A stretch of 35,497 bases of DNA, from NCBI RefSeq assembly GCF_030400225.1, contig NZ_VJYB01000016.1, positions 1-35,497 on the forward strand, written 5' to 3'. The notes below the pieces were generated by a model. It saw nothing but the letters and a program-made list of their open reading frames with translations. It was not told the origin of the DNA and did not search any database. The stretch comes from Lactobacillus sp. UCMA15818 (GTDB lineage: Bacteria > Bacillota > Bacilli > Lactobacillales > Lactobacillaceae). Position numbers and translations under genes: made by a program. This document shows positions 1-35,497 of the stretch, in pieces (the first letter of the stretch is position 1; each line of letters starts with the position of its first letter).

Positions 1-10
1 AGCAAAAGAG

Positions 11-127
11 TGCGGTGATGATGGCAAGAAGGATACACCTGTTCCCATGTCGAACACAGAAGTTAAGCTTCTTCGCGCCGATAGTAGTTGGGGGATCGCC
101 CCCTGCGAGGATAGGTCGTTGCCGTGC
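11..127 (+). rRNA. rrf: 5S ribosomal RNA
   Basis: The sequence matches the Lactobacillales 5S pattern: the conserved block around CCGAACACAGAAGTTAAG (here with GTCGAAC) at about 48-66, and the loop E/helix IV region GTAGTTGGGGGATCGCCCCC. The ends TGCGGTGATG and the GTTGCCGTGC region pair as helix I. The 16S and 23S genes lie off the left edge, so this is the tail of an rRNA operon that runs on into the tRNA array. The exact ends are uncertain by a few bases. Confidence 0.95.
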
Positions 128-137
128 TTATAGTTAT

Positions 138-210
138 TCCGGCATAGCTCAGTTGGTAGAGCACCTGACTGTTAATCAGGTTGTCGACGGTTCGAGCCCG
201 CCTGCCGGAG
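138..210 (+). tRNA. tRNA-Asn (GTT)
   Basis: 73-nt cloverleaf with acceptor stem TCCGGCA/TGCCGGA, discriminator G, anticodon loop CTGTTAA and T-loop GGTTCGAGCC. The 3' CCA is not encoded. It is the first gene of the array, 10 nt after the 5S rRNA. Confidence 0.97.
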
Positions 211-225
211 TTTAGTATATGTGCT

Positions 226-317
226 GGAGAGTTGTCCGAGTTGGCCGAAGGAGCATGATTGGAAATCATGTAAACGGGTTATGACCTGTTTCAAGGGTTC
301 GAATCCCTTACTCTCCG
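226..317 (+). tRNA. tRNA-Ser (GGA)
   Basis: 92-nt class II tRNA with a long variable arm. Acceptor GGAGAGT/ACTCTCC, discriminator G, anticodon loop TTGGAAA with anticodon GGA. CCA is not encoded. Confidence 0.97.
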
Positions 318-326
318 TTGCAGAAT

Positions 327-398
327 GACCCGTTGGTCAAGTGGTTAAGACACCGCCCTTTCACGGCGGTAACATGGGTTCAAATCCCGTACGGGTCA
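327..398 (+). tRNA. tRNA-Glu (TTC)
   Basis: 72-nt cloverleaf with acceptor GACCCGT/ACGGGTC, discriminator A and anticodon TTC in the stem CCGCC/GGCGG. CCA is not encoded. Confidence 0.97.
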
Positions 399-403
399 AT
401 ATT

Positions 404-476
404 GGAGGATTAGCTCAGTTGGGAGAGCGTCTGCCTTACAAGCAGAGGGTCACAGGTTCGAGCCCTGTATCCTCCA
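404..476 (+). tRNA. tRNA-Val (TAC)
   Basis: 73-nt cloverleaf with acceptor GGAGGAT/ATCCTCC, discriminator A and anticodon TAC in the stem TCTGC/GCAGA. CCA is not encoded. Confidence 0.97.
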
Positions 477-485
477 TAATATTAC

Positions 486-559
486 GGTCCTATAGTGTAG
501 GGGTCTATCACGCCTGCCTGTCACGCAGGAGATCGTCGGTTCAAATCCGTCTAGGACCG
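486..559 (+). tRNA. tRNA-Asp (GTC)
   Basis: 74-nt cloverleaf with acceptor GGTCCTA/TAGGACC, discriminator G and anticodon GTC in the stem CCTGC/GCAGG. CCA is not encoded. Confidence 0.97.
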
Positions 560-585
560 TTTTATGTTTATATATATTTTTTGAT

Positions 586-661
586 GGCTCGGTAGCTCAG
601 TTGGTAGAGCAATGGATTGAAGCTCCATGTGTCGGCAGTTCGATTCTGTCCCGCGCCACCA
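586..661 (+). tRNA. tRNA-Phe (GAA), CCA encoded
   Basis: Anticodon GAA in loop TTGAAGC on the stem ATGGA/TCCAT. The acceptor arms GGCTCGG and CCGCGCC leave a T·C mismatch at position 4:69 (589 against 654). The discriminator A and an encoded CCA follow (658-661). tRNA-Tyr begins one base later. Confidence 0.95.
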
Positions 662-662
662 T

Positions 663-745
663 GGAAGGGTAGCGAAGTCTGGCTAAACGCGGCGGACTGT
701 AAATCCGCTCCTTCGGGTTCGGTGGTTCGAATCCACTCCCTTCCA
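663..745 (+). tRNA. tRNA-Tyr (GTA)
   Basis: 83-nt class II tRNA with acceptor GGAAGGG/CCCTTCC, discriminator A, anticodon GTA in loop CTGTAAA, and variable arm CTCCTTCGGG. CCA is not encoded. Confidence 0.97.
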
Positions 746-756
746 TTTTTAATAAT

Positions 757-830
757 AGGGGTATAGTTTAAAGGTAGAACTACGGTCTCCAAAACCGTCA
801 GTGTGGGTTCAATTCCTACTACCCCTGCCA
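757..830 (+). tRNA. tRNA-Trp (CCA), 3' CCA encoded
   Basis: Acceptor AGGGGTA/TACCCCT, discriminator G at 827 and an encoded terminal CCA at 828-830. Anticodon CCA in loop CTCCAAA on the stem ACGGT/ACCGT. With tRNA-Phe it is one of only two tRNAs of the twelve that encode CCA. Confidence 0.97.
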
Positions 831-833
831 TAT

Positions 834-907
834 GGCGATAGTGGCGAAGTGGTTAACGCACCGGATTGTGGCTCCGGCACGCGTGGGTTCGATTCCCACC
901 TATCGCC
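834..907 (+). tRNA. tRNA-His (GTG)
   Basis: 74-nt tRNA with the extra G(-1) at 834 facing C73 at 907, as expected of tRNA-His. Acceptor GCGATAG/CTATCGC, anticodon GTG in loop TTGTGGC. CCA is not encoded. Confidence 0.97.
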
Positions 908-915
908 TTTAAAAT

Positions 916-987
916 TGGGTTATAGCCAAGTGGTAAGGCAAGGGACTTTGACTCCCTCATGCGCTGGTTCGAATCCAGCTAACCCAG
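916..987 (+). tRNA. tRNA-Gln (TTG)
   Basis: 72-nt cloverleaf with acceptor TGGGTTA/TAACCCA, discriminator G and anticodon TTG in loop CTTTGAC on the stem AGGGA/TCCCT. CCA is not encoded. Confidence 0.97.
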
Positions 988-1008
988 TTTTGGATTTGTA
1001 CTATATCT

Positions 1009-1079
<71 letters not shown>

Positions 1080-1127
1080 TTAGTTGCTTTTAGGCGCTAA
1101 CTGTAGTATAGTTTTACCTTGTAATAT

Positions 1128-1212
1128 GCCGGTGTGGCGGAATTGGCAGACGCGCTGGACTCAAAATCCAGTGCCCGTTGAGGGCGTATCGGTTCGACCC
1201 CGATCACCGGTA
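1128..1212 (+). tRNA. tRNA-Leu (CAA)
   Basis: 85-nt class II tRNA. Anticodon CAA in loop CTCAAAA on the stem CTGGA/TCCAG, long variable arm GCCCGTTGAGGGC. The acceptor GCCGGTG/CACCGGT closes with a G·T pair at 1:72. Last gene of the array. Confidence 0.96.
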
Positions 1213-1240
1213 TTTTTAGTTATAATTAGAAGCAATAAGA

Positions 1241-1273
1241 AAGTCTTAAACCGTATGGTTGAGGCTTTTTTAT
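1241..1273 (+). terminator. terminator of the rRNA/tRNA operon
   Basis: AAGTCTTAAACC and GGTTGAGGCTT form an imperfect stem with G·T pairs and one bulged A around a GTAT loop, followed by a T-rich tract. It lies 29 nt after tRNA-Leu. Confidence 0.75.
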
Positions 1274-1406
1274 TTTTAATAAAAATAATTAATTATGAAG
1301 TTGTTGCAATTTTGCTGCTAACAGCAGAAAACCGGTAGTAAAATGTATAAGATATTCGTAATTTCGTGTTGGTTCTCAAATTTTACCATCTGATAGGAGA
1401 GCCTTT

Positions 1407-1734
1407 ATGGCATACTATTTACTTGGAATAGGTATAATTCAACCTTAGAATTATTGTCACTGAGTTTGCAGCTTTTACAAGAGTTACAAGACTATTAATG
1501 ATAGGTCAAAATCCAATTGTTGATCAATCGATGCTGTTTCTCAAATAAATAACGGAATAATTTAGTAAATATGCATTGCTGTCTGCTTATAATCTAGGTT
1601 TATTCGTGAATTATTCTATATTGATGGAATTAGATATTCTTTGAAATAGGTATCCAGATTGTAACTCAGACATATCTAAAAAAAGAATATTGTATGAGCA
1701 GTTTAGAAGATTTAAGGCTGAATTTCCGTCCTAA
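1407..1734 (+). pseudogene. possible decayed small gene, unidentified
   Basis: An ATG at 1407 follows a good ribosome site (TAGGAGAGCC) and encodes MAYYLLGIGI before a stop at 1446. Shifting to the next frame near 1438 gives protein-like sequence (VTEFAAFTRVTRLL from 1456, then FSKYALLSAYNLGLF, then SKKRILYEQFRRFKAEFPS ending at 1731), interrupted by three in-frame stops. This looks like a gene of about 108 codons with one frameshift and several nonsense mutations, but AT-rich noise cannot be excluded. I recognise no family. The rest of 1274-1900 shows only AT-rich sequence. Confidence 0.3.
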
Positions 1735-1903
1735 AAAATTAAAGTTAATATCGTGAGCATGTAAGAAGTTATACTTTACAAAAATAGAAAGATCAAAAAT
1801 TCGATGAATATAGCTTGCTTTTGATTAATAAAGGGTAATATATCTTTATAAAAAAAATAAAAATATAGAATTAAATTAGATATAAACAGTTTTATTTTTT
1901 TTG

Positions 1904-1941
1904 TAGACATCCAATTGCATGTGATGTTATAATTTGTGACA
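1904..1941 (+). promoter_or_regulatory. amt promoter with GlnR-type operator
   Basis: A -10 TATAAT (1928-1933) lies 18 nt after a weak -35 TAGACA (1904-1909). The 17-bp sequence TGTTATAATTTGTGACA (1925-1941) fits the GlnR/TnrA consensus TGTNA-N7-TNACA exactly and covers the -10. By position, bound GlnR would block RNA polymerase and repress amt when nitrogen is plentiful; that mechanism is inferred from other Firmicutes. Confidence 0.7.
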
Positions 1942-1962
1942 TCAAATAGGGGGGATTCTTAT

Positions 1963-3270
1963 ATGAATGCAGCTAATACTACATTTTTGATTATTTCGTG
2001 TGTTCTAGTATTTTTTATGACACCTGGTTTAGCTTTTTTCTATGGTGGATTGGTTTCAAAAAAGAATGTTGTTAATACAATGTTTTCAGTCTTTGTAATT
2101 TGTGGAGTTGCTGTTTTACTTTATGCAGCAGTTGGTTATGAACTCTCATTCAATGGAAATATTGGCGGCGTAATTGGAACTGTTAAGCATTTCTTTCTAG
2201 ATGGTTTGAACTTAGCTCAATTACAGTCGAAAGAGCTTGGAATTAACGTTGGTACCTTTTTACTGTTTCAAATGATGTTTGCTATTATTACACCTGCACT
2301 CTTTGTTGGAGCGGTAGTTGGTAGGATGAAATTTAATTTTTTGCTTATTTTTATTATTTTATGGTCAATTTTCATTTATTATCCAATGGTACATATGGTA
2401 TGGAGTAGCAATGGTCTGCTTGCTTCATATGGTGTTTTGGATTTTGCTGGTGGAACAGTTGTTCATATCAATGCAGGTGTTACTGCTCTGGTACTTTCAG
2501 TGTTCCTTGGTAAGAGAATTAACTTTGGAAAAGAAAAACAGAGTCATTATAATTTACCTTGGGTACTCTTAGGTACAACAATTCTTTGGATTGGTTGGTA
2601 TGGTTTTAATGCTGGTTCGGCACTCGGCATGACGGAAATTGCTGTTCAGGCATTCTTGACAACTACTATTGCTACGGCTGCAGCATTAGTTACTTGGATG
2701 GTTTTGGATATGGTCGTCGTTGGTAAACCTACATTGGAGGGTGCGTGTACAGGAACAATTTGTGGGCTTGTCGGAATTACCCCCGCAACAGGTTTTGTAA
2801 CGGGTGCTGGTGCGTTTTGGATTGGCGCTTTGAGTGCAATCGTGAGTTATTTGTTTATCACATATGTCAAACCAAAATTAAAATATGATGATCCACTAGA
2901 TGCATTTGGTTGCCACGGTGTTTCAGGGATTGTAGGATCAATTTTAACTGGTGCGTTTGCAAGTAAATTCGCTAATAGTTCTATTAGCAATGGATTATTT
3001 TATGGTGGAGGCTTCCACCAATTATTGATTCAAATCGTTGGAACGTTATTTACAATTGTGTTTGTCACAATTGTAGCAAGCCTGCTAATATTTATTTTGA
3101 AACTCTTCATGAAGATACGTGTTGAAGAAAGTGCTGAAATTACTGGACTTGATCAATCTGAACATGGTGAAATTGCTGATTACACTGTTTCAACAACTAG
3201 TGCTGATGTTGGAAAATATGAACAGGAATTTCAAGGTCAATTAGCACATTTAAATAATCCCCAAGATTAA
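1963..3270 (+). CDS. amt: ammonium transporter (Amt/MEP/Rh family)
   Basis: Polytopic membrane channel for uptake of ammonium/ammonia. The 435-residue protein has the twin channel histidines at H168 (in GGTVVHINAG) and H318 (in DAFGCHGVSG), at the same positions as in E. coli AmtB, and the N-terminal signature FFYGGLVSKKNVVNT. About eleven membrane segments are visible, followed by an acidic cytoplasmic tail of about 45 residues. The ATG at 1963 is chosen because AGGGGGG (1948-1954) stands at proper distance; an upstream in-frame GTG at 1936 lies inside the operator. No glnK (PII) follows, so the gene is monocistronic, ending at a terminator. Regulation by GlnR is suggested by the operator at 1925-1941. 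Confidence 0.96.
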   Translation: MNAANTTFLIISCVLVFFMTPGLAFFYGGLVSKKNVVNTMFSVFVICGVAVLLYAAVGYELSFNGNIGGVIGTVKHFFLDGLNLAQLQSKELGINVGTFLLFQMMFAIITPALFVGAVVGRMKFNFLLIFIILWSIFIYYPMVHMVWSSNGLLASYGVLDFAGGTVVHINAGVTALVLSVFLGKRINFGKEKQSHYNLPWVLLGTTILWIGWYGFNAGSALGMTEIAVQAFLTTTIATAAALVTWMVLDMVVVGKPTLEGACTGTICGLVGITPATGFVTGAGAFWIGALSAIVSYLFITYVKPKLKYDDPLDAFGCHGVSGIVGSILTGAFASKFANSSISNGLFYGGGFHQLLIQIVGTLFTIVFVTIVASLLIFILKLFMKIRVEESAEITGLDQSEHGEIADYTVSTTSADVGKYEQEFQGQLAHLNNPQD

Positions 3271-3294
3271 TACTAATATAAAATATAAAAGAAA

Positions 3295-3370
3295 AAGAGT
3301 TAATACATGGCATGACTTACCTCCTAAAATGCTTGGAGATAAGAGAGACATGTACTTAACTCTTTTTTTT
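3295..3370. terminator. bidirectional terminator between amt and the exonuclease gene
   Basis: AAGAGTTAATACATG pairs with CATGTACTTAACTCTT (one bulged C). The apical part contains a second hairpin, TTACCTCC/GGAGATAA, so the structure is branched. An A-rich run precedes it and eight or more Ts follow, so it can serve amt on + and the converging exonuclease gene on -. Confidence 0.8.
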
Positions 3371-3380
3371 ATTTGAAATG

Positions 3381-3911
3381 CTATTTCAACTTAATGTAGT
3401 TTGATACCTTATCAACACCATAATTTCTAATCTGATACAACAAAATATCGGCACAGGCACGACTATCATCTAACGCATTGTGATGATGATTCAGTGTAAT
3501 ATCAAGATTTGAGCAAATTGTATTGAGCTTGTAGTTATCTAAACTAAAAAGGTTGCGACTCGTTGCAAGTGTGTCAAGAACTAAATAATTAGGAACAGCC
3601 AGGTCGTAAAATTGAAGAGTATGGCTTAGAACACTACAATCAAAATTTGCATTATGTGCAACAATTAATTTATCCTTCATGAAAAAATTGGATATGTGCG
3701 GCCACAATTCTGAGAAATTAGGAGCTCCCAGAACATCTTTTCCTGTTATTCCATGTATTTGGGTATTGCGCCAGTGAAATGGTGTCTGAGGATCGATTAA
3801 AGAATACAATTCATCAACTACTCGGTTATTTTCAACTACAGTTAGTGCAATTGAACAAGCACTATTTCTTTTAGCATTAGCAGTTTCAAAATCAAATGCA
3901 ACAAAATTCAT
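3381..3911 (-). CDS. DnaQ-like 3'-5' exonuclease (DEDDh family)
   Basis: A 176-residue stand-alone exonuclease of the DNA polymerase III epsilon type. The DEDDh motifs are visible: Exo I FDFETA (residues 6-11) with the metal-binding D and E, Exo II HNANFDCSVL, and Exo III HHHNALDDSRACAD with the general-base H and final D. Such proteins degrade or trim DNA or RNA from the 3' end; the exact substrate cannot be read from sequence. The ATG at 3911 is preferred over a TTG two codons upstream because AGGAGG (3920-3925 on the complement) is 8 nt from it. It converges on amt and appears to be transcribed alone. Confidence 0.9.
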   Translation of the reverse strand: MNFVAFDFETANAKRNSACSIALTVVENNRVVDELYSLIDPQTPFHWRNTQIHGITGKDVLGAPNFSELWPHISNFFMKDKLIVAHNANFDCSVLSHTLQFYDLAVPNYLVLDTLATSRNLFSLDNYKLNTICSNLDITLNHHHNALDDSRACADILLYQIRNYGVDKVSNYIKLK

Positions 3912-4166
3912 AGGCAAGACCTCCTAACTTTTATATATTTGCATACAATCATACCATAATTTTAACCTTAATTTTAGCAGAATGATTGCAAATGTTAAAG
4001 GGGACATAGCTTTTTTAAGTTATTAATATTTAATGAAATAAGTGATTTATTTATACAAAAGGACACAAAATTTTATAAAATATAATAGTGTATGTTTAGT
4101 GGTGTGGTACTTGAAGAAAAAGTGCTACACTTGAAAGAGATGTTAATGAATGTGGGGATATTTGGA

Positions 4167-5072
4167 ATGAAACAGATACAAGAATTATTCGTAGAAAAAT
4201 TTACTGAAGAAAAAATTAAAGTTGAAAGATCGTTGTCAGAGTATACCAATACAAAAACGGGAGGACCGGCTGAGATACTTGCCTTTCCAACAGAGACAAA
4301 AGATATTTGTGAGATGATTAATATTGCAAATGAATATCAGTTGCGAGTAACTGTGATTGGGAATGCAAGTAACCTGATTGTAAGAGAAAAGGGAATCAGA
4401 GGTCTCGTAATAATCTTAACTAACATGAAAAGTATCAAAATAGAGAACAGCACAGTAATTGCAGAAGCTGGTGCATCTTTAATAAGAGTGACGGAAAGGG
4501 TATATAGTGCTGGTTTGACAGGAATGGAATTTGCTGCAGGGATTCCGGGTAGTGTTGGAGGAGCAGTCTTCATGAATGCTGGCGCGTATGAAGGAGATGT
4601 CAGTCAAGTAGTTAGCGAAGTTGAGGTTTTAACTCCTGAAGGAAAAATGAGAACGTACACAAACGAAGAAATGAACTTTGCATACAGACACAGCAGAATT
4701 CAAGATGAAGAAGATATTGTGTTAAAAGCAGTTTTTAGATTACAGAGTGGTGACAAAAAGAAAATTAGAGAAAAAATGGATAATTTTAATTTCTTAAGAG
4801 GTTCTAAACAACCATTAGAATACCCATCCTGTGGCAGTGTTTTTAAAAGACCGAAAGGATATTTTACGGGTAAATTAATTCATGATGCAGGATTGCAAGG
4901 ATTTATGATTGGTGGCGCCCAAATTTCACTCAAACATGCGGGATTTATTGTTAATCGGGGGAATGCAACAGCTTCTGATTATATTGCCGTCATAAAATAT
5001 ATTAAAACAATTATTAAACAAGAATTTTCTGTAGAATTACAAACAGAAGTAAGAATTATAGGTGAAAAATAA
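4167..5072 (+). CDS. murB: UDP-N-acetylenolpyruvoylglucosamine reductase MurB
   Basis: Cytoplasmic flavoenzyme that reduces UDP-GlcNAc-enolpyruvate with NADPH to UDP-MurNAc, the second committed step of peptidoglycan synthesis. An FAD-binding domain (TKTGGPAEILAFP, VIGNASNLIV, AAGIPGSVGGAVFMNAGAYEG) is followed by the MurB C-terminal domain, with the catalytic Ser in SCGSVFKRP and the final catalytic Glu in LQTEVRI. The start at 4167 gives 301 residues, the usual length for this family, with GGGGA 8 nt upstream; in-frame ATGs further upstream (4092, 4140, 4146) would add up to 25 residues. A possible promoter (TTATAC-17-TATAAA, 4051-4079) precedes it. A terminator follows, so it seems monocistronic. 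Confidence 0.95.
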   Translation: MKQIQELFVEKFTEEKIKVERSLSEYTNTKTGGPAEILAFPTETKDICEMINIANEYQLRVTVIGNASNLIVREKGIRGLVIILTNMKSIKIENSTVIAEAGASLIRVTERVYSAGLTGMEFAAGIPGSVGGAVFMNAGAYEGDVSQVVSEVEVLTPEGKMRTYTNEEMNFAYRHSRIQDEEDIVLKAVFRLQSGDKKKIREKMDNFNFLRGSKQPLEYPSCGSVFKRPKGYFTGKLIHDAGLQGFMIGGAQISLKHAGFIVNRGNATASDYIAVIKYIKTIIKQEFSVELQTEVRIIGEK

Positions 5073-5081
5073 TTTTTTCTT

Positions 5082-5119
5082 GGAGTTTTGCGAAAAGAAA
5101 GGCAGACTCCTTTTTTTTT
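5082..5119 (+). terminator. murB terminator
   Basis: GGAGT and ACTCC form the base of an imperfect hairpin (with TTGC/GGCA above it), immediately followed by eight Ts. Lies 9 nt after the murB stop. Confidence 0.75.
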
Positions 5120-5161
5120 AGTCAATTTTTTGTAATAATAATAGATGGAGGTGTTAGCTGA

Positions 5162-7270
5162 ATGTCGATTGTGGAAACCGTCATTGGACTTGTTCTATTA
5201 GTTTTATTATCAAATTTGATTAATCATTATTTTAAAGCAATTCCTGTGAGTTTGATTCAAATTATTTTGGGAACCATTTTCGCACTTATTTTTAACTTAA
5301 AAATCGAGTTGGAGTCAAGTTGGTTTTTGTTACTTTTTATCGCTCCCTTGTTATATAATGATGGGCGAAAATTTCCTAAAGAAGAACTTTGGAAGCTGAA
5401 GGGGGCAATCTTTAATAATGCCATTATTTTAGTATTTATTACGATGCTTCTTGGCGGCTTCCTAATTCATCTAATAATACCTGCACTTCCTCTGCCAGTA
5501 GGAATTGCTCTAGCTGCGATTCTAGCTCCGACAGATCCAGTTGCTGTACATTCAATATCAAAACAAGTTAAACTGCCTGATAACATTCTTCATTTGGTCA
5601 GTGGTGAAAGCTTGATAAATGATGCAAGTGGACTGATTGGTTTTAAGTATGCAGTAATGGTAGCTGTTACTGGCTATTTTTCACTTAAAACAGCATTGGT
5701 GGAACTTTTTTATTTTGGAATTGTCGGATTTGTATCAGGATTTGTATTGATAACAATTGTTGTGTTAATCATTGAGTGGCTGATTGTCAAGGGCTTTAAT
5801 GATGTTGTTTTTAATACAGTGCTTCAATTATGTGTACCTTTCATCATTTATCTACTGACAGAAGAATCGTTTCATGCATCCGGTGTAATAGCTGTTGTTG
5901 TTGCAGGCGTTATCTTTGCATCTAAACGTAATTCATTTATCAGAATTCAGCCTGAGATCAATATTGTCAGTGAAAGAATGTGGGATTTAATCGTTTATCT
6001 CCTAAATGGAATAATGTTCACGATTTTGGGTGTGGAGCTTCCTGTTGCGATGCACGGAACGATTGAAAATGAAGATATAAACACTTTTTCAGCAATATTT
6101 TTTGTCTTTGTGATGTGGGGATTACTACTATTAATTAGGATAACTTGGACTTATTGCTATCAGCTCTTCACTAGTGACGCTAAATCCAAATCAGTGAAAG
6201 AAAAACTAAAGGTTGCGCTATTATCTGGTATATCTGGTGTTCGTGGTGCAATTACGATGGCTGGAGCACTTACTATTCCAACACAGATTGCTTCGGGCGA
6301 AGCTTTTCCTGAAAGATCCCTGGTGTTATTCATTGCCGCTGGAGTAATCATTCTAAGTATGGTTGCTGCAATAATCGTATTACCATTTATTTCTGGAGAT
6401 GTCGCCTTGCAAACACGTGGAGGATTAGGAGACTTGGATGCCAGCAAAGTTTTGGATACACCTGATGATGAAGATGAGCAACTTGAGATTAGTAGCAACA
6501 AAGCAAAATTATATATTCTAAAAACCGCTGTTCGAAGTCTTGAAGAACAAAGGCGCATGGGTAACGAGTTAGCTGTTTATCATCTAATCTTGGAATATCA
6601 ATTTATGATAAAAAGACTCGAAGTTAATGAATATGCGGATGACTTAAACAAAGCAGCAACTTCAGATGAGATTAAGCTGCACAAAGTTGCATTAAGGGGT
6701 CAGCTCAATGAATTGGAACGGCTTCATCAGACAAATCAAATCCAAGAAAAAGTGTATCATAAGTTCAAGAAGTCTTTAAAAAATCAACTAAAGCGGGCAG
6801 ATTATAAGGCTAGAATTCGACAAGAATGGCCATTCCCAACTGTATTGGAATCCACGAGAAAGTTCTGGCGCTCAATCTCGCTGTGGATTGGTATTAAACA
6901 AGATGAGAAATACGGTGTTGAAGTTAGGCTTGTTGAACGTTCAATTGCAAAAGCAGCAATTAAGGGCCTTTCAGAATATATCAAGAATCCTGAGGTTAAT
7001 GAGAAAAAAATAAATCGAGAAGTTATCTATCACATGATAATTACTTACAAAAGTATTATTGAAAAACAAAAAGGAAAGGAAGCACTCTCAAGGAAAGATT
7101 ATCAAGAGCAAGTTAGGAGACTTAGATTTAAGTCAATTGCAGCACAAAGATCCGCACTGCAGTATTTAGTCGAGCAAGGTTATGTCAATCATCAAGCTGC
7201 AAATAGTTTGCGGCAATATATCAATCATGAAGAGAGTCTAAATTTGCGAGCATCAATCTTACCAAGTTAA
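5162..7270 (+). CDS. Na+/H+ antiporter, CPA1 (NhaP/YjcE-like) family
   Basis: Integral membrane cation/proton exchanger likely to serve sodium and pH homeostasis. The first 425 or so residues form a Na_H_Exchanger domain with about a dozen hydrophobic segments and the signature APTDPVAVHS (around 122-131), the ion-binding ND motif in SGESLINDASG, and SGVRGAITMAGALT late in the domain. The remaining 275 residues are a charged, helical cytoplasmic tail, as in long bacterial NhaP/YjcE proteins, which usually carry a regulatory role. GGAGGT (5147-5152) stands 9 nt before the ATG. The neighbouring terminators suggest a single-gene transcript. The cation (Na+, K+ or Li+) is not determined by sequence. 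Confidence 0.92.
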   Translation: MSIVETVIGLVLLVLLSNLINHYFKAIPVSLIQIILGTIFALIFNLKIELESSWFLLLFIAPLLYNDGRKFPKEELWKLKGAIFNNAIILVFITMLLGGFLIHLIIPALPLPVGIALAAILAPTDPVAVHSISKQVKLPDNILHLVSGESLINDASGLIGFKYAVMVAVTGYFSLKTALVELFYFGIVGFVSGFVLITIVVLIIEWLIVKGFNDVVFNTVLQLCVPFIIYLLTEESFHASGVIAVVVAGVIFASKRNSFIRIQPEINIVSERMWDLIVYLLNGIMFTILGVELPVAMHGTIENEDINTFSAIFFVFVMWGLLLLIRITWTYCYQLFTSDAKSKSVKEKLKVALLSGISGVRGAITMAGALTIPTQIASGEAFPERSLVLFIAAGVIILSMVAAIIVLPFISGDVALQTRGGLGDLDASKVLDTPDDEDEQLEISSNKAKLYILKTAVRSLEEQRRMGNELAVYHLILEYQFMIKRLEVNEYADDLNKAATSDEIKLHKVALRGQLNELERLHQTNQIQEKVYHKFKKSLKNQLKRADYKARIRQEWPFPTVLESTRKFWRSISLWIGIKQDEKYGVEVRLVERSIAKAAIKGLSEYIKNPEVNEKKINREVIYHMIITYKSIIEKQKGKEALSRKDYQEQVRRLRFKSIAAQRSALQYLVEQGYVNHQAANSLRQYINHEESLNLRASILPS

Positions 7271-7359
7271 TTCCAGGAGGCATTGTATTTCTCTAGCAGC
7301 AAAAATAATTGCAGAAATTTGATTCGATTTAGGGAAAATTCAGTTTAAAAATTAAATTT

Positions 7360-7415
7360 TATACCGTCTCTCAAAAGTTAGATAAAAAAGCTAATTTTTG
7401 AGGAACGGTATTTTT
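7360..7415. terminator. terminator between the antiporter and DUF1361 genes
   Basis: ATACCGT pairs with ACGGTAT, CTCAAAA with TTTTGAG, and TTAG with CTAA, giving a long interrupted hairpin followed by TTTTTG. It lies between converging genes; the T-tract favours the + strand. Flanking 7271-7359 shows nothing else. Confidence 0.7.
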
Positions 7416-7471
7416 GTGATTAAATATAATTTTGAATTAGTACTCAAATTTTCCCGACTTATGCACACTCC

Positions 7472-8173
7472 TTATTGTTCTTCCTGTGTACTTTTATTTT
7501 GTTCAAGTAATTCTTGATCGTTTGCCAAAGAACTACGTGTAATGGCGAAAGAAAAGTAAAAAATCAACTGAATAATTGTCATAAAGCCAATAAAAACAAG
7601 CATCCGTGGATTCCACATTTGGATAAGCTCTGATATTACCTCTTTAGGAGCGATAAAAAGGTATGCGGTGTGAAGTCTTAAAAATCTACCGATATAGATT
7701 CCCACGGAAGAAAAGACTATTAAAGCCGAAATTAAGGTAATTTTGTTAGTTTTAGACCATAACTTAAATTTAATCAAGATTGTATCTGCGACATGTTCCA
7801 GACTCCAAAATCCCATTAATGAACACCCAAGAGCACTAGTGACTAAGTTAGTGAATTTTAGCCAGAGGTGGAGATTGAACTCCATTAGTCCAGTTGAGCT
7901 GTCATAAGGATTAAGCATTGCGAGATGGAAGAGATCAGTAATAACGTACGGAGCATTCGGATAAAATAGAAGCCACAAGATTAATAAAACTATAAAGATT
8001 GGTGTTTTCTTTTGAGAATCAATATGCATTGCAATTTCAATTGGAATATAACCTAGGAAAGTATTTAATAACAGAAAGCTGTATATTCCATTGTGAGATG
8101 CGACAGTAATATAGATATATAGCATAAAAATATAAAAAGAAAGTCGAACTATCCATTTATTTAATTTTGACAT
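7472..8173 (-). CDS. DUF1361 family membrane protein
   Basis: A 233-residue polytopic membrane protein of unknown function with about six or seven hydrophobic segments. The family hallmark is the central FYPNAPYVITDLFHL (about residues 77-91), typical of DUF1361. The start at 8173 (MSKLNKW) is chosen because GGGTGAT, matching the distal part of the Shine-Dalgarno complement, lies just upstream; an ATG six codons further (8191) has no ribosome site. The C-terminus is short, charged and Gln/Glu-rich. It is divergent from cdaA with about 150 bp between them. Confidence 0.8.
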   Translation of the reverse strand: MSKLNKWIVRLSFYIFMLYIYITVASHNGIYSFLLLNTFLGYIPIEIAMHIDSQKKTPIFIVLLILWLLFYPNAPYVITDLFHLAMLNPYDSSTGLMEFNLHLWLKFTNLVTSALGCSLMGFWSLEHVADTILIKFKLWSKTNKITLISALIVFSSVGIYIGRFLRLHTAYLFIAPKEVISELIQMWNPRMLVFIGFMTIIQLIFYFSFAITRSSLANDQELLEQNKSTQEEQ

Positions 8174-8271
8174 AAAATCACCCAATTCCATTACAACTAT
8201 TTTACATAATTAATACTAAAAATTGAAGAATAATGAAATAACTTTTGTATTTTTTAACTATTTGGTTGTAA

Positions 8272-8300
8272 CACAGAAGTAGAAATATCTGTGCTATAAT
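8272..8300 (+). promoter_or_regulatory. cdaA promoter with an inverted repeat over the -35 region
   Basis: An extended -10 TGCTATAAT (8292-8300) is clear, with no good -35 at 17 nt. Instead CACAGA (8272-8277) and TCTGTG (8288-8293) form a perfect 6-bp inverted repeat with a 10-bp centre covering the -35/spacer. Such an arrangement could bind an activator or repressor; no regulator is recognised. Confidence 0.5.
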
Positions 8301-8325
8301 TAATTTATATTTCTTAGGGGGTAAA

Positions 8326-9171
8326 ATGATGAACATTGCTTGGGACAGCCTTTTCTCATGGCAAAATGTAGCTAACATAATAGATATTCTAGTAGTATGG
8401 TACGTGATATACAAGTTAATGATGCTGCTTAGAGGAACAAAAGCCGTCCAGTTGTTTAAAGGTGTAATTATAATAGTACTAATTAAACTTATAAGTTGGT
8501 TTTTTGATTTGCAAATGGTATCTTGGGTAACTGATCAGATAATTAATTGGGGTTTTATAGCAATTATAATTATTTTCCAACCAGAAATTAGACGAGGGCT
8601 TGAACACCTTGGTCGTGGTTCCGTTTTTTTTCATAATAAAAAGCAAAATGAAAACGAACGTAACATGATTAAGGCCCTTGATTCGGCAATTCAATATATG
8701 TCTAAACGTCGAATAGGTGCCTTAGTTACAATTCAAAAAAATACAGGTTTGGAAGACTACGTAGAAACAGGTATTAGGCTGGATGCGGACATTACAGGTG
8801 CACTATTAATTAATATTTTTATTCCAAACACACCATTGCATGATGGTGCAGTCATAATTAAGGAAAATAAGATTGCTGTAGCGGCAGCATATCTACCGTT
8901 ATCAGAAAGTAACCTAATTCCAAAAGCACTTGGAACAAGACACAGAGCTGCGGTTGGTATCAGTGAAGTTACAGATGCACTCACAATCGTCGTTTCAGAA
9001 GAGACTGGTGGAGTAACCATCACAAAAAATAATGAGTTATTAAGGGATTTGACTAGGGAAGACTACTTGAAGTTGTTGAACAGAGAATTAATTGTTGAGG
9101 AAAAGGATAAAAAAGAGAACAGAATCTTGACATCTTTCGTTAGTTTTTTTGAAGGAGGGAAGAGAAAATGA
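8326..9171 (+). CDS. cdaA: diadenylate cyclase CdaA (DacA)
   Basis: Membrane-bound enzyme that condenses two ATP to cyclic di-AMP, the second messenger controlling potassium and osmolyte uptake and wall homeostasis in Firmicutes. Three N-terminal membrane segments (residues 15-36, 43-62, 72-84) precede the DAC domain, with the catalytic DGA motif at 173-175 (TPLHDGAVII) and RHR at 205-207. Two ATGs are adjacent; the second (8329) is 7 nt from GGGGG (8317-8321), the first only 4, so the protein is 280 or 281 residues. It overlaps cdaR by 4 bp and heads the conserved cdaA-cdaR-glmM operon. Confidence 0.97.
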   Translation: MMNIAWDSLFSWQNVANIIDILVVWYVIYKLMMLLRGTKAVQLFKGVIIIVLIKLISWFFDLQMVSWVTDQIINWGFIAIIIIFQPEIRRGLEHLGRGSVFFHNKKQNENERNMIKALDSAIQYMSKRRIGALVTIQKNTGLEDYVETGIRLDADITGALLINIFIPNTPLHDGAVIIKENKIAVAAAYLPLSESNLIPKALGTRHRAAVGISEVTDALTIVVSEETGGVTITKNNELLRDLTREDYLKLLNRELIVEEKDKKENRILTSFVSFFEGGKRK

Positions 9172-10280
9172 ATTTTAATAAATTTATTGATTCTCCTCTT
9201 TTTTACAGAATAATTGCGTTAACGTTAGCAGTTTTGCTTTTTGCATATACAAATGAAGATAATCTGAGTAGTACTAGAAATAATACTGAATCAACAATGT
9301 TAGCAAATGCTTCAACTACTATGAAGGTGGCCTTGCAACTAGACGTAAATAGTAATAAATATTTTGTTACTGGCTATCCAGAAAAAGTAAAAGTAAAAAT
9401 TTCTGGTTCAAAGGCAATGGTAACAACGATTTCAAATACTCGTAATTTTAAAATTTATGCAGATTTGACAGATTTGAAACCAGGAACCCATGAGGTAACT
9501 CTGAAACAATCAGGATTGAATAGTGACTTGGATTATACAATTAATCCTAAAAAGATTAAAATCACGATTAGTAACAGAAAGACTAAATCCTTCCCAGTGC
9601 AGTTTAAGTATGATAAACAAAGGGTTGCTAATGACTATAAGGTAGGAAGCCCGACTGCTGATCAAGATGTTGTTAGTGCTACAGGAGCTTCCTCAGAGGT
9701 CAGCAAGATATCAGAGATTATAGCTGCGGTTGAAATTCCTAAAGGAACAAAAGAGACCTTTAGCCGTTCAGTATTGTTGCAAGCAGTAGATGATAAGGGT
9801 AAAATTCTCAACGTGGTGATTTCGCCACAGACAGTTAATGTGAAGATACCAATTTACAGTGAGACTACAACGAAGAAGGTGCCTGTTCAATTTGTAACAA
9901 CCGGAGATGGTGATTCTGATAAAAGTTATACACTAAGCAGTTCAACTGAAACGGTGACGTTATCAGGGACAAAGAGTAATTTGACCAGTGTTTCATCTTA
10001 TAAAGTTCCGGTTCCAATTGATGGAGTATCAAGTACAACGACTAAGAGTGTCAATCTTACCTCTCCTGGCAGTGGAGTAACAGTTGTACAACCAAAGAGT
10101 GTCAAGGTAAAAATAACCGTGGGGGCTTCTTCTAGTGGTGAGTCTACAGTCTCTTCACAAAGTTCAAGTAGTTCTATGAATGAAACATCCAGTTCTTCGA
10201 CAAAATCAAGTCAAAACGAGTCAGAAAGTAAAAGTCAGACTTCTTCACAAAGTTCTTCAAGCAGTGAAGTGAATAATTAA
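9168..10280 (+). CDS. cdaR: CdaA regulator CdaR (YbbR-domain protein)
   Basis: Membrane-anchored extracytoplasmic partner that modulates CdaA activity. One N-terminal membrane segment (about residues 12-28) is followed by tandem YbbR-like beta-rich repeats (about 50-135, 140-225 and 235-315), for example YPEKVKVKISGSKAMV and SSTETVTLSGTKSNL. The last 45 or so residues are almost wholly Ser with Glu, Gln, Lys and Asn, a low-complexity tail outside the YbbR core. Translation is coupled to cdaA through an ATGA overlap, with GGAGGG upstream. Location outside the membrane is inferred from the single N-terminal anchor. Confidence 0.93.
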   Translation: MNFNKFIDSPLFYRIIALTLAVLLFAYTNEDNLSSTRNNTESTMLANASTTMKVALQLDVNSNKYFVTGYPEKVKVKISGSKAMVTTISNTRNFKIYADLTDLKPGTHEVTLKQSGLNSDLDYTINPKKIKITISNRKTKSFPVQFKYDKQRVANDYKVGSPTADQDVVSATGASSEVSKISEIIAAVEIPKGTKETFSRSVLLQAVDDKGKILNVVISPQTVNVKIPIYSETTTKKVPVQFVTTGDGDSDKSYTLSSSTETVTLSGTKSNLTSVSSYKVPVPIDGVSSTTTKSVNLTSPGSGVTVVQPKSVKVKITVGASSSGESTVSSQSSSSSMNETSSSSTKSSQNESESKSQTSSQSSSSSEVNN

Positions 10281-10311
10281 AATTTAGTAGTGAAATGAGG
10301 ATTAACTAGAA

Positions 10312-11661
10312 ATGAAATATTTTGGAACAGATGGTGTTAGAGGTATTGCAAACCAAGAGCTTAGCCCGGAGCTTGCATTCAAGTTGGGTCGCTGTGGTGG
10401 ATTTGTGTTAACAAAACACGCAAGCGATACTAAACCGCCAAAAGTCTTAGTTGCACGTGATACAAGAATTTCAGGTCAAATGTTAGAGCAAGCATTAATT
10501 GCTGGCTTGCTTTCAGTTGGTATTGAAGTCTTTTCACTAGGTGTCATCACGACCCCTGGAGTTGCATACCTAGTCCGAGTACAGGATGCTGATGCAGGTA
10601 TTATGATTTCTGCATCGCATAATCCAGTTGCAGATAACGGTATTAAATTCTTTGGTGGGGATGGTTATAAGCTATCTGATGAAAAGGAAGAAGAAATTGA
10701 GCAGTTGCTTGAATCTGGAGTTGATAATCTGCCACGCCCCTCTGCAGAAGGTCTTGGAACTTTAAGCGACTATCATGAAGGCGTATTAAAATATACGCAA
10801 TTCTTGGAACAGACGATCCCAGATAATTTAGATGACCTCCACATAGCTGTTGATGGGGCAAACGGAGCAACTAGTGGATTAGTTTCGCGATTATTTGCAG
10901 ACTTGGGTGTTGATTTTGAAACGATTGCCACTGAACCTGACGGCTTAAATATTAACAAAGCTGTTGGTTCTACTCATCCAGAAGCATTAGCAAAATTTGT
11001 GGTTGAAAAAGAGGCACAATTAGGAGTAGCTTTTGATGGTGATGGTGATCGATGTATTGCTGTTGATGAGCTTGGTAATATTATTGATGGTGATGAGATT
11101 ATGTATATCTGCGGCAAATATTTGAGTGAACGTGGCAGGTTAAAAAAGGATACGATTGTTACCACTGTGATGAGTAATATTGGATTGTACAAGGCAATGG
11201 AAAAACAGGAATTGCACTCAGTAAAGACGCAAGTAGGTGATCGTTATGTTGTTGAAGAGATGAGAAAAGATGGCTATAATTTGGGTGGTGAACAATCTGG
11301 ACACGTCGTTTTTCTTGATTTCAATACAACAGGAGATGGGATGTTGACAGCGTTACAGTTACTTAATGTAGTTCAGAAAACAGGTAAGAAATTATCTGAA
11401 CTTGCTAGTGAAGTGACTACCTATCCACAAGAATTAGTCAATGTAAAGGTAACTGACAAGAAGGCTGCCTTAGAAAATGAAGCAATCAAGGAAATAATTA
11501 AGCAGGTTCAAATTAAGATGGGTTCTGAAGGCCGTGTCCTAGTTAGACCTAGTGGAACAGAGAATCTTCTTAGAGTTATGGCAGAAGCTAAAACAAAGGA
11601 AGAAGTCCATGAATACGTTATGCAAATAGTAGATGTGGTTAAGAGTGAGATGGGGATATAG
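10312..11661 (+). CDS. glmM: phosphoglucosamine mutase GlmM
   Basis: Cytoplasmic enzyme converting glucosamine-6-phosphate to glucosamine-1-phosphate for UDP-GlcNAc, the common precursor of peptidoglycan and teichoic acids. The 449 residues have the normal family length and all landmarks: phosphoserine loop ISASHNP with S102, metal-binding DGDGDR (242-247), sugar-binding GEQSGH and phosphate-binding RPSGTEN. Start ATG with GAGG upstream, 31 nt after cdaR. In other Firmicutes GlmM binds CdaA and inhibits it, linking c-di-AMP to wall supply; the conserved gene order here fits that. Confidence 0.98.
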
Positions 11662-11763
11662 ATCCCTAACAGATTACTTTAATTAAAATAATTCAAGCAC
11701 AATAGCTAGGATATACTGCGGTAAATTTGAGTACTAACTCGAATTTATGTACATGATGTGCAT

Positions 11764-11822
11764 TTTTGCTATGAGTAATTAAAAGTTAGACGGAGAATTT
11801 GAATTATGAAACATGTTTATTC
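11764..11822 (+). repeat. dispersed intergenic repeat, copy A
   Basis: GCTATGAGTAATT followed by AAGTTAGACGGAGAATTT and ATTATGAAACATGTTTA closely match copies at 29966-30027 and 34042-34106. This copy runs straight into a terminator hairpin whose arm begins AATAAGAGACTG. It lies 100 nt after glmM. No coding capacity is visible; function is unknown. Confidence 0.75.
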
Positions 11823-11827
11823 GTAAT

Positions 11828-11882
11828 CAATAAGAGACTGAGACAAAATTTAACTTTTGTTCCAGTCTCTTATTGATTTTTT
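11828..11882 (+). terminator. glmM operon terminator
   Basis: Two 21-nt arms (11828-11848 and 11855-11875) with 19 matches close a 6-nt loop, followed by ATTTTTTG. The stem contains AAGAGACTG and ACAAAA. It terminates cdaA-cdaR-glmM and appears to be the 3' part of the dispersed repeat. Confidence 0.9.
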
Positions 11883-11934
11883 GTAATAAAAATTGTTAGA
11901 AGACGAACTAGTGAGCGTTATTTTTTGATATATG

Positions 11935-12186
11935 TTAATTGAGAAAGAAACGGACACCGAGGTTAATCAATCTAAAAAGCAAATAAAAGAGAAGCGAGAC
12001 AAAGAGATAGAAAAGAATTATTAGCAGAAGTGGTACAAACCAATACTTAGTTTGAATTAGCATAATTCCAATACTAAAGATTTTAAGAGTAGCACTGTAG
12101 TTTCCTAACAGTGAAACAATAACTTTAAGAATGCACAGAATTGCTCCTAAAAAGAAACTAAGTTTGAATTGTTTTGGATTTACCAA
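11935..12186 (-). CDS. small hydrophobic membrane protein, unknown
   Basis: An 83-residue protein made almost wholly of hydrophobic stretches: about residues 10-29 (FFLGAILCILKVIVSLLG), 34-47, and a long segment 50-77. It starts with TTG at 12186; GGAGG (12196-12200 on the complement) stands 9 nt upstream, which argues that it is a real gene. No Cys clusters or family motif are recognised. It may have two or three membrane helices with a basic C-terminus. It is divergent from the candidate small RNA promoter. Function unknown. Confidence 0.6.
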   Translation of the reverse strand: MVNPKQFKLSFFLGAILCILKVIVSLLGNYSATLKIFSIGIMLIQTKYWFVPLLLIILFYLFVSLLFYLLFRLINLGVRFFLN

Positions 12187-12269
12187 ATTATTGTTCCTCC
12201 CAGTGTATAAAAGTAAAACTATAATTCATAGTATATGACAAAATAAAAATAATAAAAATAAAAAAGATA

Positions 12270-12298
12270 TTGACAACGCTTACTGAAATCGGTATCAT
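12270..12298 (+). promoter_or_regulatory. strong promoter overlapping a cre-like site
   Basis: A perfect -35 TTGACA (12270-12275) and -10 TATCAT (12293-12298) are 17 nt apart. TTGACAACGCTTACT (12270-12284) matches the catabolite-responsive element consensus WTGNAANCGNWNNCW at all but one fixed position and covers the -35. CcpA binding there would repress. No protein gene follows directly; transcription would enter the small RNA at 12305. Confidence 0.65.
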
Positions 12299-12304
12299 AA
12301 TAGA

Positions 12305-12403
12305 TGTAAGGTAATTACTATTTTACCTTCTAATCAATTCTCTTTCTCTCTTATGCCAGAGGGGGCTAAGCCAAAAGAATATTTTGGCTTAGCCCTTTCT
12401 TTG
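12305..12403 (+). ncRNA. candidate small regulatory RNA, about 99 nt
   Basis: The predicted transcript starts about 7 nt after the -10 at 12298. It has three parts: a 5' hairpin (AAGGTAA 12308-12314 with TTACCTT 12323-12329), an unpaired pyrimidine stretch TCTCTTTCTCTCTT (12339-12352) that could pair with purine-rich ribosome sites, and a strong terminator (12363-12395). The only ORFs are tiny and lack ribosome sites (for example a 24-codon one from the ATG at 12353). The next gene has its own promoter at 12490. The layout is that of a trans-acting small RNA; the family is not recognised. It could instead be an attenuated leader. Confidence 0.5.
12363..12403 (+). terminator. Rho-independent terminator of the candidate small RNA
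   Basis: Fourteen perfect base pairs, GGGCTAAGCCAAAA (12363-12376) with TTTTGGCTTAGCCC (12382-12395), around a 5-nt loop, followed by TTTCTTTG. The T-tract is interrupted by a C. Confidence 0.85.
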
Positions 12404-12489
12404 ATTATATTGAGTAAGTTACTATGACAACACCCTTTTGGCTGTCTTATAATTATTCAAATTATTAAATGGTTAACTAAAAAGATTGG

Positions 12490-12519
12490 TTGACTTAATA
12501 TTAGCTGACTATCTATACT
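12490..12519 (+). promoter_or_regulatory. promoter of the 102-residue protein gene
   Basis: -35 TTGACT (12490-12495) and -10 TATACT (12514-12519) with an 18-nt spacer, 25 nt before the start codon. It separates this gene from the upstream small RNA unit. Confidence 0.6.
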
Positions 12520-12543
12520 ATTTGTGAAAGGATGAGGATACAA

Positions 12544-12852
12544 ATGAAGAGTCATGAAATTTTAACATTGATTGAGGAAATCACAAGAAATGATGGTACA
12601 AAGTACTTTGAAATATCAAATATGGTTCAAAATGGCAGGGCGGAATTAGCGGTACAAAGAGGATTAATCAAGGAAGTCAGAATTTTGCAGCTCAATATTC
12701 CACGCTCAACTAGTGTTATTGAATATGAAAATTACATAAATCAGAACTTCGAGATGCCTGAAGAAAAATTTGATCATTTTGAAGAGTGGACAAAAACGGA
12801 AAAGATAGGCAAAACTATTAAGCAGATACTAGTTGAAAATCATATTTCTTAA
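12544..12852 (+). CDS. conserved-looking protein of unknown function, 102 aa
   Basis: Soluble, acidic, no signal peptide or membrane segment. Visible content: MKSHEILTLIEEI at the N-terminus, a middle region MVQNGRAELAVQRGLIKEVRILQLNIP that could form strand-helix-strand, and a Glu/Lys-rich helical C-terminus. The start at 12544 has GAGG about 6 nt upstream; an in-frame ATG at 12532 lies too close to AAAGG. Its own promoter stands at 12490, and the PhoP-type box of pst begins 63 nt after its stop, so it is not part of the pst operon. I recognise no family. Confidence 0.65.
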   Translation: MKSHEILTLIEEITRNDGTKYFEISNMVQNGRAELAVQRGLIKEVRILQLNIPRSTSVIEYENYINQNFEMPEEKFDHFEEWTKTEKIGKTIKQILVENHIS

Positions 12853-12914
12853 TTTTTGAATTGATTGATTTTAAATATGTGAAGAGTTGATGGGAGAATT
12901 TCACAAAAAATTCC

Positions 12915-12964
12915 TTTACACAAACGTTACAATAAAGTGACTTCTATCTTTACATTCATATAAT
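12915..12964 (+). promoter_or_regulatory. pst promoter with tandem PhoP-type (Pho) box
   Basis: Four TTTACA-like direct repeats stand at 12915 (TTTACA), 12926 (GTTACA), 12937 (GTGACT) and 12949 (TTTACA), spaced 11, 11 and 12 bp, that is, on one face of the helix. The -10 TATAAT follows at 12959-12964, with the third repeat at the -35 position. This fits PhoP binding sites of Firmicutes and implies induction on phosphate limitation. Confidence 0.75.
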
Positions 12965-13002
12965 AGAATGATACTTGTAACAACGAAAGGAAGAAGAAAA
13001 AA

Positions 13003-13899
13003 ATGAAAAAGCTCACCAAAATTGCTACAGTTATTATTGCTGCTTCAGCTATTCTTGTTGGATGCGGGAAGTCTAATTCAAGTTCGTCATCTTCATCTGC
13101 CTCAAGTAAGGCAGTATCTGGTAAGATTACAATCGTTGGGTCAACGGCCTTACAACCATTAGTAGAAAAAGCTGCAGAGAATTTTCAAACAGATAATTCT
13201 AAAGTAAGCATTACTGTTCAAGGTGGCGGTTCAGGAACTGGTTTAAGCCAAGTTCAATCTGGCGCGGTAACAATTGGAAACTCTGATATCTTTGCGCAAC
13301 AAAGTGATGGTATAACAGCAAGCAAGCTTAATGATAACAAGGTTGCCGTTGTGGGGATGGCACCTGTTGTTAATAAGGACGTAGGTGTTAAAAACTTAAC
13401 AATGAAGCAATTACGCAACATCTTTACTGGTAAAATTACTAACTGGAAAGAAGTTGGCGGTAAAGATCAGGATATAGTTTTGATTAATCGTGCGGAAGGT
13501 AGTGGAACTCGTGCTACTTTTGAAACGAATGTTATGAACGGTGAAACAGCTGCTAAGTCCCAAGAACAAGATTCAAATGGGACTGTTCAAAAGATGGTTG
13601 CTGAGACACCAGGTGCCATTAGTTACTTAGCTTTCTCATACATTACTTCTAGTATTCAAGAAGTATCACTTGATGGTGTAAAGCCAACTGATGCAAATGT
13701 AACAACAAACAAATGGAAAATTTGGTCATACGAGCACATGTATACTAAAGGAACACCAAATGCTGCAACAAAGGCATTTCTTAGCTACATGAAGTCTGAC
13801 AAAGTTCAAAATAGTTTGGTTAAAGAACTTGGTTACGTTTCAATTGGTAAGATGAAGGTTCAAAAGAATGCAGATAACAAAGTAACTGATATTAAATAA
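13003..13899 (+). CDS. pstS: phosphate ABC transporter, substrate-binding lipoprotein PstS
   Basis: Surface lipoprotein that captures phosphate for the PstCAB importer. A lipoprotein signal peptide ends at the lipobox LVGC with C21 as the lipidated residue; a Ser-rich linker (residues about 24-36) follows, then the PBP-like domain with the phosphate-contact motifs GSTALQPL and RAEGSGTRATF. 298 residues, usual for the family. AAAGGAAG precedes the ATG. First gene of pstSCAB1B2-phoU, directly behind a PhoP-type promoter. A stable hairpin separates it from pstC, which could set a higher level for PstS than for the membrane parts. Confidence 0.97.
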   Translation: MKKLTKIATVIIAASAILVGCGKSNSSSSSSSASSKAVSGKITIVGSTALQPLVEKAAENFQTDNSKVSITVQGGGSGTGLSQVQSGAVTIGNSDIFAQQSDGITASKLNDNKVAVVGMAPVVNKDVGVKNLTMKQLRNIFTGKITNWKEVGGKDQDIVLINRAEGSGTRATFETNVMNGETAAKSQEQDSNGTVQKMVAETPGAISYLAFSYITSSIQEVSLDGVKPTDANVTTNKWKIWSYEHMYTKGTPNAATKAFLSYMKSDKVQNSLVKELGYVSIGKMKVQKNADNKVTDIK

Positions 13900-13970
13900 T
13901 AAATTGCAATACCGTAATCTCCGACTGTATAATGATTTAAAATATAATTGTTAAACAATGGATGATTAAT

Positions 13971-14008
13971 GGGGGTGAGCTAAGTGAAAATTCATTTAGT
14001 TCACTCCC
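13971..14008 (+). other. intercistronic hairpin between pstS and pstC
   Basis: GGGGGTGAGCTAAGTG (13971-13986) pairs along its whole 16-nt length with CATTTAGTTCACTCCC (13993-14008), counting three G·T pairs, around a 6-nt loop. Only a weak T-tract (AAATTTT) follows, so it may act as a partial terminator or a 3' stabiliser of the pstS message. The pstC ribosome site begins 10 nt later. Confidence 0.7.
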
Positions 14009-14033
14009 AAATTTTGGTGGAGAGGTGATTTTA

Positions 14034-14951
14034 ATGGATCCTATCAAGGATAAGATTCAAAGTACATCAAGAGAAACGAGACAGGATATAGTTGGTAAAG
14101 TGCTTTCATATTCTTGTATATCACTAATAGTAATTGTTGTATTATCAATTTTTGTCTTTGTTGCAACAAAGGGATTAGCAACATTTGTAGTTAATAAAGC
14201 AAGTATCTGGGATTTTCTTTTTGGAACAAATTGGAATCCTTCTGCAACGGATAAAGCAGGCAATCCACTTTTAGGAGCTTTACCGATGATTACTGGTTCT
14301 TTCGGAGTAACAATTATTGCTGTGATTTTTGCAGCTCCATTTGCAATTGGAACAGCACTGTATATGACAGAGGTAGCATCTAGGCGTGGTGAAAAACTGC
14401 TTCAAAGTGTTATTGAACTACTGGTGGGAATTCCGTCAGTTGTTTATGGATTTATCGGATTGTCTGTAGTTGTACCATTTGTTAGAACTCATTTTGGCGG
14501 TTCAGGATACGGAATATTATCCGGAGCTTTTGTTCTTTTTGTAATGGTTCTGCCAACAGTAACATCAATGACTGTGGATAGTTTGAGGGCAGTTCCAAAA
14601 TATTATAAGGAAGCTTCATTAGCGTTAGGTGCTACAAAATGGCAAACAATCTATAAAGTTCTTTTAAGATCATCAACATCTGGTATTTTGACGGCGATTA
14701 TCTTTGGGATGGCTCGTGCATTTGGTGAGGCACTTGCTGTTCAAATGGTTATCGGTAACGCTGCTGTAATGCCAAAGGGTCTGCTGGCACCAGCCTCAAC
14801 TTTGACAAGTGTACTTACAATGGGAATTGGGAACACTGTTATGGGAACTGTGGGAAATAATGCCCTTTGGTCACTTGCTTTAATGCTATTATTAATGTCA
14901 TTAATCTTCAATATCATTGTAAGATTCATTGGACGCAAGGGGAGAATGTAA
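14034..14951 (+). CDS. pstC: phosphate ABC transporter permease PstC
   Basis: One of the two membrane subunits of the phosphate importer. 305 residues, six predicted helices, with the permease EAA loop KEASLALGATKWQTIYKV that docks to the ATPase. The ATG at 14034 is preferred because GGAGAGGTGAT stands just upstream; the reading frame is open to 13962 but that start lies within the hairpin and lacks a ribosome site. The stop is followed within 1 nt by the pstA start, so translation is probably coupled. Confidence 0.95.
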   Translation: MDPIKDKIQSTSRETRQDIVGKVLSYSCISLIVIVVLSIFVFVATKGLATFVVNKASIWDFLFGTNWNPSATDKAGNPLLGALPMITGSFGVTIIAVIFAAPFAIGTALYMTEVASRRGEKLLQSVIELLVGIPSVVYGFIGLSVVVPFVRTHFGGSGYGILSGAFVLFVMVLPTVTSMTVDSLRAVPKYYKEASLALGATKWQTIYKVLLRSSTSGILTAIIFGMARAFGEALAVQMVIGNAAVMPKGLLAPASTLTSVLTMGIGNTVMGTVGNNALWSLALMLLLMSLIFNIIVRFIGRKGRM

Positions 14952-14952
14952 T

Positions 14953-15840
14953 ATGAAAACAAAATTCCAAAATAATGTAGCTATTGCAGTTATTCGTGTT
15001 ATTGCTGTTCTAGTTGTCTTAATCCTAGCTTTCTTGTTGGGTGATATTTTGATCTCGGGCGTTCCACATATTTCATGGCATTTTTTGACTGCTCCATCAC
15101 AAGCCTTCACAAGTGGTGGCGGGATTGGGGTACAGTTGTTCAATTCCATTTACTTATTACTATTGACTTTAATAATTTCTTTTCCAATCTCATTAGGCGC
15201 GGGAATATTTCTGTCAGAATATGCTCCCAAAAATATTTTTACTGCTACTGTACGAATGGCGATTGAAGTTTTGAGTTCATTACCCTCTGTTGTTGTTGGA
15301 CTATTCGGGTTCTTATTATTTGTTGTTCAGCTAGACATGGGATTTTCAATTTTATCTGGTGCAATTGCTCTTACATTTTTTAACTTGCCGTTACTAACTA
15401 GAAATATTGAAGAATCACTTAGAGCAGTTCCAGATCTTCAAAGAGAAGCCGGATTGTCTTTGGGATTATCTAAGTGGAGGACAGTTATTAAAGTGATCTT
15501 ACCGGAGGCACTTCCTGGAATCATAACGGGTGTTGTGTTAGGTGCGGGCCGTGTCTTTGGTGAGGCAGCCGCCTTAATATATACCGCGGGGCAAAGCGCA
15601 ACAAATATTGACTTTGGCAATTGGAACCCATTCAATGCAACTAGTCCGCTCAATTTAATGAGACCAGCTGAAACCTTAGCAGTCCACATTTGGAAAATTA
15701 ATTCTGAAGGTGTTATGCCTGATGCAGCAGCAGTCTCAGCTGGTTCATCTGCTGTTTTAATAATTGCGGTTTTGATTTTTAATTTCTCTGCTCGCGTAAT
15801 TGGTAATCAGTTGTATCGCAAATTGACGGCAACCAAGTAG
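14953..15840 (+). CDS. pstA: phosphate ABC transporter permease PstA
   Basis: Second membrane subunit, 295 residues with six predicted helices and the EAA loop REAGLSLGLSKWRTVIKVI. The ATG at 14953 has GGGGAG at the end of pstC as its ribosome site. The stop codon TAG overlaps the ribosome site (AGGAGG) of pstB1. Confidence 0.95.
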   Translation: MKTKFQNNVAIAVIRVIAVLVVLILAFLLGDILISGVPHISWHFLTAPSQAFTSGGGIGVQLFNSIYLLLLTLIISFPISLGAGIFLSEYAPKNIFTATVRMAIEVLSSLPSVVVGLFGFLLFVVQLDMGFSILSGAIALTFFNLPLLTRNIEESLRAVPDLQREAGLSLGLSKWRTVIKVILPEALPGIITGVVLGAGRVFGEAAALIYTAGQSATNIDFGNWNPFNATSPLNLMRPAETLAVHIWKINSEGVMPDAAAVSAGSSAVLIIAVLIFNFSARVIGNQLYRKLTATK

Positions 15841-15852
15841 GAGGATTTGTTA

Positions 15853-16662
15853 ATGGGTATTAATAAATATGATTTTAATGAAAAAAATATTTTAAAATTT
15901 GATTCTAATGAACACGAGCTTGCGATTGCTACAAAGAATCTACAAGTTTTTTATGGTGATAAGCATGCACTTTTTGATGGTGACTTAGAATTTGAAAGAT
16001 ACAAGATTACTTCTTTAATTGGTGCTTCTGGTTCTGGCAAATCAACTTATTTGCGCTCGTTAAATCGAATGAACGATAATGTTGCCCGGGTAGAAGGAGA
16101 GATTCAATATCGTGGTTTGAATGTTAATTCAAAGAAAATTAATGTTTATGAGATGAGAAAACATATTGGAATGGTCTTTCAAAGACCTAATCCATTTTCA
16201 AAATCTATTCGTGAAAACATTACTTTTGCATTGAAAGAACAGGGTTTAAAAAATAAGAAAAAATTAGAAGAAGTTGTTGAAAGTAGCTTAAAGGATGCTG
16301 CACTTTGGGATGAAGTAAAAGATGACTTAAAAAAGAGTGCATGGTCGTTATCAGGTGGGCAACAGCAGCGCCTTTGCATTGCTCGAACAATAGCAATGAA
16401 ACCTGATATTTTATTGCTGGATGAGCCAGCAAGTGCACTTGATCCTATCTCAACAAGTAAAATAGAAGAGACCCTAGTAGAGTTAAAGAAACGTTATACA
16501 ATCATTATTGTGACTCATAATATGCAACAGGCTTCGCGGATTAGTGATTATACTGCCTTTTTCCATTTAGGGCATATTCTTGAATACGATAAAACAAAGC
16601 ATATTTTTACAACACCAAAAGTCACTGCAACAAATGACTATATTTCTGGGAACTTTGGCTAG
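15853..16662 (+). CDS. pstB1: phosphate ABC transporter ATPase PstB (first copy)
   Basis: Cytoplasmic ATPase that powers PstCA. Walker [10 protein letters not shown] (57-65), Q-loop [10 protein letters not shown], signature LSGGQQQR, Walker [14 protein letters not shown] and switch H in [10 protein letters not shown] are all intact. The 269 residues include an N-terminal extension of about 20 residues compared with pstB2. The start at 15853 lies 8 nt from AGGAGG; a TTG two codons upstream is too close to it. pstB1 and pstB2 are paralogues side by side, a layout seen in lactobacilli and streptococci. Confidence 0.95.
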
Positions 16663-16673
16663 GAGGCACTAAT

Positions 16674-17429
16674 ATGGAAGAATTTATTACTACAAAGGAT
16701 ATACACCTGTACTATGGGAAAAAAGAAGCTTTAAAGGGGATTAATTTATCTTTTCCAGCCAAGGGAATCAATGCATTGATTGGGCCTTCTGGTTGTGGTA
16801 AATCAACCTACTTGAGGACACTTAATCGAATGAATGATTTGATTTCTTCTGTTACTATGACAGGGAGTATCATGATTAATGGGCAAGATATTTATAGTCC
16901 TAAGATGGATACGGTTGATCTTCGAAAAAGGGTGGGCATGGTTTTTCAGCAACCTAACCCCTTTCCTTTCTCGATTTATGAAAATGTCACCTATGGATTG
17001 CGAATTGCTGGTATTAAAGACAAACAATTACTGGATGAACGTGTTGAACAAAGTTTAAAGCAAGCAGCTGTTTGGGATGAAGTTAAAGATGAACTGCATA
17101 AAAGTGCACTTTCACTTTCAGGTGGGCAGCAGCAGCGTGTTTGTATCGCCAGAGTGCTGGCCGTTCAACCAGATGTTATTTTGCTGGACGAACCAACTTC
17201 GGCGCTTGATCCGGTATCAAGTGGCTTAATTGAAGACATGCTTTTAACAATTAGAGATAATTATACTATTATTATAGTGACACATAATTTACAACAGGCT
17301 TCAAGAATTTCTGACAGAACCGCTTTCTTTTTAAATGGAGAATTAATTGAAGAAGGAAAGACGAAGGGCGTATTTCTTAACCCAAAGAGACAAGAAACGG
17401 ATGATTACATTAGCGGACGGTTTGGATAG
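16674..17429 (+). CDS. pstB2: phosphate ABC transporter ATPase PstB (second copy)
   Basis: Second ATPase, 251 residues. Walker [10 protein letters not shown] (37-45), [18 protein letters not shown], Walker [14 protein letters not shown] and [10 protein letters not shown] are intact. It shares the C-terminal pattern [10 protein letters not shown] with pstB1 ([10 protein letters not shown]). AGGAGG (16661-16666) overlaps the pstB1 stop and is 7 nt from the ATG. Whether the two ATPases form a heterodimer or alternate cannot be told from sequence. Confidence 0.95.
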
Positions 17430-17446
17430 GCAAAGGGGGAATTAAG

Positions 17447-18121
17447 ATGAGGAAAATTTTAGAGAAACAAATTGAAAATCTCCATCAAGATTTTGCTAAG
17501 ATGGGTTTTGATGTCGCAAAGTCACTTGAAAATGCAACAAAGGTTTTTGAAAATCATGATGAAAAACTTGCCAAAGAAATTTTGGAAAATGATCTTGCAA
17601 TAAATGAGAGTGAAATCTACCTTGAAAGAAAGACAGCTCAAGTTATTGCGTTACAGCAGCCGGTTGCTAGTGATTTAAGAGTGTTGATTACGATATTGAA
17701 AGCAAGTTCAGATTTAGAAAGAATTGGTGACCATGCAGTAAGCGTTGTTCATTCCACTGACCGAATTGATGTAAATAATCGGAACCAGGAGATTGAAGGC
17801 CTTTTAGTAGAGATGAGCAAACATGTGCATAAGATGTTGTTGGATGTAATTGATGCTTATGTTCACAGTGATGAGGAAAAAGCTCGGAGTCTTGCTGATG
17901 ATGACGAAGTAAATGATAATTATTTGAGACAAGTTAGAGAAAAAGCGCTTAATGCAATGCAGACTGATTCTGATTTTGTTAGCGTTGGTTCAGAATATAT
18001 GGTTATTGCTACTCATTTTGAGAGAATGGGTGATTATGTGACCAATGTTTCAGAATGGATTGTATATACAAATACTGGAAGAATTGTTGAACTTGGGCCT
18101 ACAGAAGCCACAAAGAAGTAA
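17447..18121 (+). CDS. phoU: phosphate transport regulator PhoU
   Basis: Cytoplasmic helical protein that restrains Pst and the phosphate sensor when phosphate is ample. 224 residues in two PhoU three-helix repeats, with the metal-binding signatures SSDLERIGDHA in the first half and THFERMGDYVTN in the second. AGGGGG stands upstream of the ATG, 17 nt after pstB2. Last gene of the operon; a terminator follows. Confidence 0.95.
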   Translation: MRKILEKQIENLHQDFAKMGFDVAKSLENATKVFENHDEKLAKEILENDLAINESEIYLERKTAQVIALQQPVASDLRVLITILKASSDLERIGDHAVSVVHSTDRIDVNNRNQEIEGLLVEMSKHVHKMLLDVIDAYVHSDEEKARSLADDDEVNDNYLRQVREKALNAMQTDSDFVSVGSEYMVIATHFERMGDYVTNVSEWIVYTNTGRIVELGPTEATKK

Positions 18122-18197
18122 TTAATTGGTTGGGCAAAACGAATAATTTTTTATCTGGCAAAGCCTATTTCTTTGGGTCTTACTGAAGATTTCATAG

Positions 18198-18237
18198 AGA
18201 CTACACAAGACATATAGTTTTGGTAGTCTTTTTTTTT
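18198..18237 (+). terminator. pst operon terminator
   Basis: AGACTAC (18198-18204) pairs with GTAGTCT (18223-18229) over a loop of 18 nt, followed by nine Ts. Confidence 0.75.
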
Positions 18238-18248
18238 GCAAAAAAAGA

Positions 18249-18300
18249 TTGTACTAGGAAAAAATTTGTGCTATTTTTACATAAATGAAAATAGTTCTCA
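18249..18300 (+). promoter_or_regulatory. feo promoter with possible Fur-like box
   Basis: -35 TTGTAC (18249-18254) and an extended -10 TGCTATTTT (-10 hexamer 18272-18277) are 17 nt apart. TGAAAATAGTTCTCA (18286-18300) is a 7-1-7 imperfect palindrome resembling TGATAATNATTATCA, with 11 of 14 fixed positions matching. It lies just after the expected start of transcription, a place suited to repression by iron-loaded Fur. The assignment is tentative. Confidence 0.5.
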
Positions 18301-18319
18301 TTTAGAGGTGAAGTAATCG

Positions 18320-18796
18320 GTGAAGGCACTAGCTGAAATTAATAAAAAAGGCAACTATGTTATTGCAGAAATACTAGGTAACAAAAAATTGGTAAGGCGG
18401 CTCAATGAAATTGGAATTGTGAATAATGCAACAATTACTTTGTTGAGTGGAACTAGTGATACAGGTAAAGTAATTGTCATAAAAGGACAAAGATTAGCAA
18501 TAAATGCTTCAATTGCGAGCAATTTACTTGTAATCAGTGCTGATGAGCAAAGAGATGATGCTTTGAAAAGGTTGTCTCATTTGAATGTTGGGGATCAAGG
18601 GATTGCTATTAAGATTAATGGTTCTCGGCCTTTAAGAAAAAGATTACTTGATATGGGTTTAACGGGCCATACCTTGATTAAAGTATGCCAAATCGCTCCA
18701 TTGGGTGATCCAATAGAGATAGAACTGCGGGGGTATAAGTTGAGCTTGCGTAAAGAAGAGGCTGATTATGTGGTTGTTAGGAGTGTTGAGGAATGA
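18320..18796 (+). CDS. feoA: FeoA with two fused FeoA domains
   Basis: Small cytoplasmic SH3-like accessory protein of the FeoB ferrous iron transporter. At 158 residues it is about twice the usual size and carries two FeoA domains: residues 5-75 (VRRLNEIGIVNNATITLL) and 83-156 (LRKRLLDMGLTGHTLIKV), each with the R-L-x-E/D-x-G core. GTG start at 18320 with GAGGTGA 8 nt upstream. Its stop overlaps the feoB start by 4 bp (ATGA), indicating coupled translation. Confidence 0.9.
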   Translation: MKALAEINKKGNYVIAEILGNKKLVRRLNEIGIVNNATITLLSGTSDTGKVIVIKGQRLAINASIASNLLVISADEQRDDALKRLSHLNVGDQGIAIKINGSRPLRKRLLDMGLTGHTLIKVCQIAPLGDPIEIELRGYKLSLRKEEADYVVVRSVEE

Positions 18797-20919
18797 AAAG
18801 TATTGCCTTAGTAGGAAATCCCAACAGTGGAAAAACTACCCTTTTTAATTTGCTTACAGGTTCAAGCCAGACGATTGGTAATTGGCCTGGTGTGACAGTG
18901 GAGAAAAAAGCAGGTAAATTAAAAACGAATAACAGTATTATCATTCAAGATTTACCAGGCACATACTCCTTGTCACCATATAGTATTGAAGAAAGGGTCA
19001 CGCGAAATTTTATAATAAGCCAACAGCCAGATTTAGTTGTTGATGTAGTTGATTCGACTAATCTTGAAAGAAATCTATATTTAACATTGCAGTTAATGGA
19101 GACGGGAGCACCATTAGTACTAGCAATGAATATGATGGATGTTGCTGAAAAGTCAGGCAAGAAGATAAACATCAACAAGCTTTCTTATTTGTTATCACTG
19201 AAAGTAGTGTGGATAAGTGCACTAAAAAAGAAAAATATTCAGAAATTAGAAAAAGAAATTGTAAGTAATCAAGTGGAGTATACATATCCGGAATATGATG
19301 AAAGGCTTGAGAGTGCCTTGAGCATGATTCAAGATACGATTAAAGGAGTTGTTGCAGCAGACAGTTTGCGCTGGTATGCAATCAAATTATTTGAGTGTGA
19401 TGATCAAATCAGTGATGAACTTCAGCTTAGTGAAAAAAAGAAAAATGAAATTGCAGCAGTAATAGCAACAGCTGAAGAAATATTTGGCGAAAACAGCGAT
19501 AGTATCATTGTAAATGCTCGCTATGATTTTATTTCAAAAATAATTGAAATGTCAGTAATTTCTACAGATGATTTCAAAGCAAGTCTGAGTGATAAATTGG
19601 ATATAGTTTTAACCAACCGGTTCTTGGCCTTACCCATCTTTGTAATGGTAATGTGGTTAATTTATTATTTATCTATTCAGACAATTGGCACTATGGGGTC
19701 GGATTGGGTCAATGATGTACTCTTTGGTCAATGGATTCCTAATTATACAACATCTATTTTAAAGAGTTTGCAGGTGGCAGGTTGGATGCAAGGACTCATC
19801 ATAGATGGAATAATCAATGGTATGGGTTCAATTCTGGGCTTTGTTCCGCAGATAATGATGTTGTTTTTGTGTCTGGGTATTTTAGAAGATTGCGGGTATA
19901 TGGCAAGAATTGCATTTGTGATGGATCGAATTTTTCATAAATTCAATTTATCTGGGAAATCATTTATTCCAATGTTAATCTCTACGGGATGTGGTGTTCC
20001 AGGAATAATGGCAACGCGAACGATTGAAAATGAGAAAGACCGTAAAATGACAATTATGCTTACGACCTTTATGCCTTGTTCAGCTAAATTGACCGTGATT
20101 GCGCTTATTTCAGGAACCTTTTTCCCAAATGAAAGTTGGATTGCACCTTCTGCATATTTTATGGGGATGCTCGCGGTTATTGGTTCAGGGATCTTTTTGA
20201 AAAAGACTAAGTTATTCTCTGGACCGCCGCTGCCATTTGTGATGGAATTACCAGCTTATCACTTTCCTAGGGCTGCTAATGTTCTAAATCAGGTAATTAA
20301 TAGGGCAAATGGGTTTATCAAAAAAGCAGGAACAATTATTTTTGCTTCATGTGTCTTGATATGGTTTCTTTCGAATTTTAACTTTAAATTACAGGCCGTT
20401 TCCCAGTCAGAGAGCATGTTAAAAACTTTTGGGACAATCTTATCACCAATATTTGCTCCATTAGGTTTTGGAGATTGGCGTGCGACTGTTGCGGTTTTGG
20501 CAGGATTAATTGCAAAAGAAAATTGTGTTGGCACACTTAGAATAGCATTTGGCAGTGGGACAGCGACCGCTTTTACGGAATCATTAAGAGGTACCTATTC
20601 AGCAATGGCAGGATACTCGTTTTTAACATTTAATCTACTTTGTGCCCCATGTTTTGCAGCAATTGGTACAATGTATAAGGAGTATGGTGATGTGAAATGG
20701 ACACTGAAAGCTGTGGGATATCAGACTGCAGTTGCATATTTAGCAGCTTTATTGATTTTCCAATCATATCAGTTGGTCAATAATAATATTAGTTGGCAGG
20801 CTGTCACAGCAGTTTTAGCTGTTATTGCAATTTTTGTATACTGTTTAGTTATTAAAAAAGACAAAGAAGAGCAAATATTTGAAATCCAGGATGAAATGAA
20901 AGGGAGCACAATAGTATGA
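18793..20919 (+). CDS. feoB: ferrous iron transporter FeoB
   Basis: Membrane Fe(II) permease with an N-terminal G domain. G1 GNPNSGKTT (residues 8-16), G3 DLPGTYSLSPYS, G4 NMMD, then a helical spacer and a core with two Gate motifs (around SKGSF-like SGKSFIPMLISTGCGVPGIMATR with its conserved Cys, and the second gate AGLIAKENCVGT). 708 residues, typical length. The expected family motif of the second half is intact. It overlaps feoA at its start and the small Cys-rich protein gene at its end (ATGA both times), so three genes form one translationally coupled operon. Confidence 0.97.
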   Translation: MKSIALVGNPNSGKTTLFNLLTGSSQTIGNWPGVTVEKKAGKLKTNNSIIIQDLPGTYSLSPYSIEERVTRNFIISQQPDLVVDVVDSTNLERNLYLTLQLMETGAPLVLAMNMMDVAEKSGKKININKLSYLLSLKVVWISALKKKNIQKLEKEIVSNQVEYTYPEYDERLESALSMIQDTIKGVVAADSLRWYAIKLFECDDQISDELQLSEKKKNEIAAVIATAEEIFGENSDSIIVNARYDFISKIIEMSVISTDDFKASLSDKLDIVLTNRFLALPIFVMVMWLIYYLSIQTIGTMGSDWVNDVLFGQWIPNYTTSILKSLQVAGWMQGLIIDGIINGMGSILGFVPQIMMLFLCLGILEDCGYMARIAFVMDRIFHKFNLSGKSFIPMLISTGCGVPGIMATRTIENEKDRKMTIMLTTFMPCSAKLTVIALISGTFFPNESWIAPSAYFMGMLAVIGSGIFLKKTKLFSGPPLPFVMELPAYHFPRAANVLNQVINRANGFIKKAGTIIFASCVLIWFLSNFNFKLQAVSQSESMLKTFGTILSPIFAPLGFGDWRATVAVLAGLIAKENCVGTLRIAFGSGTATAFTESLRGTYSAMAGYSFLTFNLLCAPCFAAIGTMYKEYGDVKWTLKAVGYQTAVAYLAALLIFQSYQLVNNNISWQAVTAVLAVIAIFVYCLVIKKDKEEQIFEIQDEMKGSTIV

Positions 20920-21071
20920 TTGCAACGATTATTTTGGCATTATTAATTTTTTCAGCATTCTTTTATGTGATATATTCACGTTTTTTGAAAAAAGGAAGTA
21001 GCGGATGCCATGATTGTGAAGACGTAGGTTGTCCGCTTGTAGATACGCACAAGATAAGAAAAAATCATTGA
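20916..21071 (+). CDS. FeoB-associated Cys-rich membrane protein
   Basis: A 51-residue protein overlapping the feoB stop by 4 bp. One membrane helix (residues 3-20) is followed by a basic RFLKKG segment and a Cys cluster C31-x2-C34-x4-C39 in a short cytoplasmic tail. This fits the FeoB-associated Cys-rich membrane protein family, which takes the place of FeoC in many Firmicutes; the cysteines may bind iron or a cluster. GGGAG stands upstream of the ATG. No clear terminator follows. Confidence 0.85.
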   Translation: MIATIILALLIFSAFFYVIYSRFLKKGSSGCHDCEDVGCPLVDTHKIRKNH

Positions 21072-21210
21072 GATAGTTATAATTAATGAAAGAATAGTTT
21101 GCAAAGAGCTGTCTTTTGTGAAAACTTTCAAATATTAATTAGAATTGTTATGAAAATGTGTTAGAATATAGACGTACTCAAAAGAGTAATATAATTTAGG
21201 AGGCTGTTTT

Positions 21211-22074
21211 ATGTCAATCGTAAACGGTAATGGAATCTTTGACGCTGCTCGCTCAGGTCACTATGCAGTCGGAGCATTTAACACAAACAACTTGGAATGG
21301 ACACGTGCAATTCTTGCTGCTGCGCAAGAAACAAACACACCAATCTTAATTCAAACATCAATGGGTGCTGCAAAGTACATGGGTGGTTATGAATTATGTC
21401 TTAACTTGGTACAACAAACTGTTAAGTCAATGGGAATTACTGTTCCTGTTATAATGCATCTTGATCACGGTAACTATGAAGCTGCTAAAGAATGTATCGA
21501 AGTCGGTTATACATCCGTTATGTTCGATGGTCATGATCTTCCATTTGAAGAAAATTTGGAAAAAACTAAGGAAATCGTTGCTTTAGCACATGCTAAAAAT
21601 ATCACAGTTGAAGCTGAAGTTGGTTCAATCGGTGGTGAAGAAGATGGCATCATCGGTGAAGGTGAATTAGCTGATGTTGATGAAGCTAAGCAGATTGCTG
21701 CTACAGGCGTTGACTACTTAGCATGTGGAATTGGTAATATTCATGGTAAATACCCAGCAAACTGGACAGGACTTCACTTTGATCGTTTGAAGGAACTTGC
21801 AGCTGAAATTTCTACACCACTTGTATTGCATGGTGGTTCAGGAATTCCTAAGGAACAAATCCAAAAGGCTATTGCATTAGGTGTTTCAAAGGTTAATGTT
21901 AATACAGAATGTCAGTTAGCATTTGCTGCAGCAACGCGTAAGTATATCGAAGCTGGCAAAGACGAACAAGGTAAGGGTTACGATCCACGTAAACTTCTTG
22001 CACCTGGTGCACAAGCAATTACAGATATTGTTAAAGAACGTATTGCTTGGTTTGGTACACCAGAAGTTAAATAA
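21211..22074 (+). CDS. fba: class II fructose-bisphosphate aldolase
   Basis: Glycolytic zinc enzyme that splits fructose-1,6-bisphosphate into dihydroxyacetone phosphate and glyceraldehyde-3-phosphate. 287 residues with catalytic D85 and zinc H86 in HLDHG, EAEVGSIGGEEDG, the GIGNIHGKYP zinc/phosphate loop, and LHGGSGIP near the C-terminus. AGGAGG precedes the ATG, and an extended -10 TGTTAGAAT (21159-21167) lies upstream. Codon use is strongly biased (GGT, CGT, GAA, AAC), as expected of a highly expressed gene. Tagatose-bisphosphate aldolase is a related alternative but less likely for a single gene with its own promoter. Confidence 0.95.
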   Translation: MSIVNGNGIFDAARSGHYAVGAFNTNNLEWTRAILAAAQETNTPILIQTSMGAAKYMGGYELCLNLVQQTVKSMGITVPVIMHLDHGNYEAAKECIEVGYTSVMFDGHDLPFEENLEKTKEIVALAHAKNITVEAEVGSIGGEEDGIIGEGELADVDEAKQIAATGVDYLACGIGNIHGKYPANWTGLHFDRLKELAAEISTPLVLHGGSGIPKEQIQKAIALGVSKVNVNTECQLAFAAATRKYIEAGKDEQGKGYDPRKLLAPGAQAITDIVKERIAWFGTPEVK

Positions 22075-22088
22075 TTTAGTAATAAAAG

Positions 22089-22113
22089 AACAACCTTTGA
22101 AGGTTGTTTTTTT
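22089..22113. terminator. fba terminator, probably bidirectional
   Basis: AACAACCT and AGGTTGTT close a TTGA loop, with a run of seven Ts following and AATAAAAG preceding. It lies 15 nt after fba and can also serve the converging DUF1836 gene. Confidence 0.85.
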
Positions 22114-22223
22114 ATTACTAAATTATTGGAATTCAAAAATTTATAAATATTTGTTTAAATACATAGTAATGATCAACCAGATTAAGTTACACTTAAAATA
22201 CGCAACAACGATTATGAAAAAGC

Positions 22224-22739
22224 TTACTTAATTTTTGATGTTCTTTGTAAATTTACAAGTTTTTCACCAATCATTTTATAGATAACTGCATGAATTGCAA
22301 ATTGTTCAGTTAATTGAATCATATTTTCATTAAATGAATCAACTTGAGGGGAATTTTCGAGACTAAAACTAGATTGAGTGCGATTGAAAAGGTTTGCAAA
22401 ATAATCATATGAGTCTGCAATTGGAGCATCCTTAGTAGACTGTTTTATGCCACTTCGGATAGTTTCGAGTGGATAAATTGATTTTAACAGACTGATTACA
22501 ACCAGTTCAGCAACATTTGTAGTTGTATACTTTTTTTTATTTGGTCGTTCCATTAACTCCTTTTTGACATAACTATTAATCATAGAAGCGGTTATTTTTG
22601 TATCAATGAAATCTTCTAGATAGCGATTTCCTAAATTTACAAGCTGGTCCATATATAAGTCAAAGTCTGGGAACTCATTCCAGAGCGGTAATCTTTTCTT
22701 GCTAAAAGCAGTCAGCCATTTTTCGAATTCATTATGCAT
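22224..22739 (-). CDS. DUF1836 family protein
   Basis: A 171-residue soluble protein of unknown function. The N-terminal half carries DUF1836-type features: KKRLPLWNEFPDFDLYMDQL followed by ITASMINSYVKKELM and the segment PNKKKYTTTNVAELVVISLLKSIYPL, which looks like a helical, possibly HTH-like module. The C-terminal half is helical. The ATG at 22739 has AGAGG upstream; the frame is open further but without a ribosome site. It converges on fba. A DNA-binding role is only an inference. Confidence 0.75.
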   Translation of the reverse strand: MHNEFEKWLTAFSKKRLPLWNEFPDFDLYMDQLVNLGNRYLEDFIDTKITASMINSYVKKELMERPNKKKYTTTNVAELVVISLLKSIYPLETIRSGIKQSTKDAPIADSYDYFANLFNRTQSSFSLENSPQVDSFNENMIQLTEQFAIHAVIYKMIGEKLVNLQRTSKIK

Positions 22740-22886
22740 TGAAAAACCTCTTTCACCTATCAGATATTTCAAGTATAGCACATGTAATTGACTAAATCTA
22801 AAATTAAAATTCAATTTTTATGTTACCTAGACTGAAAATCTATGTTATATTAATTATGCAACTACTTGATGTAAGGAGCGACAAAG

Positions 22887-23519
22887 ATGAATACAAAGGA
22901 AAGATTATTAAACGAAATTTGGAGTAGTATCACTCATGGAATAGGAATTACACTTAGCATAGCAGCCTTTGTTTTGTTAATAATCAAAGGTGTTACGGAG
23001 CATAGTGAAATAGTTTTAACTTCATTTTTAGTATATGGTATCGCGCTAATGACTTTATATACAGCTTCAACACTGTTTCATTCGCTGTATTTTACAAAGG
23101 CGAGAACTGTCTTTCAAGCGATGGATCATTGCAGTATCTTTATACTAATTGCTGGAACATATACACCGTATTGTTTATTGGCAATTAAGGGTACCCAAGG
23201 GGCGTGGATGTTGAGTGTTATTTGGATATTATCAATACTTGGAATCTTATTTCATTTGTTTGTGCATAATAACAAGTTTCAATGGATTGAAACTCTGACC
23301 TATGTATTGATGGGCTGGCTATGTTTGTTAGGGGCCAAAAGCTTGTTCATCTCACTTGGAAAAGTTGGTTTTATTCTTTTGGTAATCGGCGGGTTAATGT
23401 TTACTTTTGGAGCGGCTATTTATAGCATTAAAGGTGTGAAGTACGTTCATGTTTACTGGCATATTTTTGTGATGCTCGGTTCAATCTCCATGTTCTTTTC
23501 CATTTATCTCTTTCTATGA
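22887..23519 (+). CDS. hemolysin III / YqfA family membrane protein
   Basis: A 210-residue seven-helix membrane protein of the hemolysin III / AdipoR (PAQR-like) superfamily. The conserved metal-site pattern is present: SITHGIG in the first helix region, STLFHS, the MDHCSIFILIAGTYTPY block and the late HVYWHIFVMLGS with paired His. Despite the name, a lytic function is not established for most members; membrane homeostasis is suspected. AAGGAG precedes the ATG and an extended -10 TGTTATATT lies upstream near 22850. It probably ends before the next promoter at 23564. Confidence 0.88.
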   Translation: MNTKERLLNEIWSSITHGIGITLSIAAFVLLIIKGVTEHSEIVLTSFLVYGIALMTLYTASTLFHSLYFTKARTVFQAMDHCSIFILIAGTYTPYCLLAIKGTQGAWMLSVIWILSILGILFHLFVHNNKFQWIETLTYVLMGWLCLLGAKSLFISLGKVGFILLVIGGLMFTFGAAIYSIKGVKYVHVYWHIFVMLGSISMFFSIYLFL

Positions 23520-23595
23520 AGATATAAAAATCGCATGAATTAGTTTAAACAGGGAAAATGTATTATAATTGGCTACAAAGTGAGGATGATGTAAA

Positions 23596-24285
23596 ATCGC
23601 GTTTAAGTATTATGTAGTGTCTCGGGGTAGAAAACCTGGAATATATAGAACTTGGTCTGAATGTCAGGTTCAGGTTAAGGGGTATCAGCAAGCAAGATTC
23701 AAAGGCTTCAATGATTTGGAAGAAGCAAAGGGCTGGTTAGCAGGTGGTCCAAAGCCTGCTCAAAAAAAAGCGAGTCAAGTAGAGAATGGTGCGAGTCTGG
23801 AGAATAAGGCAGAAATAATTTTATGGACTGATGGTGGCTCACGTAATAATGGTAATAAGAAGGGTCAGCATGTAAGAGCAGACGATAAAGCAGCATGGGC
23901 ATTCTTATTCATTAATAATGATGAGAAATATTCTCAGTCAGCTGGTGAATATGGTGCTACAAATAATCGAATGGAAATTATGGCACTGTTGAAGGCATTA
24001 GAAGAGCTAGAGAAGAAAAAGTTAAATAATAACCAAATATTAGCGATTCTTGATTCAAGGTATGTTCTTGATGCAATCAACAAAGATTGGTTGACCAATT
24101 GGGAGAAGCGTGGTTGGAAAACTTCGAGTGGTACTCAAGTCGCTAATCAGGAACTCTGGCAAAAAATAGCAATTCAACTTAATAAGTTTTCTAAGATTTC
24201 TTTCAATTGGACTAAGGGACATCTGAATAATAAAGGAAATTTATTTGTTGATGAGCTGTTGAACAAGACAATGGACAAGATGTAA
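23596..24285 (+). CDS. rnhA: ribonuclease HI with N-terminal viroplasmin domain; apparent ATC start
   Basis: Cleaves RNA in RNA-DNA hybrids. A caulimovirus-viroplasmin hybrid-binding domain (residues 1-45, KYYVVSRGRKPGIYRTW) is joined by a linker to an RNase H domain with the four acidic residues in WTDGGSRNNG, NNRMEIMAL, LDSRYV and FVDELLN, plus KGH near the end. The usual N-terminus of this family (M-A-x-K-Y-Y-V-V) is encoded from ATC at 23596 (ATC GCG TTT AAG). The nearest standard codon, GTG at 23617, would cut the first beta strand. GAGG (23582-23585) is 10 nt before the ATC. A TATAAT at 23564-23569 suggests the promoter; three downstream genes follow closely. Confidence 0.88.
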   Translation: MAFKYYVVSRGRKPGIYRTWSECQVQVKGYQQARFKGFNDLEEAKGWLAGGPKPAQKKASQVENGASLENKAEIILWTDGGSRNNGNKKGQHVRADDKAAWAFLFINNDEKYSQSAGEYGATNNRMEIMALLKALEELEKKKLNNNQILAILDSRYVLDAINKDWLTNWEKRGWKTSSGTQVANQELWQKIAIQLNKFSKISFNWTKGHLNNKGNLFVDELLNKTMDKM

Positions 24286-24300
24286 TGGAGGTAAACTGAC

Positions 24301-24978
24301 TTGAAAACATTGGTGATTGTTGCACATCCAGAGATTAAGGATTCTAGTACGCAGCAGTTTTTAAAGGCAGTGATAGCAGCACAGCAAAATATCACATGGT
24401 TGGAGTTGAATGTAGCAACTTTGGATGAGACTGCTAGAAATAGAGAATTGTTGCATAAAAATCAGCGAATTATTCTACAGTTTCCATTGCTGTGGTATAG
24501 TGCACCCGGAATATTGTTTGAATGGCTGCGAGTGACATTACGGCAAAATGATGCAACCTGGTTGAAGGGGAAGGAGCTTGGAATCGTCGTGAACATTGGT
24601 CAATCTGAAGAAGCATATCGGCTAGGCGGCAGTGAAGGTTACTCGCTCTCAAGTTTGCTTAGTCCCTTAGGATCGTTGGCAAATAGATTAGGATTGAAAT
24701 TAATTCCTTATTTTGTGATTGAAAAATTTGCATATCAAACTGAGACAGCCAAAAAAAGATTGGTAGTTGATTACTTGCAGTATCTTGAATTAAATCAACC
24801 AGCAAATTTTGAAGAGAAGCAAGCTTGGGCAATTAGATCTTTAGAAGAAATAGCAGTAGGTGAAAATAATTCTGAAATACAACTAATACTTGCTAATTTT
24901 GTTGAACACAAGGAGATGCTAACTGAATTGAAAGCAGAAGTTGATTTGATGAAAGAAGTTGACGATAATGAATACTAG
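24301..24978 (+). CDS. NAD(P)H-dependent oxidoreductase, flavodoxin-like fold
   Basis: A 225-residue protein of the KefF/MdaB/NQO2 family, which reduce quinones or other acceptors using FMN or FAD. The N-terminal VIVAHPEIKDSSTQQFL is the flavin-phosphate loop; the central FPLLWYSAPGILFEWL and KGKELGIVVNIGQSEEAY fit the family. TTG start at 24301 with GGAGGT 9 nt upstream, 15 nt after rnhA, so it is in the same operon. The C-terminal part (about residues 180-225) is an extra helical region. The substrate cannot be told. Confidence 0.85.
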   Translation: MKTLVIVAHPEIKDSSTQQFLKAVIAAQQNITWLELNVATLDETARNRELLHKNQRIILQFPLLWYSAPGILFEWLRVTLRQNDATWLKGKELGIVVNIGQSEEAYRLGGSEGYSLSSLLSPLGSLANRLGLKLIPYFVIEKFAYQTETAKKRLVVDYLQYLELNQPANFEEKQAWAIRSLEEIAVGENNSEIQLILANFVEHKEMLTELKAEVDLMKEVDDNEY

Positions 24979-25144
24979 TGCATGGTTGACAGCTGAAGCA
25001 ACTGAGTTAGCAAAAAAAGAAAAAAATTATAAGAGACGAGCTTTTTTTGAGTATTTAGCTGTTCTTTGTGAGGAACAAGAAAAAAGAATTGAACAGGCAG
25101 AAAATGAATTAGATGGACGATTATGGGATTCACAAAAATGGTAG
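24968..25144 (+). CDS. small helical protein, unknown, 58 aa
   Basis: Overlaps the end of the oxidoreductase gene by 11 bp. The protein is charged and predicted helical (EATELAKKEKNYKRRAFFEYL, then a Glu-rich stretch), with no membrane segment and no family that I recognise; a conserved-looking WDSQKW terminus is the only odd mark. The ribosome site is weak (GAAAGAAG), so translation may depend on coupling. A GGAAGGAAG ribosome site for the next gene follows directly. Support is mainly positional. Confidence 0.5.
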   Translation: MNTSAWLTAEATELAKKEKNYKRRAFFEYLAVLCEEQEKRIEQAENELDGRLWDSQKW

Positions 25145-25163
25145 ATTGGAAGGAAGCGGTAGT

Positions 25164-25649
25164 ATGGCAGTCGATGAAAAATCTCTACAATTTGAAATGA
25201 AGGATAAGCCATTCGCAAGAATTTTGGTGGCGATTGATCAAGATGATTCAAGTTCTTCAATCAACGCATTTCAATTTGCAGTCACACTTGCATTTAGGAA
25301 TCATGCAAAGTTGGGAATCGTCTCAATACTTGAATTAGAGGATTTAAATGTTTTTGAGGCACTCAGTCCAGAAAGGCGAAATGAAATCAGCGATACTTTA
25401 CTTGCTGATGTTAATGTTTACGTCAAAATAGCAAAAGAACATGGAGTTGCAGCTATTGAAGGCTTTGTAGCAGAAGGAAAACCTGCTCCTACGATTATTG
25501 CGGACATAATACCAACTTTTAAACCCGATGTATTGATTTGTGGTTCAAAAACAAAGCATGTAAGTAGCCGTAAGAAAATCTTTATTGGTTCTCAAGCCAG
25601 TTATTTGGCACAGAATTCACCATGTTCAGTTTTAGTAATACGTAAGTAA
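25164..25649 (+). CDS. universal stress protein (UspA family)
   Basis: A 161-residue UspA-fold nucleotide-binding protein. N-terminal ARILVAIDQDDSSS forms the first strand and loop, and VLICGSKTKHVSS...IGSQASYLAQNSPCSVLVIRK the C-terminal ATP-loop region. The usual G-x2-G-x9-G-S/T motif is only partly kept (GSKTKH, then GSQ), so ATP binding is uncertain. The start at 25164 has GGAAGGAAG upstream. Last gene of the run starting at rnhA. Confidence 0.85.
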   Translation: MAVDEKSLQFEMKDKPFARILVAIDQDDSSSSINAFQFAVTLAFRNHAKLGIVSILELEDLNVFEALSPERRNEISDTLLADVNVYVKIAKEHGVAAIEGFVAEGKPAPTIIADIIPTFKPDVLICGSKTKHVSSRKKIFIGSQASYLAQNSPCSVLVIRK

Positions 25650-25662
25650 TTAATCTCAATAG

Positions 25663-25692
25663 ACAAAAGAGTTATATCTGTAGCTCTTTTGT
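25663..25692 (+). terminator. possible terminator after usp
   Basis: ACAAAAGAG (25663-25671) pairs perfectly with CTCTTTTGT (25684-25692). The U-rich part is inside the stem and no T-tract follows, so termination may be partial. Confidence 0.5.
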
Positions 25693-25724
25693 GTTATCCT
25701 ATAAACTAAATTAATTATTATGAG

Positions 25725-27119
25725 GTGGTTAAAATTAAGCATAAAGCAGCGTTGACCGTTGGAGGAGTTGCAGTCTTTTTGATTGCAGCAATCATTGGCG
25801 GTTATACGTATTACCGTTCAACGCACTTTAATAAGAATGTACAAATAAATGGTATTTCGGTTGGCGGTTTAAATGAGAAGAGTGCACTTGCCCATTTAAA
25901 GTCTGAAAAAATAGACAATAATGTTTATTTGAATGGAAAATTGTTTCTAAAAGGTAAAAAAACAAGTTCTGGATTTACCCAGAAAGATTTAAGCAAGATC
26001 AAACAAATTCTTAAGAAACAATGGTCTTTTTTCCCGAAAACGGAGAAAGTAAGTTATCAAATAACACCATCAAATGTGAGCAGCTATAGAAACAATGTTA
26101 TTAAACAAAAACTGAAGCAGCTGTTAAATGATAAAAACAGCAAGCTCACTGCAGCAGTTGATGCGCATGCAGTTTTACAGTACGGTAAGATAACATATAC
26201 TGCTTCCAAAAGAGGAAATCAATATGATGTTGCTAAGATTTTAGCAGCATATGATAAACAAAAAAATCAACCTACTACGGATATAAAGAAGTCCATTATC
26301 CAGCCGGTAACAAGTTCAAGCAGCCAAGTAAAAAAGCAAAGGACTAAGTTAGTAGCATTAGCTAAGCGGACAGTTGTGTACAAGGTGCAACAAACAAGTT
26401 ATACTCTAGCGGGTAAAGATATAATTAATCAAGCGACTTATATCGGTGGTAAATATCAAATTGCACAAGATGGAATATTAAATGAAGTTAAGAATATTAA
26501 CAATAAACAAGCAACACTGCAAAAGGGAATATCTTTTAAAACTCACGCAGGAAATACTGTAGATGTCCCTGGCGGAACTTACGGCTGGGCACTAAAAAGC
26601 AGTGATTCGTATGAAACAATCAGTGCTGCTTTTATCAATAATTCAGGTGAAGTAGATGCGGCATCTGATATATATGGCGTTGGTTATCTGACATATGGAA
26701 CTGGGTATGATAATTTGACAAATGATGGGATTGGAACAACCTATGCGGAAGTCTCAATTCAAGATCAAAGAGCTTGGTTTTATGTAGATGGTAAAGAAGT
26801 TTATACAACTAATATTGTAACAGGAAAGCATAGTACAAACGAAGATACCCCAACAGGTGTTTGGTATATAATGTATAAACAGTCTCCAGCTACGTTAGAA
26901 GGTAGCGAATCTGGGAATGCAAATTATTCTGTAAAAGTTAACTATTGGGCTCAGTTTACCAGCACCGGATGTGGTTTCCATGATGCTAGCTGGAGAACAG
27001 ATTGGTCAAGTACAGCATATCTGACCAACGGTTCTGGTGGGTGTGCTAATACACCAAGTGCCAATATGAAGAGTGTCTATGATAGCCTTTCACAAAAAGA
27101 AGCAGTAGTCGTTTACTAA
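25725..27119 (+). CDS. L,D-transpeptidase-like (YkuD) cell wall protein
   Basis: Secreted or membrane-anchored protein with an N-terminal hydrophobic helix (about residues 8-28), a putative peptidoglycan-binding type region (INGISVGGLNEKSALAHL, PF12229-like) and a C-terminal YkuD domain (about 340-464). The expected catalytic Cys lies in GSGGCANTP, with the upstream His in GFHDASW; the usual S-H-G-C reads S-G-G-C. Such enzymes make 3-3 cross-links or attach proteins to peptidoglycan. Start: GTG at 25725 lies inside the apparent ribosome site GAGGTGGT (25722-25729), while ATT at 25734 (giving MKHKAALTV) is 8 nt from it and may be the true start. Length is 464 or 461 residues. Confidence 0.85.
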   Translation: MVKIKHKAALTVGGVAVFLIAAIIGGYTYYRSTHFNKNVQINGISVGGLNEKSALAHLKSEKIDNNVYLNGKLFLKGKKTSSGFTQKDLSKIKQILKKQWSFFPKTEKVSYQITPSNVSSYRNNVIKQKLKQLLNDKNSKLTAAVDAHAVLQYGKITYTASKRGNQYDVAKILAAYDKQKNQPTTDIKKSIIQPVTSSSSQVKKQRTKLVALAKRTVVYKVQQTSYTLAGKDIINQATYIGGKYQIAQDGILNEVKNINNKQATLQKGISFKTHAGNTVDVPGGTYGWALKSSDSYETISAAFINNSGEVDAASDIYGVGYLTYGTGYDNLTNDGIGTTYAEVSIQDQRAWFYVDGKEVYTTNIVTGKHSTNEDTPTGVWYIMYKQSPATLEGSESGNANYSVKVNYWAQFTSTGCGFHDASWRTDWSSTAYLTNGSGGCANTPSANMKSVYDSLSQKEAVVVY

Positions 27120-27161
27120 TTTACTTTAGTTATTTTGCATACTGTGTTATTCTTTAAGTAT

Positions 27162-27526
27162 GGGGATGTTTTGGATTCGACAGGTATAGGTCGAGCTTGG
27201 ACTGCGTTTCGTAGTTGCGTGACGTAAAGACGCTCAGTTAAATATAACTGCAAAAAATAATAACAATTCTTACGCTTTAGCTGCCTAAGCGCACTCTAGT
27301 GTAGATCTGCCCGATATCGTCCATGTGTCGGTTACAGGTCCTAAATTAAGTGGACTAACGCTGAACGCTCCCATCTGAAGCTGACAGAAGAGATTAATCA
27401 GATTAGTCATTGATGTTAGCCCTGTCGTATGGCGCGATTGATGATGAAATTTAAATGATACGGCTATGAACGTAGATGTTTAAGTGACGATATGCTTGGA
27501 CGCGGGTTCGATCCCCGCCATCTCCA
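27162..27526 (+). ncRNA. ssrA: transfer-messenger RNA (tmRNA)
   Basis: Rescues stalled ribosomes and tags incomplete proteins. The tRNA-like ends GGGGATG (27162-27168) and CATCTCC (27519-27525) pair; the 3' T-arm CGGGTTCGATCCCCG is clear and the discriminator A is at 27526, with CCA not encoded. The tag reading frame starting with GCA AAA AAT near 27251 encodes AKNNNNSYALAA then TAA, a form known from lactobacilli and pediococci. A weak promoter TTTAGT-17-TATTCT with TG extension precedes it (27125-27153). Confidence 0.97.
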
Positions 27527-27536
27527 TATGAATTGA

Positions 27537-27575
27537 GGGTTGTTGAATTATTAAAGAAATTCGACAGCCTTTTTT
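27537..27575 (+). terminator. ssrA terminator
   Basis: GGGTTGTTGAATT pairs with AATTCGACAGCC (with G·T pairs and one bulge), followed by six or more Ts. 10 nt after the tmRNA. Confidence 0.8.
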
Positions 27576-27714
27576 GTTGTAAAAATATCTAGGTTTTTTT
27601 ATTTCTTTTAAGAAATTTCAAACAAATGCAACATTTTTAGTATAGGATAACTTGATAGTAACAATTTTTAACTTTTCGGGGTATGAAGTATGTAAAAAAG
27701 GATGGGTGGACAAT

Positions 27715-28437
27715 TTGAAATTATTAATGATTGAAGACAATAAATCTGTTTCAGAAATGATGGCAATGTTTTTTAAAAAAGAAAATTGGCATGTTGAGTA
27801 TGCATATGATGGACTCGAGGCACTATCTAAATTTAAGGAGAGTCCGACAAGTTGGGATATGATTACCCTTGATTTGAATCTTCCAGGAATGGATGGAATC
27901 CAAGTTAACAATGAAATTAGGGCGATTTCAACAACGGTGCCAATCATTATTTTGACGGCACGTGATTCAGAGAGTGATCAGGTATTAGGGCTTGAGATGG
28001 GAGCAGATGATTATGTTGTTAAACCATTTAGTCCGATTACATTGATTGCAAGAATCAAGGCATTGCATAGAAGAGCTGCACTGGCTAATAATTCGGTTTC
28101 TGTTGAACAAGAAGATAATGATTCCTTTGATGTAGTAACGGATCATTTTAAATTAAGTACAAAGACTAGAGAGGCCTATCTTTACGATAATATGATTAAA
28201 GATCTTACTCCTAAGGAATTTGATTTGCTAAAGACACTTTCACAAAAGCCACGACAGGTTTTTTCAAGGGATCAGTTATTGCAGTTGGTTTGGCATTACG
28301 AGTTTTATGGAGATGAGCGAACAGTTGATGCTCATATCAAAAAGTTAAGACAAAAAATTGAGAAGGTGGGTCCGCAGGTAATCCAAACGGTTTGGGGGGT
28401 AGGATATAAATTTGACGACCTTGAGGTGAAGGAATAA
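27715..28437 (+). CDS. OmpR/PhoB-family response regulator
   Basis: A 240-residue regulator: receiver domain (residues 1-115) with acidic pair E7-D8, phospho-acceptor D53 in TLDLNLPGMDG and the switch Lys in VVKPFS, then a winged-helix DNA-binding domain (about 150-240; LTPKEFDLL, ERTVDAHIKKLRQK, GVGYKF). TTG at 27715 gives MKLLMIEDN and is preceded by GGATGGGTGG; the open frame reaches back to 27652 but those residues lie outside the receiver fold. Its stop overlaps the kinase start by 1 nt. The signal is unknown. Confidence 0.92.
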   Translation: MKLLMIEDNKSVSEMMAMFFKKENWHVEYAYDGLEALSKFKESPTSWDMITLDLNLPGMDGIQVNNEIRAISTTVPIIILTARDSESDQVLGLEMGADDYVVKPFSPITLIARIKALHRRAALANNSVSVEQEDNDSFDVVTDHFKLSTKTREAYLYDNMIKDLTPKEFDLLKTLSQKPRQVFSRDQLLQLVWHYEFYGDERTVDAHIKKLRQKIEKVGPQVIQTVWGVGYKFDDLEVKE

Positions 28438-29888
28438 TGAAGTTAATTTATCAGCAAATGCTTGCCTTTTTCATACTAATCATGACCCTTTTACTGATTT
28501 TGGGATTTTCTTTTTTCCACATCACGCGTGAAGTGATTTATGAAAATACGTGGCAGCAATTGGAAGGGTATGCTTATAGCCTAAAGAATCAGTCTATGAT
28601 GATTCAAAATCGTAATGGCAAACAAGTTTTAACCCTAAATGTTGATAAGTTAAGAACCAGTGAAGTTTTATTGAGTAATCAGCAGGTGCATTTTACTATC
28701 TATACTAGTCGAAATAATACTTTATATCCCAAAACTGGATACAAATCAGTGATTTCAGCTAAAGATTGGAAGAAACTGAAAAAGGGTGAAATTCTTAGAA
28801 GAAAAAGTGATTTAGGTTGGCGTGGTCCTAATAAACAAAAAGTACAAAACCAACAAAGAATGACTGATATTTTGGCACCGTGTTTTGATAGCTCTGGTAA
28901 GCTTGTGGCTGTAATTTCGGTGGGTGCTAAGGTTTCTAGTATTCAAGAATCATTTACAAAAATCCAAAAGAATCTTCTGTATATACTGCTTGTTTCTGCG
29001 CTTTTAGGCATGCTCATTAGTTATTTTCTGGCACATTATATCACCAAGCGAATTGGCAAACTACGAAAAGCAACGAGAGCTGTTGCAAATGGTAACTTTG
29101 ATGTCAAAGTGATTGATAACAAACGTGATGAGCTTGATGATTTGGCAAAGGACTTCAATAAGATGACGGTTTCTCTGAAAAAATCCAATGAAGAAATCAG
29201 GCTGCAGGAACAAAGAAGACGACAATTTATGGCAGATGCTGCTCATGAGATGAGGACACCATTGACGACCATTAATGGGCTTTTAGAGGGACTTGTCTAT
29301 GATGCAATTCCGGAAGAAGATAAGGATAAGAGTATTAAATTAATGCGCAATGAGACTAAGCGCTTAATTAGACTTGTTAATGAAAATCTTGACTACGAGA
29401 AAATCAGGAGTGGTCAAATTGGTTTGAGACAATCAATCTTTAACGGGATGGATGTAATGAAGAATGTACAGGAACAACTGCGTAAAAAGGCTGGTAATTC
29501 AGGAGATACAATTGAAGTTACTGGGCCAGAAAAATTAGAGGTTTATGCAGATTATGATAGGTTTGTACAGATAGTTTTTAATATTACGCAAAATGCAATC
29601 CAATTTACTGAGAATGGAACAATAACTATTTCGGCTGAACGTGGACATAGGTGCAGTATTTTTAGAATTTCTGATGATGGAATTGGAATGTCGGAAGAAC
29701 AATTAAAAAATATTTGGGAAAGATATTATAAGGCAGATCCTTCACGTAAGAATACTAAATATGGTGAATCTGGTTTAGGTCTATCCATCGTTCAGCAATT
29801 AATGGAGATGCATAAGGGCAAGGTAGAAGTGACCAGCAAGATAGGAGCAGGAACTACATTTACTTTGATATTTCCTGATAAAAGATGA
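28437..29888 (+). CDS. sensor histidine kinase
   Basis: Membrane sensor that presumably phosphorylates the regulator encoded just before it. Two membrane segments (residues 8-30 and 180-200) flank an extracellular domain of about 150 residues. Then come HAMP (201-253), HisKA with H270 in AAHEMRTPLTT, and HATPase with the N box QNAIQF, G1 ISDDGIGMSE and GESGLGLSIVQ. 483 residues, complete. Translation is coupled to the regulator; AGGTGAAGGA provides the ribosome site. Position between ssrA and ltaS, in a window rich in envelope genes, hints at an envelope signal but does not prove one. Confidence 0.93.
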   Translation: MKLIYQQMLAFFILIMTLLLILGFSFFHITREVIYENTWQQLEGYAYSLKNQSMMIQNRNGKQVLTLNVDKLRTSEVLLSNQQVHFTIYTSRNNTLYPKTGYKSVISAKDWKKLKKGEILRRKSDLGWRGPNKQKVQNQQRMTDILAPCFDSSGKLVAVISVGAKVSSIQESFTKIQKNLLYILLVSALLGMLISYFLAHYITKRIGKLRKATRAVANGNFDVKVIDNKRDELDDLAKDFNKMTVSLKKSNEEIRLQEQRRRQFMADAAHEMRTPLTTINGLLEGLVYDAIPEEDKDKSIKLMRNETKRLIRLVNENLDYEKIRSGQIGLRQSIFNGMDVMKNVQEQLRKKAGNSGDTIEVTGPEKLEVYADYDRFVQIVFNITQNAIQFTENGTITISAERGHRCSIFRISDDGIGMSEEQLKNIWERYYKADPSRKNTKYGESGLGLSIVQQLMEMHKGKVEVTSKIGAGTTFTLIFPDKR

Positions 29889-29965
29889 GGTTGATAGAGA
29901 GTGGAGATGTGGCATAGAATGGCAGGATTTTGTCGCTAACATGAAATTATGAATATCCGGTTGTC

Positions 29966-30027
29966 TTTTGTAGAGGAAATTGAAGTTAGACGAAGGGTTT
30001 TGGCTTATGAACAACGCTTATCTGGAG
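29966..30027 (+). repeat. dispersed intergenic repeat, copy B (degenerate)
   Basis: GAAGTTAGACGAAGGGTTTT, GGCTTATGAACAACGCTTA and TCTGGA align with the copies at 11764 and 34042. It is followed near 30038 by AGAGACCG, comparable to the AGAGACTG of the terminator arm next to copy A. It fills most of the 29889-30079 gap after the kinase; nothing else is seen there. Confidence 0.65.
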
Positions 30028-30079
30028 CCAAAAAGAGAAGAGACCGAAATCTGTTTTTTGATCTAGCACCATGAATTTT

Positions 30080-30133
30080 TAACAAAAACCGCAAGAAGAA
30101 AAAGTGTTAATTTTCTTCTTGCGGTTTTTGTTA
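30080..30133. terminator. bidirectional terminator between the kinase gene and ltaS
   Basis: Two perfect 23-bp arms (30080-30102 and 30111-30133) surround an 8-nt loop. The stem has a G/C core (CCGCAAGAAG) and A/T ends, which provide T-rich tracts on both strands for the converging kinase and ltaS genes. Confidence 0.9.
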
Positions 30134-30200
30134 AGCCTAAATTTTATATTGTTTAGTTCTAGAGACTTGTATGACAATTGATAATTCCTTAATTCTATTG

Positions 30201-32369
30201 TTAATTACCGGATGAACTAGAACTTTCGCTGGTAGACGAAGAGCTTTTAGATGAAGCTGCAGCGCTGGAGACATTTTTTGCATTATTGTCAGTGGTTTCA
30301 AGTTCAGGAGCATCAGAGACGTAATCAGAGACGGTTGTTTTATTACCATTTTTACTCCATAGACTAGTAGATTTTTTTCCAAGAAGTTTTTGAATTTCAG
30401 AAATTTGACCGAAGCCATTTTTGTAGTTATAGTTTTTGGGATTAACAGGTGTAAATCCCTTTGGGACATAGAAGCGCAATAGGTTTTTGTTGTTCAAGGT
30501 ATCTGACATAGTTAATTCAGTATTAACCTTGGTACTTTCCTTCTTGATCTTAGCAGTAAGACTTGCAGAAGGATGCGTTATCTGAAGACCAGTACTATTA
30601 TCATATATATCACCATTAATCACAGAGTATTTAGGTGTTGTAAAATTTTCGTTTCGGAAAGCAACTACCTGATCATGCTGACTAGAAAAAAGGTCGGTCC
30701 CGAATTGGATATATCGCTTAGAACTAATTCCAAGTAAATGCAGCAATGTTGGTAAGACATCTATTTCACCACCATATTGTGTTTGTACACCACCACTTTG
30801 TACACCGGGGATATGAACCATAAATGGAACACGCTGCATTTGGAGATTATCATTGTCAGTCCAAGTAGATGATGATTTGCCTAATAAAGATGCTAATTTT
30901 AGATTACGTGAGTTAGAGATACCGTAGTGGTCACCATATATGATAATCATTGAGTTATTGTATAAACCACTTTTTTTCAAATAGTCAAAAAATTCTTTGA
31001 CAGATTGATCTAGATAATGAGCAGTTACAAAATAGTTATCGACAGAAGTATCACCCGTATTAGCTGCTTTAAAACTGGTATTTTGCTTGTCTAGTTCATA
31101 TGGGAAATGATTAGAAACGGTAATAAATTTGGCATAAAAAGGCTGTTGCAGTCTTTCCAAATACTTAACAGAATCGTGGAAAAGTAATTTATCTTTTAGA
31201 CCATATTCTGTGAGATTATTCGCATTAGTATTAAAGTAACTTGCATCAAAAAAATTTTGATATCCTAAATTCTTATATACACTATTTCGATTCCAGAAAG
31301 AACCCTTATTTCCATGGAAGACGGCACTTGAATACCCTGCTCTTTGATTCAAAATTGCAGGAGCTCCTTCAAAAGTGTTGTCAGTTCCAAGCGATGAGAA
31401 GAGTGATCCTTGAGATAATCCATATGTGCTAGTTTCAAGCATATTTTCAGCATCAGAAGTCTTTCCTTGTCCAACTTGATTAAAAAAATTAGAGAAGCTG
31501 TAAGTAGAATTACTATTGTAAAGACTATTTAAAAAAGGTGTAACTTCCTTGCCATTCAAACGAAAATTAATTAGAAATTGTTCAAAACTTTCTAAATGAA
31601 TAACTATGACATTGCGACCTTTAGCAATGCCAAACATACTGGAATTTGCCTTCGCGTAATGCTTTCTTGTGAATTGTAGGATGGTATTCAGATCTGAACT
31701 TGTTGCCTCATTACGGACCTGGTTATTCTTAGCAGTTTTTAAACCGTCATACAGTGTAAAGGTATCGATTCCTAAATATTTGACTAGATAATTACGATCA
31801 AAAGTTCTGGTCAATAATTGAGGACGGCCAATCTCTCCAAGTGTAATATTAAAAACAAGAAAAAAAAGTGCGAATGATGTTACCGCAGCCGCTTGTTTTG
31901 TGGGGATAGAATGGCGGTCAAATTTAATAAAGCGAGTAGCAAAGCCAAGAATTAATAAAATAATGTCTATAAAAACAACAATATCTTGCGGCTTTAGTAA
32001 TGCAAAAGAGCTAGTTGTTAATCCTTCAGAGACAGAAGAATAACCAAAAATAACGTTAATGGTCATAAAGTCGGTAAATTCACGATAATAAATGACATTA
32101 AACAATAGCAATGCAGAATTTGCAATGTATATTAAAAAAAGTGCCAGATAGGCTGGAGTCGTGCGTTTTATATATAGAGCACAACCGAAGAATAAGACAG
32201 TTGTTGCTATAGGATTAAGTAAAAGAACTGCATATTGATAAATTCCAGTAACTCCGAGCCGAAAGTCAATTAAATATACAGCAATAGTTTTTAGCCAAAA
32301 AAGAAAGACTAATAAGAGAAAAAAGCCAAAACGCGTGCTTAATCCCTTTTTTAGTTTTGATAAGTACAC
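30201..32369 (-). CDS. ltaS: lipoteichoic acid synthase LtaS
   Basis: Membrane enzyme that polymerises glycerol phosphate from phosphatidylglycerol onto a glycolipid anchor to build lipoteichoic acid. Five N-terminal membrane helices (within residues 13-180) precede the extracellular sulfatase-type domain. Visible catalytic residues: E260 in HLESFEQ, the nucleophile T304 in GKTSDAEN, R361 in FWNR, H421 in SNHFPYE and D480-H481 in YGDHYG. The 722 residues exceed the usual 650 or so because of a C-terminal Ser-rich tail (about 700-722). GTG start at 32369, with AAAGGA about 13 nt upstream, an unusually long spacing. Promoter at 32411-32440. Confidence 0.95.
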   Translation of the reverse strand: MYLSKLKKGLSTRFGFFLLLVFLFWLKTIAVYLIDFRLGVTGIYQYAVLLLNPIATTVLFFGCALYIKRTTPAYLALFLIYIANSALLLFNVIYYREFTDFMTINVIFGYSSVSEGLTTSSFALLKPQDIVVFIDIILLILGFATRFIKFDRHSIPTKQAAAVTSFALFFLVFNITLGEIGRPQLLTRTFDRNYLVKYLGIDTFTLYDGLKTAKNNQVRNEATSSDLNTILQFTRKHYAKANSSMFGIAKGRNVIVIHLESFEQFLINFRLNGKEVTPFLNSLYNSNSTYSFSNFFNQVGQGKTSDAENMLETSTYGLSQGSLFSSLGTDNTFEGAPAILNQRAGYSSAVFHGNKGSFWNRNSVYKNLGYQNFFDASYFNTNANNLTEYGLKDKLLFHDSVKYLERLQQPFYAKFITVSNHFPYELDKQNTSFKAANTGDTSVDNYFVTAHYLDQSVKEFFDYLKKSGLYNNSMIIIYGDHYGISNSRNLKLASLLGKSSSTWTDNDNLQMQRVPFMVHIPGVQSGGVQTQYGGEIDVLPTLLHLLGISSKRYIQFGTDLFSSQHDQVVAFRNENFTTPKYSVINGDIYDNSTGLQITHPSASLTAKIKKESTKVNTELTMSDTLNNKNLLRFYVPKGFTPVNPKNYNYKNGFGQISEIQKLLGKKSTSLWSKNGNKTTVSDYVSDAPELETTDNNAKNVSSAAASSKSSSSTSESSSSSGN

Positions 32370-32410
32370 GGTAGTAGAACCGTCCTTTCCGAAAAGTTCA
32401 CTGATGACTT

Positions 32411-32440
32411 ATTCTAAAACAAAAAATTAAAGTAAGTCAA
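32411..32440 (-). promoter_or_regulatory. ltaS promoter
   Basis: On the - strand, TTGACT (32440-32435) and TAGAAT (32416-32411) are separated by 18 nt, about 40 nt before the ltaS start. Confidence 0.65.
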
Positions 32441-32581
32441 TTTACGACAACAATTATTATAAAAGATTTAGTAACTAATAACAATTTGAATTAATTAGTT
32501 GATAAAAATAAAGTAATCGGAGTTTTTTTGTAGAAAGTCTGTTATGATTAACAGTGAATATATATTATAGGAGATTTTTAT

Positions 32582-33769
32582 TTGAAAACAATTGAAATTA
32601 CAAAAGAAGCTGCAAGAAAGTACAAGGATGGTTTTCCCCAATTAAGTATGCGAGACTTTGTCAAGAACGAACATGAAGAAGATGGTTCTTTAGTCAAGTT
32701 AGTTATTGGCAAAATATTTGTTGCATATGCATATGTAGCAAAACAAAGAAATTCAGATGGCTGGATTCTTTCTTTAGATGAACAACAGTATATTAACGTT
32801 GACTTTTATAGGAAGCTTTTTACTGTAGCACAAGTTAAACGTACGAACTTTTATTATGATGAACAAACTAATGTTTTTCGTTTCTTTAATGGAAGCGGTG
32901 ATGGTGTTGGTGGTTTGAACATTGATTATTTTGCTGGCTTTTATGTATTCACTTTCGAGAATCAGGGACTTTATTATCATCGTGAGATGCTTTATGAGGC
33001 CTTTGGAATCGCAGTTAATGATGCAAAGGGCGTGTACGAGAAATTACAATTTAATGTTCAAAACGATGGCTTGAAGAGAAGACATGTGCAGGGTGAAAAA
33101 GCTGCTGATACGTTGGAGATTAAACAAAACGGAATAAGTTTTGCCGTTCATCTGAATAGTGGGGATTTTGACTTTAACTTTGAAGAACGTGATTTACTTC
33201 TTGGACTAAAAGAAAAATATGCTTCTCAAAAGATTGTTTTGAGTTGCTTTAGCAAGAACGGCGCTGTTGCTGTTGCAGCTAAAGTTGGTGGTGCATTCAA
33301 GACAGTCAGCATTGATTTGAGTTCAAAAAACATTGCAAAGGCAAAAGAAAATTTTGAGCTAAACAATATAGCTGCGCAAAAGCAGGAAATCCGTGCAATG
33401 GATATCATGGGTTATTTGGATTATGCACAGAAGCATCACATTATGTTTGATGTAGTGGTATTAGACCCACCTGTCTTTGTTCGTGGAAAGAAAAATTCCT
33501 TTTCTTTAAACAAAGATTATTTTGATTTAATTCAAATGGCATTGCAGAGTGTTAAGGATGATGGCACAATGATTTTAACTGCTAATTCAGCAAGTATTTC
33601 AATGAAACGCTTTAAACAGGTAGTTATGGATGCTTTTGTGGACGCTGATTTTCACTATGAAGTTGAAGAAACTTACCGAGCAGCTGAGGACTTTGCAGTG
33701 AATAAGTCTTTTGCAAAGGGAAATACATTTAAGGCAATTGTTTTGAATGTGTCTAAAGGCCGTGAATAA
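32582..33769 (+). CDS. RlmI-like class I SAM-dependent rRNA methyltransferase, divergent
   Basis: A 395-residue protein with the plan of the COG1092/RlmI family, which makes 5-methylcytosine in 23S rRNA: an N-terminal PUA-like part (residues 1-75), a middle domain with RFFNGSGDGVGGLNIDYF, and a C-terminal Rossmann methyltransferase (about 190-395) with VVLDPPVFVRGKKN. Two parts of the AdoMet site differ from what I expect for the family: GIFLDQ-type sequence reads DFNFEER, and F-S-Y-T-G reads FSKNG. It may be a diverged paralogue with another target. TTG start at 32582 with AGGAGA upstream. Extended -10 TGTTATGAT at 32540-32548. Confidence 0.82.
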   Translation: MKTIEITKEAARKYKDGFPQLSMRDFVKNEHEEDGSLVKLVIGKIFVAYAYVAKQRNSDGWILSLDEQQYINVDFYRKLFTVAQVKRTNFYYDEQTNVFRFFNGSGDGVGGLNIDYFAGFYVFTFENQGLYYHREMLYEAFGIAVNDAKGVYEKLQFNVQNDGLKRRHVQGEKAADTLEIKQNGISFAVHLNSGDFDFNFEERDLLLGLKEKYASQKIVLSCFSKNGAVAVAAKVGGAFKTVSIDLSSKNIAKAKENFELNNIAAQKQEIRAMDIMGYLDYAQKHHIMFDVVVLDPPVFVRGKKNSFSLNKDYFDLIQMALQSVKDDGTMILTANSASISMKRFKQVVMDAFVDADFHYEVEETYRAAEDFAVNKSFAKGNTFKAIVLNVSKGRE

Positions 33770-33847
33770 ATTTATTTTATAGGGTCGGTAAATAAGAAAA
33801 CCTATGATTTTAATCGTAAGATGAATTAGTGCTTTGACCGCCCAAAA

Positions 33848-34051
33848 TTGTATTCTGTTAATCGGTTCTCAGTATGTTGGAACTTTGGAGCAACTAGATT
33901 TGTTTGGAATCAGATGTTGGATATGCAACGCAAGCGCTATAAGAACAATAGAGATTCTAGGTTCTTAAATGGTTTTGCAATGAACTTCTTGTTAAGGCAA
34001 TTAAAAACAGAATATTCATGGTTAAAGCAAGCTGAGAGTACTTCGCTATGA
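33848..34051 (+). pseudogene. 5' fragment of IS200/IS605-family tnpB (orfB)
   Basis: The segment GATRFVWNQMLDMQRKRY and LRQLKTEYSWLKQAESTSL is the typical N-terminal part of TnpB/OrfB. The frame is open from a TTG at 33848 but lacks the normal first residues, and stops abruptly after ESTSL at a TGA that belongs to the dispersed repeat. About two thirds of the protein, including most of the RuvC nuclease, is missing here. There is no tnpA nearby. Not functional. Confidence 0.8.
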
Positions 34052-34106
34052 GTGATTCGAAGTTAGACGGAGAATTTTGACTTATGGAGCACGTTTACAT
34101 GGAATA
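34042..34106 (+). repeat. dispersed intergenic repeat, copy C, inside the tnpB relic
   Basis: GCTATGAGTGATTCGAAGTT, AGACGGAGAATTTTGACTTATG and GCACGTTTACATGGAATAAA match the copies at 11764 and 29966. It stands between the 5' and 3' fragments of tnpB. This copy is not followed by the long terminator hairpin of copy A. Confidence 0.75.
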
Positions 34107-34119
34107 AATAAAAAGCTTT

Positions 34120-34215
34120 TGGTTCCCAACCATTTGAGCTTATCCGCAATGCCATACACAGCTAGATAGAGATGTAAATGCAAGTAAAAATATGTTAAAA
34201 CTTGGTTTGGGTTAA
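34120..34215 (+). pseudogene. 3' fragment of tnpB
   Basis: From 34141 the sequence reads YPQCHTQLDRDVNASKNMLK then LGLG and a stop at 34213. This is the end of TnpB: half of the zinc knuckle (C-P-x-C with the first Cys changed to Tyr) and the last RuvC motif D-R-D-x-N-A-x-K-N. An in-frame TGA at 34135 stands where a Trp codon is usual. It is the distal remnant of the same transposase gene as the fragment at 33848. Confidence 0.75.
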
Positions 34216-34288
34216 ACCTTGGTAAAATAGAGCAAACCGCTGTCGAATATTGAAATGTATGAGATAAGTTATGCTTGTTCCTAGAAGC

Positions 34289-34306
34289 TCGGTATTTTAG
34301 TGCTGA
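34289..34306 (+). mobile_element. probable right-end hairpin of the IS200/IS605 relic
   Basis: TCGGTA pairs with TGCTGA (two G·T pairs) over the loop TTTTAG, about 75 nt after the tnpB stop, where IS605-type elements carry a subterminal hairpin. Neither the left end nor a cleavage tetranucleotide is identified, so the limits of the element are unknown. Confidence 0.45.
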
Positions 34307-34320
34307 TGCAAGTCACAAAC

Positions 34321-34350
34321 TTGTAAAAAGTGGGTAAAGACTGATATAAT
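34321..34350 (+). promoter_or_regulatory. promoter of the sugar transporter gene
   Basis: TTGTAA (34321-34326) and TATAAT (34345-34350) with an 18-nt spacer and a TG at 34342. It begins about 15 nt after the IS right-end hairpin, so part of it may come from the IS relic. Confidence 0.65.
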
Positions 34351-34392
34351 ATTATGCCGCAAAGAGAAAAAGAGAAATGAGGATTTGATATT

Positions 34393-35250
34393 ATGTTAAT
34401 TGCCCTAATACCCGCAATTGCGTGGGGAAGTATTGGGTTAGTAAGTGGAAAGCTCGGTGGAAGTGCCAATCAGCAGACTCTAGGGATGACTTGGGGTGCC
34501 TTGCTTTTTAGTATCTTGACGACGATTGTTTTTTGGCATCATATAGTTTTAAATACAACTTTGGAAGTTTGGATTGTTGGTATAATATCTGGCCTTTTTT
34601 GGAGCTTGGGTCAGAATCAACAATTTCATTCGATGAAAGCAATCGGTATTTCTAATACAGTTCCGCTTTCTACAGGTTTGCAATTGTTCTTCAATGCACT
34701 TGTTGGAGTTGTTTTATTCAGAGAGTGGACGAGCACACATCAGATTTCATTAGGGATATTGGCTTTGTTCATTCTGATTGTTGGGGCAACATTGACCTCA
34801 GTGAAAGATAATAAAAAAATTGGAGAAAATAAAGTAGATAATTGGTCTCTTGGGATAAGAGCGCTGGCATTGTCGACCTTAGGGTATGTCGGGTATGCTG
34901 TAGTTGTTAAATGGACTGGAGTAGATACCAAGTCTATGGTCTTACCCCAATCCCTAGGAATGGTGATTGGTGCGAGCTTCTTCGCATTTGGCAAAGATGC
35001 CTTGCAGAAAGAAACATATAAGAATGTGATCACAGGTCTTGTATGGGGAACAGGTAACTTTTTTATGTTTTTAGCAATTCCAATAATTGGACTTGCAATC
35101 AGTTATTCATTCTCGCAGATGGGAATAATAATTTCGACATTTGGAAGCATTTTACTGTTAGGTGAGAAAAAGACTGCAAAAGAATTGAGATTTATTACTT
35201 TTGGTTCGATTTTAATAATTATTGGTGGAATTTTGCTGTCGAATATCTAA
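34393..35250 (+). CDS. GRP-family sugar transporter (GlcU/RbsU-like)
   Basis: A 285-residue membrane protein with ten hydrophobic segments in two similar halves, of the drug/metabolite superfamily glucose/ribose porter family. Signatures: IPAIAWGSIGLVSGKLGG at the N-terminus, LFWSLGQNQQFHSMKAIGIS in the first half and LVWGTGNFFMFLAIPIIGLA in the second. It probably imports glucose or ribose with protons; the sugar is not given by the sequence. GAGG lies about 11 nt before the ATG. Single gene between its own promoter and a strong terminator. Confidence 0.88.
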   Translation: MLIALIPAIAWGSIGLVSGKLGGSANQQTLGMTWGALLFSILTTIVFWHHIVLNTTLEVWIVGIISGLFWSLGQNQQFHSMKAIGISNTVPLSTGLQLFFNALVGVVLFREWTSTHQISLGILALFILIVGATLTSVKDNKKIGENKVDNWSLGIRALALSTLGYVGYAVVVKWTGVDTKSMVLPQSLGMVIGASFFAFGKDALQKETYKNVITGLVWGTGNFFMFLAIPIIGLAISYSFSQMGIIISTFGSILLLGEKKTAKELRFITFGSILIIIGGILLSNI

Positions 35251-35287
35251 TAATATGATATCTTGTGAATTAAAACAATCTAAGATT

Positions 35288-35337
35288 AGTTCTGGTATTA
35301 ATTGGTGAAAATCAGTTAATATCAGAACTTTTTGTTT
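35288..35337 (+). terminator. terminator of the sugar transporter gene
   Basis: AGTTCTGGTATTAATTG pairs with CAGTTAATATCAGAACT (two G·T pairs) around a short loop, followed by TTTTTGTTTT. Confidence 0.88.
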
Positions 35338-35340
35338 TAC

Positions 35341-35497
35341 ACTGAAAGTGAAGCTAAGGTCGACTATAACCCCTGGGACTTCGAGTTCGTATTTTAAAAT
35401 GACTTCCTTTACTTTCTACGCACAAATATGATTTAAGATTGAGGACCCTTTGAGGCCGTGTTTAGGAAATGATATCTGCGTTGAAAGTTTAGTTTAG
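35341..35497. other. window end, nothing recognised
   Basis: No ORF with a ribosome site is seen on either strand. The - strand has an open stretch without a start (residues such as VLNLKSYLCVESKG), too short to judge. GC content looks a little higher than in the neighbouring intergenic DNA. It may be the edge of a gene or element that continues off the window. Confidence 0.2.

Follow-up and report, generated by a model that had tools for sequence, protein, structure and literature searches.

A candidate CcpA-repressed small RNA of Lactobacillaceae predicted to pair with the glcU leader

The 35,497-nt stretch of DNA from Lactobacillus sp. UCMA15818 analysed here (the window) carries a predicted small RNA of about 99 nt at 12304 to 12403 on the forward strand. 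With a probability of about two in three, we read it from the sequence as an RNA that acts in trans, is repressed by CcpA and prevents translation of glcU when preferred sugar is low, with further targets to be expected. The RNA, of approximately 85-100 nt, would be transcribed from its own promoter, and the searches detected it in no family other than Lactobacillaceae. With ample preferred sugar, CcpA bound to a cre over the core promoter would repress the RNA gene, and once CcpA is released the RNA would accumulate. Its single-stranded seed, CAAUUCUCUUUCUCUCUU(AUGCC), is predicted to pair with the short 5' leader of glcU mRNA along a stretch of about 13-27 bases. As judged from conserved complementarity, this pairing would mostly touch the ribosome site, and less symporter would then be made.

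Promoter and architecture of the predicted RNA gene

A sigma-70 type promoter matching 11 of 12 hexamer positions was located at 12270-12298 on the forward strand, with the -35 hexamer TTGACA (12270-12275) and the -10 hexamer TATCAT (12293-12298) separated by a 17-nt spacer. Two overlapping cre-like sites cover it on the same strand (12270-12297). The first, TTGACAACGCTTACT, lies over the -35 (12270-12284), while the second, CTGAAATCGGTATCA, was found by eye over the spacer and the -10 (12283-12297); both agree with 9 of 10 positions of WTGNAANCGNWNNCW, which we take to be the cre consensus and used for scoring. The near-perfect promoter with an overlapping cre-like site, described in the first-pass annotation, was therefore recovered.

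Near-consensus hexamers and a 17-nt spacer were present in nearly all homologous loci. Chance loci (18), loci for which no usable promoter was called (four) and duplicates were removed, which left 105 distinct homologous promoters to be scored for cre. The match was 10/10 in 71 of them, 9/10 in 31, 8 in two and 7 in one. Thus, 102/105 promoters reached 9-10/10; when spacers were shuffled with the hexamers kept, 1% reached 9/10 and 0.0% (rounded) reached 10/10. Among the 104 promoters with at least 8 matching positions, the best cre was positioned over the -35 in 85 and over the spacer and -10 in 19. The position varied by genus, yet it was over the promoter. A cre that has shifted and was nevertheless retained over the promoter is the pattern that selection for repression would leave, and its retention in homologues supports the earlier reading of a catabolite-controlled small RNA. 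It is very probable that CcpA represses the predicted RNA gene through this cre. The RNA promoters of L044 and L079 (Loigolactobacillus) and of L136 displayed a poor in-place cre (7-8/10), and by eye their cre-like words were located upstream or altered.

The covariance model R1 matched 12304-12402 of the window with 71.8 bits (E 1.4e-11), the window sequence being one of the 45 in the model. The predicted RNA begins with a 5' hairpin at 12308-12329 (arms 12308-12314 and 12323-12329), which is followed by a 28-nt pyrimidine-rich seed, unpaired in the fold prediction (12330-12357), and by an intrinsic terminator hairpin (12358-12400), all on the forward strand. The 5' hairpin and the unpaired stretch were both found where the first-pass annotation had placed them. 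The terminator was also present, but its stem consists of 19 pairs with a 5-nt loop instead of the 14 bp proposed; it covaries between genera and has a weak U tail in the window. The region 12300-12410 folded better than 200/200 dinucleotide shuffles (z -5.3). A 5' hairpin folding at z <= -1 against shuffles was found in 75 of 83 distinct homologous leaders, and a terminator was detected in 114 of 115 distinct downstream sequences, the single miss being L073, for which 56 nt are stored.

The absence of a plausible ORF from the unit, as claimed before, was in agreement with the homologues, which share none. Across 125 loci, the median length of the longest closed ORF within the transcript was 8 codons, with at least 15 codons in 26 of them. 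A transcript encoding a short conserved peptide would account for the AUG of UUAUGCC, which is retained in most copies among the matches listed. However, the reading frame enters the variable terminator, UUAUGCC is absent from L022 and from the Lentilactobacillus copies L068, L073 and L095, and no long ORF is common to the homologues, so a peptide can hardly be credited. The features of a trans-acting small RNA, namely its own promoter, its own terminator, a conserved unpaired seed and no conserved ORF, were all observed. The locus is almost certainly a real small RNA gene.

Distribution, seed invariance and genomic neighbourhood

A nucleotide search of 60 genomes with 12260-12410 matched 13/13 other genomes of the same genus (E 2.9e-14 or better) and also further genera of Lactobacillaceae; in the other families of the order, no match was better than E 0.009. 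The covariance search across Lactobacillaceae suggested in the first-pass annotation used a model built from 45 sequences (alignment A2) and a threshold of E <= 0.01; it was positive in 192 of 397 genomes, distributed in 16 of 40 genera, with one copy each. In a 295-genome sample of the order, the same model detected 16 family members and one chance match, and no convincing copy outside Lactobacillaceae. The match outside the family, in G582 (E 0.023), was rejected, as it falls on the beginning of a gene and does not display the RNA architecture.

When named genomes were scanned for exact matches to the 18-nt core, at least 120 stretches were identified. Among the 80 matches listed by name, 70 were from Lactobacillaceae and carried the unit, with L043 lacking the 5' hairpin and L076 having little upstream sequence. 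The other 10 were chance matches in unrelated bacteria or archaea, where neither sequence nor promoter scan revealed a unit. The unit-bearing genera among these listed matches were Levi-, Lactiplanti-, Limosi-, Ligi-, Lati-, Loigo-, Secundi-, Lenti-, Pauci- and Furfurilactobacillus, together with Pediococcus, Periweissella, Dellaglioa and others. Of the other 40 among the at least 120 stretches, 32 had the unit and eight did not. Divergent copies were also sought in 80 of the approximately 205 RNA-less genomes, and the 17-mer of the core with 0-1 mismatch occurred in none of the 80. By eye, the 29 places with two mismatches (14 for a reversed control pattern) had no promoter-hairpin-terminator unit.

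The core of 17-20 nt, CAAUUCUCUUUCUCUCUU, was invariant while both hairpins varied. Positions 12333-12352 were invariant in alignments A1 and A2, and 12335-12351 were retained also in four copies from the divergent genus g19. The 22 sequences found by nucleotide similarity all contained ATCAATTCTCTTTCTCTCTT, although L021 and L023 match over hardly more than the seed region. ATCAATTCTCTTTCTCTCTT was likewise invariant in the 45 sequences of A2, of which 28 were found through the core itself and therefore provide no independent evidence of invariance. L024, the 23rd similarity match, was excluded from the alignment and retains CAATTCTCTTTCTCTCTT.

All eight pairs of the terminator helix covary, and five of six pairs of the 5' helix vary on one side only within the alignment. 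The 5' hairpin was replaced by different ones in Periweissella (L040, L050), Pediococcus (L058, L064), L075 and genus g19, where this was the case in three of the four copies read and the 17-nt core stayed. Conservation of stems and seed in relatives, on which the first-pass annotation had staked its small RNA beforehand, was thus confirmed. In L024 and L043 (Lactobacillus selangorensis), the usual 5' hairpin is absent beside the seed, and by eye about 90 extra bases lie between the cre-promoter words and the seed.

The location between glmM and pst, also taken from the first-pass annotation, applied to the window's genus, where 12 of 14 loci had both genes in their 1.5 kb flanks and the other two had one of them. 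It did not extend to other genera, as neither gene was found within 1.5 kb flanks of their loci. The usual neighbour, lying outside the RNA, is a conserved gene of 102 codons, counted from the start of its homologues (12544-12852, forward strand). A 5' leader or attenuator of this gene, stopping early at the terminator, would be consistent with the 117 of 125 loci in which the gene follows the seed at a distance of 67-1224 nt in the same orientation. Six of the 125 loci without a neighbour match are uninformative, since under 200 nt are stored after the seed. However, the gene is on the opposite strand in 2/125 loci, other open frames intervene between RNA and gene in L136 and L024, and in g19 the RNA sits away from the gene, the two being 27 kb apart in G192 and on separate contigs in four more genomes. 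The gene moreover has promoter-like sites of its own at 12424 and 12490, and its product was detected in 26 of 27 family members and 0/7 genomes from other families (34 genomes searched), genomes without detected RNA being included. In addition, the terminator differs between loci whose seed is the same, which makes it unlikely that an antiterminator pairing with the seed has been conserved. We therefore regard a leader or attenuator as highly improbable and retain the reading of an RNA acting in trans.

As a target of the RNA, the neighbour gene was rejected, as the leaders of 111 copies had a mean z of -0.03 and the dimer gain was only -7.5 kcal/mol. The neighbour protein contains the motif NGRAELA...VRILQLNIP (window 12544-12852; homologues L003-L151 and L200-L225). 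It had no Pfam match above the cut-off and no NCBIfam match, and the best solved chain had an E of 0.064. Its AlphaFold model is confident (pLDDT 91), with the order strand, strand, helix, strand, helix, helix.

Predicted pairing with the glcU leader

The pyrimidine stretch had been regarded earlier as resembling the anti-Shine-Dalgarno seeds of known Firmicute small RNAs such as the csRNAs. Target scanning covered 372 start regions, from 400 kb of stretches and the window, and the mean pairing energy over these was -10.56 kcal/mol for the real seed and -10.92 kcal/mol for 60 shuffled seeds. Since start regions paired just as well with shuffled seeds of equal composition, a generic anti-Shine-Dalgarno seed was rejected. 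The lowest pairing energy among the 372 start regions was that of the glcU leader in the window (-22.7 kcal/mol, dimer gain -22.1). Ranked by z, glcU was second in the window genome, and z <= -3 was reached in 5/372 start regions. The predicted target, at 34393-35250 on the forward strand, encodes a GlcU/RhaT-family sugar:proton symporter (PF06800, 308 bits; TIGR00776, 263 bits, under the cut-off of 319.6). Its mRNA is predicted to have a 5' leader at 34356-34392 (forward strand), the start being placed by eye from a TATAAT at about 34345-34350, and the seed pairs with approximately 34359-34383 of this leader, including the GAGG ribosome site. A complement pattern search of the own genome yielded 18 matches (the RNA gene included) and 19 in the control, thus no enrichment.

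Among 85 RNA-bearing genomes searched, a glcU relative with at least 47% identity was present in 61 and missing from 24, including all 12 genomes of g6 and g14 (best 30-41% identity). Leaders from 50 of the 61, representing 14 genera, were analysed after exclusion of a broken copy in G011 and 10 genomes for which no locus was retrieved. They were compared with 20 leaders of 11 RNA-less groups. Ten further loci had been excluded there, nine with an identity of 38% or lower and one partial locus at 44%. Absence of the RNA was based on the covariance model (18 genomes) or nucleotide search (G038, G043, other families), and g19 appeared on both sides of the comparison, as some of its species are without the RNA.

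The mean z against shuffled seeds was -2.39 for the 50 RNA-bearing leaders, with 24 of them at z <= -2.5, versus 0.18 for the 20 RNA-less leaders, with none at z <= -2.5. Genus medians of the 14 RNA-bearing genera and 11 RNA-less groups differed with p = 2e-4, a value not corrected for phylogeny, and most RNA-less glcU orthologues were more diverged (40-60% identity). As a baseline, 404 start regions in RNA-bearing loci displayed a mean z of 0.18, with 1.2% at z <= -2.5, while nine more distant RhaT-family relatives in RNA-bearing genomes had a mean z of -1.01. Complementarity to glcU was found in 9 of the 14 RNA-bearing genera tested, was weak in four and lacking in one, and was not seen in the 11 RNA-less groups. 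Genus medians were strong in g1, g5, g23, g42, g48 and g55, moderate in g3, g16 and g50, weak in g11, g19, g21 and g43, and showed no pairing in g20 (z +1.0), all of these being RNA-bearing. The g55 leader, GGCATGAGAGAAAA...AAATGAGGATT, forms 27 pairs with the seed, the non-purine end UUAUGCC included. The ribosome site was touched by the pairing in 20 of 23 representatives chosen from the 50 leaders. These results suggest that glcU is probably a true target of the small RNA.

The same CcpA-controlled small RNA may have glcU as a minor partner, its invariant seed being kept mainly for other mRNAs or for a protein. This would agree with the lack of a close glcU in 24 of the 85 RNA-bearing genomes, with the weak or absent pairing in 5 of 14 genera, and with a seed whose 17-20 invariant nt exceed the need of one variable target; the scan for other targets was limited to 400 kb plus the window. 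However, the complementarity of glcU is far over the baseline and tracks the presence of the RNA, and we consider a minor role for glcU unlikely. We thus keep the reading in which the RNA would block glcU translation. The genomes without a close glcU indicate that glcU cannot be the sole target and that others must exist; further targets are therefore expected, also from the strict invariance of the seed.

Near glcU itself, cre matches within 200 nt were inconsistent, at 7-10/10 in 16 representatives scored without a shuffled control. Cre-like sites of 9-10/10, likewise without a shuffled control, were located upstream of some glcU genes (L302, L307, L311, L319 and others). CcpA might thus control glcU in two ways, directly and by means of the RNA. 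In L305 (genome G011), glcU is split by one in-frame TGA and the small RNA is intact.

Relation to known small RNAs

No Rfam family reached the gathering score at the site, and the eight matches at E <= 10 were unconvincing and included neither the SR1 family nor a csRNA family. SR1 of Bacillus subtilis is controlled by CcpA, as is predicted for the lactobacillar RNA, but differs in being longer and peptide-encoding. The streptococcal csRNAs, of which Streptococcus pneumoniae reportedly has five, are controlled by CiaR and have a pyrimidine-rich unpaired region that pairs generally with Shine-Dalgarno or start regions. A pyrimidine-rich unpaired region is shared by the lactobacillar RNA. However, csRNAs are present in several copies per genome and the lactobacillar RNA in one, and the latter has a cre in place of CiaR control and no general anti-Shine-Dalgarno preference. 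The CiaR repeat found upstream of csRNAs, TTTAAG-N5-TTTAAG, was absent by eye from 12200-12300.

RsaI (RsaOG, RF01775) of Staphylococcaceae has the same wiring as predicted here, with CcpA/cre repression and pairing to the glcU ribosome site. Two reports describe it in S. aureus as a CcpA-repressed small RNA that pairs with the ribosome site and blocks translation of the glucose uptake protein GlcU (PMC9266662, PMC8334554). Its length is given there as 144 nt or 111 nt, compared with approximately 85-100 nt for the lactobacillar RNA. In a search run without a positive control, the RsaOG model RF01775 (gathering score 50 bits) reached its cut-off in 0 of 41 genomes, the window's included. Sub-threshold matches were obtained in six of the 41 (E 0.01-0.73), none in the window's genome, and no RsaOG match at E <= 10 fell on the small RNA site. 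Therefore, the lactobacillar RNA is predicted to work like RsaI and is not filed as RsaI; with similar wiring and no detectable relatedness, the two look convergent.

No earlier description of the small RNA was found in Rfam or in the openly accessible literature searched. Few small RNAs have been reported in lactobacilli, a 2021 paper counting one earlier report. We lean slightly towards the view that small RNAs which are repressed by CcpA and stop GlcU translation when glucose is exhausted evolved independently in Lactobacillaceae and Staphylococcaceae, and that the lactobacillar family is undescribed. If true, two families of Firmicutes would have converged on small-RNA control of glucose entry, and translational shut-off of GlcU would appear to be a needed complement to CcpA. 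The single copy, the strong conservation, and the predicted signal (carbon status through CcpA), seed and target make the circuit testable in food strains. The RNA occurs in about half of the sampled genomes of the family, among them strains of species well known from food and the gut.
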